Assembly (NCBI RefSeq): GCF_024172085.1 | Contig: NZ_JAMZDZ010000001.1 | Coordinates: forward strand, 5,270,001 to 5,334,000 | Reading direction: 5' to 3' | DNA from: Hamadaea flava | GTDB lineage: Bacteria > Actinomycetota > Actinomycetes > Mycobacteriales > Micromonosporaceae | Length of the DNA stretch: 64,000 nucleotides | Shown: positions 1 through 64,000 of the stretch, in pieces | Numbering within the stretch: the stretch's first letter is position 1 | Layout of the letters: every line of letters starts with the position of its first letter | Notes under the pieces: generated by a model | What the model was told of the DNA's origin: nothing | Databases searched by the model: none | What the model saw: the letters and a program-made list of their open reading frames with translations, nothing else | Made by a program: the position numbers and the translations under genes

Positions 1-2
1 TG

Positions 3-455
3 GTCAGCGCGATGACCGCCGGTGGGGGAGCGACCGCTCTGGTCAACTGGAAGACGGGGCGCCGCACCGCCATCCCGAACCAGCCGTCGGAGCTGGTCAG
101 CTGCAGTTCGGTGCTGTGTCGCGTACTGGTGCTCGGCGGGGACGGCGGCGCGACCCGGATCGACGTCATGCGTACCGACGGCGGTGATCGGCAGCGGGCG
201 GCGTCAGGCTCGGTGACCGCCGCGCTCGTCGACGTCGGCCTGCTCGACCGCTGGGAGGTCTACTCGCGACAGGGCTCCGGCACGTCCGTGCTGGCTCGCC
301 AACAGGTCCTGCTGTACGACGTCCACGAACGCAGGACGATCAACCTTGCCGACGGGGTGGGTCAGATCATGGGCCGCGGCGGCTTCGTCTGGTGGGGCAG
401 CGGCACTGGCGACGACGTGACCTGGCACGTCCTGGATCTCCACTCGCTCCGCTGA
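3..455 (+). CDS. C-terminal part of a beta-propeller-like protein (5' end outside window)
   Basis: The reading frame is open from the left edge, so the start is missing; an internal ATG at 12 is only the first in-frame Met seen. The visible 150 residues are short beta-rich stretches such as ALVNWKTGRR, VLLYDVHERR and VTWHVLDLHSL, separated by Gly/Asp turns. This resembles the blades of WD40/TolB-type propellers. No catalytic motif or membrane segment is visible in this part. It ends 9 bp from the convergent HAD phosphatase gene. I do not recognise a specific family, and the function is unknown. Confidence 0.6.
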   Translation, partial: VSAMTAGGGATALVNWKTGRRTAIPNQPSELVSCSSVLCRVLVLGGDGGATRIDVMRTDGGDRQRAASGSVTAALVDVGLLDRWEVYSRQGSGTSVLARQQVLLYDVHERRTINLADGVGQIMGRGGFVWWGSGTGDDVTWHVLDLHSLR

Positions 456-464
456 CCTGTCGGG

Positions 465-1253
465 TCAGTCGCGGCGGGCGCGGATCGCCAAGCCGGCCGC
501 GACCGCACCGGCGAGGACGCCGGCCGCCAGCGTCGCCGGAACCGCTACCTTCGCCGCCTTGCGGCCGGTGCGGAAGTCGCGGATCTGCCACGAGCGCGCC
601 CGGGCGTGCCGGCGCAACGCGCCATCCGGGTTGACCGCGGTGGGGTGCCCGACCGAGCTGAGCATCGGCAGGTCGTTCACCGAGTCCGAGTACGCGTAGC
701 AGTCGGCGAGGTCGAAGCCCTCGGCGGCGGCCATCGCCCGGACGGCGGTCTCCTTCGCCGGCCCGTGCAGCATCTCGCCGACCAGCCGTCCGGTGTAGAC
801 GCCGTCGCGGATCTCCGCCACCGTGCCGAGCGCCCCGGTCAGCCCGAGGCGCCGGGAGATCACCTCACCCAGCTCGACCGGGGCGGCGGTGACCAGCCAG
901 ACCCGGTCGCCGTCGGCGATGTGCTGCTCGGCGATGGCTCGGGTGCCTGCCCAGATCCGCTCCGCCATCAGCTCGTCGAAGATCTCCTCGCTGAGCCGCC
1001 GGACGTCCTCGACCCGCCAGCCCTCGATGAAGGCCAGCGCCGCCTGCCGCGCCTCGGCGATGTCTCCGGCGTGCTCGGCCGCCAGCAGCCGGAACTTCAC
1101 CTGGCTCCAGCCGAACCTGAGCAGATCGGTGGTGGTGAAGTACTTCCGGGCGGCGAGACCGCGCGCGAAGTAGTACAGCGATGCGCCCTGCATGAGGGTG
1201 TTGTCCAGATCGAAGAAGGCAGCCGCCTTGACGTGCTCGCGTGGCTCCGTCAC
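465..1253 (-). CDS. HAD-IB family phosphatase (SerB-like)
   Basis: A 262-residue haloacid-dehalogenase phosphatase. Motif I FFDLDNTL lies about residues 11-18 (nucleophile D, acid/base D), the motif II region is VWLVTAA, and motif IV is YSDSVNDLPML near residue 200. This matches the HAD-IB subfamily that includes phosphoserine phosphatase and membrane-linked phosphatases. A hydrophobic Ala/Gly/Val stretch at the extreme C-terminus followed by RARRD may anchor it to the membrane. The GTG start was chosen because aggagg lies 10 nt upstream; upstream in-frame codons read as non-coding. It lies downstream of bldN-rsbN on the same strand, with a hairpin between. The substrate cannot be deduced. 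Confidence 0.85.
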   Translation of the reverse strand: MTEPREHVKAAAFFDLDNTLMQGASLYYFARGLAARKYFTTTDLLRFGWSQVKFRLLAAEHAGDIAEARQAALAFIEGWRVEDVRRLSEEIFDELMAERIWAGTRAIAEQHIADGDRVWLVTAAPVELGEVISRRLGLTGALGTVAEIRDGVYTGRLVGEMLHGPAKETAVRAMAAAEGFDLADCYAYSDSVNDLPMLSSVGHPTAVNPDGALRRHARARSWQIRDFRTGRKAAKVAVPATLAAGVLAGAVAAGLAIRARRD

Positions 1254-1310
1254 GACCGCTTCGCCTCCTGTTTCCGGCAACACGCTTCCGAGCGTAGCGG
1301 GTGGATGCGA

Positions 1311-1342
1311 TCGGGGGCGCCACCCTGCGGTGACGCCCCCGA
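1311..1342 (-). terminator. GC-rich hairpin after rsbN
   Basis: Two 14-nt arms (1311-1324 and 1329-1342) pair with a single mismatch around a 4-nt loop, between the rsbN stop and the HAD gene start. There is no T-run, as is usual for high-GC actinobacterial terminators. It probably ends the bldN-rsbN transcript. Confidence 0.55.
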
Positions 1343-1377
1343 ATCTCGAAGGTGAATCCCGAACGGCCGTTCGGTGA

Positions 1378-2418
1378 TCAGTTCCCGAGTAGATCGCCCA
1401 GGATTCGGCCGAGTTCGCCGAGCAATCCCTCGTCGCCCTCGGTGCTCGCCGACGGCTGCGGCGTCGCCGAGGCGGACGGAGCGATCTGTGCCGGCGTCGT
1501 CGCCTCACCGCTCGTCCCCACGGTCGGCGTCGTCGCCGGTCGCGGGGTGACGGTCGTGGTGCTCCGCGGCAGGCTTGTCTCGGGCTGCTGACCGGCGGGG
1601 GCCGGGCACGGCGACGTTGCCGGACCCAGCGCGTCCGCTGTCGACGCCTTCGCCCCACAGGCAAGCGCGGCGCGCAGCGAGTGCGAGCGATCCGAGATGG
1701 CGTCCAGCAGAGTCGTCGACGCGTCGGCCCGCTGCCGGGACGGCCCGTCGACCAGCGCCGTGAGCTGGCCCATCAAGGATTTCTGGTCGGCCGCGAACCG
1801 GTCGACGGTGTCGAGGGCGGCGGTGCCACCCTGCCCCATCGCCGACGTGGTCAGCAGGCGTACGCCCTCGATCGTGTCCTTGTCCATGTCGCCCAGGGCG
1901 GCGGCGAAGCCGTCCCCGTTGGACCGGACGGCACTGGCCTCGGTCAGTCGCGTACGGGCGAACTCCAGGTAGAGCTGCCCCCGGGACAGATCGGAGCTGG
2001 CCAGCGCCAGCTGCGCCCGCTCGGTCGATCGCTTGACCTGGTAGAGCGCGTCGCCGGGATTGGCGTCGCCGCTGGCCATGGAGATGCCGGAGACGGCGAG
2101 CGTGCCGGTCGCCACGCCCGCGACGATCGCGATGCGCGTACGCGACCGGGCCGGCTTCACCAGAATGGGTTCCGGCTCGGTCGCGGTGACCCCGATGCCC
2201 TCGCGTTCGGCGGTCGCCATCAGCTGGGCACGCAGGTCGCTCCGGAAGTCCGGCGACGGGCCGGGCACATGCGTGCCCCGTAGCTGGTCGCCGAGCGTCA
2301 CGAACTCCGCGAGCTGCGCGTCTAGACGGGAGTGGGAATGGTGACGTCGGCCGCCGTTGGCCTCGTCCAGGAGTCGGGCGAAGCGCTCGGCGCGCCGCCG
2401 GTCGAAGACTGCGTTCAT
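1378..2418 (-). CDS. rsbN: Membrane anti-sigma factor of BldN type (DUF5667)
   Basis: A 346-residue protein: cytoplasmic N-terminal part (about 1-94), one transmembrane helix (about 95-116), then an extracytoplasmic DUF5667-type region beginning DANPGDALYQVKR, ending in a Thr/Pro/Ser-rich tail. This is the layout of the anti-sigma RsbN, which in Streptomyces holds the sigma factor BldN inactive at the membrane. It lies directly downstream of the bldN homologue on the same strand, 145 bp after it, as in Streptomyces. The start is ATG at 2418, about 8 nt after an agggggg ribosome site; a GTG 9 nt upstream is too close to that site. Assignment rests on architecture plus neighbourhood. Confidence 0.82.
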   Translation of the reverse strand: MNAVFDRRRAERFARLLDEANGGRRHHSHSRLDAQLAEFVTLGDQLRGTHVPGPSPDFRSDLRAQLMATAEREGIGVTATEPEPILVKPARSRTRIAIVAGVATGTLAVSGISMASGDANPGDALYQVKRSTERAQLALASSDLSRGQLYLEFARTRLTEASAVRSNGDGFAAALGDMDKDTIEGVRLLTTSAMGQGGTAALDTVDRFAADQKSLMGQLTALVDGPSRQRADASTTLLDAISDRSHSLRAALACGAKASTADALGPATSPCPAPAGQQPETSLPRSTTTVTPRPATTPTVGTSGEATTPAQIAPSASATPQPSASTEGDEGLLGELGRILGDLLGN

Positions 2419-2563
2419 AGCGGGCACCCCCCTTCGCTGGTCGCGGCGGACTGCCGGAGTGTGTCCACGAGCTCCGGTCGTACTCGGTCAAACGGCCGCG
2501 GGGGGTCTTCGGTTACGGAGAGCCGGGGCGTGACTCGGCTCACTACGGGGGTGGTGAGCGGGG

Positions 2564-3532
2564 TCACGGCTGGAAGCCCTCCGGAAGCAGTCGGGCGAGC
2601 GCGCGGACGGCTCGGTACTGGAGTGCTTTGATGGCGCCTTCGTTCTTGCCCATCGCCTGAGCGGTCTCCGCGACGGAGAACCCCTGGAGGAAGCGGAGCA
2701 CGATGCACTCCTGCTGTTCCGGGTTGAGCTGTTTGACCGCGGTCAGCAATGCGACATTGGTGATGTGGTCGACGACGGCCGCTTCCGGGCTGCCCTCCGG
2801 GCCCCGGTCCTCGCGGTCGGCGTCCAGGACGTCGCCGGTGGTGACCTCGAGGCGGTAGCGGCCGGACTTGAAGTGGTCGGCGACCAGGTTGCGGGCGATG
2901 GTGACCAGCCAGGCGCCGAGATCACGGCCCTGCCAGGTGAAGCTGCCGATGCGCTTGAGCGCCCGCAGGAAGGTGTCGCTCGTCAGGTCCTCGGCCAGCG
3001 GCCGGTTGCCCACCCGGAAGTAGATGAACCGGAAGACGGTGTCGACGTACCGGTCGTAGATCAGGCCGAACGCCGCAGCCTCGCCCGCCTGCGCCCGCTC
3101 GACGAGCGCCCACACCTCGGCGGCGGCGTCGCTCGGATCGGGCCGGCTCGGGTAGACGGGCGGCTGCCCGGTCCCCGGCGGGTCCACGCGCTGGGTGTCC
3201 TGGTCCGGGAGCACCGGAAGCAGCGTCGTCTCCGATTCGGGCACGGTGACCGCGCCGCCCTGGGCGGGTGCCACCGGGCGCCCGTTGACCCGGCCGCCGA
3301 TCGGTTTCGTGGCGGGGGTCTTGGCGGCCGGATTGTGGTGGCCGCTGTCGTTGCCGGTCTTGGTCCGGGTACGCGGACGGACGGTAGCGCCTTCGCCGCG
3401 CGAGGTGACGCTCAGTAGCGGATTCAGAAGTAGTTCGTTGAGTGAAGTGCGAAGGGCGTCCAGACCCTCGGTAAGTGCCTGCCGCGCGGCGGACACTTCG
3501 TGGCTTACGCCGTAGTACGCACTGCTTGTCAT
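2564..3532 (-). CDS. bldN: ECF sigma factor BldN with long N-terminal extension
   Basis: A 322-residue ECF sigma factor. Region 2 starts near residue 138 (FGLIYDRYVDTVFRFIYFR; core-binding and -10 recognition, with LAEDLTSDTFLRAL). Region 4 lies at the C-terminus (QQECIVLRFLQGFSVAETAQ, KNEGAIKALQYRAVRALARLL). The last stretch is characteristic of BldN, the sigma factor that drives aerial-hyphae and spore-coat genes in Streptomyces. The first ~137 residues are an amphipathic start (MTSSAYYGVSHEV...) and a low-complexity linker. Streptomyces BldN is also made with an N-terminal pro-sequence. Start ATG with ggaggtgacggc just upstream. The partner anti-sigma gene follows. Confidence 0.9.
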   Translation of the reverse strand: MTSSAYYGVSHEVSAARQALTEGLDALRTSLNELLLNPLLSVTSRGEGATVRPRTRTKTGNDSGHHNPAAKTPATKPIGGRVNGRPVAPAQGGAVTVPESETTLLPVLPDQDTQRVDPPGTGQPPVYPSRPDPSDAAAEVWALVERAQAGEAAAFGLIYDRYVDTVFRFIYFRVGNRPLAEDLTSDTFLRALKRIGSFTWQGRDLGAWLVTIARNLVADHFKSGRYRLEVTTGDVLDADREDRGPEGSPEAAVVDHITNVALLTAVKQLNPEQQECIVLRFLQGFSVAETAQAMGKNEGAIKALQYRAVRALARLLPEGFQP

Positions 3533-4048
3533 GCCGTCACCTCCGAGCGCCCGTGTGCGGAGCCGCAGGGGCAGGCGGCGGCAGACGGGGCATCTCTCAC
3601 CATAAGCCGACAAACACCCATTAAGCACGGGTGCGGCGCAATAACGGGCACAGCGGCCTCCTCTGGTTGAGGGGTGTCGGATCATGCCAAAACGGGTGAG
3701 CCGACCCTCGGAATGATAGGGCCAAACCCACCCTGGTGTGCGTGTTCACGAAAACTGTCCGGCCATCGGGGGGAGTATTTCCGCTGCTTTCGCACGGACG
3801 TCGCACATCGTGTGCGGTTTTTACTTCGTCGATTACACGGCGTGTCCCGCGAGACACGCCGTGGTCACGTTCCCAGATACTTAGAGCTGCAAGAAGATTC
3901 AGATAAATCGCAGATCGGGGGCGATCGTCGGGCTCGGCGTTTCACCCCGCCGGGTGACCGTGCGGTGACTAGACGGGGATCTGATCTCTACAACGAACGA
4001 GATTCGCGGGGGTGCCGCGAAATTTCGTCGTGTGGAAGACTCCCGAAC
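3533..4048. other. 516-bp divergent intergenic region with two hairpins
   Basis: This separates divergent bldN and the acyl-CoA ligase gene, so it must carry both promoters. It is visibly AT-richer than its flanks. It contains a 6-bp hairpin, CGCACA-tcg-TGTGCG, followed directly by GTTTTTA (about 3802-3823), and then an 11-bp perfect inverted repeat at 3836-3863. No convincing short coding sequence is seen. I could not fix promoter elements with confidence. Confidence 0.6.
3836..3863. repeat. Perfect 11-bp inverted repeat in the bldN/ligase divergent region
   Basis: Arms CACGGCGTGTC and GACACGCCGTG are separated by 6 nt. The position between two divergent promoters suits an operator. The preceding hairpin with a T-run (about 3802-3823) suits a terminator or attenuator of a short + strand RNA. 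Function is unproven. Confidence 0.5.
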
Positions 4049-5665
4049 GTGCAGGATGCGATCGCCGCCGATGTCGCCGAGTACGCCACCCTCGCGGGCT
4101 ATGTCCAGCGCGCCGCTCGCCGGAGCCCGGAGCAGCCGGCGTTGCGGCACAACGGGCGTACGCTGACCTGGTCCGAATTGGACTCGCAAGTGGACTCGGT
4201 CGCGGGCGGACTGCGCAATCTCGGCGCGCCGGACAGCGGCGGGCACCCGGCCCGGGTCGCGATCGCGCTGCCGAACATTCCCGAGTTCGCGGTGTCCTTC
4301 TTCGGCGCGCTGCGGGCCGGTCTCGTCGCCGTCCCGGTCAACCCCGGCTACACGCCCCGGGAACTCCGTCATGTGCTGGCCGACTCCGGTGCCAGTGTGC
4401 TCATCGCGACCGACACGGTCGCGGCGGCCGTCGCCGGCATCGGCAGCGAACTCGAGTCGCTGCGCTGGGCGTACACGTGCAGTGGAAATGAGGACGCGGG
4501 CCGGGCGCTGGCCCGCGCGCTCGCCCGGGACTCGGCCCCGAACCCGCGCCAACCCGCGGCGAGTGACCTGGCGGTGCTGCTCTACACCTCGGGCACCGAG
4601 GGCGCGCCGAAGGGCGCGATGCTGACCCACCGGGCGCTGATCGCCAACCACGTGCAGCTCGCCGCGGTCGAGCCGCCGGTGCTGGACAGTTCGGACGTGG
4701 CCCTGCTCGGGCTGCCGATGTTCCACGCCTACGGGCTGAACTCCGGTCTCGGCGCGGTGGCTTACCACGGCGCGTGCGGCGTGCTCACCGACCGCTTCGA
4801 CGCCGAGGAGTCGCTGCGGCTGATCGCCGAGGAGGGCGTCAGCGTGGTGGTCGGCGTGCCGTCGATGTACACGCTGTGGGCGGCGAGCCTGACCTCGGCC
4901 GCACCGATGTCCTCGGTCCGTGTCGCGGTGTGCGGTGCGGCACCGCTGGAAGCCGTCACCGCGCGCAAGTTCGCGGCGATCACCGGAGTCGACGTGCACA
5001 TCGGATACGGGCTGACCGAGACCGCGCCGGTGGTCTCCTCGACCTTGGCCGCCCCGGCGCTGAAAGTCGGCTCGATCGGCCGGCCGCTGCCCGGCGTCGA
5101 ACTGCGTCTCGTCTCCTCCACCGGCGATGACGTCTGGCGGGCGGGCAGCGCTTCGCTGGAGGACGACGGCGACGGTCAGGGCCTCGAACACGAGTCGCCG
5201 GACAGCCCTGGCAGTGACCCCGGCGAGATCGTGGTCCGCGGGGACAACCTCTTCTCCGGCTACTGGCCCGACGGACGCGGTGGCCCCGACGCCGACGGCT
5301 GGTGGGCGACCGGCGACGTCGCGTACGCCGACGGGGACGGCGACCTGTTCCTCGTGGACCGCATCGGCGAGCTGATCATCGTCAACGGCTTCAACGTCTA
5401 CCCGTACGAGGTCGAGCTGGTGCTCGGCATGCACCCAGGCGTTGCCGAGGCAGCCGTCCTCGGCGCGCACGATCCGGTCCGTGGCCAGACCGTGCGGGCG
5501 TTCGTCGTACGCGCGGCGGGCAGCACGGTCACCGACGAGGAACTGGTCCGCCACTGCGAACGCAACCTGGCCCGGTTCAAGTGCCCCACGCAGATCTCGT
5601 TCGTCCCGGAACTGCCGCACTCGGCGATCGGCAAGGTCCGCAAAGTAGTCTTGCGGGATGCCTGA
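4049..5665 (+). CDS. Long/medium-chain acyl-CoA synthetase (class I adenylate-forming)
   Basis: A 538-residue AMP-dependent synthetase that would activate a carboxylic acid as acyl-AMP and transfer it to CoA (or a carrier). Core motifs are visible in order: LLYTSGTEGAPKGAMLTH near residue 180 (AMP-binding loop), IGYGLTETAP near 320, and WWATGDVAYADGDGDLFLVDR (aspartate that binds ribose). It continues with GELIIVNGFNVYPYEVE (hinge and C-terminal lid) and ends with SAIGKVRKVVLRDA containing the catalytic lysine (GKVRK). The start is GTG at 4049, just before the conserved N-terminal fold and about 11 nt after ggaag; longer forms read through non-coding DNA. It overlaps the glutaredoxin gene by 8 nt. 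Chain-length preference is unknown. Confidence 0.88.
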   Translation: MQDAIAADVAEYATLAGYVQRAARRSPEQPALRHNGRTLTWSELDSQVDSVAGGLRNLGAPDSGGHPARVAIALPNIPEFAVSFFGALRAGLVAVPVNPGYTPRELRHVLADSGASVLIATDTVAAAVAGIGSELESLRWAYTCSGNEDAGRALARALARDSAPNPRQPAASDLAVLLYTSGTEGAPKGAMLTHRALIANHVQLAAVEPPVLDSSDVALLGLPMFHAYGLNSGLGAVAYHGACGVLTDRFDAEESLRLIAEEGVSVVVGVPSMYTLWAASLTSAAPMSSVRVAVCGAAPLEAVTARKFAAITGVDVHIGYGLTETAPVVSSTLAAPALKVGSIGRPLPGVELRLVSSTGDDVWRAGSASLEDDGDGQGLEHESPDSPGSDPGEIVVRGDNLFSGYWPDGRGGPDADGWWATGDVAYADGDGDLFLVDRIGELIIVNGFNVYPYEVELVLGMHPGVAEAAVLGAHDPVRGQTVRAFVVRAAGSTVTDEELVRHCERNLARFKCPTQISFVPELPHSAIGKVRKVVLRDA

Positions 5666-5897
5666 GCAGCCCCGCGTCACCCTGTACACCCGGCCCGGCT
5701 GTCACCTCTGCGCCGACGCCGTCGCCGCGCTGGGCGAGCTGGGCGTACCGTTCACCGAAGTGGACATCACCGGCGATCGGGAGCTGGAAGCCGAGTACGG
5801 AGACCGGATTCCGGTGGTCATGCTGGACGGCAAGGAACACGGGTACTGGCGGGTCGAAGGCGCTCGCCTGCTCCGCGACCTCGCCACCCCCGCCTGA
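5658..5897 (+). CDS. Glutaredoxin-like thiol protein
   Basis: A 79-residue single thioredoxin-fold domain beginning VTLYTRPGCHLCADA. CHLC gives the redox CxxC pair, and IPVVMLDG supplies the conserved cis-proline loop. It belongs to the small actinobacterial glutaredoxin family (DUF836-like). It is translationally coupled to the upstream ligase gene by an 8-nt overlap. A glutaredoxin-like gene near bldN and rex is also remembered from Streptomyces, so its position looks ancestral. The partner protein is unknown. Confidence 0.85.
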   Translation: MPEQPRVTLYTRPGCHLCADAVAALGELGVPFTEVDITGDRELEAEYGDRIPVVMLDGKEHGYWRVEGARLLRDLATPA

Positions 5898-5920
5898 CCG
5901 TTTCCGCGCCTGGCTTTCCG

Positions 5921-6005
5921 CGTGATCATGAACTAGTGGTCGTGATCGACCGGTGTGTCGTGTCCGCGCCGCCCTGATCGACTCCGCAAGCGCCTGATCA
6001 ACTCG
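5921..6005. repeat. Intergenic repeat family B, copy 1 (inverted orientation)
   Basis: An ~85-bp element with GTGATCATGAACT at one end and CCTGATCAACTCG at the other. Internal blocks are GTGATCGACCGGTGTGTCGTG and CCTGATCGAC. Its reverse complement matches copy 2 (25978-26060) block for block and copy 3 (28872-28958) at the ends. It sits between the convergent glutaredoxin and HAD hydrolase genes. Probably a bidirectional terminator or a REP-like element. Confidence 0.75.
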
Positions 6006-6035
6006 GCACCCGTGCGGGGCTGCGGGCACAAGACG

Positions 6036-6668
6036 TCAGCGGGACGCGAGGGAGATCGCCTCGGTCAGCGACCTCGCCACGGGTACGCCGACCTCCCGCA
6101 GCTTCGCCGGATCGGTGAAGCCGCCGCCGTAGAGAACACAGTGGGCTCCGACCGAGGCGGCCGCGTGTGCGTCGTCCACCGAGTCGCCGATGAGCACCGT
6201 CTCGGCGTCTTCGATGCCGAGCGCCTCCAGGTGGGCCGCGAGGTGGCCGGACTTGAACCCGCCGCCGATCGGATCGCGCAGGCCGTCGACCCGGGCGAAG
6301 TGCGGCGTCAGGCCGAAGCGGTCGACGGTCGGCACGAGTTCGTGGTGGAACCACATGCTCAGCAGGGACTGCGTACCGGCCCATGTCGCGATCGCGTCAC
6401 GGGCGTCGGCGGCCAGCTCCACCGTCAGGAGCCCGATCCGGTACTCGTCGTGGAAGATCGTGTCCATCCGGGCGAACTCCTCCGCCGCGACGGTCCGGCC
6501 CAGCAGGGAGCCGTAGTAGTCGATGATCGGGCGGCGGAAGTCGCGCCGGTGTTCGTCCTCGGTGACCGGCTGCCCGCCGGAGGAGGTCAGTGCCACGTTG
6601 GTGGCCGCGACGACCAGGCCCAAGTCGTTGAGGAGGGTGCCGTTCCAGTCCCAGACGAGGTGCTTCAC
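6036..6668 (-). CDS. HAD family hydrolase (phosphoglycolate phosphatase-like)
   Basis: A 210-residue HAD phosphatase. Motif I is HLVWDWNGTLLND (WDWNGT in place of the commoner FDxDGT), and motif IV is ETVLIGDSVDDAHAA with a preceding FKSGH containing the motif III lysine. The cap is a C1 helical type. The GTG start has TACGCT ending 7 nt upstream and no ribosome site, so the message is probably leaderless. It diverges from rex, sharing the intergenic region with the Rex operator, although the operator is closer to rex. The substrate is unknown. Confidence 0.8.
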   Translation of the reverse strand: MKHLVWDWNGTLLNDLGLVVAATNVALTSSGGQPVTEDEHRRDFRRPIIDYYGSLLGRTVAAEEFARMDTIFHDEYRIGLLTVELAADARDAIATWAGTQSLLSMWFHHELVPTVDRFGLTPHFARVDGLRDPIGGGFKSGHLAAHLEALGIEDAETVLIGDSVDDAHAAASVGAHCVLYGGGFTDPAKLREVGVPVARSLTEAISLASR

Positions 6669-6990
6669 GTCGCACAGCGTAGTGGCGACGGGAGGCGCGG
6701 GGCGCTCGGCGTAACGCTCGTCACGGTGGGCGTATGGGGCTTCCGGGACGCGACTTTCGTCACTGCGCGTGACATCGAGAGGATGCGGCACCGCAGGATG
6801 GAGGGGCGGCGCGGCGCGGGCTGAAATATCCCTGCTTGCGAAATAATCGCACTCGCAGCGCCCACCTGCCGCATGCGCGATCTCGAGAATGGAGGGCATG
6901 TGTGCCGCGGGGGCATCTCTCGGGATCATCCATGTCGCGGGTGGGCGCTGGCTGCGTCGCCTCACCCGGGCGATCTATCAAGATCGCGAT

Positions 6991-7008
6991 TTGTGCACGT
7001 CTTCACAA
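6991..7008. promoter_or_regulatory. Rex operator (ROP) overlapping the rex-hem promoter
   Basis: TTGTGCACGTCTTCACAA matches the Streptomyces Rex consensus TTGTGAA-N4-TTCACAA except in the left inner half. TTGTGC (6991-6996) and TACTCT (7014-7019) form a -35/-10 pair with a 17-bp spacer, so bound Rex would cover the -35 and spacer. This predicts autoregulation of rex-hemACD by the NADH/NAD+ ratio, as shown for Streptomyces rex. Confidence 0.85.
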
Positions 7009-7106
7009 GCGCCTACTCTGTTACCGCGACGGCCCCCGATAGCACAGCCGATCGGCGTGCGTGTGGTGGGGTCCTGGGAAAGCAAGCCGAGTCGGCACGG
7101 AGTCAC

Positions 7107-7859
7107 ATGAGCCAGCAGCGTTCCGGCGGAGAAGCCGGACTGAGTACCCGTAACGGTGCGGGTCCGGACTTTCCGGATCTACCGGACGCTACGGTCGCTC
7201 GGCTGCCGGAGTACCTGCGGTCTTTGCACCAAATGCTCGAGGCCGGCCAGGACACCACCTCCAGTGAGGGACTGGCCGCGGCGGCCGGCGTGAACTCGGC
7301 CAAGCTGCGCAAGGACCTCTCCCACCTGGGTTCTTACGGCACCCGCGGCGTCGGCTACGACATCACCCGCCTCGTCGAGCAGATCGAGCACGTCCTGGGG
7401 CTCACGATCCACCGGGGCGTCGCGCTGGTCGGTCTGGGTAACCTCGGGCACGCGCTCGCCGGGTACGCCGGATTCGCCAGCCGGGGCTTCGAGATAGTCG
7501 CCCTCTTCGACGCCGATCCCGCCCGCGTCGGTGAGATGGTCCACGGACTCGCCGTGCGGCACATCGACCAACTTGCCGTTACGGTGACTCAGGAGCGGAT
7601 CGCGATCGGAGTCATCGCCACCCCGGCGCGGGCCGCTCAGAGCGTCGCGGACCAGCTTGTGGCGGCCGGAGTCACCAGCATCCTGAACTTCGCCCCGTGT
7701 GTGCTCTCGGTGCCGGAGGGCGTCGACGTGCGCAAGGTCGACCTCGCGGTCGAGCTGCAGATCCTGTCGTTCCACGAGCATCGCAAGGCCAACGGCAACG
7801 GACAGGCCAATGGCGTTGCGCGCGGATCCGCGGCCCGGCCTGGGGAGGTGGCAGCGTGA
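7107..7859 (+). CDS. rex: Redox-sensing transcriptional repressor Rex
   Basis: A 250-residue Rex. The N-terminal winged helix (about 15-90; VARLPEYLRSLHQML, SSEGLAAAAGVNSAKLRKDLSHLGSYGTRGVGY) reads the operator. The Rossmann domain begins at VALVGLGNLGHALAGY (GxGxxG) and binds NADH, which releases Rex from DNA; the domain-swapped C-terminal helix follows. The ATG at 7107 was chosen at the start of the family-like N-terminus. Rex lies first in an operon with hemA, whose GTG start overlaps its stop codon, and has its own operator upstream. Confidence 0.95.
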   Translation: MSQQRSGGEAGLSTRNGAGPDFPDLPDATVARLPEYLRSLHQMLEAGQDTTSSEGLAAAAGVNSAKLRKDLSHLGSYGTRGVGYDITRLVEQIEHVLGLTIHRGVALVGLGNLGHALAGYAGFASRGFEIVALFDADPARVGEMVHGLAVRHIDQLAVTVTQERIAIGVIATPARAAQSVADQLVAAGVTSILNFAPCVLSVPEGVDVRKVDLAVELQILSFHEHRKANGNGQANGVARGSAARPGEVAA

Positions 7860-9295
7860 ACCTGATCGTCGTCGGCGCGTCCCATCGCAGTGCGAGCGTG
7901 CCGCTGCTGGAGCGGCTGAGCGTACCGCCCGCCGAGCAGCACCGGCTGTTGCGCGGGCTCGTCGCCGGACCGCACGTCGCCGAGGTCGCCCTCGTCTCGA
8001 CGTGCAACCGCGTCGAGGTGTACGCGGCCGTCCCCGCCTTCCACCCCGGACTCAGCCAGGTCGTCGCCGCCCTGGCCGAGCAGTCCGGCGTGAGCGCGGA
8101 CGAACTCGCCGGAAGTCTCTACGTCCACCACGGTGCGGACGCGGTCTCGCATGTCTATCGCGTCGCCGCCGGACTGGACTCCATGGTCGTCGGCGAGGCC
8201 CAGATCCTCGGTCAGCTGCGCGATTCATACGCCACCGCCACCGAAGCCGAGGCGGTCGGCAGGCTGTTGCACGAACTGCTTCAGCAGGCGCTGCGCGTCG
8301 GCAAGCGGGCGCACGCCGAGACCGGCATCGACCAGGCTCCGCGCAGCATGGTGACCGCGGCGCTGGCTCAGGCCGGCACGCTCACCGGCGCCCGGGCGCT
8401 CGTCATCGGGGCGGGCGCGATGGGTTCGCTCGCCGTTTCGGCGCTGACGCGGGCCTCGGTCGACAAGGTGACCGTGGTCAATCGCGGCCAGGAGCGCGCC
8501 GAGCGCCTCGCCGAGCTGTACGCCGTGGAGGCGGCCCCGTTCGATCAGCTGCCGCGGCTGCTGGCCGAGGCCGACATCGTGGTGACCGCGACCGCCTCGA
8601 TCGGGCACGTCCTGACGGCGTCCATGGTCGCCGAGGCGGACGCCACGCCGATCATCGTCGACCTGGCCGTGCCGCGCGACGTCGAACCGGCCGTGAAGCA
8701 GCTGCCCGGGGTGACCGTGATCGACATCGAGCACCTCGCCGAAGCCGGTGGGGCGCACGGGCACGCGGCGCACATCGTCGAAGAGGCCGAGGCGATCGTC
8801 GCCGCCGAGGTCGAGGCGTTCCTCACCTGGCTGCGCGGTTCGCAGGTGGCCCCGACGGTGGCCGCTCTCCGGGCGCGCGCCGACGAACTCGTCGAGGCCG
8901 AGATGAGCCGCCTGGCGCGGCGCTCCGACCTGACCGCCGAGCAGCGCGCCGAGGTCGCCCACGCGATGCACCGCATCGTCCAGCGGCTGCTGCACGAGCC
9001 GACCGTACGCGTCCGCCAGCTCGCTGCCGGTCCGGGCGGAGAGGCGTACCCGAAGCTGTTGCGGGACCTGTTCGGTCTGTCGGTGCCGGCGGGAAGCCTG
9101 GGCGAGCCGTCGGGCGCGCAGTTCGGCGAGGCCGCGCCGACCGGCACCGCGATGCCCAAGGGGGAGAACGTCGCGGTGATCTTCGAGGCCGTACCGCCCG
9201 CGGACCCGCAGGAAGCGGGTCTGCCCGAGGCCGTCGAGCAAGAAGCCGGGCGGTGGCTGGGAGCCACGAGCCGGCAAGAGGATGGTGCGAAGTGA
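7856..9295 (+). CDS. hemA: Glutamyl-tRNA reductase
   Basis: A 479-residue enzyme that reduces glutamyl-tRNA to glutamate-1-semialdehyde with NADPH, the first committed step of C5-pathway tetrapyrrole synthesis. The catalytic cysteine is in ALVSTCNRVEVYA near residue 50. GLDSMVVGEAQILGQLRDSY is the family signature, the NADP domain starts at ALVIGAGAMGSLAV, and a helical dimerisation domain ends the conserved part. The final ~80 residues are a Pro/Ala/Glu-rich extension. The GTG start overlaps the rex stop and follows ggggagg by 7 nt. hemC overlaps its 3' end by 4 nt, consistent with one coupled operon. Confidence 0.95.
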   Translation: MNLIVVGASHRSASVPLLERLSVPPAEQHRLLRGLVAGPHVAEVALVSTCNRVEVYAAVPAFHPGLSQVVAALAEQSGVSADELAGSLYVHHGADAVSHVYRVAAGLDSMVVGEAQILGQLRDSYATATEAEAVGRLLHELLQQALRVGKRAHAETGIDQAPRSMVTAALAQAGTLTGARALVIGAGAMGSLAVSALTRASVDKVTVVNRGQERAERLAELYAVEAAPFDQLPRLLAEADIVVTATASIGHVLTASMVAEADATPIIVDLAVPRDVEPAVKQLPGVTVIDIEHLAEAGGAHGHAAHIVEEAEAIVAAEVEAFLTWLRGSQVAPTVAALRARADELVEAEMSRLARRSDLTAEQRAEVAHAMHRIVQRLLHEPTVRVRQLAAGPGGEAYPKLLRDLFGLSVPAGSLGEPSGAQFGEAAPTGTAMPKGENVAVIFEAVPPADPQEAGLPEAVEQEAGRWLGATSRQEDGAK

Positions 9296-10257
9296 AGCTT
9301 CGTCTGGGGACCCGGGGTTCCGCCCTGGCGAAGGCCCAGTCGCAGATGATCGCCGACGCGGTGACCGCGGCGACCGGCCGGACCGTGGAACTCGTGGAGA
9401 TCGTCACGCCGGGCGACCGGTCGGCGGCGCCGGTGCAGCGCCTCGGCGTCGGGGTGTTCGTCTCCGCGCTGCGGGACGCCTTGCAGGCCAAGGAGATCGA
9501 CTTCGCCGTCCACTCCTACAAGGACCTGCCGACCGCGCCGGTGGACGACCTGATCATCGCGGCTGTACCGGAGCGGGCGGACCCACGGGACGTCCTGGTC
9601 GCCCGGGACGGGCTGACCCTGGCCGAGCTGCCGCCCAGCTCGGTCGTCGGCACCGGCGCCCTGCGGCGGATCGCCCAGCTCCAGGCGCTCGGACTGGGCT
9701 TGCGGACGACCCCGATCCGGGGCAACGTGGATTCTCGGTTGCGACGTGTCGCGAGCGGTGAACTGGACGCGATCGTGCTGGCCAAGGCTGGTCTCGATCG
9801 CCTCGGCCGGTCCGCCGAGGCGACCGAGGCGCTCGACCCGATGCTGATGCTGCCCGCTCCCGCTCAGGGCGCGCTGGCGGTGGAGTGCCGGGCCGACGAC
9901 AACGACCTGGTGGAGGCGCTGAGCGCGCTCGACCACCCGGCCACGCGGGCGGCCGTCGCCGCCGAGCGTGGTCTGCTCGCCCAGCTCGAGGCCGGCTGCT
10001 CCGCGCCGATCGCGGGCTTGGCGGAAATAAGTGAAGACGAGATCTACCTGCGCGGCGCGGTCTTCAGCGAAGACGGCCGTCACGCCATCCGGCTGTCGCG
10101 CACGGGCACCATCGCCGACGCCGATCAGATCGGCCGGCTTCTCGCCGCGGACCTGCTCGCGGCGGGCGCAGATCGCCTCTTCTCCGTCGGCGGCGGCGTG
10201 CCGTCGGGGGATGGGGAGACGGATGAGAATGATGCTGTACCTGGGAGTGCACAATGA
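9292..10257 (+). CDS. hemC: Porphobilinogen deaminase (hydroxymethylbilane synthase)
   Basis: A 321-residue enzyme joining four porphobilinogens into hydroxymethylbilane. It shows KLRLGTRGSALAKAQ at the N-terminus, HSYKDLPT with the catalytic Asp region, GTGALRR and PIRGNVDSRLRR for substrate binding. EAGCSAPIAG carries the cysteine that holds the dipyrromethane cofactor (near residue 240). The GTG start overlaps the hemA stop by 4 nt, and the ATG of hemD overlaps the hemC stop (ATGA). The last ~25 residues are acidic and variable. Confidence 0.95.
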   Translation: MKLRLGTRGSALAKAQSQMIADAVTAATGRTVELVEIVTPGDRSAAPVQRLGVGVFVSALRDALQAKEIDFAVHSYKDLPTAPVDDLIIAAVPERADPRDVLVARDGLTLAELPPSSVVGTGALRRIAQLQALGLGLRTTPIRGNVDSRLRRVASGELDAIVLAKAGLDRLGRSAEATEALDPMLMLPAPAQGALAVECRADDNDLVEALSALDHPATRAAVAAERGLLAQLEAGCSAPIAGLAEISEDEIYLRGAVFSEDGRHAIRLSRTGTIADADQIGRLLAADLLAAGADRLFSVGGGVPSGDGETDENDAVPGSAQ

Positions 10258-11834
10258 CCCGCACCCGTAAACCGGCCGGCCACATCGCCTTCGTCGGAGC
10301 CGGACCGGGCGATCCCGGCCTGGTCACCCGCCGGGCCTACGACGCCTTGGCCGACGCCGACCACGTCGTCTACGACCGGGGCGTGCCCGACACGCTCCTC
10401 ACCGCGCTGCGGGAGGTGGTCCCGGCCGAGGCCGAGTGGTCGCCTGCCGAGGGCGCGCCCGGCGACGTCGCGAAGGTGCTCCTCAACGAGGCCAAATCCG
10501 GCCGCAACGCGGTCCACCTCGTCTCCGGCGACCCGTTCGGCCACGAGTCCGTGGTCCGCGAAGTCCAGGCGGTCGCCCGGACCGCCGTCCGCTTCGCCGT
10601 CGTCCCGGGGGTGAGCCAGGCCGCGGGCGTCGCGACCTACTCCGGGGTCCCGCTCGCCGGGGTGCGCACGACCGCGGACATCGAAGACATCGCCGAGGTC
10701 GACTTCCCGGCCCTCGCGGCGGGCCTGCGCCGTGGGTCGATCGCGCTCAGCGTCGACGCCGGCGATCTCGCGTCGGTACGCGACGGGCTGCTGGCGAGTG
10801 GCGTCGAAGGGTCGACGCCGGTCGCGATCACCGGCGACGGAACCGGCGAGACGCAGTACACGACGGTATCGACCGTCGACAGCTTCGTCGCCGCCGCGCT
10901 CGGCTTCAGCGGCCGGGCGGTGCTCTCCGTCGGCTCCGGCGTCCAGCTGCGGGACAAGCTCGGCTGGTGGGAGAACCGTCCGCTCTACGGCTGGCGTGTC
11001 CTCGTACCGCGGACCAAGGAGCAGGCCGGCGCGATGAGCGAGCGGCTGCGGGCGTACGGGGCGATCCCGTGCGAGGTGCCGACCATCGCGGTCGAGCCGC
11101 CGCGTACGCCGGCGCAGATGGAACGCGCCATCAAGGGCCTGGTCGACGGCCGGTACGCCTGGACGATCTTCACCAGTGTGAACGCCGTCAAGGCGGTCTG
11201 GGAGAAGTTCGCCGAGCACGGGCTGGACGCGCGCCACTTCGGCGGCGTGAAGATCGCCTGCATCGGCGAGGCCACCGCGGAAGCCGTCCGGTCCTTCGGC
11301 ATCCAGCCGGAGCTGATCCCTGGCACCGAGCAGACCTCGGAAGGCCTGCTCGCCGAGTTCGCCCCGCACGACGAGATGCTCGACCCGGTGGGCCGCATCC
11401 TGCTGCCGCGGGCCGACATCGCGACGGAGACCCTGGTCGCCGGGCTGACCGAGATGGGCTGGGAGGTCGACGACGTGACGGCGTACCGGACCGTCCGGGC
11501 CGCGCCGCCGCCGGAGGAGATCCGCAACGCCATCAAGCAGGGCGGGTTCGACGCGGTCCTGTTCACCTCGTCGTCGACCGTCCGGAACCTGGTCGGCATC
11601 GCGGGCAAGCCGCATCAGCGGACCGTCGTCGCGGTGATCGGGCCGAAGACGCACGACACGGCGATCGAGTTCGGTCTCCGGGTCGACGTCCAGCCCGAGC
11701 ACGCCTCGGTGCCGGACCTCGTCGAGGCGCTCGCCTCGTACGCGGTCGAGCTGCGCGAGAAGCTCGCCACCATGCCGGCCAAGAGCCGTCGCGGTTCCAA
11801 GGTCCAGGGGCCGACGGCACTGCGCTTCCGCTGA
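10254..11834 (+). CDS. hemD: Uroporphyrinogen-III synthase fused to a methyltransferase-like domain
   Basis: A 526-residue fusion. Residues about 9-240 resemble the SUMT/CobA methyltransferase fold ([46 protein letters not shown]). The SAM loop GDPFVFGRG of true SUMTs is degraded to GDPFGHES, so methyltransferase activity is doubtful. Residues about 245-500 are the HemD domain ([46 protein letters not shown]), which closes hydroxymethylbilane to uroporphyrinogen III. The same fusion is usual in actinobacterial hem operons. The start overlaps the hemC stop. A second HemD-domain protein in the window (45038-46156) is a regulator. Confidence 0.92.
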
Positions 11835-11853
11835 TCCTCGCGAGGAGGAGATC

Positions 11854-12828
11854 ATGGGTTTTCCGGAGATCCGGCCGCGCCGGCTGCGGACCACTCCCGC
11901 CATGCGGCGGCTGGTCAGTGAGACGCGGCTGCATCCGGCCGAGTTGATCCTGCCGATGTTCGTCAAGGAGGGCTTGACCGAACCTCGGCCGATCGCCTCG
12001 ATGCCCGGGGTCGTGCAGCACTCCCGGGAGTCCCTGCGGAAGGCCGCCGCCGAGGCGGTCGAGGCGGGCGTCGGCGGCATCATGCTGTTCGGCATCCCGC
12101 TGGCCAAGGACCCTACCGGGTCGGGTGGGATCGACCCGGGCGGCATCCTCAACGTCGCCGTCCGCGACGTCGTCTCCGAGGTCGGCTCGTCGACGGTGGT
12201 CATGAGCGACCTGTGCCTCGACGAGTTCACCTCGCACGGGCACTGCGGCGTGCTGGCGGCGGACGGATCGGTCGACAACGACGCCACCCTGGACGCGTAC
12301 GCGCAGATGGCGGTCGCGCAGGCGGCGGCCGGCGTACACGTGGTGGGGCCGTCGGGGATGATGGACGGCCAGGTCGGCGTGGTACGCCGGGCGCTGGACG
12401 AGGCCGGGTACGCCGACGTCGCGATCCTCGCGTACGCCGTCAAGTACGCGTCCGCGTTCTTCGGCCCGTTCCGCGACGCGGTGGAGTCGTCGCTGGAGGG
12501 CGATCGGCGTACCTATCAGCAGGACCCGGCGAACCTGCGGGAGTCGCTGCGCGAGGTGGAGCTGGACGTCGCCGAGGGTGCCGACATGGTGATGGTGAAG
12601 CCGGCGTTGCCCTACCTCGACGTCGTGTCCGCTGTCCGGCAGCGCGTCGACGTGCCCGTGGCGGCCTACCAGGTCAGCGGCGAGTACGCCATGGTCGAGG
12701 CGGCCGCGGCGAACGGCTGGCTGGACCGGGACCGGGTCATGCTGGAGACGCTGCACTCGATCAAACGAGCCGGTGCCTCCATGATCCTGACCTATTGGGC
12801 CGTGGACGCGGCCCGCCGCCTGCACTGA
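11854..12828 (+). CDS. hemB: Delta-aminolevulinic acid dehydratase (porphobilinogen synthase)
   Basis: A 324-residue enzyme condensing two 5-aminolevulinates to porphobilinogen. The two active-site lysines are in [14 protein letters not shown] and [12 protein letters not shown]. The metal-site loop reads [14 protein letters not shown]: the first and third Zn-ligand cysteines remain, while the middle one is Asp, a variation I recall in other actinobacteria. The ATG follows gaggagg-type purines and lies 19 bp after hemD, so it is the last gene of the rex-hem operon. It acts before hemC in the pathway. Confidence 0.95.
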
Positions 12829-12896
12829 TCCACCGCGGCGTGCGCCTCGCACCGGTCCGCCTCGCATCGCGGCGTCCGCCTCGCGAGATGAGCACT

Positions 12897-12951
12897 GGAT
12901 CAGGGTTCTGTGTCGAATCTTGGGTCAAGATTCGACCGGGAACCCTGATCC
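12897..12951. repeat. Palindromic repeat family A, copy 1
   Basis: 26-nt arms (12897-12922 and 12926-12951) beginning GGATCAGGGTTC and ending GAACCCTGATCC, around a 3-nt loop. Only an internal 3-nt block (TGT against CGG) fails to pair. It sits between convergent hemB and a GNAT gene. Copies 2 and 3 are at 38695-38742 and 43772-43832. Confidence 0.85.
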
Positions 12952-13071
12952 GCCGCAGATTCCGGCGGCCGCAGATTCCGGCGGCGGCGGTCGGCGACGG
13001 GGTCGGGCGGTGCGGGCCCGGCGGCGAGGTCCGTGGCGGGGTCCGGTGGCGGGGATCGGGCGGGTGATCGG

Positions 13072-14154
13072 TCAGGCGATGCCGAGGGCGCGAGCCAGGT
13101 CGGGCACGTCGGCCTCGAATTCGAGCCAGTCGCGGTCCGCGCCGAAGCCTAGCTCGGCGTTGACCTTGAGCAGCGGTTCGTTGACCGCCGCGTTCCAGGT
13201 CTGCACCTGCCGCAGCGACGGCACCGCCGAGCGGAGCTCGAACAGCATCCGGGCCTTGATCGCGCGGCCGACGCCGTAGCCCCGGTGCTCCGGCACCACC
13301 ACGGTGTCGTATTGATCGGCCCGCGTCGGACGCTGCTCGGGCACCACGACCTCGGTGAGCCCGGCGACCACGCCGGTGCTCTCGTGCACGGCCACGACGA
13401 TGTAGGGGCGCAGCCCGCGCGCGTGGAGGCAGGACAGGCTCGCCCGCAACCGGTCCGGCTCGTAGGAGCTGGGCCGCAGGTCGAGATCGCCGAGATCGAC
13501 GTCCTGCACCTCGGCCTTGGCCGTCGCGTACGCCTCGATCAGCTCGTCGGGCGGCGAGTCCGGGTAGAACCGGATGGAGTAGCCGGTGGCGACGCCGTTG
13601 GCCAGCTCGCCCAGGGCGTACCAGTCGACGGTGTCGAGGTCGAGCACGCTGCGCTGCTCGGTGAAGGCCCTGCGGAAGCCTAGGCCGGCGTAGAACTCGA
13701 CGCCTGGCGTGCCCCCCGGCACCTCGACGCCGATCGCCTGGAAGCCCTCGGAATGGGCGCGGCTGACCACCGCGTGCAGAAGTGTCCGGCCGAGTCCCCG
13801 CTTGCGCATTTCGGGGTGCACGATGCACTCGACCACGCCGATGTCGCCGAGCAGCAGAATGCTCGCGAAGCCCAGCAGCGGGACGCCCCGGGCGAGATCG
13901 CCTTCCTCTTTCTCGGCGATCCAGGTGATCTTGCGCTCGCCCGGCATGGTGACCGAGAGATATTCGCGCATCAGTACATCGCGCCACGGCGGATCATCGG
14001 GGAGGTCGACGCTCATCACGGCATTGAGCGTCTCTACCACGGTGGATATCTCGGTGGCCGTCGCGACTCGGGGATCCCACTCGCGAAGCTTCACCTGTTC
14101 AGCTTGCACGCTGCAAGGTGCCTTGGGAAGGCCCAAGTTTTCTCCACAGTGCAT
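13072..14154 (-). CDS. Two-domain GNAT acetyltransferase
   Basis: A tandem GNAT protein of about 340-360 residues. The first domain carries VECIVHPEMRKRGLGRTLLHAV (acetyl-CoA pyrophosphate loop RxxGxG). The second carries YDTVVVPEHRGYGVGRAIKARML and WNAAVNEPLLKVNAELGF. This tandem layout resembles mycothiol synthase-like and other actinobacterial GNATs. The substrate cannot be inferred. The start is uncertain: ATG at 14154 gives 20 N-terminal residues that do not look conserved, while GTG at 14094 (VKLREWDPRV) starts at the fold. Neither has a good ribosome site. It follows the lytic transglycosylase gene by 16 bp on the same strand. Confidence 0.8.
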   Translation of the reverse strand: MHCGENLGLPKAPCSVQAEQVKLREWDPRVATATEISTVVETLNAVMSVDLPDDPPWRDVLMREYLSVTMPGERKITWIAEKEEGDLARGVPLLGFASILLLGDIGVVECIVHPEMRKRGLGRTLLHAVVSRAHSEGFQAIGVEVPGGTPGVEFYAGLGFRRAFTEQRSVLDLDTVDWYALGELANGVATGYSIRFYPDSPPDELIEAYATAKAEVQDVDLGDLDLRPSSYEPDRLRASLSCLHARGLRPYIVVAVHESTGVVAGLTEVVVPEQRPTRADQYDTVVVPEHRGYGVGRAIKARMLFELRSAVPSLRQVQTWNAAVNEPLLKVNAELGFGADRDWLEFEADVPDLARALGIA

Positions 14155-14170
14155 GCTCGACTACTCAATG

Positions 14171-15172
14171 TCATGCCCGGCTCTTCTGGCCGTACGTGTT
14201 CGCAGCGTCGAAAACCTGCTGCGCCTTGGCCGAGAGATCGGGGAACGTCTTTATCGCGGCGTTCCAATTCGCTGCTTGCGAGAGGTCCTTATTGGCCTCG
14301 CAAAGTTTCGTGGCGGCCGCCAATGCCGCATCGTCGATGTCGTTCGGATCGACGAGCCCATCACTGTCCGCATCCACGGCATACGCGCGCCACGCGGTCG
14401 GCACGAATTGCAGGGGTCCGACGGCGTGATCCCAAGCGCGGTCGTTGTCCAGCGCGCCAGCGTCGGTGTCGGCGACCTTCGCCCGGCCCGCCTTGCCGTC
14501 CAGCGCCGGACCGACGATCGGGGGCAGTACGCGCCCGTCCGGACCCAGCGTGGAGGCGCCCACCCGGCCGTGGTTCGTCTCGATCTTCCCGATCGCGGCG
14601 ATCGTCGACCATCGCAGGTTGCAGCTCGGCTTCCGGCTCGTCAGCACGTACTCGGCGTACGCGTACGCGCGCAGTGCCACCGGCGGGATCTCCACCTTGA
14701 CGGCCAGCTTGTCCGCCCACTCGGTGAGCCCGGAGTTCGGCGGCAGCGGCGAGGTCGTGGTGGTCGGGAAGGGGCTGAAGCTGGCCTCGCCGGTGCCGCT
14801 CGGCGCGGCCGAGGTGGGCGTGGTGGACGCCGAGCTGTCCTGCGCCACCGGTACGCCGCCGGTGGGGGCGAGCCAGACGGCCACCAGCACGACTCCGGTG
14901 ACGATGGCGGTGACGAACAGGCCGCCCGCGACGAGCCGGCCCTGCGGCCGCCGGGCTGCCCCGATCGCCGTACGCCCGCCGGCGGCGACCTTGCGCCCGG
15001 CCGCCGTGACCGCCGGCCGGAGCTTCGGCACGGACTGCTGGGCGGACTGCTGGGTGGACTCGTCGGCGACGTGCTTCCCGGCGTGCTTCCCGACCTGGTC
15101 CCCGGCCGGTTCCCCGGAGACGGGCGCGGCCGGAGGGGTCTCGGGTTCGCGGGTGGGTTCAGGGGTCGTCAC
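14171..15172 (-). CDS. Membrane-anchored lytic transglycosylase
   Basis: A 333-residue protein with a cytoplasmic Pro/Glu/Gln-rich start, a transmembrane helix near residues 83-103 (LVAGGLFVTAIVTGVVLVAVWLA) and a Ser/Thr/Pro linker. The C-terminal MltB-type murein transglycosylase domain has catalytic Glu in IAAIGKIETNHGR, AVGPLQFVPTAWRAY, and DSDGLVDPNDIDDAALAAA. It would cleave peptidoglycan glycan strands with 1,6-anhydro product formation during wall turnover. The GTG start has CATACT ending 7 nt upstream and no ribosome site, suggesting a leaderless message. It diverges from the cyclase/ATPase regulator gene. Confidence 0.88.
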   Translation of the reverse strand: MTTPEPTREPETPPAAPVSGEPAGDQVGKHAGKHVADESTQQSAQQSVPKLRPAVTAAGRKVAAGGRTAIGAARRPQGRLVAGGLFVTAIVTGVVLVAVWLAPTGGVPVAQDSSASTTPTSAAPSGTGEASFSPFPTTTTSPLPPNSGLTEWADKLAVKVEIPPVALRAYAYAEYVLTSRKPSCNLRWSTIAAIGKIETNHGRVGASTLGPDGRVLPPIVGPALDGKAGRAKVADTDAGALDNDRAWDHAVGPLQFVPTAWRAYAVDADSDGLVDPNDIDDAALAAATKLCEANKDLSQAANWNAAIKTFPDLSAKAQQVFDAANTYGQKSRA

Positions 15173-15407
15173 GCCGTCGAGTATGGCCTATGCGGCCAGA
15201 TCTGGCCGTTCGGCCCACATCCGGCCGCCCTGGTCCTCGTTTTGTGAGATGCACGCCGCCGCCATCCCACCGACGCGTCGCCTTCGCCTCCACCGCACTC
15301 GAACTGGGTAGGACCTTGGATGGATCAGTTGCCGTCCGTTCCGGCGATGGCGCGATGACCTCGGCGTCGGACAGCATGAACCGACTTCCAGGGGGGCGGA
15401 GGTTTTC

Positions 15408-18116
15408 GTGTCGGCAGATCGGCGTCTGCCCAGCGGTTTGGTGACCTTCCTGTTCACGGACATCGAAGGTTCCACCCGACTGGCTCAGATGCTCGGAAAC
15501 GGCTATCGTCCGGTGCTCGCCGAGCACCGGCGATTGCTGCGGTCCGCTCTCCGGCAGGCCGACGGCGTCGAGCTGTTCACCGAGGGCGACTCCTACTTCT
15601 TCGTGTTCACCGATCCCGCGGCGGCCGTGCTGGCCTGTGCCGAGGGTCAGCGAGCGCTGGCGGCGTACGCCTGGCCGAGCGAGCAGGCCATGCCGCGTGT
15701 CCGGATGGGACTGCACACCGGCTTCGCCCAAGCTCATGCCGGCGAGTACGCGAGCGCCGAGGTGCACCGGGCGGCCCGCGTCGCCAATGCCGCCCACGGC
15801 GGGCAGATCCTGTTGTCGGAGGCGACCGCCACGCGTACGCGGCAGCTGCCCGACCAGACCTGGCTGCTCGACCTCGGCCTGCACAAGCTGCGTGGCTTCG
15901 ACGGCCAGGAACGGCTGTTCCAGTTGGTGGCACCGGGATTGGCCCGGCATTTCCCGCGACTGCGGACTTCTGAGGCGCCCGCGCACAACCTGCCGTCGGC
16001 GATCACGCCGTTCGTCGGGCGAGCCGGCGAACGGGCCGAACTGTCCGATCTCGCCGCTCGCCAGCGGCTCGTGACCGTCGTCGGATCGGGTGGCGCCGGC
16101 AAGACGCGGCTCGCCGTCGAGGTCGCCGGTGAGCTGGTCGGACAGTTCCCCGACGGGGTGTGGCTGCTCGACCTGGCCACCATCAGCGACCCGGGTCTGG
16201 TCGCCTTCACCCTGATGAACACGCTCGGGCTGCGCCCCGAACCGGGCAAGCCGGTGCTGGACACCCTCGTCGAATACGCCGCCGGCCGCCGCATGCTGCT
16301 GGTGCTCGACACGTGCGAGGCGCAGCTCGCCGGCGTACGCGCGGTCCTGGCTCAGCTGCTGACGGCGGGCCGGGGCGTGCACGTCCTCGCGACCAGCCGG
16401 GAGCCGCTGAGCGTACCGGGCGAGGTGGTGTGGCGGATTCCGCCGCTCGGCCTCGAACCCGGACCGGGTGCCGAACGTGCCGACTCCGTCGCGCTGCTCA
16501 TCGAGCGCACGACCGCGGCACGCGGCGGACGCGTACCGGCCGAGCCGGAGATCCGGTCGCTGGGCCGGGTCGCCACTCGCCTCGACGGGCTGCCGCTGGC
16601 GCTCGAACTGGCGGCGGCGCGGTTGCGTGTGCTGTCGGCGGGCGAGCTGGCCGACCGGCTGGAGAACGAACTGGACGGCAAAGCGCCCGACCCGCTGGGC
16701 GCGATCGACGGCACCGCGCTGGCGCTGGGCGAGCCGAGCGGCCGGCACGCGACGTTGCAGGCCACTGTGGAGTGGTCCTACCGCACGCTGCCGCCCGCCG
16801 CCGCCTCGCTGCTCCGGGGCTTGTCCGTCTTCGCCGGCCCGGTCGATCTCCAGACCGTGGAGTGGTGGGTGGACGGTGATCCGCTGGACACCTTGGCCAC
16901 GTTGGTCGACAAGTCTTTGCTGCAGGTCGGCCGGGACACCGGCCGGTCGGAGTACCGGATGCTCGATCCGATCCGGGCGTTCGCGGCGCGCTGCCTGACC
17001 GCGGAGGGCGAGGAGCGGGCCGTTCGCGACCGCCACCTCCGCTGGGCGCTGCACCGGCTGGAGCGGGCCCAACAGGGCGCCGACGGTCGTCCCGTGACGC
17101 TGTCGATGTACTCCCTCGATCCGCTGGCCGGCGAACTGCGGGCAGCCCTGCGCTGGTGCGTCACCGGTGGCAGCGCCCGGCTCGGGCTGCGTATCGCGAG
17201 TGGACTGGACCAGTGGTGGCGCGAACGCGGACTGGCGCGGGAAGGCCGGCTCTGGCATTTCCGGCTGTACTCCCGGCTCGCCGAGACGGGTGAGCACGTG
17301 CCCGACCGCGAACTGGCCCTCGTGTACTACTCGCATTCGATGCACGCCTGCGCCGACGGCGAGACCAGCGAGGAGATCCGGTTCGCCCAGCGCGCCGAGG
17401 TCGCCGCCCGCCGCAGCGGGGACGCCGGGACGGTCGCCCGGGTGCTGGCCGGTCAGCCCGGCCCGCTGGTCTCCCTGGGCAAGGCGACCGAGGCGGAGCA
17501 GCTCTGCCGCGACCTGCTGGCCTGGGCCGGGCCGCGCGAGGTCACCGCCGACGCCCTGTTCGCCATCTACAACCTCGCCGAACTGCTGTGGCTGCGCGAG
17601 GCGTACGCCGAAGCCGCGGAACTGCTCGCGACGGCCCGCCCGGTCGAGGCGCTGCGTCCGGCCGAACGCGGACGCCGCACTGTGGACCTGCTCCTGGGTA
17701 TGGCGGCGTTGGGCCGCCGGGACCTGGTCGCGGCGCACGATCACCTGTCCATCGCACTGCGATCCCGGATGTCCTACGGCTTCCATTCGCGGGCCTGCGT
17801 GGCGGTGAGCGCGATGGCGGCGCGATGCGTACTCGGTGGTGAGAATGAGATCGCCGCGACCCTCTTCGGAGCCGCAGCGGCCGCGAAGGCCCGGTTGTGT
17901 CGAGGACCGGGGATCTTCGGCGCCTATTGGACCACGCAGCAGGCGGCCTGCCGGGCGGCCCTGGGCGATGCGGCGTTCGACGCGGCTTGGGCGCGCGGTT
18001 TCACGATGAGCCTGGAGGACGCGTCCTCGCTGGCGCTGGACATCGAAGCGCCGCGCCGCGTCGATCACGAGCTGACGGTTCTGCTCGACGGGGTGTCGCA
18101 GCCCGAAAGCTCCTGA
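15408..18116 (+). CDS. Class III nucleotide cyclase / NB-ARC ATPase / TPR regulator
   Basis: A 902-residue protein. Residues about 9-175 are a class III cyclase homology domain (VTFLFTDIEGSTRLAQ with the metal Asp, TEGDSYFFVF, MGLHTGFAQ, AARVANAAHGGQ). Residues about 200-460 are an STAND/NB-ARC ATPase (TVVGSGGAGKTRLAVEVA P-loop, MLLVLDTCE Walker B, LATSREPL sensor, GLPLALELAAARL). The rest is a helical TPR-like region. No helix-turn-helix is seen at either end, unlike LuxR/AfsR relatives. Whether it makes cAMP is uncertain, because several cyclase substrate residues are diverged. The GTG start follows ggggggcggagg by 5 nt. It probably acts as a cytoplasmic signalling switch; the signal is unknown. 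Confidence 0.85.
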   Translation: MSADRRLPSGLVTFLFTDIEGSTRLAQMLGNGYRPVLAEHRRLLRSALRQADGVELFTEGDSYFFVFTDPAAAVLACAEGQRALAAYAWPSEQAMPRVRMGLHTGFAQAHAGEYASAEVHRAARVANAAHGGQILLSEATATRTRQLPDQTWLLDLGLHKLRGFDGQERLFQLVAPGLARHFPRLRTSEAPAHNLPSAITPFVGRAGERAELSDLAARQRLVTVVGSGGAGKTRLAVEVAGELVGQFPDGVWLLDLATISDPGLVAFTLMNTLGLRPEPGKPVLDTLVEYAAGRRMLLVLDTCEAQLAGVRAVLAQLLTAGRGVHVLATSREPLSVPGEVVWRIPPLGLEPGPGAERADSVALLIERTTAARGGRVPAEPEIRSLGRVATRLDGLPLALELAAARLRVLSAGELADRLENELDGKAPDPLGAIDGTALALGEPSGRHATLQATVEWSYRTLPPAAASLLRGLSVFAGPVDLQTVEWWVDGDPLDTLATLVDKSLLQVGRDTGRSEYRMLDPIRAFAARCLTAEGEERAVRDRHLRWALHRLERAQQGADGRPVTLSMYSLDPLAGELRAALRWCVTGGSARLGLRIASGLDQWWRERGLAREGRLWHFRLYSRLAETGEHVPDRELALVYYSHSMHACADGETSEEIRFAQRAEVAARRSGDAGTVARVLAGQPGPLVSLGKATEAEQLCRDLLAWAGPREVTADALFAIYNLAELLWLREAYAEAAELLATARPVEALRPAERGRRTVDLLLGMAALGRRDLVAAHDHLSIALRSRMSYGFHSRACVAVSAMAARCVLGGENEIAATLFGAAAAAKARLCRGPGIFGAYWTTQQAACRAALGDAAFDAAWARGFTMSLEDASSLALDIEAPRRVDHELTVLLDGVSQPESS

Positions 18117-18134
18117 TCGACGCGGCGCGCCGGG

Positions 18135-18683
18135 TTACGCCTGAGCGCGCGACGAGGCCTTCGCGAGGGCGTCGGCCTTCATCTTGGCCGCCTTGTTCAG
18201 GTCGGACTGGGACACCGCGGCGAGCGAGCCGAAGTTCTTCACGGCCTCGTAGTACGTCCAGGCCAGGCTGTAGCAGGCCGGGCGGACCACCCAGTTGTAG
18301 GTGGCGCACTTGCGCTTGAGGTCGTTGTAGAAGGCGAGGTCCACCCGGTCCTTGACGGTCGAGGTGAAGATGCCCAGCCGCTTGTGGTTGCGGTAGCCGA
18401 AGTCGTGCCGGGCGCACGACAGCTTGAAGTCGAACCCGAGCGGGTTGTCCGGGGAGCTGGAGCAGAGGTCGGTCGACCAGTCGAGGTCGTAGTCCGTCCA
18501 GGCGGCCTGGTTGTTCCGCGCGGACAGCCACGAGCTGTAGCTGGACGCCGAGTTCTGGGTGAAGTTGGTGACGACGGCGACCTTCTGCTCGAAGGTGGCC
18601 GCCGCCGCAGGCGCGGCGACGCTGAGGACGAACAGGACGCTGAGCAGGGGAGTGGCCCACCGGGCCAGGCGGGAACGGGACAT
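18135..18683 (-). CDS. Secreted prokaryotic phospholipase A2
   Basis: A 182-residue protein with a signal peptide (RSRLARWATPLLSVLFVLSVAAPAAAA region, cleavage near residue 30). The mature domain has the bacterial/fungal phospholipase A2 signature SCARHDFGYRNH, with the His-Asp catalytic pair, and four cysteines that can form two disulfides. It would hydrolyse the sn-2 ester of phospholipids outside the cell in a Ca2+-dependent way. The ATG was preferred over the adjoining GTG because gagg lies 7 nt upstream. Convergent with the regulator gene, 18 bp apart. Confidence 0.9.
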   Translation of the reverse strand: MSRSRLARWATPLLSVLFVLSVAAPAAAATFEQKVAVVTNFTQNSASSYSSWLSARNNQAAWTDYDLDWSTDLCSSSPDNPLGFDFKLSCARHDFGYRNHKRLGIFTSTVKDRVDLAFYNDLKRKCATYNWVVRPACYSLAWTYYEAVKNFGSLAAVSQSDLNKAAKMKADALAKASSRAQA

Positions 18684-18766
18684 CACGGCACCTCGGGGGT
18701 ATTAGGTGGGTGGTGCGCATTGGTGCTTAGCAATGTAAGCCCGGCCGGGGGTCCGGTCTAGATCCC

Positions 18767-18795
18767 TTGACGGTGACGCCATGGTCATTTAATCT
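18767..18795 (+). promoter_or_regulatory. Strong sigma-70-type promoter for the leader/GNAT transcript
   Basis: TTGACG (18767-18772), a 17-bp spacer and TAATCT (18790-18795). The predicted RNA start near 18802 gives a 5' leader of about 145 nt before the GNAT start, containing a short ORF. Confidence 0.65.
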
Positions 18796-18858
18796 CGGCA
18801 GCCGTAGCCCGTCGCGGGTCGTTCACCCAGCGACGCAGAGCACAGAGAGGAGGTCGCG

Positions 18859-18909
18859 ATGCGTACCGTCATCTTGGCGCGTCGGGCCCCGAAGGGCACC
18901 GCATTCTGA
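18859..18909 (+). CDS. Possible 16-residue leader peptide (MRTVILARRAPKGTAF)
   Basis: A short ORF preceded by a very strong ribosome site (aggaggt, 5 nt before ATG) inside the leader of the GNAT gene, ending 37 bp before the GNAT start codon. The sequence between holds CCTCC (18927-18931), which can pair with the GNAT ribosome site GGAGG (18938-18942). It can alternatively pair with the ORF's own ribosome site. That arrangement resembles translational attenuators of antibiotic-resistance genes. The peptide has no known homologue that I recognise; the reading is inference. Confidence 0.4.
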   Translation: MRTVILARRAPKGTAF

Positions 18910-18946
18910 TCGCGGTCTCCGGCGCGCCTCCCATAGTGGAGGAAAC

Positions 18947-19870
18947 TTGCTCATCCGTACCTCGGTCGAGGCCGACCTCGACCAGCTCCTCACCCTGCTC
19001 GCCGACCAGTCCGTCAACACGGCACACCCCGAGCGCTACACCCAGTTCCTGACCGACGGCCAGTACCGTCACGAGTTCACCTGGGTCGCGGAATCCGGCG
19101 ACCGCCTGATCGCGGCCGCCGTCTGGTGGGGCCCCGGCGCGTCCCGCCCGATCGCTCTCGACGGCTTGTACGCGCTGCCAGACCGGACGGATTCCGTCGC
19201 CCTGTGGACGGAGTTGATCCGGCAGGTCACCTCGACCGCGTCCGCCGCTGAGGAGCCACCGTCCTATCACGTCTTCCTGCCCCCGGGCTGGCGTGCCGAC
19301 GCTGAGATCCAGGCGGCGCTCGAACCCCGGATCGCGGCGGCGAAGGCAGCGGGCATGAAGGACGAACTGGAGCGCCTGCGGTTCGAGTGGCTGTCCGACA
19401 CCCCGGTGCCGGAGCGGTCGACCCGGCTGACCTTCCGCACCGAGCCCGACGACCAGGCATTCCTGGACGTCTTCGAGCGGGTCGCGGCGGGCAGCCTCGA
19501 CGGCGCCACCCATGACTCGATCGCGCGCGCCGGACTCGCCGGGTACGCCCAGGAGACCCTGGACACGTACCAGGGGATGCCGGGCGAACGGTCGTGGTGG
19601 AAGCTCGCCTACGACAGCGACGGTGACCTGGTGGGATTCGCCATTCCGTCGCGCAACAACGCCGGACCGGTCGTCGGGTACCTCGGCGTCGTGCCGGAGC
19701 ACCGCGGCCACGGGTACGCCGCGGACGTGCTCGCCGAGATCACCGCCGACCTGGCCGACCTCGGCGCGGAGCGGATCGCGGCCGACACCGACTTCGGCAA
19801 CGTGCCGATGGCGAACACCTTCCGGCGGTTGGGCTACTCGAACTTCGCCGTACGCCTCGTCCTGTCCTGA
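18947..19870 (+). CDS. GNAT family acetyltransferase
   Basis: A 307-residue protein starting at TTG (LIRTSVEADLDQLLTLL), where the family fold begins; GGAGG lies only 4 nt upstream. The C-terminal GNAT domain has VGYLGVVPEHRGHGYAADVLAEI (acetyl-CoA loop) and ADTDFGNVPMANTFRRLGY. The N-terminal half is a weaker GNAT-like domain. The substrate is unknown; a possible leader-peptide control suggests an inducible, perhaps resistance, role, but this is speculative. A perfect 24-bp hairpin follows the stop. Confidence 0.75.
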   Translation: MLIRTSVEADLDQLLTLLADQSVNTAHPERYTQFLTDGQYRHEFTWVAESGDRLIAAAVWWGPGASRPIALDGLYALPDRTDSVALWTELIRQVTSTASAAEEPPSYHVFLPPGWRADAEIQAALEPRIAAAKAAGMKDELERLRFEWLSDTPVPERSTRLTFRTEPDDQAFLDVFERVAAGSLDGATHDSIARAGLAGYAQETLDTYQGMPGERSWWKLAYDSDGDLVGFAIPSRNNAGPVVGYLGVVPEHRGHGYAADVLAEITADLADLGAERIAADTDFGNVPMANTFRRLGYSNFAVRLVLS

Positions 19871-19880
19871 CGGGCGTTTT

Positions 19881-19945
19881 GCTGCAGATCACGGTTACGC
19901 AGGCTTCCCGAGGCGGGTTTGGCCTGCGTAACCGTGATCTGCAGC
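19881..19945. terminator. 24-bp perfect inverted repeat between convergent GNAT and korB
   Basis: Arms 19881-19904 and 19922-19945 (beginning GCTGCAGATCACGGTTACGC) are perfect complements around a 17-nt loop. The position between two convergent stops supports a bidirectional terminator. It is unrelated in sequence to repeat families A and B. Confidence 0.7.
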
Positions 19946-19951
19946 TAACGG

Positions 19952-20980
19952 TCAGATGGTCCAGGTGTCGCCGGCGTTGAGCAGCGCCGAGAGTTGGTCC
20001 TCGGGCGTACCCTCGGCCTTCGCCTGCGCGGCCGCGACCTGCCCGACGACGACCTCGTCGTAGGTCGGGCGGTCGACCGAGCGGAAGACGCCGATCGGGG
20101 TGTGCCGCAGGTCCAACCCGGGCAGCCGGGACAGCGCGAACGCGTACGCCGGCTCGGCCACCGTGGCGTCGTGCACCACGATCTCCGTCTCGTCCACTTC
20201 GGACGTACGCCGGACTTCGAGGCCGAAGGCGCCGGGCGGGTGCACAACGCACCACTCCCGATCCTTGCCGAACGTGATCGGCTGACCGTGCACCAGCGGC
20301 ATCACGAAGTCGTCGCGCGTATCCGGCGACTTGAGCACGTCGAAAGCGCCATCGTTGAAGATGTTGCAGTTCTGGTAGATCTCGACGAACGCGGACCCGT
20401 TGTGCTCGGCCGCGGCGCGCAACACCGACTGCAGGTGCTTCCGGTCGGAGTCGATCGTCCGCGCGACGAACGTCGCCTCCGCCCCGAGCGCGAGCGAGAT
20501 CGGGTTGAACGGCGCGTCGGCCGAACCGAACGGCGTCGACTTCGTGATCTTGCCGACCTCGGAGGTGGGCGAGTACTGCCCCTTCGTCAGGCCGTAGATC
20601 CGGTTGTTGAACAGCAGGATCTTCAGGTTGACGTTGCGGCGCAACGCGTGGATCAGGTGGTTGCCGCCGATCGAGAGCGCGTCGCCGTCACCCGTCACGA
20701 CCCAGACGCTCAGGTCCGGGCGCGACACCGACAGGCCGGTCGCGATCGCCGGGGCCCGCCCGTGGATCGAGTGCATGCCATAGGTGTTCAGGTAGTACGG
20801 GAAGCGCGACGAGCAGCCGATGCCGGAGACGAACACGGTCCGCTCCCGCGGGATGCCCAGCTCCGGCAGGAAGCCCTGCATGGCCGCGAGGATGGCGTAG
20901 TCACCGCACCCCGGGCACCAGCGCACCTCCTGGTCGGACTTGAAGTCCTTGGCGGTCAACTGCACCGGGACGCTAGACAT
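19952..20980 (-). CDS. korB: 2-oxoglutarate:ferredoxin oxidoreductase, beta subunit
   Basis: A 342-residue thiamine-diphosphate-binding subunit. WCPGCGDYAIL and GIGCSSRFPYYLNTYGMH provide Fe-S and TPP contacts, and the GDGDALSIGGNHLIH motif binds Mg-TPP. With KorA it oxidatively decarboxylates a 2-oxoacid (probably 2-oxoglutarate) to the acyl-CoA while reducing ferredoxin. Its ATG overlaps the korA stop by 8 nt. Thiamine diphosphate needed here is made by the thi operon in the same window. Confidence 0.92.
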   Translation of the reverse strand: MSSVPVQLTAKDFKSDQEVRWCPGCGDYAILAAMQGFLPELGIPRERTVFVSGIGCSSRFPYYLNTYGMHSIHGRAPAIATGLSVSRPDLSVWVVTGDGDALSIGGNHLIHALRRNVNLKILLFNNRIYGLTKGQYSPTSEVGKITKSTPFGSADAPFNPISLALGAEATFVARTIDSDRKHLQSVLRAAAEHNGSAFVEIYQNCNIFNDGAFDVLKSPDTRDDFVMPLVHGQPITFGKDREWCVVHPPGAFGLEVRRTSEVDETEIVVHDATVAEPAYAFALSRLPGLDLRHTPIGVFRSVDRPTYDEVVVGQVAAAQAKAEGTPEDQLSALLNAGDTWTI

Positions 20981-22817
20981 TCTTGACGACCTCCTCCAGC
21001 ATCGAGGCCAGCTCGGCGGACGTGAACGGCAGCCCGCGGACCTGGTTGTACGCGACCACGTCGATCAGGTAACGACCCCGGATCACCTGAGCCAGCTGGC
21101 CCAGGTTCATCTCGGGGATGACGACCCGGTCGTACGCCTTGAGCACCTCGCCGAGGTTGCCCGGCATCGGGTTGAGGTGCCGCAGGTGCGCCTGCGCGAC
21201 GGCCAGCCCGCGTTGCCGGAGATCCCGGCAGGCGGCGCCGATCGGGCCGAACGTCGAACCCCAGCCGAGCACGAGCACCTTCGCCTGACCGGAGGGGTCC
21301 TCCACGGTCAGGTCCGGCACCTCGATCGCCTCGATCCGGGCGGCTCGCGTACGCACCATGAAGTCGTGGTTCTCCGGGTCGTAGGAGATGTCCCCGGTGA
21401 TGTCGCGCTTCTCCAGGCCGCCGATGCGGTGCTCCAGGCCCGGCGTACCGGGGATGGCCCACGGGCGGGCGAGCGTCTGCGGGTCGCGGAGGTAGGGCAG
21501 GAACTTGCCGTCCTCGCCGTTCGGCCGGCTGGCGAACTCCACCTGCAGGTCGGGCAGGCTCGCGACGTCCGGCAGCAGCCACGGCTCGGAACCGTTGGCG
21601 ATGTAGCCGTCGGACAGCAGCAGCACCGGAGTCCGATAGGTCAGCGCGATCCGGCACGCCTCCAGCGCCGCGTCGAAGCAGTCGGCGGGAGAGCGCGGCG
21701 CGATCACGGCCACCGGCGCCTCGCCGTGCCGCCCGTGGAGCGCCATGTTGAGGTCGGCCTGCTCGGTCTTGGTCGGCATGCCGGTCGACGGCCCGGCCCG
21801 CTGCACGTCGATGACGACCAGCGGCAGCTCCAGCATCAGACCCAGGGAGATCGTCTCGCTCTTGAGGGCGACGCCAGGACCACTCGTCGAGGTGACGCCC
21901 AGCGCACCGCCGTAGGACGCGCCGAGCGCGATGCCGGCCGCCGCGATCTCGTCCTCGGCCTGCACCGTGGTCACGCCGAACTTCTTGTGCTTGCTCAGCT
22001 CGTGCAAGATGTCCGAGGCCGGCGTGATCGGGTACGCCCCCAGCACCACCGGCAGCTTCGCGCGTACGCCGGCGGCGACGATGCCCAACGCGAGAGCGGT
22101 GTTGCCGGTGATGTTCCGGTACCGCCCGGCGTGCATCTTCGCGGGCTTGACCTCGTAGCGGACCGCGAACGCCTCGGTGGTCTCGCCGAACGACCAGCCC
22201 GCCTCGAACGCGGCGATGTTCGCGGCGACCAGCTCCGGCCGGGAGGCGAACTTCTTGCGCAGGAACGTCAGCGTCGACTCGTGCGGCCGGGAGTAGAGCC
22301 AGCTGAGCATGCCGAGGGCGAACATGTTCTTGGCCCGCTCGGCGTCCTTCTTGCTGATCGGATGATCCGCGAGGGCGCCGACCGTCATGCTGGTGAGTGC
22401 GACCGGATGCACGTGGTACGACGCCAGCGACCCGTCGTCGATCGGCGACGCGTCGTAGCCGACCTTCTGCAGGTTGCGCTTGGTGAACTCGTCGGTGTTG
22501 ACGATGATCGTCGCGCCCCGGGGCAGATCGCCCAGGTTGGCCTTCAACGCCGCCGGGTTCATCGCGACCAGCACGTTCGGCGCGTCACCCGGGGTGAGGA
22601 TGTCGAAGTCGGCGAAGTGCACCTGGAAGCTGGAGACACCGGGCAGCGTGCCGGCGGGCGCCCGGATCTCCGCGGGGAAGTTGGGCAACGTCGAGATGTC
22701 GTTGCCGAGCTGCGCGGTTTCCGAGGTGAATCTGTCGCCGGTCAACTGCATGCCGTCGCCCGAGTCACCGGCGAACCGGATCACGACGCGATCAAGCTGC
22801 TGCGTCTCCTTGGCCAC
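20973..22817 (-). CDS. korA: 2-oxoglutarate:ferredoxin oxidoreductase, alpha subunit (gamma-alpha fusion)
   Basis: A 614-residue fused subunit. The N-terminal gamma domain (VIRFAGDSGDGMQLTG, about 1-190) is followed by the alpha pyrimidine-binding domain (GAYPITPASDILHELSKHKKFGVTTVQAEDEIAA). The C-terminal region carries VLVLGWGSTFGPIGAACRDL and HLRHLNPMPGNLGEVLKAYDRVVIPEMNLGQL. This fusion is typical of actinobacterial KorA. The GTG start follows aggagg by 6 nt. It forms an operon with korB and diverges from nuoA. Confidence 0.93.
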   Translation of the reverse strand: MAKETQQLDRVVIRFAGDSGDGMQLTGDRFTSETAQLGNDISTLPNFPAEIRAPAGTLPGVSSFQVHFADFDILTPGDAPNVLVAMNPAALKANLGDLPRGATIIVNTDEFTKRNLQKVGYDASPIDDGSLASYHVHPVALTSMTVGALADHPISKKDAERAKNMFALGMLSWLYSRPHESTLTFLRKKFASRPELVAANIAAFEAGWSFGETTEAFAVRYEVKPAKMHAGRYRNITGNTALALGIVAAGVRAKLPVVLGAYPITPASDILHELSKHKKFGVTTVQAEDEIAAAGIALGASYGGALGVTSTSGPGVALKSETISLGLMLELPLVVIDVQRAGPSTGMPTKTEQADLNMALHGRHGEAPVAVIAPRSPADCFDAALEACRIALTYRTPVLLLSDGYIANGSEPWLLPDVASLPDLQVEFASRPNGEDGKFLPYLRDPQTLARPWAIPGTPGLEHRIGGLEKRDITGDISYDPENHDFMVRTRAARIEAIEVPDLTVEDPSGQAKVLVLGWGSTFGPIGAACRDLRQRGLAVAQAHLRHLNPMPGNLGEVLKAYDRVVIPEMNLGQLAQVIRGRYLIDVVAYNQVRGLPFTSAELASMLEEVVKNV

Positions 22818-22939
22818 CTGCGTCCTCCTACCGGACGGGTCGTCTCGTTACGGTGAAAGAGTACGTCGGTTACCACGCTGTCACTTCATGGGCCGGTCCG
22901 CCAGGCCCACCCTGTGGACACTGGCGTTATGCTGCGCAC

Positions 22940-23311
22940 GTGGATGGCTACCTCGGCTCGTACGCGACCCTGGGACTGCTGGTCGCGGTGGCGGTCGTCT
23001 TCTTCGTGGTCGCCTTCGGGGCGAATCGGCTGCTTCGCCCGGCAAACCCGGCGAACGGTGCCGGAAAGTTCGACACGTACGAATGCGGACTCGACCCGGT
23101 CGGCGGCGGCTGGGCGCAGGTGCACATCCGCTATTACCTGTACGCGTACCTCTACCTGCTGTTCGCGGTCGAAGCCGTCTTCCTGTTCCCCTGGGCCGTG
23201 GTCTATCTGCGGCAAGGACTCACCACGGTGCTCGAGATGGCCATCTTCGTGGCGGTGCTTGCACTCGGTCTGCTGTACGCGTGGCGCAAGCGTGTTCTGG
23301 TATGGGAGTGA
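22940..23311 (+). CDS. nuoA: Stand-alone NADH-quinone oxidoreductase subunit A
   Basis: A 123-residue membrane protein with three transmembrane helices and the NuoA signature: KFDTYECGLDP after helix 1, then HIRYYLYAYLYLLFAVEAVFLFPWAV. The usual FD-x-E of helix 2 reads FAVE here, so the conserved Asp is Ala while the Glu is kept. No other nuo genes follow; the next gene is a DivIVA-like protein. Adjacency to korAB recalls Streptomyces, where a second partial nuo set lies near kor. The GTG start has TATGCT ending 6 nt upstream and no ribosome site (leaderless). It may serve a ferredoxin-linked partial complex I, which is inference. Confidence 0.85.
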   Translation: MDGYLGSYATLGLLVAVAVVFFVVAFGANRLLRPANPANGAGKFDTYECGLDPVGGGWAQVHIRYYLYAYLYLLFAVEAVFLFPWAVVYLRQGLTTVLEMAIFVAVLALGLLYAWRKRVLVWE

Positions 23312-23372
23312 CACCTGAGAATTCGGGTGGCAGGGTCGCTTTCTGCCCCGGGTTCGTGCCACGATCGCAGGC

Positions 23373-24167
23373 ATGGCTCAAGTCCTGCTTCTGCTTGTCG
23401 TCGCACTCACCGTGGGCGCCGTCGTCTTCGGCGTGATGGTGCTGGTCAGCGGGGGTGACCCCGGAATGGCCGGAGTGGAGCCGGACGGACGCGGGCGGCC
23501 ACTGCCCGGCAGCCGCCCGCTCGTCGAGCAAGATGTCACGAAGGTGACATTCGATGTGGCGCTCCGCGGATACCGGATGGATCAGGTCGACCGCGCGCTC
23601 AAGCGGGTGGCGTACGACATCGGTTATAAGGACGAGCTGATCAATGTCCTGGCGGCGGAGGTCGAGGCGCTGCGCGACGGCCGGGTCGAGGACGCCGACG
23701 CCTTGCGGGCCGCGCGCCTGGCCGCGTCGAGCGAGCCGGAGCCCTACCCGGAGCCCGAGCTGATCGACGGCACGGTGACCGAGAGCGGCCCGTCGGTCGA
23801 CGAGCCCGCGGACCAGCCGGCCGATGAGGCCGGCAAGGCGGGCAAGACCGACAAGGCCGAGGAAGCCCAGCAGACGCAGCCGGAGATCGACTTCGACGAG
23901 GTGCCCGACGGCCCGTTCGCGCCCTGGCCGGCGGCGTCCGACGAGAAGCCTTCGGCGGAGGCCGAGCCCGACCCGAGCGCAGAGGACTCCGCAGCAGCCG
24001 CGACCTCGGCTTCATCTTCGACCTCGGCTTCATCTTCGGCCTCGGACAAGGCGAAGGGCGACGAGGCCGACCACCCGACCGACGCGCCGGTGGCCGAGGA
24101 GAAGAACGACGACAAGCCGGCCGACTCGGACTCCGACGCCGCCGATCGGGTGGTGACCCGAGGGTGA
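23373..24167 (+). CDS. DivIVA-domain membrane protein with acidic tail
   Basis: A 264-residue protein: N-terminal transmembrane helix (LLLLVVALTVGAVVFGVMVLV) followed by a short DivIVA-like segment, VTFDVALRGYRMDQVDRALKRVAYDIGYKDELI. The long Glu/Asp/Ser/Ala-rich tail contains an 18-nt tandem duplication (24003-24038). Proteins with this fold sense or attach to curved or growing membrane in actinobacteria. The exact role is not known. Its stop overlaps the GTG start of the SRPBCC gene (GTGA), so the two are coupled. Confidence 0.8.
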   Translation: MAQVLLLLVVALTVGAVVFGVMVLVSGGDPGMAGVEPDGRGRPLPGSRPLVEQDVTKVTFDVALRGYRMDQVDRALKRVAYDIGYKDELINVLAAEVEALRDGRVEDADALRAARLAASSEPEPYPEPELIDGTVTESGPSVDEPADQPADEAGKAGKTDKAEEAQQTQPEIDFDEVPDGPFAPWPAASDEKPSAEAEPDPSAEDSAAAATSASSSTSASSSASDKAKGDEADHPTDAPVAEEKNDDKPADSDSDAADRVVTRG

Positions 24168-24652
24168 CCTCGGAGGTTCAGCCGCCGACGCCCGGCGAAC
24201 CGGGCACCGGTGAAGTCACCGCGACCGTCATCGTCGATGCTCCGGCCGAACGAGTCTTCGCCGCGTTCCTCGCCTGGGAACGGCAAGGCGACTGGATCCC
24301 GTTCACCACCGTCCGCGTCGTCGAGGGCGACGGCGGCGAAGGCAGCCTGATCCAGGCGATCACTCAGGCCGGACCGGCGGTGATCAAGGACGAGATGCGG
24401 GTGGAGAAGGTCGACCCGCCCTACGAGCTGCGAGTCATGCACTGCGGCAAGATCCTGCGCGGACCAGGCGTCCTGCGCTGCACCCCGATGGCCGGCGACC
24501 GTACGCAAGTCGTCTGGCACGAGTGGTTCCAGCTCCCCGGCGGAGTCGTCGGCAAGGCAGTGTGGCCGCTGCTCTGGCCCGGATCCAAGTTCGGCTTCAA
24601 ACGGGCGCTCCGCAAGTTCGCCCGCCTCGTCGAAGCCGGCTCCCTCCCCTGA
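24164..24652 (+). CDS. SRPBCC (START/polyketide-cyclase fold) family protein
   Basis: A 162-residue protein with the helix-grip fold pattern: VTATVIVDAPAERVFAAFLAWERQGDWIPFTTVRVVEG at the start and a long C-terminal helix FGFKRALRKFARLVEAG. Such proteins bind lipophilic ligands in an internal cavity; no ligand can be assigned. GTG start overlapping the preceding stop. Tight coupling to the DivIVA-domain gene suggests a shared envelope-related task, which is inference. Confidence 0.8.
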   Translation: MTSEVQPPTPGEPGTGEVTATVIVDAPAERVFAAFLAWERQGDWIPFTTVRVVEGDGGEGSLIQAITQAGPAVIKDEMRVEKVDPPYELRVMHCGKILRGPGVLRCTPMAGDRTQVVWHEWFQLPGGVVGKAVWPLLWPGSKFGFKRALRKFARLVEAGSLP

Positions 24653-24722
24653 GCCAGGTGATCTGTCACACCGCGTGGTGGCACGCTCGGTAGGCGCGGT
24701 CCCCAGACGTAGCATGGGACCC

Positions 24723-25865
24723 ATGTCCGCGCCTGCCACGACGCTCGCCGATGCGATCAATGCTGCTCTGGCCACCGTCAACGACCCCGAGATCCGCCGC
24801 CCGATCACCGATCTGGGCATGGTGGAGTCCGTAGCCGTCGACGGTTCGACCGCGTCGATCGGCATTCTGCTCACCGTGGCGGGTTGCCCGCTGCGCGACA
24901 AGCTGCGCGAAGACATCACCGCGGCGGTGACGGGGGTTCCCGGCATCGATTCGGTGCAGATCGCGTTCGGCGTGATGTCGACCGAGCAGCGGCAGAATCT
25001 GCAGAAGTCGCTGCGCGGACCGGGCGCGGCCGAGCCGGTGATCCCGTTCGCGCAGCCCGGCTCCCGGACCCGTGTGTACGCCGTCGCCTCCGGCAAGGGC
25101 GGCGTCGGCAAGTCCAGCGTGACGGTGAACCTGGCTGCGGCGCTGGCCGCCAAGGGGCTGAGCGTCGGCGTGATCGACGCTGACATCTACGGCCATTCCG
25201 TGCCGCGCATGCTCGGTGCCGACGGCCGCCCGACGCAGGTCGAGGACATGATCATGCCGCCGCAGGCGCACGGCGTGAAGGTCATCTCGATCGGCATGTT
25301 CACGGCCGGCAACGCCGCCGTCGTCTGGCGGGGGCCGATGCTGCACCGGGCGTTGCAGCAGTTCCTGGCCGACGTCTACTGGGGCGACCTGGACATCCTG
25401 CTGCTCGACCTGCCGCCGGGCACCGGTGACGTCGCGATCTCGCTGGCTCAGTTGCTGCCGAACGCCGAGATCCTCGTCGTGACCACGCCGCAGCAGGCCG
25501 CCGCCGAGGTCGCGGAGCGGGCCGGGGCGATCGCGCTCCAGACGCATCAGCGTGTCGTCGGCGTCGTCGAGAACATGTCTTACCTGGAGCTGCCGACCGG
25601 CGAACGGATGGAGCTGTTCGGCGCGGGCGGCGGTCAGACGGTGGCCGACTCGCTCACCCAGCTCATCGGGGCGGCCGTGCCGCTGCTGGGCCAGATCCCG
25701 CTCGACACCCGGGTCCGGGAGGGCGGAGACGAGGGCAACCCGGTCGTGCTGGCCGCTCCGGACGCGCCGGCCGCAGCTGCTCTGCAGGCCGTGGCTGACC
25801 GCCTCTCCGTACGCAAGGAGTCCCTGCTCGGCAAGCCGCTCGGACTGAGCCCGGCGCGCCGCTGA
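24723..25865 (+). CDS. mrp: Fe-S cluster carrier ATPase Mrp/ApbC
   Basis: A 380-residue protein with an N-terminal MIP18-like (DUF59) domain (about 5-85, DLGMVESVAV, TVAGCPLRDKL) and a P-loop ParA/Mrp ATPase (VYAVASGKGGVGKSSVTVNLA deviant Walker A, DILLLDLPPGTGDVAISLAQ, VVGVVENMSYL). The CxxC of E. coli-type Mrp is not evident after the ENMS motif, where SYLELPTGE stands instead. It probably carries Fe-S clusters to target proteins. Of two nearby ATGs (24714, 24723) the second is chosen because TAGCAT ends 7 nt before it (leaderless). A gene of this family also lies near tatB-htrA in mycobacteria. Confidence 0.9.
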   Translation: MSAPATTLADAINAALATVNDPEIRRPITDLGMVESVAVDGSTASIGILLTVAGCPLRDKLREDITAAVTGVPGIDSVQIAFGVMSTEQRQNLQKSLRGPGAAEPVIPFAQPGSRTRVYAVASGKGGVGKSSVTVNLAAALAAKGLSVGVIDADIYGHSVPRMLGADGRPTQVEDMIMPPQAHGVKVISIGMFTAGNAAVVWRGPMLHRALQQFLADVYWGDLDILLLDLPPGTGDVAISLAQLLPNAEILVVTTPQQAAAEVAERAGAIALQTHQRVVGVVENMSYLELPTGERMELFGAGGGQTVADSLTQLIGAAVPLLGQIPLDTRVREGGDEGNPVVLAAPDAPAAAALQAVADRLSVRKESLLGKPLGLSPARR

Positions 25866-25868
25866 CCC

Positions 25869-25898
25869 ATTCCGCCAGCGTGTTTCCGCTGGCGGAAT
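25869..25898 (+). terminator. Terminator hairpin after mrp
   Basis: Perfect 12-bp arms (ATTCCGCCAGCG / CGCTGGCGGAAT) around a 6-nt loop, 3 nt after the mrp stop codon. Confidence 0.7.
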
Positions 25899-25908
25899 TC
25901 CGCTGACG

Positions 25909-25941
25909 GAGACGAGCCCCGGTTTCGGCCGGGGCTGTCTC
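25909..25941. terminator. Second hairpin between convergent mrp and tatB
   Basis: AGCCCCGG-tttcgg-CCGGGGCT, extended outwards by GAGAC/GTCTC with one bulged base. Together with the preceding hairpin and repeat copy B2 it fills the 309-bp convergent gap; no gene is seen there. Confidence 0.6.
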
Positions 25942-25977
25942 GGGTTCGCGGGTTCGCCGCCTTGCGCGGGCCTTCCC

Positions 25978-26060
25978 AGTTGATCAGGGAGTTCTGGGGT
26001 CGATCAGGGTCTGGCGGACACGACACGCCGGTCGATCACGCACATAAGTTCATGATCGCG
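25978..26060. repeat. Intergenic repeat family B, copy 2
   Basis: Starts AGTTGATCAGG, contains GTCGATCAGGG, GCGGACACGACAC and CCGGTCGATCACG, and ends AGTTCATGATCGCG. It is the reverse complement of copy 1 with most blocks conserved, and lies between convergent mrp and tatB. Confidence 0.78.
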
Positions 26061-26174
26061 CCGAGAGTTGGCAGGCGAGGCGGTCGCGCCGCGAGCCTGA
26101 CGGGGCAGGGCGGGCGAGGCGGGGCGTCGCGCCGAGCGGCCCAGGGCCGCGAACGGAAAGCGCCGGCCAGGGCG

Positions 26175-26630
26175 TCAGGTGGCGTCGGCGAAGCGGTTGG
26201 GAGCGGAACCGCCGCCCTCACCCGGGCCGGAGCCCGAGCCAGAGCCGGACGCGGAGGAGCCGGCCGAGTCGCCGGACTGGATCGGCGTACGGTGATCGAG
26301 GCTCGACGCGGTGGACTTGATTTCGTCCCCGATGCCCTGAACGTCCCGCTTCACGTCGTTGAGCAGGCCCTCCAGCGGCTTGCGAAGGTTGGCCTCCTCC
26401 TCCTCGCTCAGGATGTGCTTGCGGAGGAAGGTCTTCGGGTTCAGGTCCTCGAGGCTGATGTCGGTGCCGAGTTCCTTGCTGAGGTCGCCGGTCGCGTTGC
26501 GGGCCATGTTCCGCAGGTTGCGCAGCATGCGTACGCCGTCAGCGATGACGTTCGGCAGCTTCTCGCCGAAGACGATCAACGCGAGCAGGAGGATGACCAG
26601 GACCTCCCACGCATCCAGGTTCTCGAACAC
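26175..26630 (-). CDS. tatB: Twin-arginine translocase subunit TatB
   Basis: A 151-residue protein beginning MFENLDAWEVLVILLLALIVFGEKLP: one N-terminal membrane helix, the FGEKLP hinge, an amphipathic helix (GVRMLRNLRNMARNATGDL), then an acidic helical part and a Gly/Ser tail. TatB binds the twin-arginine signal with TatC. The GTG at 26630 is chosen because this puts the family's N-terminus first, with gagagg 8 nt upstream. It lies downstream of htrA on the same strand, an arrangement shared with mycobacteria. Confidence 0.92.
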   Translation of the reverse strand: MFENLDAWEVLVILLLALIVFGEKLPNVIADGVRMLRNLRNMARNATGDLSKELGTDISLEDLNPKTFLRKHILSEEEEANLRKPLEGLLNDVKRDVQGIGDEIKSTASSLDHRTPIQSGDSAGSSASGSGSGSGPGEGGGSAPNRFADAT

Positions 26631-26718
26631 CCTCGTCGCCTCTCTCGCGGCCGCATGTGCCACCGCGGCCGGGGGCACCGCGCCCTAGGGTAGTCACCCC
26701 GAAGCGCTATCGGCGAGC

Positions 26719-28083
26719 CTACTTCGCGTCGGCGGCGAGCGTAACCGTCACGTCTTTGCGTTCAGATCCACGCTGGTAGCGTACGGTGACCGCCGATCCG
26801 GGTGGATATTTGCGGACGAGTGCGATCAATTCCACCGGTTCGCCCACGACGTGCCCGTCCAGGGAGATGATCACGTCGCCGTCCTTCAGCCCGGCATCGG
26901 AGGCCGGTCCGGCCGGGTCGACCTGCGCCACGCGTACGCCCCGGAAGGCGTCGTCGAGCCGTGCCCCGATGACGGTGCGCCGGGCCTTGCCGGTGGCGAT
27001 GATCTCCTCCGCGATGCGCTTGGCCTGGTTGATCGGGATGGCGAAGGCCAGTCCGATGTTCCCGGCCGAGTCGTCGCTGCTCGCCATGGACTTGATCACG
27101 GAGTTGATGCCGACGACCTGGCCGGCCCCGTCGAGCAGCGGACCGCCGGAGTTGCCGTGGTTGATCGCGGCATCGGTCTGGATGGCGGCGTAATACCTGG
27201 TCAGCGTCGGGTCGCCGGCGGCGAGCAGTCGGTCGACCGCGCTGACGATGCCGGAGGTGACGGTGCCCGGCAGGGCCAGCGGCGAACCGACCGCGAGCAC
27301 CGGGTCACCGACCTGCACGGTTGTCGAGTCGCCGATCTCAAGCGGCTCCAGGCTGCTCTTCGGCACGCGGAGGACCGCGACGTCCGACTCCGGGTCGGAG
27401 CCGAGCAGCCGCGCGGCGGTGGAACTGCCGTCGTTGAGCACGACCGACAGGCTCGATCCGCCCGAGACGACGTGGTCGTTGGTGATCACATAAGTCCCGT
27501 CACCCACGGCGAATCCCGAGCCCAGCGCGGTTCCACCGGGGATCTGTGCGCGTACCGTCACGACGCTCGGCAGCACCCGGGCCGCGATCGCCGCGAACGA
27601 CTGCGGCGGGCGCTGGGCCAGTGCCGCGACGGGCCGGTTCGAGCTGCTCAAGGCCGCGGTCGGGCGCCGGGCCGCGGTCGCGAACCCCACGCCGAGCGCG
27701 CCGCCCATCACGCCGGCCACGAGCGCGGCCGCGACCACCAAAGCCGCAATCCAGGCGGTACGCCGAGTGAACCAGCCGCCGTCGGTGACGTGGTCGGTGG
27801 AAGGTGCATCGGGGTGCCCGGGAACGGTCAAGGTCACGGGGGCGGACGGATCCCGCCACGGATCGGAGTCGGCGTTGCTCCACCAGTGGCCGGCGGCCGG
27901 TTCGGCCGGGCGTACCGGGGGAGTCGTCCACGTCGCGCTCGTCTGAGGGTCGGACCAAGCCTGGTCCGCCCACATTCCGTCATCGTTGCGGCCCTCGGTC
28001 GGCGACCCCGGATCGGCGCTGGCAGCGGCGCGTGCGGCGGGGTCGTCATCGTCGGGCTGGCGCCAGTTCCAGCCGTCGGTCAC
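26719..28083 (-). CDS. htrA: HtrA/DegP-type membrane serine protease with PDZ domain
   Basis: A 454-residue protein with an N-terminal Trp/Asp/Pro-rich cytoplasmic region (~105 residues), a transmembrane helix (TAWIAALVVAAALVAGVMGG), a trypsin-like domain and a C-terminal PDZ domain (GVRVAQVDPAGPASDAGLKDGDVIISLDG). The catalytic triad is visible: TNDHVV (His), ESDVAVLR (Asp) and INHGNSGGPLL (Ser). It degrades or refolds misfolded envelope proteins. The GTG start has CATTCT ending 7 nt upstream (leaderless). tatB follows. The sigE-rseA pair that precedes htrA in mycobacteria is absent here. Confidence 0.92.
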   Translation of the reverse strand: MTDGWNWRQPDDDDPAARAAASADPGSPTEGRNDDGMWADQAWSDPQTSATWTTPPVRPAEPAAGHWWSNADSDPWRDPSAPVTLTVPGHPDAPSTDHVTDGGWFTRRTAWIAALVVAAALVAGVMGGALGVGFATAARRPTAALSSSNRPVAALAQRPPQSFAAIAARVLPSVVTVRAQIPGGTALGSGFAVGDGTYVITNDHVVSGGSSLSVVLNDGSSTAARLLGSDPESDVAVLRVPKSSLEPLEIGDSTTVQVGDPVLAVGSPLALPGTVTSGIVSAVDRLLAAGDPTLTRYYAAIQTDAAINHGNSGGPLLDGAGQVVGINSVIKSMASSDDSAGNIGLAFAIPINQAKRIAEEIIATGKARRTVIGARLDDAFRGVRVAQVDPAGPASDAGLKDGDVIISLDGHVVGEPVELIALVRKYPPGSAVTVRYQRGSERKDVTVTLAADAK

Positions 28084-28261
28084 GAGTCTCAGAATGTCAT
28101 GGATGAGTAGTTCATGATGATTTTTCGCGAGATCCAGATCCGGCTTGTCCTGATCGCTGACTGCACTCCTGGCGGCTCGGCCGAGAGCCTCCCCGGCTTG
28201 CCTCGAGGAGCCTGATCAACGATCTCCCACTACTATCCACAGGGGAAATCGGGAGGACGAA

Positions 28262-28852
28262 TTGTCAAGGCAGCTCGGGCCGTCGATGGCGGGCGGGCGC
28301 GGCGCTGACGGCTATCTCGCCGAGGACGTCGTCCTGCAGACCGCTCGGACGCTCGCCCACGAGCTGGGTCTGGCCCCGATCGCCGCCTCCACCGGCGCGG
28401 CGTTGCGGCTGTTCGCCGCGATGGTCAACGCACGGGCCGTCATCGAGATCGGCACCGGCACCGGGGTGAGTGGACTGTGGCTGCTGCGCGGCATGCGACC
28501 GGACGGCGTGCTGACCACAATCGACACCGACGCCGAGCATCAGCGCTTCGCCCGGCGGGTCTTCCTCGAAGCCGGGTACGCCTCCTCCCGCAGCCGCGTC
28601 ATCGCGGGCCGGGCGCTGGACGTCCTGCCCCGGTTGACCGACGGCGGGTACGACCTCATGGTCATCGACGGCGATCCGGCCGAGCACGACGCCGGGGTGA
28701 TCGGGGCGGCCCGGCTGCTGCGCCCGGGCGGTGTGGTGGCCGTCGTGGGCTGCGGTTTCGAGCTGGCCGAGACGGTCCGGGACCGCTCCGACACGTGGCT
28801 GCCGGCCCTGCTGCCGACGCCGGACGGCCTCCTGGCCGCCGTACGCCGCTGA
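28262..28852 (+). CDS. SAM-dependent O-methyltransferase
   Basis: A 196-residue class I methyltransferase of the catechol/caffeoyl-CoA O-methyltransferase group. AVIEIGTGTGVSGLWLLRGM is motif I, TTIDTDAEHQRFARR motif II, and YDLMVIDGDPAEHDAGVIGAARLLRPGGVVAV carries the metal/catalytic region. The TTG start follows gggagg by 5 nt; ATG at 28286 is an alternative. It diverges from htrA, a pairing that in mycobacteria also includes sigE and rseA between the two. Natural substrate unknown. Confidence 0.85.
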   Translation: MSRQLGPSMAGGRGADGYLAEDVVLQTARTLAHELGLAPIAASTGAALRLFAAMVNARAVIEIGTGTGVSGLWLLRGMRPDGVLTTIDTDAEHQRFARRVFLEAGYASSRSRVIAGRALDVLPRLTDGGYDLMVIDGDPAEHDAGVIGAARLLRPGGVVAVVGCGFELAETVRDRSDTWLPALLPTPDGLLAAVRR

Positions 28853-28871
28853 GTCGATCATCAAGCCCGGG

Positions 28872-28958
28872 AGTTGATCAGGGTCGGGCGAAACGACACC
28901 ACCACCCGCCCACCCACACGACTCCAGCCTGATCACGACCGATAGTTCATGATCGCGC
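28872..28958. repeat. Intergenic repeat family B, copy 3
   Basis: Starts AGTTGATCAGGGTCGGGCG, has CGACACC in the middle, and ends TGATCACGACCGATAGTTCATGATCGCGC. Ends match copy 2; the centre is diverged. It lies between the convergent O-methyltransferase and pepA genes. Confidence 0.7.
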
Positions 28959-28995
28959 GGAGACAACGGGGGGCGTGGCGCGCGGAGACAACGGG

Positions 28996-30408
28996 TCAGA
29001 GGGACTGGAGGAAGCGCAGCAGGGTGCGTACGCCCCAGCCGGTGGCACCCTTGGCGAGTTCGCGCTCCGGCTCGTCGGCCCAGGACGGCGAGGACATGTC
29101 GATGTGCGCCCAGCGGCCGCGCTGCTTGCCGGCGAACTCCCGGAGGAAGAGCCCGGCCGTGATGGTCCCGGCGCCGCCGTCGGAGTGGTTGTAGAGGTCG
29201 GCGATCTCGCTGGTCACCATCGAGACGTAGTCGCCGTGGAGCGGCAGTCGCCAGAGTCCTTCGCCCGCGCGTCCGGCCGCGGCGAGCAGCGCGTCCGCGA
29301 GGTCGTCGTCGTCGGCCATGAGGGCGCCGATGCGGCGGCCGAGGGCGACCCGGTTGGCGCCGGTCAGGGTCGCCACGTCGATGAGATAGTCGGGCGAGTA
29401 CTGCTCGACGGCGTACGCGAGGGCGTCGGCGAGGACGATGCGGCCTTCGGCGTCGGTGCTGCGGACCTCGGTGGTCAGCCCACCGTAGTGCTCGATCACG
29501 TCGCCGGGCCGCCAGGCGGATCCGGAGACCATGTTCTCCGCCAACGGAGTCAGCGCCGTCACGCGTACCGGTAGCTGAAGATCGGCTGCCGCGAGGACCG
29601 CGCCGGCGACGGCGGCCGCCCCGCCCATGTCCTTGCGCATGAGCAGCATGGCCTCGGCCGGCTTGATGTCGATGCCGCCGGTGTCGAAGGTGATGCCCTT
29701 GCCCACGAGGACGATGTGGTGCGTCGCGCTGTCCGGCGCGTAGTCGAGCTGGAGCATGCGTGGACCGCGCGTGGACCCGCCGCCGACCGCGAGGATGCCG
29801 TTGAAGCCCTCGTCGCGCAGCCGGTCGACGTCCCAGATCTCGACGCCGACGCCGGCCTGGGCGGCGGCCGCGCTGACCTGGTCCACGAACCACGCCGGGT
29901 CCTTGGTCGACGACGGCGTGTTGGTCAGCGTCCGGGCGAACGAGGTGCGCTCGACGACGGCCAGGCCCTGCCGGAGCGCCTCGGCCGCGGCGGCCGGGTC
30001 CTCGACGAGCAGGGTCACCTCAGCCAGCGGCGGCCGCTTGGCCGGGTTGGCGTGGTATGCGGCCAGCCCGGTGCCCTCGACGAAACCCCTGGTAGCGGCG
30101 ATCTGATCGGCCGCCGAGGTGAGGTCCACTGTGATGGACGTCGCTTTGGTCGCCGACCGGACGATTTCGGCCCCCGCCGCTCGCCAGCCCGCCTCGTCGC
30201 CGGTTCCGATCCCCGCGAAGAAAACGGTCGAGGGTGTCGACAGCGGACGAACGAGTCGTTCGACCCGGCCGGCCTCGCCGGTGTGCTCGGCCTGGGTCAG
30301 GAACGCTTCGGCCTCCGGAATGTCCCAGCGCCGATCGGCGGCCGGAACGGGGAGAGCGACGACCGTCGCTTCTTCAGGGGGCGCCGCGGCGAGCCGGAAG
30401 TCGAGCAT
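28996..30408 (-). CDS. pepA: Leucyl aminopeptidase (M17)
   Basis: A 470-residue cytosolic M17 metallo-aminopeptidase releasing N-terminal residues from peptides. Metal ligands are visible in LVGKGITFDTGGIDIKPAEAMLLMRKDMGGAAAV and in EVRSTDAEGRIVLADALAYA (the NTDAEGR signature with Ser for Asn). The N-terminal macro-like domain covers about 1-165. The ATG at 30408 has TAGGGT ending 7 nt upstream, so the transcript is probably leaderless; the longer frame upstream has no support. Confidence 0.92.
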   Translation of the reverse strand: MLDFRLAAAPPEEATVVALPVPAADRRWDIPEAEAFLTQAEHTGEAGRVERLVRPLSTPSTVFFAGIGTGDEAGWRAAGAEIVRSATKATSITVDLTSAADQIAATRGFVEGTGLAAYHANPAKRPPLAEVTLLVEDPAAAAEALRQGLAVVERTSFARTLTNTPSSTKDPAWFVDQVSAAAAQAGVGVEIWDVDRLRDEGFNGILAVGGGSTRGPRMLQLDYAPDSATHHIVLVGKGITFDTGGIDIKPAEAMLLMRKDMGGAAAVAGAVLAAADLQLPVRVTALTPLAENMVSGSAWRPGDVIEHYGGLTTEVRSTDAEGRIVLADALAYAVEQYSPDYLIDVATLTGANRVALGRRIGALMADDDDLADALLAAAGRAGEGLWRLPLHGDYVSMVTSEIADLYNHSDGGAGTITAGLFLREFAGKQRGRWAHIDMSSPSWADEPERELAKGATGWGVRTLLRFLQSL

Positions 30409-30544
30409 GGAGCCCACCCTAGTCGAGAACGCGAACGCGCTGCCGCATCGGTCGGCCAACCGTCGCAGCAGCGCGTTCTGTATTCGTTTGTCGAGTCGAT
30501 CCGCCGGTGGGCCAGGCCCGAAGACGCGCCGGGAAGGCGGCGCC

Positions 30545-30712
30545 TCAGCCCACGGCCTCCTTCAGGGCCTCGCCGAGGCGAGTGGCCTCGTCTGGGGTCA
30601 TTTCGACCACCAGGCGTCCGCCGCCCTCCAGCGGCACCCGCATGACGATGCCCCGGCCCTCTTTGGTGACCTCCAGCGGACCGTCGCCCGTCCGCGGCTT
30701 CATCGCCGCCAT
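30545..30712 (-). CDS. DUF3117 small conserved protein
   Basis: A 55-residue protein beginning MAAMKPRTGDGPLEVTKEG and ending GEALKEAVG, with RIVMRVPLEGGGRLVVEMTP-like beta strands (GRGIVMRVPLEGG) between. This is the highly conserved actinobacterial DUF3117 family, function unknown. The ribosome site gagggga lies 8 nt before the ATG. It diverges from paaX. It was found by translating the minus strand of the gap directly. Confidence 0.9.
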   Translation of the reverse strand: MAAMKPRTGDGPLEVTKEGRGIVMRVPLEGGGRLVVEMTPDEATRLGEALKEAVG

Positions 30713-30866
30713 CTTTGTCTCCCCTCAGACTTCCCACCAGGGGCAGCGGGTCTCCCCGCCGCGCGTCAGCAGTCCAGGAACGCACCGGATGGGTGGACCG
30801 GTGCGTGGTCCCGACCAATGATTTTCCCTGATGGCTGCCACGAAGCCCAAACCGGGCCGCCATCGA

Positions 30867-30911
30867 TGTGACAATTGCTAGCCAAAAGGGCCACAAAGTG
30901 TAACAATTTGC
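30867..30911 (+). promoter_or_regulatory. Direct repeats upstream of paaX (candidate operator)
   Basis: TGTGACAATTGC (30867-30878) and GTGTAACAATTTGC (30898-30911) are near-identical repeats about three helical turns apart, immediately before the PaaX-type regulator start. They could be an autoregulatory site or part of the promoter. Confidence 0.4.
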
Positions 30912-30915
30912 GGCT

Positions 30916-31713
30916 ATGCAGGCCCGGTCGGCGCTCTTCGATCTCTACGGCGACCACCTCCGATCCCGGGGTGGTCGCGCGCCGGTGGCCGCCCTCGTCC
31001 GGTTGCTGGCTCCGGTCGGGATCGCCGCGCCCGCGGTGCGTACCGCTGTCTCCCGTATGGTGCGCCAAGGCTGGCTCGCCGCGACACGCACCCCCGCCGG
31101 TCCCGGCTATCAGCTGACCGCGCGGGCCGAGCGCCGCCTCGACGCGGCGGCCGCGCGCATCTACCGGACCAGCCGCGCCGGCTGGGACGGCCGGTTCGAC
31201 CTGATCACCGTCGCCCTGCCCGCGGATCGGCGGCCCCGGGAGCGGCTACTGTCCGCATTGTCCTTCCTCGGGTACGCGCGCCTCGGCGACGGGGCCTGGG
31301 TGGCTGCTCGTCCGTCCCCCGAGATCGAAGCGCTGCTCCAGGACGCCGAGGTGACCTTCGAGCGGTTCTCGGCGAGCCATTCCGGCGGTGTGCCCGGCGC
31401 GATGGCGCTCGTCCGCCGAGCCTGGGACCTCGCCGAGATCGCCGCCGAGTACGAGACGTTCGTCGACGACCTCCGTCCGGTCGTCACCGCCGTCAGCGCC
31501 CGGACACCGGACGAGCAGGCGTACGCCGCCCGGTTCCAGCTGGTGCACGCCTGGCGTGGTTTCCTGTTCTCCGATCCGCAGCTGCCCTTGGCCCTGTTGC
31601 CCGACGGCTGGGCGGGGACGACGGCGGCCGCCTTCTTCGACCGCCACGCCGCCCGGCTGCGGCCTGCGGCCGACCGCTACGTGACCACCTGCCTGAGTGA
31701 TGGGAGACCCTGA
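30916..31713 (+). CDS. PaaX family transcriptional regulator
   Basis: A 265-residue PaaX-like repressor. The N-terminal winged helix (SALFDLYGDHLRSRGG, VAALVRLLAPVGIAAPAVRTAVSRMVRQGWL) is followed by the PaaX central and C-terminal domains (YQLTARAERRL, WDGRFDLITVALP, FQLVHAWRGFLFSDPQLPLALLPDGW). In E. coli PaaX senses phenylacetyl-CoA. The stop overlaps the start of an enoyl-CoA hydratase gene by 1 nt, so the two are one operon; the rest of a paa pathway is not in the window. Confidence 0.88.
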   Translation: MQARSALFDLYGDHLRSRGGRAPVAALVRLLAPVGIAAPAVRTAVSRMVRQGWLAATRTPAGPGYQLTARAERRLDAAAARIYRTSRAGWDGRFDLITVALPADRRPRERLLSALSFLGYARLGDGAWVAARPSPEIEALLQDAEVTFERFSASHSGGVPGAMALVRRAWDLAEIAAEYETFVDDLRPVVTAVSARTPDEQAYAARFQLVHAWRGFLFSDPQLPLALLPDGWAGTTAAAFFDRHAARLRPAADRYVTTCLSDGRP

Positions 31714-32504
31714 TGGATCCGCTGCTCGTCGACCGCGCCGCCGGTGTCGTGACGTTGACGATGAACCGCCCGGACGCGATGAACGCGCTGGACGTGCCGT
31801 TGAAGGAGGCCCTCCGGGACACCCTCGCGTCGCTGGCCACGGACGCGTCGGTACGCGCGGTGGTGCTGACCGGCGCAGGGACCCGGGCGTTCTGCGTCGG
31901 CCAGGATCTACGCGAGCATGTCGGTTTTTTGCGAAACGGCGATGAGACTCCCCTGAGGACGGTCGCCGAGCACTACAACCCGATCGCGCTCACCCTCGCC
32001 ACCCTGCCGGTGCCCGTGATCGCCGCCGTACGCGGTGCGGCCGCCGGAGCGGGCGCGTCGTTGGCGCTGCTCTCGGACTTCCGGATCGGCGGCCCGTCGA
32101 CGAGCCTGCTGATGGCCTTCGCCAAGGTCGGCCTGGCCGGCGACACCGGGGCGTCCTGGATACTGCCGCGGCTGGTCGGCCACGCGAAGGCGGTCGAGCT
32201 GCTCATGCTCGCCAAGCCGGTACGCGCCGGCGTCGCCCTCGAACTCGGGTTGCTGACGCGACTTGTCGACGACGACGAAGCCGTCCTCCCGGCTGCCCAG
32301 GAGTTGGCCGCCCAGCTCGCCGAGGGGCCGACTCGGGCGTACGCGGCGATCAAGCGGGAACTGGTCGAGGGCGCGGCCGGATCGCTCGCCCAGGCGCTGG
32401 CGGTCGAGGCGGAGGCGCAGGCCGATTGCGGTTCTACCGCTGATCATCGCGAGGGAACCTTCGCCTTCGTCGAGAAGCGGCCGCCTGCCTATAGTGGGGC
32501 GTGA
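31713..32504 (+). CDS. Enoyl-CoA hydratase/isomerase family protein (PaaG/EchA-like)
   Basis: A 263-residue crotonase-fold enzyme. VVTLTMNRPDAMNALD opens the fold, FCVGQDLREH contributes to the first oxyanion region, and VIAAVRGAAAGAGASLALLSDFRIG is the central crotonase signature. The second catalytic carboxylate of hydratases is replaced in the FAKVGLAGDTGASWILPRLVG segment, where Asp near 144 would suit a PaaG-type isomerase. Coupled to the PaaX-type regulator, so a role in phenylacetate or related aromatic acyl-CoA catabolism is plausible, not certain. Confidence 0.85.
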   Translation: MDPLLVDRAAGVVTLTMNRPDAMNALDVPLKEALRDTLASLATDASVRAVVLTGAGTRAFCVGQDLREHVGFLRNGDETPLRTVAEHYNPIALTLATLPVPVIAAVRGAAAGAGASLALLSDFRIGGPSTSLLMAFAKVGLAGDTGASWILPRLVGHAKAVELLMLAKPVRAGVALELGLLTRLVDDDEAVLPAAQELAAQLAEGPTRAYAAIKRELVEGAAGSLAQALAVEAEAQADCGSTADHREGTFAFVEKRPPAYSGA

Positions 32505-32707
32505 GCAAGAAGTCCTGGCTGGTGAACGTGGCGCTGCCGATCGAGGCCGACTCGGCGGCGGAGGCGGTCGGCGAATACTGGCGTTACGTGGGCGAACTCG
32601 GCTCCGCCGAGCTGCCGGCTTACGTGTCGCCGGTCGGTGACGAACTTGCCATGATCCCCTTCGTCGCCGGCGAGGTCGTCAATCTCGACCCGGAAGAGGA
32701 CGACTGA
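32501..32707 (+). CDS. Small conserved hypothetical protein
   Basis: A 68-residue acidic protein, SKKSWLVNVALPIEADSAAEAVGEYWRYV... to NLDPEEDD. GTG start in a GTGA overlap with the enoyl-CoA hydratase stop, hence translationally coupled. Alternating beta-alpha-beta pattern, no cysteine or membrane segment. I do not recognise a named family; coding is supported by the overlap and codon pattern. Confidence 0.7.
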   Translation: MSKKSWLVNVALPIEADSAAEAVGEYWRYVGELGSAELPAYVSPVGDELAMIPFVAGEVVNLDPEEDD

Positions 32708-32835
32708 CGGTCTGGACGGGCCTTGCTGGACGTGCAATCATCGATATGAGGTAACTCTTCGGCCGCGCGCCATGCCCCTTGAGGCGCGCGGCTTTTCCCT
32801 GCTCAGAGCCCATATGGGTGCGGGACTGGCCGATG

Positions 32836-33402
32836 CTAGGAGCGGTCGGTGTCCCACTCGTCGTCGAAGCCCTCGCGGCGGGTCGACCGCAGCTCCTTCT
32901 GATGGTGCTTGCGCTCCAGCTGAGTCCGGCGATGCGCCGCCTCGTCCAGCTCCTCGGCCAGCCGCGACAGCTCCGAGCGGAGGAAGTCCCGGGTCGCCAC
33001 CTCGCCGACCGCGATCCGCAGCGCCGCGATCTCCCGAGCCAGGTACTCCGTGTCGGCCTTCTGCGCCGCCGCCCGCTGCCGGTCCTGTTCTAGCGACACC
33101 CGGTCGCGGTCGGCCTGGCGATTCTGCGCGAGCAGGATGAGCGGCGCGGCGTACGAGGCCTGGAGGGACAGGATCAGGGTCAGGAAGGTGAACGTGTAGG
33201 GGTCGAACCGCAGGCCGGCCGGGGCCAGCGTGTTCCACAGGATCCACAGCGCGATCACCACGGTCATCCAGACCAGGAACTGCGCCGTGCCCATGAACCG
33301 GGCGATCGCCTCCGACCAGCGGCCGAACGCCTCCGGGTCGAAGCGCGGAATGTGCACTCGGCCCGGTTCGCGCGGCTGGTCCAGCCGCCGCCGCTCAGCC
33401 AT
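32836..33402 (-). CDS. DUF1003 membrane protein
   Basis: A 188-residue protein with the DUF1003 core: two membrane helices (FLVWMTVVIALWILWNTLA and TFLTLILSLQASYAAPLILLAQNRQ) followed by RQADRDRVSLEQDRQRA and a long charged coiled-coil C-terminus. Function of the family is unknown. The ATG overlaps the preceding CBS/MgtE-N gene by 8 nt; coupling with this protein is common in actinobacteria and suggests a shared role in membrane or Mg2+ physiology. Confidence 0.88.
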   Translation of the reverse strand: MAERRRLDQPREPGRVHIPRFDPEAFGRWSEAIARFMGTAQFLVWMTVVIALWILWNTLAPAGLRFDPYTFTFLTLILSLQASYAAPLILLAQNRQADRDRVSLEQDRQRAAAQKADTEYLAREIAALRIAVGEVATRDFLRSELSRLAEELDEAAHRRTQLERKHHQKELRSTRREGFDDEWDTDRS

Positions 33403-34627
33403 GACGCTCTCGCCAGTCTTCCGGCAGCAGGTGGTCGAGCAGGTCGTCGACGGTGACCGCGCCGAGCAGCCGGTCACCGGCGTCCACGACAGGCATCGCG
33501 ACCAGGTTGTACGTCGCCATCCGCCGGGTGATGTCGGCCAGCGTCGACTCCGGCTCCAGCGGGTCGATGTCGTTGTCGACGATGCCGCCCAGCATGGCGG
33601 CCGGCGGCTCCCGGAGCAGCCGCTGGAAGTGCACCATCCCCAGGTAGCGGCCGGTCGGCGTGGCCATCGGCGCCCGGGCGACGAAGACCTGCGCCGCGAC
33701 GGCCGGGGAGACCTGCGGCTCGCGTACGCGGGCCAGGGCCTCCGCCACGGTCGCGTCCGGGGTGAGGACCACCGGCTCGGAGGTCATCACGGAACCGGCG
33801 GTGCCCTCGGCGTAGATCATGAGGGCGCGCACGGACGCCGACTCGTCCGGCTCCATGAGGTCCAACAGCACCTGCTGCTCGACCTGGGGCAGCTCGGCCA
33901 GCAGGTCGGCGGCGTCGTCCGGGTCCATCTCCTCCAGCACGTCGGCGGCGCGTTCCCGGTCGAGCAGCGCGATGATCTCGACCTGGTCCTGTTCGGGGAG
34001 CTCGGCGATGACGTCGGCGAGGCGCTCGTCGTCCAGCGCCTTGGCGACCTCGTTCCGCCGGGGATCGGGCATCTCCTGCAAGGCGTGGGCGAGGTCGGCC
34101 GGGCGCATCTTCTCCAGCACCGCCAGCAGCGACTCCGTGCCCTGCTCGGCCACCGGGGTCAGCAGCCCCTGCACCTCGTCCCACTCCACCTGATGGATCT
34201 GACCGCGCCGGCTCAACCGGCCGGTCACCTCGCGTACGGCGAGCCGGGTGAGCTTCCACTCGCCGGTCCGGTCCGGTTCCATCGCGACGTCGAGGACGGT
34301 CGCCGGCTTGTCCCGGTCCGCGATGGTGACCCGGCGGTCCAGCAGCTCCTCCAGGACCAGCATCTCGCCAGGCCGCTTCTCGAACCGGCGCAGGTTGAGG
34401 GTGCCGGTGTTGAGCATGACGCTCTCGTTGTCGATCGAGGTCACCCGCCCGATGGGCAGGAAGATCCGCCGGCGCATGGGCATCTCGGCGACGATGCCGA
34501 CGACCCGGGGCGGCTGTGAGGTGACCCGGGCCACGGCGTCGCGTACCCGACCCACCAGGTCGCCGTTCGGATCGAAGACGGCGAGGCCGGCGAGCCGGGC
34601 GACGTAAACCCTGGTCGTCGTGGCCAC
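33395..34627 (-). CDS. MgtE N-domain / CBS-pair protein without transporter domain
   Basis: A 410-residue soluble protein: PRC-barrel-like beta region at the start (VYVARLAGLAVFDPNGDLVGRVRDAV), MgtE N-terminal superhelix (ALDDERLADVIAELPEQDQVEIIALLDRERAADVLEEMDPDDAADLL), then two CBS motifs (VMTSEPVVLTPDATVAEALARV, LPVVDAGDRL-type VAMPVVDAGDRLLGAVTVDDLLDHLL). The five-helix MgtE transport domain is absent, so it is a sensor/regulator rather than a channel. The GTG start has TAGGCT ending 6 nt upstream (leaderless). Operon with the DUF1003 gene. Confidence 0.88.
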   Translation of the reverse strand: MATTTRVYVARLAGLAVFDPNGDLVGRVRDAVARVTSQPPRVVGIVAEMPMRRRIFLPIGRVTSIDNESVMLNTGTLNLRRFEKRPGEMLVLEELLDRRVTIADRDKPATVLDVAMEPDRTGEWKLTRLAVREVTGRLSRRGQIHQVEWDEVQGLLTPVAEQGTESLLAVLEKMRPADLAHALQEMPDPRRNEVAKALDDERLADVIAELPEQDQVEIIALLDRERAADVLEEMDPDDAADLLAELPQVEQQVLLDLMEPDESASVRALMIYAEGTAGSVMTSEPVVLTPDATVAEALARVREPQVSPAVAAQVFVARAPMATPTGRYLGMVHFQRLLREPPAAMLGGIVDNDIDPLEPESTLADITRRMATYNLVAMPVVDAGDRLLGAVTVDDLLDHLLPEDWRERHG

Positions 34628-34736
34628 CTCAACAGCCTAATCGGACTCCCGGCGCGTTACGCACAAGATCCCCGCCCCGGACCCATGAGGAAATGCACGT
34701 GCGGGTGAAGGCCCTGATCAGGCAGGATTGCCCGCC

Positions 34737-36437
34737 GTGGGATACGTGGATGTGGCCGGTGTCGCGCACACCCTGCCGGACGGCCGGGTGCTGTTCTCCG
34801 ACGTCTCGTTCCGGGTCGGCGAGGGCGCCAAGGTGGCCCTGGTCGGGCCGAACGGTGCCGGCAAGACGACGCTGCTGCGGATGGTGGCGGGCGACCTGCC
34901 GGTGAAGACCGGTGTGGTCAGCCGATTCGGCGGGCTGGGCATCATGCGGCAGTTCATCGGCATGCTCGGCCACGGCCGCGCGGCCGGTGGCGCGCTCGGC
35001 GACGACACCGTCCTCGCCGAGCTGGCCCTCTCGCTCGCCCCGCCCCTCGTCCGCGACGCGGGCGAACGCCTGGCGAAAGCGGAACGGGAGCTGGCGTCCG
35101 CCGAGTCGCGGGGCCGCTTCAGTCGCTCCGCCGAGCAGGCCCAACTCCGGTACGCCGACGCGCTGACCGCCTGGGGCGAGTCGGGCGGGTACGAGTTCGA
35201 GGTGCTCGCCGACACGGTCAGCACCCTCGTGCTGGACCTTCCGTGGGACCGCACCCGGGACCGCCCGGTGCGTACGCTCAGCGGCGGCCAGCAGAAGCGG
35301 TTCGCCCTCGAACTGCTGCTCCGAGGGCCGGAGGAGGTCCTGCTGCTCGACGAGCCGGACAACTTCCTCGACGTGCCGGCCAAGCGCTGGTTGGAGAAGC
35401 GGCTCCGGGAGTCGGAGAAGTCCGTGCTCTACGTCTCGCACGACCGGGAGCTGCTGAATCAGACCGCCGACCGGGTCGTGGCCGTCGAGGGCAACTCCGC
35501 CTGGGTGCATCCCGGCGGCTTCGCGAGCTGGCACGACGCGCGGTACGCCCGGCACGAGAAGATGGAGGAGGACCGCCGTCGCTGGGACGAGGAGCACGAG
35601 AAGCTCCGCCAGCTGATGCTGATGTACAAGCAGAAGGCGGCGTACAACTCGGACATGGCCTCGCGCTATCAGTCGGCGATGACCCGGCTGCGCAAGTTCG
35701 AGGAGGCCGGCGCCCCGCCGCTGCCCCCGAAGGACCAGGAGATCAAGATGCGGCTCTCCGGGGGCCGCACCGGCAAGCGCGCGGTCATCTGCGAGCAGCT
35801 GGAGCTGGAGAACCTGACCTTCCCGTTCGATCTGGAACTCTGGTACGGCGACCGGCTCGCCGTGCTGGGCGCGAACGGCACCGGCAAGTCCCACTTCCTG
35901 CGGCTGCTGGCCCGGGGCGGGACCGAAGGCGTCACGACGAGCGTTGACGGCGGTACGCACGCCCCGGTCGCCCACGGCGGCGTGGCTCGGCTCGGTGCAC
36001 GTGTCCTACCCGGGCACTTCTCGCAGACGCACGATCGACCGGAGTTGTTCGGGCGTACCCTCGTGGACATCTTGTGGCGCGGTGACGAGCATCGCCAGGG
36101 AATGGACCGGCACGCGGCCATGCGGGCCTTGGACCGGTACGAGCTGGCTAAGCAGGGCGACCAGAAGTTCGACACGCTGTCGGGCGGGCAGCAGGCCCGA
36201 TTCCTGGTGCTGCTGCTGGAGCTGTCCGGGGCGACGCTGCTGTTGCTCGACGAGCCGACCGACAACCTCGACCTCGCCAGCGCGGAGGCGTTGCAGGAGG
36301 GTCTGGCGAAGTTCGAGGGGACGGTGATCGCCGTGACGCACGACCGGTGGTTCGCGAAGTCCTTCGACCGGTTCGTCGTCTTCCAGGGTGACAACGAGGT
36401 CGTCGAAACCCCCACCCCTATCTGGGACGTCCGATAG
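34737..36437 (+). CDS. ABC-F family ATPase
   Basis: A 566-residue protein with two ABC ATPase domains and no membrane part. Domain 1: LVGPNGAGKTTLLRMV, signature TLSGGQQKRFALELLL, Walker B VLLLDEPDNFLD. Domain 2: VLGANGTGKSHFLRLL, signature TLSGGQQARFLVLLLEL, Walker B LLLLDEPTDNLD. Between them lies a charged coiled linker (EKMEEDRRRWDEEHEKLRQLMLMYKQKAAYNSDM). ABC-F proteins act on ribosomes; whether this is a housekeeping or resistance type is not evident. GTG start 9 nt after gcagga; a TTG three codons upstream overlaps that site. Confidence 0.9.
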   Translation: MGYVDVAGVAHTLPDGRVLFSDVSFRVGEGAKVALVGPNGAGKTTLLRMVAGDLPVKTGVVSRFGGLGIMRQFIGMLGHGRAAGGALGDDTVLAELALSLAPPLVRDAGERLAKAERELASAESRGRFSRSAEQAQLRYADALTAWGESGGYEFEVLADTVSTLVLDLPWDRTRDRPVRTLSGGQQKRFALELLLRGPEEVLLLDEPDNFLDVPAKRWLEKRLRESEKSVLYVSHDRELLNQTADRVVAVEGNSAWVHPGGFASWHDARYARHEKMEEDRRRWDEEHEKLRQLMLMYKQKAAYNSDMASRYQSAMTRLRKFEEAGAPPLPPKDQEIKMRLSGGRTGKRAVICEQLELENLTFPFDLELWYGDRLAVLGANGTGKSHFLRLLARGGTEGVTTSVDGGTHAPVAHGGVARLGARVLPGHFSQTHDRPELFGRTLVDILWRGDEHRQGMDRHAAMRALDRYELAKQGDQKFDTLSGGQQARFLVLLLELSGATLLLLDEPTDNLDLASAEALQEGLAKFEGTVIAVTHDRWFAKSFDRFVVFQGDNEVVETPTPIWDVR

Positions 36438-36439
36438 CG

Positions 36440-36514
36440 GTGATCATCGCGCCAGCCATGCTGTAACGACGGACATTCTGCCGCCTGAAACAGCATGGCC
36501 GGCGCAATGATCAC
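36440..36514. terminator. 25-bp hairpin between convergent ABC-F and chitinase genes
   Basis: Arms 36440-36464 and 36490-36514 (starting GTGATCAT and ending ATGATCAC) with two A/C mismatches on the + strand. On the minus strand both become G-U pairs, so the hairpin is fully paired only in the chitinase transcript. Confidence 0.7.
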
Positions 36515-36517
36515 GCG

Positions 36518-37828
36518 TTAGGAGAGGCCGGTGTGGATGGCACTGGTCAGGTCGGCCGAGGCGGTGTCGCCGTCGAGCGACCACGCCATCGTCCCGCCGA
36601 GCCCGTTCGCCTTGACGTACGCCGTCTTCTGCGCGATCGAGCGAGTGTCGTCATAGGACCAGAAGCTGGTGCCGCTGAGCTTCCAGACCGCCCCGGCGAC
36701 CGGGTCGTAGTAGGTCGGGCCGCTCTTGATGATGATCTTCTTGTAGTCCTCGATGCCGTTCTCGTACGTGCCGCGCGCGGGTCCGGTCGAGGTCTGATAG
36801 AGCCCATTGTTCGCAGTGGAGACGCCGGCCCAGCCGCGCCCGTAGTAGGGGATGCCGAGGACGAGCTTGGCGGCCGGGGCGCCCTGCGCGCGGTAGTGCT
36901 GGATCGCCTGGTCGGCCGAGTAGCGCTGCGGCGCCGGGTCGGCTGCGGGGGAGTAGAGCTGACTCTGGTGGTTCGACGTCGACTCGTACGCCCCGTGCAG
37001 GTCGTAGCCCTGTACCGTGCCGAAGTCCAGGTAACCGAAGACGGCGGGGTCGATGCCGGCGTCGATCTTCGCCGGGTCGGCCGGGAGGAACGCGGTCAGC
37101 GAGAAGGTCCGCCCGATCTGCGCCCCGTACGCGTCGAGCTGGGCCCGGAACTCGGCCAGCAGCGCCACGAAGTTCGCCTTGTCCGCCGGCCGGATGGTGT
37201 TGCCGGGGTTGCCTTCCGAGGCGGGCCATTCCCAGTCGACGTCGAAGCCGTCGAAGACCCCGTACGCCGATCCCGGTCCACCTTGGACGGAGCTGCCGAT
37301 GAGCGGCAGGTTGCCCTTGAGGAACATGTCGACGCAGCTGGCCACCATGGCCTGCCGCGACGCCGGGGTGAGGGCGGCGTCCGACAGGTACTTCGACCAG
37401 GACCAGCCGCCGATGGACATCTGGACCTTCAGGCCGGGGTGCAACGCCTTCAGCTTGCGCAGCTGGTTGAAGTTCCCCGCGAGCGGAGTGTTGTACGCGT
37501 CGGCCACGCCGTCGACGGAGTCGCCCGCCTTGTAGCGCTTCTGGTAGTCGGCCCACGCATCGCCCACGCCCGCCGCGTTCGCTTCGAAGCACTTGCCGTC
37601 GGCCCCGACGTTGGCGAAGGCGTAGTTGATGTGGGTGAGCTTGTCGGCCATGCCGGAGGTGTGGACGTTCTTCACCTGGAAGTCGCGCTTGTAGATGCCC
37701 CACTGGGTGAAGTAGCCGACCTGCACGTAACCGGGTGCCGAAAGGTCGGCCGACGAGGCGGTGGCGACGGCGGGAACGCTGGTGAACAGGACAGACGCGG
37801 CGAGGGTGAGCGCGAGGGCAGCCCGCAC
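36518..37828 (-). CDS. Secreted GH18 chitinase
   Basis: A 436-residue chitinase with a signal peptide (RAALALTLAASVLFTSVPAVATASS) and a single GH18 barrel. The catalytic DxxDxDxE motif is FDGFDVDWEWP, with Glu as the acid; SIGGWSWSKYLSDAA and the YDLHGAYE and MAWSLDGD strands are also present. No chitin-binding module is seen. It would degrade extracellular chitin, a common soil-actinobacterial carbon and nitrogen source. The GTG at 37828 has a perfect ggaggt 5 nt upstream; the longer frame is not supported. It diverges from the thiamine riboswitch. Confidence 0.93.
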   Translation of the reverse strand: MRAALALTLAASVLFTSVPAVATASSADLSAPGYVQVGYFTQWGIYKRDFQVKNVHTSGMADKLTHINYAFANVGADGKCFEANAAGVGDAWADYQKRYKAGDSVDGVADAYNTPLAGNFNQLRKLKALHPGLKVQMSIGGWSWSKYLSDAALTPASRQAMVASCVDMFLKGNLPLIGSSVQGGPGSAYGVFDGFDVDWEWPASEGNPGNTIRPADKANFVALLAEFRAQLDAYGAQIGRTFSLTAFLPADPAKIDAGIDPAVFGYLDFGTVQGYDLHGAYESTSNHQSQLYSPAADPAPQRYSADQAIQHYRAQGAPAAKLVLGIPYYGRGWAGVSTANNGLYQTSTGPARGTYENGIEDYKKIIIKSGPTYYDPVAGAVWKLSGTSFWSYDDTRSIAQKTAYVKANGLGGTMAWSLDGDTASADLTSAIHTGLS

Positions 37829-37931
37829 GAGATACCTCCATGTGTCGAAGCGTGAGCTGAAGGTATATTCGGAAACTTTGTTAACCAACGGACGAAGAGC
37901 TGAGCCACTTGTCACGCCTGTGACGGTCGGC

Positions 37932-37961
37932 TTGCCTTTCGCCACCGAGCGTGCTTACTCT
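37932..37961 (+). promoter_or_regulatory. Promoter of the thiamine operon
   Basis: TTGCCT (37932-37937), 18-bp spacer, TACTCT (37956-37961). The predicted start near 37968 would place the transcript just before the TPP aptamer. Confidence 0.5.
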
Positions 37962-37972
37962 GCGCGGGACAA

Positions 37973-38058
37973 CCCACGGGAGTCCGGTGCACCGGGCTGA
38001 GAGGGGGCTTGGTAGCCCCGACCGTAGAACCTGATCCGGATCATGCCGGCGCAGGGAG
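37973..38058 (+). ncRNA. TPP (thiamine pyrophosphate) riboswitch
   Basis: THI-box conserved segments are present in order: ccggtgcaccgggCTGAGAgggg (first helix and pyrimidine-sensor CUGAGA), a variable stem (gggcttggtagcccc), then GAACCTGATCCGGATCATGCC and GGCGCAGGGAGG. The final purine run gcagggagga is also the ribosome site of thiE (ATG 38066), so ligand binding probably hides the ribosome site, i.e. translational control of the thi operon. Confidence 0.95.
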
Positions 38059-38065
38059 GAGTGCA

Positions 38066-38767
38066 ATGCGGGCCACCCGTCCCATCCCTCGGCTCCACGT
38101 GGTGACCGACTCGGTCGACATCGCGCGTGCGGCCCTTTCCGGTGGCGCGCCACTGATCCAGGTCCGCGTGGAGGACTCGGTCAGCGATCGTGCCCTCTAC
38201 GACCTCGCGAGCAGGATCGCGCCGTTGTGCGCGGAGCGCGGCGCGATCTGCGTCGTGAACGACCGGCCGCACATCGCGGTCGCCCTGCGTACCGCGGCTG
38301 TCCATGTCGGAGCCGACGACCTGCCGGTGCACGCGACGCGTACGGTCCTCGGCGGCAGCGGCCTGATCGGGGCGAGTGCGCGTACTCCCGAACGCGCCCG
38401 GCAGGTCATCGCGGAAGGCGCGGACTACCTCGGCTGCGGCCAGGTCAATCCCAGCTTCACCAAGGACGTCGCGACCAACGTGATCGGCCTCGGCGGGCTG
38501 ATCGCCGTGGTCGGCGCGGCGGTGGGCGTACCGGTCATCGCGATCGGCGGGCTCACCCTGGCGGACGTCCCGTCGGTGCTCGCGGCGGGCGCGTACGGCA
38601 TCGCGGTGATCGGGGCGGTCCGCGACGCGGCCGACCCCGCGTCCGCCACCTCCGCCTTGCTCGCGGCGGTCACCGCCGATCGGCGGCAGATCAGGGATCA
38701 GGGCCGAATCACCGGTCAAGATTCGACCGGGAACCCTGATCCAGCGACTGAGGGGACCCGGCGATGA
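38066..38767 (+). CDS. thiE: Thiamine-phosphate synthase
   Basis: A 233-residue TIM-barrel enzyme joining hydroxymethylpyrimidine diphosphate and thiazole phosphate. Motifs: PLIQVRVEDSVSD, VVNDRPHIAVAL, VHVGADDLPV (phosphate and Mg binding), YLGCGQVNPSFTKD and VPVIAIGGLTLADVPSVLAAGAYGIAVI. Residues from about 210 on (RDQGRITGQDSTGNPDP...) are encoded by palindromic repeat A copy 2, so the natural C-terminus probably ended earlier. First gene after the TPP riboswitch; its stop overlaps thiO (ATGA). Confidence 0.93.
   Translation: MRATRPIPRLHVVTDSVDIARAALSGGAPLIQVRVEDSVSDRALYDLASRIAPLCAERGAICVVNDRPHIAVALRTAAVHVGADDLPVHATRTVLGGSGLIGASARTPERARQVIAEGADYLGCGQVNPSFTKDVATNVIGLGGLIAVVGAAVGVPVIAIGGLTLADVPSVLAAGAYGIAVIGAVRDAADPASATSALLAAVTADRRQIRDQGRITGQDSTGNPDPATEGTRR
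38695..38742. repeat. Palindromic repeat family A, copy 2 (inside the thiE 3' end)
   Basis: The right arm (38717-38742) is identical to that of copy 1. The left arm keeps GGATCAGGG and GAATC but has lost several bases. It lies in frame within the last codons of thiE. Confidence 0.85.
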
Positions 38768-39737
38768 GGGTCGCGGTGGTGGGCGCCGGTCCGATCGGGC
38801 TCGCGTGCGCGTGGCGGCTCGCCCAGCGTGGGCACGCGGTCACCGTCCACAGCGACGGCACGCTGGGCGCCTGGCACGCGGCCGCGGGCATGCTCGCCCC
38901 GGTCGCCGAGGCCGCGTTCGGCGAGCACCGCCTCACCGAACTCCTGGTCGCCTCGGTCCGCGCCTGGCCGGCCTTCGCGGCCGAGCTGGGCGACGTCGGC
39001 TTCGCCCGGTCCGGCTCGCTGCTGGTCGGCGTCACCCCCGCCGACCAGGCCGAGATCGCTCGCTATCGCTCCTACCAGGACAGTCTTGGGCTTCCCGTCG
39101 ACGCCCTGTCCGCGGTCGAGGTGCGGCAGCGGGAGCCCGCTCTCCAGCCAGGGGTACGCGCAGGGGCGTACACGGAGATCGATGCTCAGGTGGACCCGCG
39201 CCGGTTGGTCGAGCGCCTGACCTCGGCCGTCGGAGCGGCCGGAGTCGCCACGGCTGGGCAAGTGCGGGACCTGTCGGAGGTGGACGCCGACGTGACCGTG
39301 GTCGCGGCCGGCTGCGGCACCGCAGCCCTCACCGGCCTGCCCATCCACCCCGTACGCGGGGAGACCCTGCGCCTGCGGGGCGGCCCGAAGCTGACCCACC
39401 TGATTCGCGGATACGTCCACGGCCGCCACGTCTACCTGGTGCCTAGGCCGGACGGCGAGCTGGTCGTCGGGGCGACCTCGACGGAGGACACCGATCCCCG
39501 GCCGAGCGCCGGGGGCGTGCACGAGCTGCTGAGCGACGCGATCGCCCTGGTGCCCGGCGTACGCGAGGCGGTGTTCACCGAGGTCACGGTCGGCTTCCGG
39601 CCGGCGACGCCGGACAACCTGCCGATCGTCGACGTCGTGCGACCCGGTTTGGTGGTCGCCGCGGGGCACTACCGCAACGGGATCGCGCTGACACCGTGGA
39701 CGGCCGAGCGTGTCGTGACCTTGGTGGAGGCGGCCCG

Positions 39738-39741
<4 letters not shown>
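38764..39741 (+). CDS. thiO: Glycine oxidase ThiO
   Basis: A 325-residue FAD-dependent amine oxidase supplying dehydroglycine for thiazole synthesis. It shows an N-terminal dinucleotide motif, [36 protein letters not shown], then PVRGETLRL and [34 protein letters not shown] at the C-terminus, typical of ThiO. Overlaps thiE and thiS by 4 nt each. Confidence 0.93.
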
Positions 39742-40699
<958 letters not shown>

Positions 40700-40748
40700 C
40701 TCACTCTTTGTCCGACAACGGATCATCCGAGCAGGCGACGGTGAACGC

Positions 40749-41540
40749 ATGAAGACCCCACCAGTCGCCCTCACCGTCGCCGGCTCCGATCCGGGCGGGG
40801 GCGCGGGCATCCAAGCCGACCTCAAGGTCTTCGCCGCCCACGGGTGCTACGGGACGAGCGTCATCACCGCGTTGACCGCGCAGAACACGCTCGGCGTCCA
40901 GGACCTCTACCTCATCCCGAGCCCCGTCGTGGGTACGCAGCTCGCCGCGGTCCTCGACGACATGCCGGTGGCGGCGGCCAAGGTCGGCATGCTCGCCTCC
41001 GCCCAGGCCGCGGCCGAGGTGGCGGCCCGGGCCCGCAACGGGGCGTTCCCCCATCTGGTCATCGATCCCGTGCTGCGTGCCTCGACCGGCCGGAGCCTGG
41101 GCGTACGCGCGGCGATCGAACGGCTCCTCCCGTACGCGACGGTGCTGACGCCGAACCGGGAGGAGGCGTCCGCCCTGGTCGGCTGGGAGGTCACCACCGC
41201 GGCCGACATGGCGGGCGCGGCCTCGCAGCTCGCCTCGGGGCGAGGCGACGTCACCATCGTGATCACCGGCGGGGACATGCCCGGCGACGACTCCGTCGAC
41301 GTCGTGTGGACGCAGCACGGTGCGAAGTCGCTGCGTGCCCGGCGGGTGCCGACCCCCAACAACCACGGCACCGGATGTACCTTCTCCGCCGCGATCACCG
41401 CGTTGCTGGCGCACGGCGCCGAAGTGGAGAACGCCATCCGGCTGGCCAAGGAGTACGTCGCCCGCGCGCTCACCGGCGCGGTCGATTGGCGGCTCGGCGC
41501 CGGAGCCGGGCCGCTCGATCACTTCGAATGGCGGCGCTGA
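40749..41540 (+). CDS. thiD: Hydroxymethylpyrimidine (phosphate) kinase
   Basis: A 263-residue ribokinase-fold enzyme that phosphorylates HMP and HMP-P. It opens [29 protein letters not shown], has [18 protein letters not shown] and the [16 protein letters not shown] anion hole with catalytic residues. 49 bp after thiG, same strand. It supplies the pyrimidine substrate to ThiE. Confidence 0.94.
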
Positions 41541-43157
<1,617 letters not shown>

Positions 43158-43163
43158 GCGGTT

Positions 43164-43676
43164 TCAGGCTCCGGTCGCTCCGTCGACGCACTCGCGGAGG
43201 AGGTCGGCGTGGCCGTTGTGGCGGGCGTACTCCTCGATCATGTGCAGGTAGACCCAGCGCAGGTCGAAAGTCGTGCCCCGGCGATCGACGAAGGTCTCGT
43301 CGAGCGGCCGCCCGGTCACCGTCACCCGGGCCGCCTCGACCTCCTCCCGGAACGCCGCGAAATCGGCGGCGGGGTCCGAGTCGACCGATCCGTTGAAGTC
43401 GTAGTCGGGGTCTTCCTCTGTGCTGAACAGATCGCCGACGTCGGCCCCGTCGAACTGCCGCCGGAACCACCAGCGTTCGACTTCGGCCATGTGGCGTACC
43501 AGGCCGAGCAGGCTCAGCGTGGACGGCGGCACCGACTGCGCGCGCAGCTGATCGTCGGTGAGGCCGGCACATTTCATGATCAAAGTGTCGCGGTGGAAAT
43601 CGAGCCAGGCGTCGAGCTGCGTACGCTCCTCGCCGTGCCGGGGTGCCTTCGTGCGGTTCACAAGGGGTGCGGTCAC
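43164..43676 (-). CDS. DinB/DUF664 family protein
   Basis: A 170-residue four-helix bundle of the DinB-like (DUF664) superfamily. The metal-ligand histidines are in LLGLVRHMAEVERWWFRR and YLHMIEEYARHNGHADLLRE. Related proteins are mycothiol- or bacillithiol-dependent S-transferases; the target here is unknown. It converges on thiC with 6 bp between the stops. Confidence 0.88.
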   Translation of the reverse strand: MTAPLVNRTKAPRHGEERTQLDAWLDFHRDTLIMKCAGLTDDQLRAQSVPPSTLSLLGLVRHMAEVERWWFRRQFDGADVGDLFSTEEDPDYDFNGSVDSDPAADFAAFREEVEAARVTVTGRPLDETFVDRRGTTFDLRWVYLHMIEEYARHNGHADLLRECVDGATGA

Positions 43677-43771
43677 GTCGGAGACGCTACCGTCCGCCCG
43701 CCACCCGTTTTCGCCGTTGCGCTCGCCGCCGCCTCGCGCTGGGCCGCCCGTTCGGCGCTGCCACGTTTGGC

Positions 43772-43832
43772 GCTGGATCAGGGTTCTGCGTCGAATCTTG
43801 ACCCAAGATTCGACGCAGAACCCTGATCCAGC
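43772..43832. repeat. Palindromic repeat family A, copy 3 (perfect)
   Basis: Two perfectly complementary 29-nt arms (43772-43800, 43804-43832) around a 3-nt loop. The left arm starts GCTGGATCAGGGTTCTGCG and ends GTCGAATCTTG. It is the most intact of the three family A copies and lies upstream of the DinB gene. Confidence 0.92.
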
Positions 43833-43856
43833 TGGAAAGTTTGGGCGGGCGAGTGG

Positions 43857-44987
43857 TCAGCCGAGGGGGCGGGGGACGTAGCCGCCGCGTTCCTTGGCCG
43901 AACCCGACGTCGTCGCCGAGGGGGCCGGCTCGCGCGGCTCGCCCAGTGCGGAGACCCAGTTCTCGACGGCGTCGTTCGTCGGGCGGGGCTTCGTGGTGTG
44001 TTTCGCACTCGGCTTCGGCGTGGGCGCGGACGTCGTGCTCGGTGCGGACTTCGCGGTGGGCGAGGGCTTGCGCTCGCGGCGCGACAGCGGGTCGCTCTTG
44101 ACGGTGAAGTCCGCGGAGCCGGCGGGGTCCGAGGGGTCCGAGGGGTCCAGCGCGGACGACGCGAACGCTCCGGCGGCCGACGTGTCGTCCTCCGCCTCCC
44201 GCCGCGGCGGCACCGCCACGATGACGGACGCGACGAGACCGGTGAGCACCGCGCTCAGCGCCGCGAACCAGGGCAGTTTCTGGAAGTCCGAGGAGCCCGG
44301 ACCGGCGATGGCGTACGCCAGGGCCACAGTCGCCGGACCGGCCGCGCCGCTGAGGGCGACGGCGAGCCGGTGATGGCCACGCAGCCGGGCGGTCATCGCC
44401 ACGATCACCCCGAGGACGGCCGCGATCGCGGGCAGCCCGAACAGCTGCGCGTCGTCCACCGTGGCGGGGGAGAGCCCGAGCCCGGCCAGTCCGCCGAGGC
44501 GCGGCGGCTCGTCAGCCGTCTTCCCCACCCCGCCGGCGATGAGACCCCACGTGATCAAGGCGTACGCCCCGGCGCTCCAGGCGAGCGCGCGAGCGCTGAG
44601 CATGCCGAACGCGAAGACGAGCCCGGCGGCCGCGCCGATGATCAGCGCCAGCCCGGCCTGCAACGCCGGATCCCCGTTGGGAATCTGCGCATGCCGCGCG
44701 GGGAAGAGAGCGAGGGCGGTGCCCGCCGCACCGCCGATTCCGGCCGCGGCGGCGGCGCTGACGCGTACGCCGAGCCCGTAGGTGCGGGCCCCGATGCCGG
44801 TCCCCACCGTCACGGCGATGACGGCGAACCAGGCGAGGAACACGGTCTGGGCGGTCCAGGCGTCGTTGTCGGCGTACGTGCCGTCCAGGCGCAACACGTC
44901 CAGAACGGTGGCGACACCGACCTGCCCAGCTCCCATGAGCGCCGCGAAAACGAACGCGGACGTAATCGCACGACCCCAGGTCTTCAC
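43857..44987 (-). CDS. Polytopic membrane protein with Pro/Ser/Lys-rich cytoplasmic tail
   Basis: A 376-residue protein with about eight transmembrane segments (for example AITSAFVFAALMGAGQVGVATVL, AGLALIIGAAAGLVFAFGML, LFGLPAIAAVLGVIVAMTARL) and a ~110-residue hydrophilic tail containing DPSDPSDPA and many Lys/Ser/Pro. No family recognised. The GTG start has TAACGT ending 7 nt upstream (leaderless). It lies downstream of the nitrate regulator on the same strand, but nothing ties it to nitrogen metabolism. Confidence 0.75.
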   Translation of the reverse strand: MKTWGRAITSAFVFAALMGAGQVGVATVLDVLRLDGTYADNDAWTAQTVFLAWFAVIAVTVGTGIGARTYGLGVRVSAAAAAGIGGAAGTALALFPARHAQIPNGDPALQAGLALIIGAAAGLVFAFGMLSARALAWSAGAYALITWGLIAGGVGKTADEPPRLGGLAGLGLSPATVDDAQLFGLPAIAAVLGVIVAMTARLRGHHRLAVALSGAAGPATVALAYAIAGPGSSDFQKLPWFAALSAVLTGLVASVIVAVPPRREAEDDTSAAGAFASSALDPSDPSDPAGSADFTVKSDPLSRRERKPSPTAKSAPSTTSAPTPKPSAKHTTKPRPTNDAVENWVSALGEPREPAPSATTSGSAKERGGYVPRPLG

Positions 44988-45037
44988 GCGCCAGACGTTA
45001 GAGCCACCAGGCCGTTCACGCCAGTGGGGCGAGCAAA

Positions 45038-46156
45038 TCATTCGACCGGCAGGCGATAGCCACGTTTGACGACGGTCTGGACGAAACCGGGTCCGCCCAA
45101 CCCGGCGCGCAGCCGGGCGACGGCCATCTCGACGGCGTGCTCGTCCGCGCCCCGGGGGAGCGAGGGCAGCAGCGCCGCCCGAGACAGCACTCGGCCGGCC
45201 CGGGTCGCCAGCGCGCGCAGGACCGCCATCGGCGCGGGGGCGAGCGGTTTGAGCTGGCCGTCCACCACGGCGGCGTGTCCGCGCAGGGTCAGCTCGTGCC
45301 CGGCGACCTGCAGCGTGACCGCCCGTTTGGGCAGTTCGTCGCTGAGCGAGCGGACCAGCGCGCCGAGCCGGGCCCGAGTCGGCGTCACGACCGGAATGCC
45401 CAGTTCGGTCAGCGGGGCCGCGGTCACCGTGCCGACGCAGGCTGCGAGCACATCCGAGCGCATCGCCTCGACACAGTCCGCGCGCGCCGGTCCGGCCGCG
45501 TCGAGCAGGGCCTGCACGGCGGGCGCCGAGGTGAAGGTGACGGCGTCGATGAGCCGGTTGTGCACGAGGTCGACCAGGCGCTGCAACGGAGCCGGGTCGT
45601 GCGGCGGTGCCCAGCGGTAGACGGGCACCTCGATGACGTCGGCGCCGGCCGAGCGCAGCGCCGCGCAGAAGTCGGGTTGCTGGTCCCCGTGCAGCTGCAC
45701 GGCGATGACCTCACCGTGCACGCCGCGTGCCAGCAGGTGAAAGAGCACCTCGTCGCAGCTCTCCGACTCCGGCGACCACTGGTCGAGGAGGCCGGCCGCC
45801 CGAGCCGCGCCCCGCGCCTTGGGTCCCCGGGCCACCAGGTACGCGTTGCCCAGCACCTGCCGGAGCGCGTCGCCCAGGCCCCAGCCCTCGGCCGCCTCCA
45901 GCCAGCCGCGCATGCCGATGCCGGTGTTGGCGACGACGATGTCTGGCGGAGCCGCCAGACATCGCCGGGTCGCCTCCCGCAGCTCGACGTCGTCGGGGAG
46001 CGGCACGATGCGGAGCGCGGGCGCGATGACCACCCGCGCTCCCCGCCGTTCGAGCAGCGCCGCCAGCTCGTCGCGCCGCCGGTCGGCGGTCACGCCGATG
46101 GTGAACCCGGCCAGCTCGCCCTGCGTCTGCGTACCGGCGGCGGCAACAGTCGTCAT
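45038..46156 (-). CDS. nnaR: HemD-domain/winged-helix regulator of nitrate assimilation (NnaR-like)
   Basis: A 372-residue protein: N-terminal uroporphyrinogen-III synthase fold (about 15-265; GFTIGVTADRRRDELAALLERRGARVV, VTFTSAPAVQALLDAAG) and a C-terminal OmpR-type winged helix (about 285-372; PMAVLRALATRAGRVLSRAALLPSL, HAVEMAVARLRAGLG, VQTVVKRGYRLPVE). This is the architecture of Streptomyces NnaR, which with GlnR activates nitrate/nitrite genes. It lies 73 bp downstream of nirD in the nir cluster. The window already holds a separate biosynthetic HemD in the hem operon, so this copy is best read as a regulator. Confidence 0.88.
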   Translation of the reverse strand: MTTVAAAGTQTQGELAGFTIGVTADRRRDELAALLERRGARVVIAPALRIVPLPDDVELREATRRCLAAPPDIVVANTGIGMRGWLEAAEGWGLGDALRQVLGNAYLVARGPKARGAARAAGLLDQWSPESESCDEVLFHLLARGVHGEVIAVQLHGDQQPDFCAALRSAGADVIEVPVYRWAPPHDPAPLQRLVDLVHNRLIDAVTFTSAPAVQALLDAAGPARADCVEAMRSDVLAACVGTVTAAPLTELGIPVVTPTRARLGALVRSLSDELPKRAVTLQVAGHELTLRGHAAVVDGQLKPLAPAPMAVLRALATRAGRVLSRAALLPSLPRGADEHAVEMAVARLRAGLGGPGFVQTVVKRGYRLPVE

Positions 46157-46229
46157 GCGATCACCGACCTGCGGCCGGCGTTCGCACGACTGAGCCTGTG
46201 CCGGCTGATGACCAGCCGCGAGCGGCCGG

Positions 46230-46598
46230 TCATGCGGGCACGCTCGCCGCGAGGGGCTCGCCGATCTCGACCACTCCATCGCGTACGCGGACCGCCCAGG
46301 CCCGGACCCGCATCGTGGGGTCGTCGAGGCAGTCCCCGGTACGCAGGTCGAAAGCCTGCTTGTGCATCGGTGAGGCGACCGTCGGGACGTCTCCCCGGGT
46401 GCCGACGATGCCCCGGGAGAGCACCGAAGCACCGCTGAACGGGTCGACGTTGTCCACGGCGTACACGTCGCCGGTGAAGGTCCGGAAGATCGCGACGGGC
46501 ACGCCCTCGACGAGCGCGGCCACCCCGCGTTCGATCTCCAGGCGGCTGATCGAGCAGATCGGCGTCCAGACGGCGAGGTCGGCGAAGGCGGTGGTCAT
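46230..46598 (-). CDS. nirD: Nitrite reductase small subunit NirD
   Basis: A 122-residue Rieske-fold protein. It keeps the fold (WTPICSISRLEIERGVAALVEG, VYAVDNVDPFSGASVLSRGIVGTRGDVPTVASPMHKQAFDLRTGDCLDD). As in NirD generally, the Rieske Cys/His ligands are mostly absent, so it does not bind a cluster. It partners with NirB in NADH-dependent reduction of nitrite to ammonium. The ATG overlaps the nirB stop. Confidence 0.93.
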   Translation of the reverse strand: MTTAFADLAVWTPICSISRLEIERGVAALVEGVPVAIFRTFTGDVYAVDNVDPFSGASVLSRGIVGTRGDVPTVASPMHKQAFDLRTGDCLDDPTMRVRAWAVRVRDGVVEIGEPLAASVPA

Positions 46599-49090
46599 GA
46601 CTTCCTCCCGGTGAGCGTGACAGGAACGGGGCGGGCGGGCACTCGTTGCCCGCGTTCGGTCTCGAAGCTGATCGAGGGATCGGGGGTCCCCGGCGCGTTG
46701 ACGAACGAGACGAACCGGGCCAGGCGCTCAGGATCGTCCAAAGTGGCCTTCCACTCGTCGGCGTACGAGCCGACGTGGTGAGCCATCGCCGCGTCCAGTT
46801 CCGCGCAGAGGCCGAGGGTGTCGTGGATGATGACGTCCCGCAGGTGGTCGAGCCCGCCGTCGAGGCCCTCCAACCAGCTCGCCGTGCGCTGCAGGCGGTC
46901 GGCGGTCCGGATGTAGTACATGAGGAACCGGTCGACCGTGCGGATGAGGTCCTCGGTGGACAGGTCCGTGGCGAGCAGGTCGGCGTGCCGGGGCCGGAAG
47001 CCGCCGTTGCCGCCGACGTAGAGGTTCCAGCCGGTCTCGGTCGCGATGATCCCGAAGTCCTTGCTCCGGGCCTCGGCGCATTCCCGGGCACAGCCCGAGA
47101 CAGCCGACTTGATCTTGTGCGGTGCTCGCAGGCCCCGATAGCGCAGCTCCAGATCCACCGCGAGGCCCACCGAGTCCTGTACGCCGTACCGGCACCAGGT
47201 GCTGCCGACGCACGACTTCACGGTGCGCAGCGCCTTGCCGTACGCGTGCCCGGACTCGAATCCCGCGTCGACCAGCCGGTGCCAGATCTGGGGCAGCTGC
47301 TCGACTCGGGCGCCGAACAGGTCGATCCGCTGCCCGCCGGTGATCTTCGTGTAGAGCCCGAAGTCCTTGGCGACCTCGCCGATGACGATGAGCTTCTCCG
47401 GGGTGATCTCGCCACCGGGGATGCGGGGCACCACCGAGTAGGTGCCGTCCTTCTGGATGTTCGCCAGGAAGTGGTCGTTGGTGTCCTGCAACGCCGCCTG
47501 CTCGCCGTCGAGCACGTAGCCGTTGGTCAGCGAGGCGAGGATCGAGGCCACGACCGGCTTGCAGATGTCGCAGCCCCGGCCCTGCCCGTGCGCGGTGATC
47601 AGCTCGGAGAACGTCCGGATGCCGCGTACGCGGGCGATGTCGTACAGCTCCTGGCGGCTGTGCGCGAAGTGTTCGCAGAGCGCCTTCGACTGGTGCACGC
47701 CGCACTCGCTGAGCAGGCTCTTCAGCATCGGTACGCACGAGCCGCAGGTGGTCCCGGCGCGGGTGCAGGACTTGAGTGCCGGCACGTCGGCCGCCCCGTC
47801 GCGGATGGCGTCGACGATGGCGTCCTTGGTGACGGCGTTGCACGAGCAGACCTGCGCCGTGCCCGGGAGCGACCCGGCTCCGGCCGTCCCGGCGGAGTCC
47901 CCGGCCAGCAGTGCGATCGGCGGGCCGGGCAGCGGACCGCCGAGGCTGGCCCGCAACGTCGGGTACGCCGACGCGTCCCCGACGAGGATGCCGCCGAGCA
48001 GGGTCTGAGCGTCGTCGGAGAGCAGGAGTTTGGCGTACACCCCGTTGGCGCCGTCGTGGAAGACGACGTCGAGCGGCCCGTCCGCCGCCCCGAACGAGGC
48101 GACGTCGACCCCGAGCAGCTTCAGCTTCGTCGAGGTGTCCGGCGTGGTCATGGCGGCGTCGCCGCCGACGATCCGGTCGGCCACCACCTCGGCCATCGCG
48201 TACCCGGGGGCGACGAGTCCGTAGGTGCGCCCGTCGGCGCCGTCGAGGCTCAGGGCGGCGCACTCGCCGACGGCGTACACGTCGGGGTCGGCGGTCGCGC
48301 AGCCCGCGTCCACGAGGAAGCCGCCGCGCGGTCCCAGTGCCAAGCCGGCCGTCTCGGCCAGCTCGTCCCGGGGCCGGATGCCGGCCGCGATCACCACGAG
48401 GTCGGCGTCGACGGATCCGCCGTCGCTGAAGGTCAGGCCGGTCACCGCGGCCTCGCCGAGCACGCTCGCGCAGGCTCGTCCGGTGTGGACGGTCAGGCCC
48501 AGGCCCTCGACGTGCCCCTTGAGGACGGCCCCGCCGCCGTCGTCCACCTGAAGCGGCATGAGCCGCGGGGCGAACTCGACGACGTGGGTGGTCAGCCCGA
48601 GTAGCCGCAACGCGTTGGCCGCCTCCAGACCGAGCAGGCCACCGCCGAGCACCGCGCCGACCTGACGGCCCTCGGCGTACGCCTGAAGCGCTTCGAGGTC
48701 GTCGAGCGTGCGATAGACGAAGACGCCCGGCAGGTCGGCCCCGGCGATCGGCGGCACGAACGGGCGGCTGCCGGTGGCGAGGACGAGCTTGTCGTAGGCG
48801 TACTCGCCGGCGGAGGTGGTGACCACCCGCCGGGTCCGGTCGATTCCCAGGACCGTCTCACCGAGCCGCAGCTCGACACCGTCCGGCAGGTCGCCGATGC
48901 CCAGCTCGGCCGCGCTGACCCCGTCGAAGAAGGCGGACAACCGCACCCGGTCGTACGCGGGCCGCAGCTCCTCGCCGAGGACGGTGATCTGCCACTCGCC
49001 GGTGGTGTCCCGGGCGGCAAGCGCCTCCACGAAACGCTGCCCGACCATTCCGTGGCCGACCACGACGACCTTCTTGGCAACGCTACTCAT
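46595..49090 (-). CDS. nirB: Assimilatory nitrite reductase large subunit NirB
   Basis: An 831-residue enzyme: N-terminal FAD/NAD(P)H domains (KVVVVGHGMVGQRFVEALAA, LVLATGSRPFVPPI, GAVLGGGLLGLEAANAL), a BFD-type 2Fe-2S domain (VCSCNAVTKDAIVDAI, CTRAGTTCGSCVPMLK), then the siroheme/4Fe-4S sulfite/nitrite reductase half (KSCVGSTWCRYG, SGCARECAEARSKDFGIIATETGWNLYVGGNGG). Six-electron reduction of nitrite to ammonium. The siroheme it needs derives from the uroporphyrinogen III made by the hem operon. ATG overlaps the upstream reductase stop (ATGA). Confidence 0.95.
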   Translation of the reverse strand: MSSVAKKVVVVGHGMVGQRFVEALAARDTTGEWQITVLGEELRPAYDRVRLSAFFDGVSAAELGIGDLPDGVELRLGETVLGIDRTRRVVTTSAGEYAYDKLVLATGSRPFVPPIAGADLPGVFVYRTLDDLEALQAYAEGRQVGAVLGGGLLGLEAANALRLLGLTTHVVEFAPRLMPLQVDDGGGAVLKGHVEGLGLTVHTGRACASVLGEAAVTGLTFSDGGSVDADLVVIAAGIRPRDELAETAGLALGPRGGFLVDAGCATADPDVYAVGECAALSLDGADGRTYGLVAPGYAMAEVVADRIVGGDAAMTTPDTSTKLKLLGVDVASFGAADGPLDVVFHDGANGVYAKLLLSDDAQTLLGGILVGDASAYPTLRASLGGPLPGPPIALLAGDSAGTAGAGSLPGTAQVCSCNAVTKDAIVDAIRDGAADVPALKSCTRAGTTCGSCVPMLKSLLSECGVHQSKALCEHFAHSRQELYDIARVRGIRTFSELITAHGQGRGCDICKPVVASILASLTNGYVLDGEQAALQDTNDHFLANIQKDGTYSVVPRIPGGEITPEKLIVIGEVAKDFGLYTKITGGQRIDLFGARVEQLPQIWHRLVDAGFESGHAYGKALRTVKSCVGSTWCRYGVQDSVGLAVDLELRYRGLRAPHKIKSAVSGCARECAEARSKDFGIIATETGWNLYVGGNGGFRPRHADLLATDLSTEDLIRTVDRFLMYYIRTADRLQRTASWLEGLDGGLDHLRDVIIHDTLGLCAELDAAMAHHVGSYADEWKATLDDPERLARFVSFVNAPGTPDPSISFETERGQRVPARPVPVTLTGRKS

Positions 49091-50502
49091 GCCTTGACAC
49101 CCTCCTGCGCAGACAGCCAATCGGCGATGCCGCAGACCGCGTCGGTGCAGGTCCCGCAGCCGGTGGTGGCGCGCGTCCGGTCGGCGATCGCCGCGACGTC
49201 GCGGCAGCCGTCGCGCCACGCGCGCACGATGGATCCCTTGTTGACCGAGTTGCACTGGCAGACGGTCGCGGCGTCGGGCATCAGCGCGGGAGTGGGCGCA
49301 GCCTGGGCAGTGGCGGTGCTGCCCAGACTGCGCCCGAGAAGGAGCGCGCGGCGGTCACTGGGAACCGGCGCGCCCCGGTCGAACAGCTGGATGACCTGCC
49401 CGACGAGCGGGTTGTCGCCCAGTAGCACGGCGCCGGACACGCGGCCCTCGTGGATGCGCAGGCGGGCGTACGTGCCTCGGGCGGGGTCGGCGAAGCGCAG
49501 ATCCTCGTGGTGCTCGCCGTCGAGGGTGCCCATCGAGGCGAGGTCGATGCCGTTCGCCTTGAGCCGCGTCACGATCGGCGCGGGCTGGTACGCCGCCAGC
49601 GGCTCCTCGCCGCTCAGCACCCGGGCGACCACGTTCGCCTGAGCCCACGCGGGTGCGACGAGCCCGCCGACCTGGCCGCGATGCTGGGCGCAGTCGCCGA
49701 TGGCGGAGATCCGCCGGTCGCTGGTCCGGAGCCGGTCGTCCACCACGATGCCCCGTTCGACGGCCAGCCCGGCGTCCCGGGCGAGCGCCGTCTCCGGGCG
49801 TACGCCGCACGACAGGACCAGCAGGTCGGTGGTGAGTTCCCGGCCGTCGGACAGGGTGAGCGTGACGCTGTCCGGCCCGGTGGCCAGCCGCGCCCCCGAC
49901 ACTCCGGTGTGGACGGTGATGCCCAGCTCGGCCAGGGTGCCGGCCAGGATGGCGCTCGCGTCCGGGTCGATCTGACGTTCCATCAGATGCCCGACGGGGT
50001 GGACGACCTGCACGGCCAGGCCCCGCCCGGCCAATCCGCGGGCCGCCTCCAGGCCGAGCAGCCCACCGCCGAGCACGATGGCGGTACGCGCGCCCGCGCT
50101 GAAGTCGAGGATGCGGCGGCAGTCGTCCAGCGTCCGGAACACCGCGACGCGGTCGGGCAGCGCGTCCGGGTCGAGCCCCTCGACCGGCGGGATCCACGCG
50201 GTGGCCCCGGTGGCCAGCACGAGGTGCTCGTACTCCACGACGGTGCCATCGGCACAGGTCACCGTCCGCCGGTCCCGGTCGATCGAGACGACCGGCGCCC
50301 CCGTCCGGATGGACCCGCCGGAGTCGGGCAGCTCCACCCCGGTCTCGTCGACCTTCCCAGCAAGGAGGTTGGACAACAGGATCCGGTTGTACGCCCGATG
50401 CGGCTCGGCGCCGACGACGGTCGCCTTGACGCCACGCCGGGCCAGGTCGGCGGCGCATCGCGCGCCCGCCATCCCGTAGCCGACGATGACTACCTCGTTC
50501 AC
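49087..50502 (-). CDS. FAD-dependent reductase with BFD Fe-S domain (nitrate reductase electron-transfer subunit)
   Basis: A 471-residue flavoprotein: VVIVGYGMAGARCAADLARRGV, LVLATGATAWIPPVEG, AIVLGGGLLGLEAARGL and a C-terminal BFD-like 2Fe-2S domain (VCQCNSVNKGSIVRAW, RATTGCGTCTDAVCGI). It resembles the N-terminal half of NirB and Bacillus NasB, and probably passes electrons from NAD(P)H to the nitrate reductase encoded just upstream. GTG at 50502 has aggag 7 nt upstream; ATGs at 50520 and 50547 lack ribosome sites. Confidence 0.85.
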   Translation of the reverse strand: MNEVVIVGYGMAGARCAADLARRGVKATVVGAEPHRAYNRILLSNLLAGKVDETGVELPDSGGSIRTGAPVVSIDRDRRTVTCADGTVVEYEHLVLATGATAWIPPVEGLDPDALPDRVAVFRTLDDCRRILDFSAGARTAIVLGGGLLGLEAARGLAGRGLAVQVVHPVGHLMERQIDPDASAILAGTLAELGITVHTGVSGARLATGPDSVTLTLSDGRELTTDLLVLSCGVRPETALARDAGLAVERGIVVDDRLRTSDRRISAIGDCAQHRGQVGGLVAPAWAQANVVARVLSGEEPLAAYQPAPIVTRLKANGIDLASMGTLDGEHHEDLRFADPARGTYARLRIHEGRVSGAVLLGDNPLVGQVIQLFDRGAPVPSDRRALLLGRSLGSTATAQAAPTPALMPDAATVCQCNSVNKGSIVRAWRDGCRDVAAIADRTRATTGCGTCTDAVCGIADWLSAQEGVKA

Positions 50503-50543
50503 CTCGGTGCTCCTGTCCATGAGGAGACCGGCGCCATCGGCGG

Positions 50544-52745
50544 TCATTGGCTCGGCTCTGCTAGCTCGAGGCTGTGAGCCCGTCCGCCGTCCTCCCGGCT
50601 GTCGCCGGATCGAGCGGGGACTGGCTCGACCTTTACAGCGCACACCTTGAACTCGGGCATGCGGGAAATCGGGTCCAGGGCAGGCGACGTCAGCGAGTTG
50701 ACGCGCTGCCGGCCGGCGAAGTGGAAGGGGGCGAAGACGGTGTCCGGTCGGATGCTCTCGGTCAGCCGCGCGGGGGCGGTCATCTCGCCGCGGCGGCTCG
50801 TCACGCGTACAAGTTGATCTTGAGAGATGTCGAGGCGGGCCGCGAGATCGGGATGGAGCTCGACGAACGCGGATCCGGCGACCCGCGCGAGCGGCTCGAT
50901 CCGGCGCGTCTGCGCGCCGGACTGGTACTGGGCCAGCAGCCGGCCGGTGGTGAGGTAGAGGGGGTACTCGGCGTCGGGCTCCTCGACCGCGGGCCGGTGG
51001 TCGACCGCGATCAGCCGGGCCCGCCCGTCCGGGTGGGCGAACCGTTCCTCGAAGAGCCGCGGCGTGCCCGCCCGGTCCACAGACGGGCAGGGCCAGAACA
51101 CGCCGTCCTCGGCGTCCACCCGCTCCCACGTGACGCCCGCGTAGTCGGCCAATCCGCCTGCGGAGGCACGCCGCAGCTCCTCGAAGACCGCGCGCGGATC
51201 GGAGTCGAACCGCGCACTCGTGGGAAGGCCGCCGTTTGCCCGAACGGCGTCCGTCCCGGGGCCGAGCCGGTGAGCCAGCTCGGCCAGCACCGCCAGATCC
51301 GTCCCTGTCCCTGGCGGTGGTTCGCGGAGGGCCTTGCGCCGCAGCACTCGGCCCTCGAGGTTGGTCATGGTGCCGTCCTCCTCGGCCCACTGGGCGGTGG
51401 GGAGGACGACGTCGGCGAGCTGTGCCGTCTCGCTCCTCACAAAGTCGCACACGACCAACAAATCCAGGTTTCGCAGACGTTTCTCTACGTGAACAGCATT
51501 CGGAGCGGAGACGACCGGATTCGAGCCGAACACGAGCAACGCCTTGACGTCCTCGCCGAGACTGTCGAGGAGTTCGTAGGCCGACCGGCCGGGGCCGGGC
51601 AGGTCAGCCGGGTCGACGCCCCAGACCGCGGCCACGTGTTCGCGCGCGGCGGGATCGTCGATCTTGCGGTAGCCAGGCAACTGGTCGGCCTTCTGCCCGT
51701 GCTCCCGGCCGCCCTGACCGTTGCCCTGCCCGGTCAGGCAGCCGTACCCGGAACCCGGGCGGCCCGGCAGGCCCAGCGCCAGCGCGAGATTGATGAAGGC
51801 GGACACCGTGTCCACGCCCTTGGCGTGCTGCTCCGCGCCGCGTGCGGTCAGGATGATCGCCGGGCCGTCGCTCAAGGCCCGCGCGGCTTGCTCCAGATCA
51901 GCGATGGGTACGCCGGTCAGCCGCTCGACTCGCGCCGGCCAGTACTCCGCGACCAGTTTGCGTACGTCGTCGAAGCCGGTCGTCCGGTCGTCGAGGTATT
52001 CGGAGTCGATCAGGCCCTCGGCGACGGCGATGTGGAGCAGGCCGTTGGCCAGCGCGAGATCGGTGCCCGGCGTCGGCTGGAGGTGCAAGGTGGCGTTCCG
52101 GGCGGTGGGGGTGGCCCGGGGGTCGATCACGATCTGCGTCGCGCCTGGCAGTTCGCGCTGCTCGGTGAGATAGCGAGCGAACGGGGGCATCGTCTCGGCG
52201 ACGTTCGCGCCGACCAGCAGCAGCGTCTTGGCCTTGCCGACGTCGGCGAGCGGAAAGGGCAGGCCGCGGTCGATGCCGAAGGCGCGCATCCCGGCGGCGG
52301 CCGCGCTCGACATGCAGAAGCGCCCGTTGTAGTCGATGTTCTTGGTCCGCAGCGCGATCCGGGCGAACTTGCCCAGCGCGTACGCCTTCTCGTTGGTGAG
52401 CCCGCCACCGCCGAAGACCGCCACGGCGTCCCGCCCGTGGTCCCGCTGCACGTCGCGGATCTTGCCCACGATGAAGTCGTACGCCTCCGCCCAGGTCGCC
52501 GGCTCGCCGTGGATCAACGGCGTACGCAGCCGGTCTGGATGGTCGAGCAGTTCGGCGGCGGTCCAGCCCTTCTGGCAAAGCCCACCCCGGTTGGTGGGGA
52601 AATCGCGGGGAGCGACTTCGACCTTGCCCGAGGCGTCGGCCCGTAGGGTCATCCCGCATTGCAGAGCGCAGTACGGGCAGTGGGTGGCAACCGCCGAGGA
52701 GTGCTCGCGCGAGCCGCTGGAGGTGCGGTCAGCTGGGGGTGCCAT
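50544..52745 (-). CDS. nasA: Assimilatory nitrate reductase, molybdopterin catalytic subunit
   Basis: A 733-residue molybdopterin oxidoreductase. The N-terminal 4Fe-4S site is CPYCALQC followed 27 residues later by Cys in GGLCQKGW. Then come YNGRFCMSSAAAAGMRAFGID, LLVGANVAETMPPFARYL, LALALGLPGRPGSGYGCLTGQGNGQGGREHG (MGD binding), and the C-terminal dinucleotide-binding barrel ending YPLYLTTGRLLAQYQSGAQTRR and FHFAGRQRVNSLTSPALDP. Reduces nitrate to nitrite in the cytoplasm; no signal peptide. Start ATG 52745 at the family N-terminus, without a ribosome site. Confidence 0.93.
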   Translation of the reverse strand: MAPPADRTSSGSREHSSAVATHCPYCALQCGMTLRADASGKVEVAPRDFPTNRGGLCQKGWTAAELLDHPDRLRTPLIHGEPATWAEAYDFIVGKIRDVQRDHGRDAVAVFGGGGLTNEKAYALGKFARIALRTKNIDYNGRFCMSSAAAAGMRAFGIDRGLPFPLADVGKAKTLLLVGANVAETMPPFARYLTEQRELPGATQIVIDPRATPTARNATLHLQPTPGTDLALANGLLHIAVAEGLIDSEYLDDRTTGFDDVRKLVAEYWPARVERLTGVPIADLEQAARALSDGPAIILTARGAEQHAKGVDTVSAFINLALALGLPGRPGSGYGCLTGQGNGQGGREHGQKADQLPGYRKIDDPAAREHVAAVWGVDPADLPGPGRSAYELLDSLGEDVKALLVFGSNPVVSAPNAVHVEKRLRNLDLLVVCDFVRSETAQLADVVLPTAQWAEEDGTMTNLEGRVLRRKALREPPPGTGTDLAVLAELAHRLGPGTDAVRANGGLPTSARFDSDPRAVFEELRRASAGGLADYAGVTWERVDAEDGVFWPCPSVDRAGTPRLFEERFAHPDGRARLIAVDHRPAVEEPDAEYPLYLTTGRLLAQYQSGAQTRRIEPLARVAGSAFVELHPDLAARLDISQDQLVRVTSRRGEMTAPARLTESIRPDTVFAPFHFAGRQRVNSLTSPALDPISRMPEFKVCAVKVEPVPARSGDSREDGGRAHSLELAEPSQ

Positions 52746-52768
52746 GGAGACGAGCGTGAACGCAGGCG

Positions 52769-52795
52769 GTTTCGGCCCGACTTCTCATATGTTTC
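52769..52795 (-). promoter_or_regulatory. Candidate GlnR-like site close to nasA
   Basis: On the minus strand GAAAC-N6-GAAGT-N6-GAAAC, i.e. three pentamers with exact 11-bp phasing. The GlnR box is alternating GTnAC and GAAAC half sites with 6-bp gaps; the two outer elements match, the middle one does not. It lies 24-50 bp upstream of the nasA ATG. Confidence 0.35.
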
Positions 52796-52929
52796 CGACC
52801 TGCAAAGTCGCGCTCATCTGTTCGGTGGGGGCGGTGTTGGCCGGTGGTATGACCGTGAGGACACAGATGGGGGTTTTGTCCATTGACACGACGTTCTAGC
52901 GTGATCGATAGTGACTGTCTGTGAGATCA

Positions 52930-52956
52930 GTTACACCTCACGTGAGCTGGGGTTTC
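52930..52956 (-). promoter_or_regulatory. Second candidate GlnR-like site upstream of nasA
   Basis: On the minus strand GAAAC-N6-TCACG-N6-GTAAC, again with 11-bp phasing, about 185-210 bp upstream of nasA. The centre overlaps the 10-bp palindrome CTCACGTGAG. Two of three elements fit GlnR half sites. Confidence 0.35.
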
Positions 52957-52983
52957 ACTCACGCGCGGAGTTCTGATTGGGGG

Positions 52984-53012
52984 ATGACTATGGGTCATAC
53001 CGGAGGTACCCT
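52984..53012 (+). promoter_or_regulatory. Leaderless promoter of the toxin-antitoxin operon
   Basis: ATGACT (52984-52989), 17-bp spacer, TACCCT (53007-53012), then 7 nt to the antitoxin ATG. The region also has the short self-complementary ggtacc (53005-53010), a possible site for antitoxin binding. Confidence 0.55.
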
Positions 53013-53019
53013 CACATGC

Positions 53020-53328
53020 ATGACTGCGAAGGTGACTCTCTCGTTCTCGGATGACACGATCGCCGACGCGCGCCGCTATGCGGAACGCGACGGCATGTCC
53101 TTGTCGGCCTGGATGGACAAGGCCGCCAAGGAGAAGGCCCTACGCGAGCTCTTCGGTGCGCATGCCGACGTGCTCCGGAGAGCGGGCCTGGACAAACTGG
53201 AGAAGCAGGCGCTTGCGGACGAGGCCGACTATGAGACGGTCACAGACGCATTGCGCGGCGGACTGACCCAGAGCGGCGGTCGACGACCGCGCCGAAGCGG
53301 CGGAGGAAATGACAAGCGTGCTGCGTAG
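53020..53328 (+). CDS. Antitoxin (ribbon-helix-helix type) of a MazEF/PemIK-like module
   Basis: A 102-residue protein: short beta strand then helices, TAKVTLSFSDDTIADARRYAERDGMSLSAWMDKAAKEKAL, the pattern of ribbon-helix-helix/MazE-like antitoxins, and a long basic, disordered C-terminus (GGRRPRRSGGGNDKRAA) suited to binding the toxin. ATG 53020 sits 7 nt after a -10 box; upstream in-frame ATG codons are inside the promoter. It overlaps the toxin gene by 20 nt. Confidence 0.85.
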   Translation: MTAKVTLSFSDDTIADARRYAERDGMSLSAWMDKAAKEKALRELFGAHADVLRRAGLDKLEKQALADEADYETVTDALRGGLTQSGGRRPRRSGGGNDKRAA

Positions 53329-53611
53329 AGGTGAGATCTGGCGGATCGAGGGCGCTCGCGAGCGGCTCGGTCTCGTCATCAGCTCCGACGTCTACAACGG
53401 AACCGATGTGCCGATCGTGGTCGTCGCCGAGGTGGTGGACGAGGAGGAGCTGCGAGATTCGCCCTTGGCCGTGCCGATGGGCGAATTCGTGATCATGCCT
53501 GATCGCGTCTCGTCGCCGATGAAGAAGTGGTTCACCGACCTCGTCGAGGTCGCGGACACCGACACGATGCGGCGGGTCGGCCGAGCGCTCAAGATCATCC
53601 AAGACCTGTAG
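53309..53611 (+). CDS. MazF/PemK-family toxin
   Basis: A 100-residue protein with the PemK/MazF barrel: LRRGEIWRIEGARERLGLVISSDVYNG, PIVVVAEVV, VIMPDRVSSPMKKWFTDLVEVADTDTMRRVGRALKII. Family members are sequence-specific endoribonucleases that stop translation. The catalytic Arg/Ser pair could correspond to R in DRVSS and S in LVISSD. Overlap with the antitoxin gene gives the usual coupled stoichiometry. Confidence 0.88.
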   Translation: MTSVLRRGEIWRIEGARERLGLVISSDVYNGTDVPIVVVAEVVDEEELRDSPLAVPMGEFVIMPDRVSSPMKKWFTDLVEVADTDTMRRVGRALKIIQDL

Positions 53612-53625
53612 CCGGGGTCCACGGC

Positions 53626-54201
53626 TCAGGGGAGGAACAGGTCCGCGTCGCAGGTGGAGTCGTCGGCGTCGGTGCCGGCGTCGCACGACTCCGGCGCGTC
53701 GTAGCCGAGGGCCTCGGCGCAGGCCTCCGGACGCGGCTTCCGCAGCCCGGCCGCGACCTGCTCGAACGCCGCGCCCAGGACGGCGAACTGCTCCGGGGTC
53801 ATCTTGTCCACGAAGATGTCGCGTACCTGGTTGACGTGGTCGACGGCGACCAGCTGGATCGTCTCCCAGCCGTGCTCGGTGAGCACCGCGAACTGGCCCC
53901 GGCGGTCGTCGGGACACGGCTGCCGCTCGATCAGGCCGGCCTTCTCCATCCGGGTGATCTGGTGCGACAGGCGGCTCTTCTCCAGCAGCGTGCGGACGGC
54001 GAGCTGGCTCATCCGGAGCCGGTGCTCGGGAGCCTCGGACAGCTGGACGAGGATCTCGTAGTCGGTGCCGGACAACCCGTGCTTCTGATGCCCTCGCTCG
54101 AGGTTGTGCATCAGCAGCCGGCTGCCCTCGAGGAACGCCCGCCAGGACCGCTGCTCGTCATCGGTGAGCCAGCGGGCTTCGGTCTTGATGTCGGCGGACA
54201 T
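53626..54201 (-). CDS. MarR family transcriptional regulator
   Basis: A 191-residue MarR protein: helical dimer region RSWRAFLEGSRLLMHNLERGHQ, winged helix TDYEILVQLSEAPEHRLRMSQLAVRTLLEKSRLSHQITRMEKAGLIERQPCPDDRRGQFAVLTEHGWE. An acidic C-terminal tail contains two cysteines (ESCDAGTDADDSTCDADLF), which might sense oxidants; this is speculative. It follows a nitroreductase gene by 119 bp on the same strand, and a MarR-type palindrome lies upstream of that gene. Confidence 0.88.
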   Translation of the reverse strand: MSADIKTEARWLTDDEQRSWRAFLEGSRLLMHNLERGHQKHGLSGTDYEILVQLSEAPEHRLRMSQLAVRTLLEKSRLSHQITRMEKAGLIERQPCPDDRRGQFAVLTEHGWETIQLVAVDHVNQVRDIFVDKMTPEQFAVLGAAFEQVAAGLRKPRPEACAEALGYDAPESCDAGTDADDSTCDADLFLP

Positions 54202-54320
54202 GCCAGTCACAGTACTCACTTCCCCTCTCGATCGAGTAGGTCGCGCATCACTTGGCGGCAAGCCGACAGCCGACCTCGCTGGTGCGACGCCGGCTGTGGT
54301 CCTGGAGCTGGTGAGGCGGT

Positions 54321-54911
54321 TCAGACCGTCGTCACGACCTCGTCGAAGTCCAGCCGCGGGTTGCGGTCGAACCAGGCGTTGTCGGCCGGCTTGCCGATGT
54401 TGACGACCGCCAGGACGCTGGCCCGGCCGTCGCCGAAGAACTCCTTGTTGAGCAGGTCGGCGTCGAACCCGCCCATCGGGCCGGCGGCCAGCCCGGCGGC
54501 GCGTACGCCCAGGATGAAGTAGCCGACCTGGAGCGCGCCGTTGAACCGGCCGGTCCGGATCCGGGCCTCTTCCTCGGCGAATCGGTCCTTCGCGTTGGGG
54601 GCGTGCGGGAAGGTCTTGTCGAGCTTCTCGTGGAAGTCGTGGGCCGCGGCGAGGATGGCGGTCAGCGGGGCGGCGGCGGTCTTGGCCTTGTTGCCCTCGG
54701 CCAGGGTGCCGACCAGGCGCTGCCGGGCCTCCGGCGTACGCACCAGCACCACGCGCAGCGGCTGCGAGTTCAGTGCGGTCGGGGCATACTTCACGAGGTC
54801 GTAGATCGCCTGGATCTGCTCGTCGCTCACCGGTTCGTCGGTGAAGGCGTTCGCGGTACGCGCCTCACGGAACAGCAGATTCTGCGCCGCCTGATCGAGA
54901 ACGAGGCTCAT
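54321..54911 (-). CDS. Nitroreductase family protein (RutE/malonic semialdehyde reductase-like)
   Basis: A 196-residue FMN-dependent nitroreductase: LLFREARTANAFTDEPVSDEQIQAIYDLVKYAPTALNSQPLRVVLVRTPEA, LQVGYFILGVRAAGLAAGPMGGFDADLLNKEFF, SVLAVVNIGKPADNAWFDRNPRLDFDEVV. This pattern is close to RutE/YdfG-associated reductases (3-hydroxypropionate from malonic semialdehyde) or related quinone/nitro reductases. ATG follows gggaga; a MarR-type gene is next in the same direction and probably regulates it. Confidence 0.88.
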   Translation of the reverse strand: MSLVLDQAAQNLLFREARTANAFTDEPVSDEQIQAIYDLVKYAPTALNSQPLRVVLVRTPEARQRLVGTLAEGNKAKTAAAPLTAILAAAHDFHEKLDKTFPHAPNAKDRFAEEEARIRTGRFNGALQVGYFILGVRAAGLAAGPMGGFDADLLNKEFFGDGRASVLAVVNIGKPADNAWFDRNPRLDFDEVVTTV

Positions 54912-54934
54912 TAGGTCTCCCAAACTGTCAGCCC

Positions 54935-54968
54935 TTATTACGTGAGACCCAAGTTAGATGAAGCTTCA
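54935..54968 (-). promoter_or_regulatory. Nitroreductase promoter with MarR-type palindrome
   Basis: TGAAGCTTCA (54959-54968) is a perfect 10-bp palindrome; on the minus strand TTGAAGCTTCAT resembles common MarR operators. TAATAA (54940-54935, minus) lies 18 bp downstream as a possible -10, so a bound repressor would cover the -35 region. Confidence 0.55.
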
Positions 54969-55007
54969 ACCAATGTGCAAGCACTAGTTGAGCGCATCAC
55001 TCAAGAT

Positions 55008-55077
55008 GCCCGTTGATCATGGAGTTTCCGGTCGCGACACACCGTCGAGACCGCGGTCAACTCCATGATCAACGGGC
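55008..55077. repeat. Long hairpin with 19-bp perfect arms upstream of the nitroreductase gene and downstream of narK
   Basis: Arms 55008-55026 (GCCCGTTGATCATGGAGTT) and 55059-55077 enclose 32 nt containing GCGACACACC. Both flanking genes are on the minus strand. It lies 26 bp past the narK stop, so it probably ends the narK transcript. Termini rich in TGATCA recall family B, but the sequence differs. Confidence 0.65.
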
Positions 55078-55103
55078 CGGGCAGGGAGTGAGCAGGGGGA
55101 CGG

Positions 55104-56453
55104 CTAGACGGAGGCGTGGGCGAGGCTGGGGGCGACCGTGACCAGCACCCGGCGACGCAGGTAGCACCACCACGTTACGGCGAGGCAGACGGCGTACAGG
55201 ACGGTGAACCAGGTGAACGCCGTGCCGATGCCGCCGGTCCCCGCGATGGAGTCGCTGATCGCCCGGGGCAGGTAGAAGCCGCCGAACGCGCCGACCGCCC
55301 CGGCGATGCCGAGGGTGGCCGCCGACTCCCGCTTGGCGGTCGCCGCGTCCGGCGACTTCGCCGCGAAGATCGCCGGGATCATCCGGTAGGTCGAGCCGTT
55401 GCCCGCGCCGGCCGCGGTGAACAGCACGCCGAACGAGGCCAGGAAGAGCGCCAGGTTCTTCGATCCGGCCGCCGTCACCACGCCGTACGAGCCGAGCCCC
55501 ATGAGGACGAAGCAGGTGGCGGTGACCCGGGCGCCGCCGACCTTGTCCGACAGCCAGCCGCCGAACGGCCGGGCGATCGAGCCCACCAGCGGACCGGCGA
55601 AGGCCAGGGTGATCGTCGCCGCCCCCAGGTGCGCCACCGGGGCGTTCGGGAACTGGAGCTTCAGGACCAGCGGGAACGCCGCCGAGTAGCCCAGGAACGA
55701 GCCGAAGGTGCCGATGTAGAGGAACGACATGATCCAGGTGTGGGTCCGTTTGACCGTGGCGAACTGCGCCCGCAGCGGCGACCTCGCCACGGCGAGGTTG
55801 TTCATGAAGGCGTACGCGAAGATTCCGGCGGCCAGGATCAGCGGCAGCCACATGACGCCGCCGTAGACGAGCCCGAACGACAACGCGATCGGCACGACCA
55901 GCTGCATCACACTGATGCCGAGGTTGCCACCAGCGGCGTTCAGCCCCAGCGCGGCGCCCTTCTTCCGCTCGGGGAAGAAGAACGAGATGTTGGTCATCGA
56001 CGACGCGAAGTTGCCGCCGCCCAGCCCGGCGGTCGCCGCGATGGTCAGCACCTCCCAGTACACCGGCCGGGCGGTCACCGCGTAGATCATCCCCGAGACC
56101 GGGATCAGCAGCAGCAGTGCGCTGATCATGGTCCAGGTACGCCCGCCGAACCGGGTCACCGCGAAGGTGTACGGGATCCGCATGATCGAGCCGATGAGGT
56201 TGGGCAGGGCGACCAGCCAGAACTTCTGGTTCACGGAGTACGCGAACAGCGCCGGTGGCAGGGCCACCACCACGACGCTCCAGAGCGTCCAGACCGAGAA
56301 GCCCAGGTGCTCGGCGAAGATCGAGAAGATCAGGTTGCGCCGGGCGACCCGGCGGCCGGTGGACTCCCAGAAGGCGGTGTCCTCGGGGTCCCAGTGCGAG
56401 ATCACCCGCTGCTGCGGTGCAGCCGGTGCCGGTGTGGAGACTGTCGCGGTCAT
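55104..56453 (-). CDS. narK: Nitrate/nitrite transporter of the NarK/NasA MFS family
   Basis: A 449-residue major-facilitator protein with about 12 transmembrane helices. It carries the nitrate-porter signatures: the conserved Arg in RIPYTFAVTRFGGRTWT, the first glycine-rich signature AGLGGGNFASSMTNISFFFPERKKGAALGLNAAGGNLG and the second AGAGNGSTYRMIPAIF. It imports nitrate (or exchanges nitrite) for nasA/nirBD about 2-9 kb away. Start ATG; TAACTT lies 8 nt upstream, so a leaderless message is possible. Confidence 0.92.
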   Translation of the reverse strand: MTATVSTPAPAAPQQRVISHWDPEDTAFWESTGRRVARRNLIFSIFAEHLGFSVWTLWSVVVVALPPALFAYSVNQKFWLVALPNLIGSIMRIPYTFAVTRFGGRTWTMISALLLLIPVSGMIYAVTARPVYWEVLTIAATAGLGGGNFASSMTNISFFFPERKKGAALGLNAAGGNLGISVMQLVVPIALSFGLVYGGVMWLPLILAAGIFAYAFMNNLAVARSPLRAQFATVKRTHTWIMSFLYIGTFGSFLGYSAAFPLVLKLQFPNAPVAHLGAATITLAFAGPLVGSIARPFGGWLSDKVGGARVTATCFVLMGLGSYGVVTAAGSKNLALFLASFGVLFTAAGAGNGSTYRMIPAIFAAKSPDAATAKRESAATLGIAGAVGAFGGFYLPRAISDSIAGTGGIGTAFTWFTVLYAVCLAVTWWCYLRRRVLVTVAPSLAHASV

Positions 56454-56573
56454 GGTCAGGAAAGTTACGAACGTGTGATTGCCGTGTTGTGCGCTGCGCG
56501 TACCCGGGGTGTGAAACCAGGCGCACCATCGCGCCAGGTACCCTGTGAGGCGAGCCATACGGCGGTAGCCGTT

Positions 56574-56603
56574 TTGACCCCGGCGTAAGCCAGCAGGTAT
56601 CGT
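56574..56603 (+). promoter_or_regulatory. Probable rplM-rpsI promoter
   Basis: TTGACC (56574-56579), 18-bp spacer, TATCGT (56598-56603), giving a leader of about 125 nt before rplM. The 282-bp narK-rplM gap holds no gene. Confidence 0.45.
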
Positions 56604-56735
56604 TGTGCGCTGTTGCGTGAAAAGGCGGCGCGGACCTGTCGGGTACGCTTGTCGTTCGTTGCCGACCATCTTGTCAAGTAGATGGCGCGGCCTGCATCGC
56701 AAGAGACATGTCCGACGACCAGACAAGGTAGACCT

Positions 56736-57179
56736 GTGCGTACGTACAGCCCGAAGCCGGGTGAGATCGAGCGTCAGTGGCACGTGATCGACGCTTCTGA
56801 CGTCGTGCTGGGCCGGCTCGCCACCCACGCCGCCACGCTCCTGCGCGGCAAGCACAAGCCCACTTTCGCGCCGCACGTGGACACCGGTGACTTCGTGATC
56901 ATCGTGAACGCGGGCAAGGTCGCGCTGACGGGCAACAAGCGCGCGACGAAGGTCGCCTACAGCCACTCGGGCTACCCGGGCGGTCTGAAGAAGGTCGGCT
57001 ACGACGAGCTGCTGTCCAAGCGGCCGGAGAAGGCGATCGAACTCGCCGTCAAGGGCATGCTCCCGCACAACAAGCTGGGCCGCCAGCTGCTGGGCAAGCT
57101 CAAGGTCTACGCGGGCCCCGAGCACCCCCACGCCGCGCAGCAGCCGCAGCCGTTCGAGATCAAGCAGATCGCGCAGTGA
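56736..57179 (+). CDS. rplM: 50S ribosomal protein L13
   Basis: A 147-residue L13: [106 protein letters not shown]. An early assembly protein of the large subunit. GTG start at the family N-terminus with aagg upstream. Operon with rpsI, as nearly universal in bacteria. Confidence 0.97.
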
Positions 57180-57199
57180 GCGCGGGCGAAGGAATCACT

Positions 57200-57673
57200 A
57201 TGACCGAGACTTCTGTGCCGACGCCGGCCGCGGTCGCCACGGCTGTCGACGCCGTCGCCCCGGTCGCCGTGAAGGCCCCCCGCGGGGACCGCCCCGTGCA
57301 GACCGTTGGCCGCCGCAAGGAGGCCATCGTCCGCGTACGCATCATGCCGGGCTCCGGCAAGATCACGTGCAACGGGCGTGACCTGGAGGCCTACTTCCCG
57401 AGCAAGGTTTCGCAGCAGACCGTGCGCGAGCCGCTCGTGGTGGCCGAGAAGGCCGAGGCTTTCGACATCATCGCCAACCTCCGTGGTGGCGGCATCACCG
57501 GTCAGGCCGGCGCGCTGCGTCTGGCCATCGCTCGCGCCCTGTGCGAGCTGGACCTCGAGGACCGCCCGGCGCTGAAGAAGGCCGGCTTCCTGACCCGCGA
57601 CGCTCGCGTCAAGGAGAGCAAGAAGTACGGTCTCAAGAAGGCCCGCAAGGCGCCTCAGTACTCGAAGCGTTGA
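57200..57673 (+). CDS. rpsI: 30S ribosomal protein S9
   Basis: A 157-residue S9: an actinobacterial Ala/Pro/Val-rich N-terminal extension (~30 residues), then [49 protein letters not shown] and the C-terminal [17 protein letters not shown] tail that reaches the P-site tRNA. ATG at 57200 preferred (gaagga 6 nt upstream) over a GTG at 57176 within the rplM stop. Confidence 0.96.
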
Positions 57674-57700
57674 TGCCGGCATTACTGCCAGCTTGAAGTT

Positions 57701-57731
57701 GGCCGGGGGGCACCGAGCCCCCCGGCCATTT
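57701..57731 (+). terminator. Intrinsic terminator of rplM-rpsI
   Basis: 11-bp perfect G+C stem GGCCGGGGGGC / GCCCCCCGGCC with 5-nt loop accga, followed by ATTTT. Confidence 0.9.
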
Positions 57732-57762
57732 TCGTCTGCCTGAGGATCTGCGAGGAGGACAC

Positions 57763-59091
57763 ATGGGTCGGCTCTTCGGCACGGACGGCGTCCGTGGCCT
57801 GGCCAACGGCGACCTCACCCCCGAATTGGCGATGTCGATCGCCGTGGCCGCCGCCCACACCCTGGCCGAAGCGGACCGCAGCCATCAGCCGGTGGCGGTC
57901 GTGGGCCGGGATCCCCGAGCGAGTGGCGAGATGCTGGAGGCCGCGGTGGTCGCCGGGCTGGCCAGTGCGGGCGCCACCGTCGTCCGGGCCGGCGTGCTGC
58001 CGACGCCCGCGGTGGCGTACCTGACGAGCGAGGTGCGTGCCGACTTCGGCGTGATGGTCTCGGCAAGCCACAACCCGATGCCGGACAACGGGATCAAGCT
58101 CTTCGCCGCCGGTGGGCACAAGCTGTCCGACGAGATCGAGGACGCCATCGAGGCCCGGATCGGTGAGGGCTGGCAGCGTCCCACCGGGGCGGGCGTCGGC
58201 CGCGTCCACGACCTGCTCGACGGGGCCGAGCACTACCTCAAGCACCTGCGTTCCGCCGTGCCGCACCAGCTCGACGGACTGACCGTCGTGGTCGACTGCG
58301 CGAACGGCGCGGCCAGCGACGTCGCGCCGGCGGCGTACCAGGAGGCCGGTGCGACCGTCATCCCGATCTTCTCCGAGCCCGACGGGGTCAACATCAACGA
58401 CGAGTGCGGCGCCACTCACCTCGACGCGCTGCGGGAGGCCGTCCTCGCGCACGGGGCCGACCTCGGGCTGGCCCACGACGGCGACGCCGATCGCTGCCTC
58501 GCGGTCACCGCGACCGGCGAGGTCGTCGACGGCGACGAGATCATGGCGATCCTCGCGCTGGCCCTGAAGGAGTCCGGCACGCTCGCCGAGGACACCCTCG
58601 TCGTCACCGTGATGAGCAACCTCGGGCTCAAGATCGCCATGCGGGACGCCGGCATCAGCCTGGTCGAGACGAAGGTCGGCGACCGGTACCTGCTGGCAGA
58701 GCTGCGGGAGCACGGCTACTCGCTCGGCGGCGAGCAGAGCGGCCACATCGTCCTGCCCAGCCACGCGACCACCGGCGACGGCCTGCTCACCGGCCTGCTG
58801 CTGATGGCGCGCATGGCGCAGACCGGCAAGACCCTCGCCGACCTGGCCGCCGTCGTCACCAAGCTGCCGCAGCGCCTGATCAACGTGAAGGCCGACCGGT
58901 CCGTGGTGACTCACCCCACGGTGGTCGCGGCCGTGGACGCGGTCGCCGCGCGGCTCGGGGCCACCGGGCGCGTCCTGCTCCGTCCGTCCGGCACCGAGCC
59001 ACTGGTACGCGTCATGGTGGAGGCGTCGACGCCCGAGCTGGCGTTGGAGACCGCGGAGGAGATCGCGTCGGCGGTTCGCTCCGCGGCCTGA
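57763..59091 (+). CDS. glmM: Phosphoglucosamine mutase
   Basis: A 442-residue alpha-D-phosphohexomutase converting glucosamine-6-P to glucosamine-1-P for UDP-GlcNAc and wall synthesis. The phosphorylated serine is in [17 protein letters not shown] (near residue 100); the metal site is [12 protein letters not shown] (DGDxDR); the sugar loop is GGEQSGHIV; the phosphate site is [16 protein letters not shown]. It opens [17 protein letters not shown] follows gaggagg-type purines. It is followed by its own terminator and by glmS, the preceding step. Confidence 0.96.
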
Positions 59092-59117
59092 TCTGCCCGC
59101 TTCCGGCAAGGTCCGTC

Positions 59118-59150
59118 AAGGGCCGGATCTCTGATCCGGTCCTTTCGTTT
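59118..59150 (+). terminator. Terminator after glmM
   Basis: 11-nt arms AAGGGCCGGAT / ATCCGGTCCTT (one G-U pair), 5-nt loop, followed by tcgttt. Confidence 0.8.
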
Positions 59151-59228
59151 TCCCTGCGCGTCGGGTTTTGCGCAGTTGTCATGCGCATAAGTATCCACAT
59201 CGCGCATGGACTTTGAGCGAAACTCCGC

Positions 59229-59234
59229 TACGCT
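59229..59234 (+). promoter_or_regulatory. -10 box of the leaderless glmS promoter
   Basis: TACGCT ends 7 nt before the glmS ATG; no ribosome site is present between. No convincing -35 element. No glmS ribozyme-like sequence is seen. Confidence 0.55.
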
Positions 59235-59241
59235 GCGAGTC

Positions 59242-61113
59242 ATGTGTGGAATCGTGGGATACGCGGGCGCCCGACCGGCCCTGGAGATCGTCCTGGACGG
59301 ACTGCGGCGGCTGGAGTACCGCGGCTACGACTCGGCCGGCGTCGCCATCCTGAGCGCGGCCGAGATCGCGGTGGCGAAGCGGGCCGGGAAGCTGGCCAAC
59401 CTGGACCGCGTACTCGCCGAGGTGGAGGACGCCCGGATCGCCGCCGGGACGGTCGGCATCGGCCACACCCGCTGGGCGACCCACGGCGGCCCGACCGACC
59501 GCAACGCCCACCCGCACCTGTCGGCCGACGGCCGGGTCGCGGTCATCCACAACGGCATCATCGAAAACTTCGCCCTGCTGCGGGCCGAGCTGGAGGCGCA
59601 GGGGATCGAGTTCCAGTCCGAGACCGACACCGAATGCGTGGCGCACCTGCTCGCCTTCGAACTCGCCGTCGTGCCGGAGAAAGGCGCGGCCGCGCTGGCC
59701 GAGGCCATGCGCCGCGTCTGCCGTCGGTTGGAGGGGGCGTTCACCCTGCTCGCCGTCGACCGGGAGGCCCCGGACGCGGTCGTCGGCGCCCGGCGGAACT
59801 CACCGCTGGTGGTCGGGGTCGGCCAGGGCGAGAACTTCCTCGCGAGCGATGTGAGCGCGTTCATCGCGCACACCCGGGACGCCCTGGAACTCGGGCAGGA
59901 CCAGGTGGTGCTGATCACGACCGAGGGCGTCGAGGTCACCGACTTCGAGGGCAAGCCTGCCGAGGCCCGTCCGTACCACGTGGACTGGGACGCGCGTGCC
60001 GCCGAGAAGGGCGGGCACGACTGGTTCATGGAGAAGGAGATCCTGGAGCAGCCGCAGGCGGTTCACGACACCCTGCTCGGCCGGCTCAGCGAGACGGGCA
60101 GCATCCTGCTCGACGAGGTACGCCTCACCGACCAGGACCTCCGGGACGTCGACAAGATCTTCGTGGTCGCCTGCGGGACGGCGTACCACGCCGGAATGGT
60201 CGCCAAATACGCGATCGAGCACTGGACGCGGATCCCCTGCGAGGTCGAGCTGGCCAGCGAGTTCCGCTACCGCGACCCGGTGCTCGACCGGTCGACCCTG
60301 GTCATCGCCATCTCGCAGTCCGGCGAGACGATGGACACGCTGATGGCGCTGCGCCACGCCAAGGAGCAGAAAGCGCGCGTACTGGCGATCTGCAACACCA
60401 ACGGCTCGACCATCCCCCGGGAGTCCGACGCCGTCCTCTACACGCACGGCGGCCCGGAGATCGCCGTCGCCTCCACGAAGGCGTTCCTCACCCAGCTCGC
60501 CGCCTGCTACCTGGTCGGCCTCCACCTGGCCCAGGTCCGGGGGATCAAGTACGCCGACGAGGTCGCCTCGGTCGTCGAGCAGCTCCGGGCGATGCCGGAG
60601 GCGATCGCGACCGTCCTGGCCGACCTCGACGGGATGAGGACGCTGGCCCGCGACCTCAGTACGCGCAACACCGTCCTGTTCATCGGCCGCCACGTCGGTT
60701 ATCCGGTGGCGTTGGAGGGCGCGCTGAAGCTCAAGGAGCTGGCCTACATGCACGCCGAGGGATTCGCCGCCGGTGAGCTGAAGCACGGCCCGATCGCGCT
60801 GATCGACGAGGGCACTCCGGTCGTCTGCGTCGTGCCGAGCCCGGCCGGGCGGGGCGTCCTGCACGACAAGATCGTCTCCAACATCCAGGAGGTGCGGGCG
60901 CGGGGCGCGCGGACCATCGTGATCGCCGAGGAGGGGGACGACGCCGTCGTGCCCTACGCCGACCACGTGATCCGCGTCCCGCGTACGCCGACGCTGCTGG
61001 CCCCGTTCGTGACGACGGTGCCGTTGCAGGTCCTCGCCTGCGAGATCGCGACCGCCCGGGGTCACGACGTCGACCAGCCGCGGAACCTGGCGAAGTCGGT
61101 GACGGTGGAGTGA
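59242..61113 (+). CDS. glmS: Glutamine-fructose-6-phosphate aminotransferase (isomerizing)
   Basis: A 623-residue enzyme making glucosamine-6-P from fructose-6-P and glutamine. The class II glutaminase starts MCGIVGYAGARPAL, where Cys2 is the nucleophile, which fixes the ATG at 59242. HTRWATHGGPTDRNAHPH and HNGIIENF follow. Two SIS sugar isomerase domains follow (VVACGTAYHAG, AISQSGETMDTLMAL, STKAFLTQL; RHVGYPVALEGALKLKELAYMHAEGFAAGELKHGPIALID), ending DQPRNLAKSVTVE. First step of amino-sugar synthesis; pairs with glmM. Confidence 0.96.
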   Translation: MCGIVGYAGARPALEIVLDGLRRLEYRGYDSAGVAILSAAEIAVAKRAGKLANLDRVLAEVEDARIAAGTVGIGHTRWATHGGPTDRNAHPHLSADGRVAVIHNGIIENFALLRAELEAQGIEFQSETDTECVAHLLAFELAVVPEKGAAALAEAMRRVCRRLEGAFTLLAVDREAPDAVVGARRNSPLVVGVGQGENFLASDVSAFIAHTRDALELGQDQVVLITTEGVEVTDFEGKPAEARPYHVDWDARAAEKGGHDWFMEKEILEQPQAVHDTLLGRLSETGSILLDEVRLTDQDLRDVDKIFVVACGTAYHAGMVAKYAIEHWTRIPCEVELASEFRYRDPVLDRSTLVIAISQSGETMDTLMALRHAKEQKARVLAICNTNGSTIPRESDAVLYTHGGPEIAVASTKAFLTQLAACYLVGLHLAQVRGIKYADEVASVVEQLRAMPEAIATVLADLDGMRTLARDLSTRNTVLFIGRHVGYPVALEGALKLKELAYMHAEGFAAGELKHGPIALIDEGTPVVCVVPSPAGRGVLHDKIVSNIQEVRARGARTIVIAEEGDDAVVPYADHVIRVPRTPTLLAPFVTTVPLQVLACEIATARGHDVDQPRNLAKSVTVE

Positions 61114-61118
61114 CCCGG

Positions 61119-62585
61119 TCAGGATTCCGGCGGCGGCGGTGAGCTGACCTCGGATTCCCGTCCCGCGGCGATCCGGCCGACGTTGTCCAGCGCCGGATTG
61201 CCGCGATCCCAGTACGCCAGGTGGGCCGAGATCGGGTTGGCGTTGTCGGCCGCCTCGAAGACGCGCCCGCCGAACCGGTCGTCCGCCGGGTTGTGCCCAT
61301 GCCAGAGGTCCGGCATCGGATCACCCATGTAGCGCGGCCAGACCTGCTCCACCCAGAACTGCCGGATCGACGGCGCGGCCAGCCCGACGATGTCGTTGTC
61401 CGCGCTGGCCGCCCACACCATCGCCGGATCCACGTGCAGGTCGGCCGCATGCTCGACGCCGACGCCGGGTGCGCCGAGGAAGACCAGGTCGTCGGCGCGC
61501 AGGCCGAGGTCGCGTACGGTCTCGCCGACGACCAGCGCGCCGTAGGAGTGCCCCACGACGCTCTGCTCGCCGAGGTCGCCCTGGTGGGTCGCGGCCAGCC
61601 CGTCCTGGAAGTCGTGGAGGGCCGCGCGGGCGTCGTGGGCGGCGTCGGCCGAAGCCCCCTCGAACAGGGAGTTCGGCGTGTCATAGCCCAGCCACAGGAT
61701 GGCCGCCGTCGACGCCGACGGGTCCGCTGTCGTCGCCGCCTCGGCCATCGCGGCCGTCCGATCGAGGGACGTGCCCAGCTGGCCGTCGAGGCGTACGCCC
61801 ATGCCGGGCACGTAGGTCAGCACGTTCTTCGAACGGTCGGGGTCGCCGAGGGCCACGATTGCGCGGCCGTCGCCCGTCGTGTCCAACCCCAACAGGTACG
61901 CACCCGGGCGGGCGAGCCGGTCGGCGAGCGTGGCGAGCCCGGCGAGCGTCCGCTCGACCCGGTCGCGTTCCCGGGCGGCGTGCCGGTCGCCGGCCAGGCT
62001 CGCCAGCAGGGCGCTGAGCCGCTCCCGTTCCCGGCGCAGCACCTCCCGGTTCGCCCGGTCCCGGTCGGCCGCCGGTACGCCGTCCAACCCGCCGATCCGC
62101 TCCGGCGACTGAAGCAGCAGCAGCTCCCGTTGGGTCCTGCTGAGCCCGCGCCACCATTCGCGGACGGCCACGGGACCGGCGGGCGGGCACGGCGGGCTCA
62201 TCGACGCGGTCAGCTGCGCCAACGCGGCCGCCGTACGCTCATCGGACTGCCGCGCGGCGTGCACCGCGAGCGCCGCTGCCTCCGGCGTACGCGCTGCCAG
62301 CAATGCCCGGCGAGCGGCGGCCACCCGGTCGGCGTGCTCCGCCAGCAGTCGCTCGGTTCGCTCGATCGGCACTCGGCAGGCGGCGGTCAGTTCCCGGAGA
62401 TCCGCGACGGCCACGGTGGCCGCGTCGGCCGCCGTTCCGCGCCAGTCCTGCCGGAGCCCGGCCGCAGCCGTGTCGAACTCCGCGACCCGCTCCTCGACCT
62501 GCTGCGCCAGCCGCCGGAAGGCGGTCGCCCCGGCGTGCCAGGCCTCGACGTCGGCCGCGCAGAGTTGTGCGTACCCGATGATCAT
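61119..62585 (-). CDS. DUF1023 alpha/beta hydrolase with WXG100-like N-terminus
   Basis: A 488-residue protein. The N-terminal ~120 residues are helical and resemble a WXG100/ESX-type helical pair (TAAAGLRQDWRGTAADAATVAVADL). The C-terminal DUF1023 domain is an alpha/beta hydrolase with the nucleophile elbow VVGHSYGALVVGE and candidate catalytic His in LWHGHNP. It lacks a signal peptide. ATGA overlap with the upstream small WXG100-like gene; the pair is a recurring actinobacterial module of unknown function, possibly secreted by a type VII system or its relative. It converges on glmS with 5 bp between. Confidence 0.82.
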   Translation of the reverse strand: MIIGYAQLCAADVEAWHAGATAFRRLAQQVEERVAEFDTAAAGLRQDWRGTAADAATVAVADLRELTAACRVPIERTERLLAEHADRVAAARRALLAARTPEAAALAVHAARQSDERTAAALAQLTASMSPPCPPAGPVAVREWWRGLSRTQRELLLLQSPERIGGLDGVPAADRDRANREVLRRERERLSALLASLAGDRHAARERDRVERTLAGLATLADRLARPGAYLLGLDTTGDGRAIVALGDPDRSKNVLTYVPGMGVRLDGQLGTSLDRTAAMAEAATTADPSASTAAILWLGYDTPNSLFEGASADAAHDARAALHDFQDGLAATHQGDLGEQSVVGHSYGALVVGETVRDLGLRADDLVFLGAPGVGVEHAADLHVDPAMVWAASADNDIVGLAAPSIRQFWVEQVWPRYMGDPMPDLWHGHNPADDRFGGRVFEAADNANPISAHLAYWDRGNPALDNVGRIAAGRESEVSSPPPPES

Positions 62586-62824
62586 GAGTGATCCGCGGAG
62601 CGATAGTTGGCCGCGCAGGCCCGGACCGACTCACCGGTGTGGACGGTCCGTTCGCCGACCGCCCGCAGCACCCCGGCGAGCGTGTTCTCCCAGGTGGACA
62701 GCGCGGCCGCAGCCGACCACCCGGCTGGCGCCGTGACCGGCTGCGATCGTGTCAGCGCGGTTCCGGTGTCGGCGAGCCGGTCGGACCACTGGCCGAGCCG
62801 GTCGATGTGGACTTCGAACTCCAT
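62582..62824 (-). CDS. WXG100-like small protein
   Basis: An 80-residue, wholly helical protein ([64 protein letters not shown]) with the helix-turn-helix size of WXG100 proteins; the turn carries GWS rather than a strict WxG. Ribosome site gggaggtgaccc precedes the ATG. Translationally coupled to the DUF1023 gene, its likely partner. Confidence 0.7.
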
Positions 62825-62944
62825 GGGTCACCTCCCTGAGTTAACTGCCGCCGATGCTGACCGGTGCCGGGAGCGGCCTCAAGCACCTGTGGACAACGGC
62901 CCGGGACCGATCGAAGTGGTCGTCCACAGGGCTTGTGCGGCCGG

Positions 62945-62950
62945 TAGGGT
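62945..62950 (+). promoter_or_regulatory. -10 box of the leaderless acpS promoter
   Basis: TAGGGT ends 7 nt before the GTG start of acpS with no ribosome site between, the same geometry as at pepA. Confidence 0.55.
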
Positions 62951-62957
62951 TTGCCCT

Positions 62958-63332
62958 GTGATCGTGTCGGTCGGCAATGACGTTGTGCTCGTCGAGCGCT
63001 TCCGCGCCGCACTCGAGCGCACCCCGCATCTCGCGCAGCGAGTGTTCACCGAGGCCGAGCGCATCACCCGGTCCGGCCACGAGCGGTCGGCGGAATCGCT
63101 CGCGGCCCGGTTCGCGGCGAAGGAAGCGGTCGCCAAGGCCCTCGGCGCGCCGCAGGGACTGCACTGGCACGACTGTGAGGTGGCCGTGGACGAGGCGGGC
63201 CGGCCCTGGCTGGTGGTCTCGGGCACGGTGGCGCAAGCCGCGGCCGGTCTCGGCATTCAGCGGTGGCATCTGTCGCTGTCGCACGACGGCGGCATCGCAT
63301 CGGCGGTGGTCATCGCCGAACGAGACGCGTAG
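62958..63332 (+). CDS. acpS: Holo-(acyl-carrier-protein) synthase
   Basis: A 124-residue phosphopantetheinyl transferase of the AcpS type. [20 protein letters not shown] supplies the first metal Asp, [25 protein letters not shown] the Glu/Lys signature, and [17 protein letters not shown] ends the fold. It transfers 4'-phosphopantetheine from CoA to acyl carrier proteins. GTG at 62958 fits the family N-terminus. Coupling with the next gene (8 bp gap) is the classic acpS-nnr arrangement. Confidence 0.94.
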
Positions 63333-63340
63333 GGGCGGGC

Positions 63341-64000
63341 ATGAGAGCGGCGTGGCGGGTGGCTGACGTGCGGGCGGCCGAGAAGGCCCTGATGGCGACG
63401 CTGCCCCCGGGCACCCTCATGGCGCGGGCCGCCGCCGGGCTGGCCCGGCGCTGCGCGATCACGCTGCGCTCGCGGGGCCGGCTCTACGGCTCGCGGGTCC
63501 TGTTGCTGGTCGGCACCGGCGACAACGGCGGCGACGCCTTGTACGCGGGCGCGACGCTCGCCGGTCAAGGAGTGGCGGTCTCGGCCTGGCTGACCGACGC
63601 CCGCCGGGCCCATGTCGGCGGGCTGCAGACGTTCCTCGCCGCCGGCGGCCGGGTCGTCACGGAGTGGCCGTCCGAGGTGGACCTCGTCGTCGACGGGATG
63701 CTCGGCATCGGCGCCACCGGCGCACTGCGCGGCGCGGCGCTCGACGCGGCGACCCGGCTCGCCGGCACGACCGCGCCGGTGATCGCGGTCGACGTCCCGT
63801 CCGGTGTCGCGGTGGACACCGGCGACCTGCCCGGTCCCGCCGTACGCGCGGACGTGACGGTCACCTTCGGCGTCCTCAAACCGGCGCTCGTCGTCGGACC
63901 GGCCGCCCCGCTCGCCGGGCAGGTGGAGCTGGTCGACCTCGGCCTGACCATGACCGCCGCCCCGGCGGTACGCCTGGCCGAGCAGGCGGACATCGAGAAG
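63341..64000 (+). CDS. nnr: Bifunctional NAD(P)HX epimerase/dehydratase (3' end outside window)
   Basis: The 220 visible residues are the N-terminal epimerase (YjeF-N) domain: RVADVRAAEKALMATLPPGTLMARAAAGLA, VLLLVGTGDNGGDALYAGATLAGQGVAVSAW, VDLVVDGMLGIGATGALRG, VIAVDVPSGVAVDTGDLPGPAVRADVTVTFGVLKPALV. The ADP-dependent dehydratase domain that normally follows lies beyond the window. It repairs hydrated NADH and NADPH. Start ATG with ggggcgggc just before. Confidence 0.92.
   Translation, partial: MRAAWRVADVRAAEKALMATLPPGTLMARAAAGLARRCAITLRSRGRLYGSRVLLLVGTGDNGGDALYAGATLAGQGVAVSAWLTDARRAHVGGLQTFLAAGGRVVTEWPSEVDLVVDGMLGIGATGALRGAALDAATRLAGTTAPVIAVDVPSGVAVDTGDLPGPAVRADVTVTFGVLKPALVVGPAAPLAGQVELVDLGLTMTAAPAVRLAEQADIEK

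What the first reader, a model, noticed from the sequence alone, without database searches (positions are those of the whole stretch)
43772..43832. Palindromic repeat family A: three copies, one a perfect 29-bp hairpin
12897-12951, 38695-38742 and 43772-43832 share GGATCAGGGTTC...GTCGAATCTTG / CAAGATTCGAC...GAACCCTGATCC. Copy 3 is a perfect 29/3/29 hairpin, copy 1 has one internal unpaired block, copy 2 has a decayed left arm. Three copies in 64 kb suggest a genome-wide dispersed family, perhaps a REP-like element moved by a RAYT transposase, or terminator cassettes.
Basis: seen in the sequence. Interest (0 to 1): 0.52.

Follow-up and report, generated by a model that had tools for sequence, protein, structure and literature searches.

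The report
Dispersed 55-bp palindromes at gene ends
The three hairpins belong to a family of roughly a hundred or more near-identical DNA palindromes per genome, seen so far only in the bacterial genus Hamadaea and usually just past the ends of genes, where other small mobile sequences land in them; they resemble the known REP repeats but lack the enzyme thought to move those.

Summary
Copy 3 is a perfect 29/3/29 hairpin; all three copies are 55-bp members. The family is genome-wide: about 105 pattern hits per strand here and about 165-200 in each of three other Hamadaea genomes, none in 350 other genomes of the family. Two 9-mers per arm (GGATCAGGG, CGAATCTTG) are conserved.

Copies sit a median 23-30 bp past stop codons, between convergent or tandem genes and rarely between divergent ones. 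A RAYT is not supported: no Y1 transposase found in four genomes, no GTAG/CGTC tag, no shared target-site duplication. A classical terminator is not supported: T-poor downstream flank (0.80 per 10 nt; intergenic background 1.73) and no net arm covariation.

All four copies found of an IS110 element sit at one point of the palindrome, and its noncoding region carries 11 nt of that target. A second, ~39-bp element occurs in A loops and in frame inside genes. At some orthologous sites a different GATC-bearing palindrome stands where A is missing.

Best reading: a Hamadaea-specific, RAYT-less, REP-like repeat. Its mobiliser and any effect on transcripts are unknown.

The parts
43772..43832 (.). 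Family A copy 3: perfect 29/3/29 hairpin (55-bp core 43775-43829), 24 bp past the stop codon of the minus-strand gene called at 43857-44987
   Evidence: an A core is also present in the orthologous region of G002 (L231) and G003 (L234)
12897..12951 (.). Family A copy 1, between convergent called genes (plus-strand ALAD gene ending at 12828, minus-strand GNAT gene ending at 13072)
38688..38742 (.). Family A copy 2, inside the 3' end of the called thiE reading frame (38099-38767). It encodes part of a C-terminal tail beyond the TMP-TENI domain match (aa 4-174 of 222). G002 also has A here; G003 has a different, imperfect palindrome
19878..19948 (.). Palindrome of a related family (A2: CTGCAGATCACGGTTACGCAGGC...), at the place where locus L159 (a Hamadaea MAG) has an A element
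28157..28197 (-). Copy of the ~39-40-bp element B (GGAGGCTCTCGGCC variant), intergenic here; in other loci B sits in the loop of A

Best explanation
Family A is a non-autonomous, REP-like palindromic repeat of the genus Hamadaea. It spread as DNA, by a mobiliser that is not a recognisable Y1/RAYT transposase and has not been identified, and it accumulates just past stop codons because there it harms neither promoters nor coding sequence. Shown here: copy number, mostly 26-3-26 geometry with two conserved 9-mers per arm, confinement to the genus among the genomes searched, gene-end position, no Y1_Tnp hit, no net arm covariation, sharing of many tested sites among three close species but of none of 16 tested sites with the fourth, and use as a landing site by IS110 and element B. 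Inferred: that a protein (a mobiliser or a host factor) recognises the 9-mers as DNA; that the transcribed hairpin incidentally protects or bounds mRNA 3' ends, as proposed for REPs; and that the IS110 insertion is guided by its bridge RNA.
For: Copy number and genus restriction: (4 of 354 family genomes match, all of the window's genus). Named records: 103 stretches matched; the 80 listed are Hamadaea MAGs. Length: 68 of 74 full own copies are exactly 55 bp, 4 are 93 bp with an insert in the loop, 2 are 54 bp. Position: of 80 own copies 39 convergent, 27 tandem, 4 divergent, 10 in a called gene; median 30 bp to the stop codon against 81 bp to the next start. Sequence rather than pairing: Watson-Crick cells 3592 against 3608 expected when whole arms are shuffled; 953 of 1000 shuffles at or above the observed value. 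Orthologous cores: 34 pairs, mean 88.1% identity. IS110 in A: 4 of 4 copies found, with an 11-nt match to the target in its noncoding region, seen in 0.2% of 2000 shuffles. No A at 16 tested G001 sites, although G001 has about 200 hits of the family. REPs elsewhere show the same gene-end position (PMC3733652, passages) and IS110 targeting (PMC1525189, passages).
Against: No mobiliser was found, and no clean empty site with exact junctions was resolved for A. No shared target-site duplication. Sharing of 11 of 20 tested sites with G003 and 9 of 14 with G002 (exclusions given in the full report) also fits long-term retention under selection. Conservation of the 9-mers at shared sites is stronger than an idle relic should show, so selection or gene conversion must act. 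A mild link between arms exists: identical variable tetramers in 37 of 173 copies against 24.3 expected, and a small pairing excess at a few positions (for example position 24, z 3.2).
Confidence: 0.6

Rival explanations
1. A is a bidirectional transcription terminator cassette kept by selection at gene 3' ends, any strong hairpin being good enough.
For: Gene-end position. Other strong hairpins also concentrate at convergent 3' ends: 39 of 95 non-A convergent ends in own loci against 23 of 170 tandem ends, and 28 of 48 against 18 of 129 in MAG loci. At several orthologous sites A faces a different palindrome. Streptomyces terminators have few U, 3-4 in 10 nt (PMC12207403, passages).
Against: 0.80 T per 10 nt after the element in 219 flanks against 1.73 in intergenic sequence of the own loci; at least 4 T in only 3 of 219. 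The conserved flank is T on the 5' side and A on the 3' side. No net compensatory change, and position 13 is anti-paired (z -4.3). 11 of 16 orthologous sites in G001 have no hairpin and 4 only a weak one. The primary sequence is conserved beyond what pairing needs.
Confidence: 0.2
2. A is a binding site of a sequence-specific protein (for example a nucleoid or chromosome-organising factor) with four half-sites, maintained by selection.
For: Two 9-mers per arm with the same spacing recur in all four genomes while the 8-bp middle differs between lineages (TTCNNGGT or AAATCACC) (the pattern itself fixes the spacing). Arms are conserved as sequence more than as pairs.
Against: Gene-end bias rather than a clear chromosome-scale pattern: 80 copies in 9 bins 5 13 5 7 9 16 13 7 5, P 0.05. 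No sharing with G001 at 16 tested places. The loop and arms tolerate IS110 and B insertions.
Confidence: 0.12
3. A is a MITE of a DDE transposon with 26-bp terminal inverted repeats.
For: Perfect or near-perfect inverted repeats and high copy number.
Against: No boundary shows a direct repeat shared by most copies outside the conserved element: 166 copies, lengths 2-6, 8 and 9; the largest excesses over shuffled flanks are small (26 against 15.1 for 2-mers, 11 against 2.8 for 3-mers, out of thousands of offsets). A close pair of whole A copies in the list, 2.9 kb apart (7214444 and 7217356), encloses three called genes that do not read as a transposase by eye (not family-searched). The whole element is arm plus a 3-nt loop.
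Confidence: 0.05
4. A is a RAYT-mobilised REP.
For: Gene-end position and IS110 targeting are REP-like.
Against: Y1_Tnp 0 of 4 genomes at E<=0.1; no GTAG or CGTC tag in the flank consensus; 55 bp rather than 20-40 bp.
Confidence: 0.03

Closest known systems
REP elements (GTAG/CGTC-tagged repeats; PMC3733652, passages read)
   Same: High-copy palindromes, mostly between convergent or same-direction genes and close to stop codons. CGTC-type REPs also lack an associated transposase gene. REPs are IS110 targets (PMC1525189, passages).
   Different: A is 55 bp with 26-bp arms and a 3-nt loop, has no unpaired tag, and occurs in a genus where no Y1_Tnp was found. A word search of that paper's main text gave 0 for 'actinobacteria' and 0 for 'micromonospora'.
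IS110-family insertion into REPs and bridge-RNA targeting (PMC1525189 and PMC11208160, passages read)
   Same: All IS copies found sit in the palindrome at a CT core, and the noncoding 5' region carries a sequence identical to the left target.
   Different: The host repeat is a new, RAYT-less family; the guide itself was not tested.
Rickettsia palindromic elements (described in PMC10969869, passages read)
   Same: Small repeats found in frame inside protein genes, like element B.
   Different: RPEs are about 150 bp; B adds about 39 bp and also sits in hairpin loops. Family A itself is rarely inside genes.
Mycobacterial TRIT terminator motif (recalled, not read)
   Same: A repeated hairpin motif at gene ends in an actinobacterium.
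   Different: A lacks terminator sequence features and net arm covariation.

Membership tests
RAYT-associated REP | Y1 tyrosine transposase (PF01797) in the genome | tested here: not met
   0 of 4 Hamadaea genomes at E<=0.1; 8 of 14 controls rang, 6 over the cut-off (own genome). G002 is 87% and G003 97% complete
RAYT-associated REP | Unpaired GTAG or CGTC tag at the stem base | tested here: not met
   Flank consensus is TTTnnGCGCT; the GCGCT part pairs in 70-86% of 155 copies
RAYT-associated REP | High copy, mostly extragenic, near gene 3' ends | tested here: met
   (10 of 80 own copies lie in a called gene)
RAYT-associated REP | Length 20-40 bp | tested here: not met
   68 of 74 full own copies are 55 bp
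Intrinsic transcription terminator | T-rich tract after the hairpin on the sense strand | tested here: not met
   0.80 T per 10 nt in 219 flanks against 1.73 intergenic background
Intrinsic transcription terminator | Pairing maintained by compensatory changes | tested here: not met
   155 copies, whole-arm shuffle: 953 of 1000 at or above observed; small excess at a few positions, deficit at 12-13
Intrinsic transcription terminator | Transcripts end at the element | not testable with these tools
   No RNA data available
MITE | Target-site duplication | tested here: not met
   166 copies, lengths 2-6, 8, 9; symmetric offsets 0-30 and asymmetric offsets 0-24 (2-mers symmetric only)
MITE | Autonomous partner with the same ends | tested here: inconclusive
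   None recognised among exact 12-mer hits of the own genome; diverged ends not searched
Target of an IS110-family element | IS copies inserted at the same point of the repeat with a short core | tested here: met
   4 of 4 copies found: 3 with AACC^CT^GATCC, 1 with a variant left side; transposase matches PF01548 and PF02371

The most novel reading that the evidence does not exclude
Hamadaea carries an undescribed, RAYT-free class of non-autonomous palindromes marked by GATC inside the stem. Its families replace each other at the same gene-end sites and recombine arm-wise (outer A with inner A2 and the reverse), and their apices are hot spots for a ~39-bp element that also inserts in frame into protein genes. 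Together they would be spread by a mobilisation mechanism that uses no known transposase.
Probability: 0.3. Interest if true: 0.75.

Novelty: new variant of a known kind. Interest (0 to 1): 0.5.

Why it matters
It suggests that REP-like gene-end palindromes can reach 100-200 copies per genome without a recognisable RAYT, the enzyme held responsible for REP spread, and that conservation can act on arm sequence rather than on pairing. It also offers a natural nested system (palindrome, loop element, IS110 landing site) with presence/absence differences between sister species, in which the mobiliser could be sought by resequencing and pull-down.

Tried and rejected
Rfam scan of the window at gathering thresholds: only a TPP riboswitch at 37966-38074. 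RAYT: not supported. MITE with target-site duplication: not supported. Terminator by sequence features and covariation: not supported. Orientation of the asymmetric arms relative to genes: no bias in tandem contexts, 14 against 17. Chromosomal clustering: borderline, P 0.05. Plasmid and phage collections: no match for A at E<=0.01. Exact empty sites for A were looked for, but intergenic flanks often diverge too much. The strict hairpin threshold missed copies 1 and 2, so a looser one was used; in the window it gave 14 hairpins against 6, 4 and 2 in three resamples, so single weak hairpins mean little.

Limits of the counts. The MAG stretches were fetched with a pattern that fixes the spacing and I used 80 of the 103, so only the own copies speak for the fixed length. 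In some searches, 38 of 74 full own copies were picked at random, but my typed query held 24 of the 38; only those were located. In one search I drop sites 7 and 14, whose flank overlapped A, and do not count site 9 as a replacement, because own L085 carries that neighbouring hairpin too. In one search, 8 of the 81 hairpins listed as non-A are A copies that escaped the filter (hand count); without them GATC lies in the outer arm of 46 of 73. The 'A' class uses a loose pattern (5 mismatches), so its A counts are upper bounds, and convergent gaps count once from each gene; its 21 loose hits in G001 prompted the generic pattern. The output was cut, so I saw only part of those alignments. Genes come from a home-made caller, not from annotation. 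B contexts are partly biased towards A, because many loci were fetched for A. Papers: passages or search listings only; none was read whole. 'Not in print' is claimed only for Hamadaea with palindromic in the held library: 0 papers (related searches). TRIT is recalled; its source paper was not seen (search 38).

Full report
Observation. The perfect 29/3/29 hairpin at 43772-43832 is real, and the other two copies are 55-bp members. Copy 2 begins at 38688, not 38695. The window is G000:C1:5270001-5334000 of an 8.86-Mb single contig.

Family. The exact 12-mer GGATCAGGGTTC occurs 51 + 46 times in the genome, with none for the reversed pattern. One hit (region 3484845-3484899) is a lone 12-mer without a hairpin. 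In the loci examined (68 own, 80 of 103 MAG stretches and 18 loci fetched for element B) I read 173 full copies: 159 of 55 bp, 3 of 54 bp and 11 of 92-95 bp with an insert in the loop. Among the 74 full own copies, found without a spacing rule at the search stage, 68 are 55 bp; 6 further own copies matched on one arm only. On 155 copies without insert the 9-mers GGATCAGGG and CGAATCTTG are conserved, with position 9 (T 0.81, A 0.18), positions 12-13 and, less so, 14 and 23 varying; the loop is free, and the flank reads TTTnnGCGCT on the 5' side. A pattern with a free 8-bp middle, up to 3 mismatches, finds 104/105, 187/185, 165/164 and 202/199 hits (forward/reverse) in G000, G002, G003 and G001, and none in the other 350 genomes of the family. 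The stricter A pattern gives 80/79, 175/166, 160/159 and 1/1. G001 therefore carries a sister form with middle AAATCACC. Hamadaea belongs to Micromonosporaceae.

Position. With a home-made hexamer gene caller, 80 own copies fall as 39 convergent, 27 tandem, 4 divergent and 10 inside a called gene; 96 MAG copies fall as 38, 38, 2 and 9, with 9 at contig edges. The median distance to the upstream stop codon is 30 bp (own) and 23.5 bp (MAG), against 81 and 89 bp to the next start. Intergenic sequence in gaps of at least 60 bp of the same own loci is 11,750 bp convergent, 29,205 bp tandem and 22,455 bp divergent. In 8 of the in-gene copies (4 own, 4 MAG, some of them orthologs) the called gene ends at the element's own TGA. 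The same gene-end preference is reported for REPs (PMC3733652, passages).

Sequence more than pairing is conserved. On 155 copies the core has 3592 Watson-Crick cells, against 3608 expected when whole right arms are dealt out anew; 953 of 1000 shuffles reach the observed value. Position 13 is anti-paired (z -4.3) and position 12 tends the same way (z -1.8); positions -1, 11, 23 and 24 show a small pairing excess (z 2.4 to 3.2). The commonest arm combination, TCGG with CGGG (37 of 173), leaves two mismatches in the stem, yet identical tetramers are also somewhat commoner than chance (37 of 173 against 24.3 expected). So pairing is not maintained overall, but the arms are not fully independent.

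History. Of 38 own A sites picked at random from 74, I sent 24 gene ends to the other three genomes and fetched matching regions. After dropping two sites whose flank overlapped A, G003 gave 20 sites: 11 with A, 6 with another hairpin (one of them, site 9, a neighbour also present in the own genome), 1 weak, 2 none. G002 gave 14 readable sites: 9 with A, 2 with another hairpin, 3 none; 4 more were cut by contig ends. G001 gave 16: none with A, 1 hairpin, 4 weak, 11 none. The background rate of hairpins within 260 bp past non-A gene ends is 13% overall in own and MAG loci, but 39 of 95 (own) and 28 of 48 (MAG) at convergent ends, so a replacement at a convergent site is not in itself unusual. 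Over 34 orthologous pairs the cores are 88.1% identical against 84.7% for random paralogs. In 11 site pairs an A on one side faces another GATC-bearing palindrome on the other: 6 (G003 sites 2, 3, 4, 22; G002 sites 6, 13) and 5 read by eye (L159/window, window/L232, L179/L068, L187/L075, L160/L072). Eight of the 11 are of the A2 type. Two chimeras exist: L088 has outer A arms with inner A2-type arms, and L069 the reverse.

GATC signature. Of the non-A hairpins surveyed in Hamadaea loci, 46 of 73 carry GATC in the outer 15 bases of the arm (8 escaped A copies set aside by hand). In 359 kb from 20 other genomes of the family it is 1 of 12, and that one, in L340, closely resembles a Hamadaea palindrome (GATCATGAACTTATGG).

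Guests. A 1232-bp IS110-family element (PF01548 and PF02371) was found 4 times in the own genome and not in the other three at E<=1e-30. All 4 sit in an A element at the same point of the right arm, with CT on both sides; in L327 the bases left of the core differ (AGAAA for GGAACC). Its first 201 noncoding bases contain CCGGAACCCTG, identical to the A target over 11 nt; 0.2% of 2000 shuffles had such a match. This is what a left target guide of a bridge RNA should look like (PMC11208160, passages), but function was not tested. The second guest, B, has 35 hits in the own genome, 16 in G002, 22 in G003 and none in G001 at up to 3 mismatches. Of the 30 loci returned for B itself, 11 are A loops (hand count). 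Over all 38 contexts read, which are biased towards A, 13 are A loops, 17 lie inside called genes (13 sense, in two of the three frames; 4 antisense) and 8 are other intergenic sites. L104 (A with B) against L219 (A without) and L121 (a gene with B) against L064 and L141 (without) show net gains of 39 bp. In L125, B adds 13 residues to N-acetylglutamate kinase relative to solved homologues.

Mechanism. I commit to a REP-like, non-autonomous repeat that spread by an unidentified, non-Y1 mobiliser and is tolerated at gene ends. The RAYT, MITE and classical-terminator readings each fail at least one tested feature. A host-protein binding site cannot be excluded. Whether the transcribed hairpin (about -56 kcal/mol for a consensus and for window copy 3) affects mRNA ends is untested.

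Noticed in passing
window 28157-28197 (-); L098-L127, L121 1496-1536, L125 1496-1536: A ~39-40-bp dispersed element (CCGGGGAGCCTCTYGGGCGAGCCGCCAGGAGTGCRGTCRG) sits in A loops and in frame inside protein genes, for example a 13-residue insert in ArgB; present/absent between sister species.
   Followed up: partly
L031 5087-6318; L325-L328: All four copies found of an IS110-family element are inserted at the same point of an A palindrome, and its noncoding region carries 11 nt of the target.
   Followed up: yes
window 19878-19948; L075, L068, L232, L280, L290, L282, L277: A second palindrome family (CTGCAGATCACGGTTACGCAGGC and variants) occupies sites where a related species has A.
   Followed up: partly
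L088 about 4995; L069 about 7305: Chimeric palindromes with the outer arms of one family and the inner arms of another, exchanged on both arms.
   Followed up: no
L340 9538-9618 (another genus of the family): A hairpin closely resembling a Hamadaea GATC palindrome (GTTGATCATGAACTTATGG) occurs outside the genus.
   Followed up: no
window 37966-38074: TPP riboswitch just upstream of thiE, whose C-terminal tail is partly encoded by A copy 2.
   Followed up: no
L120 1447-1535: Two B elements in tandem inside one called gene with a 48-bp period, in frame.
   Followed up: no
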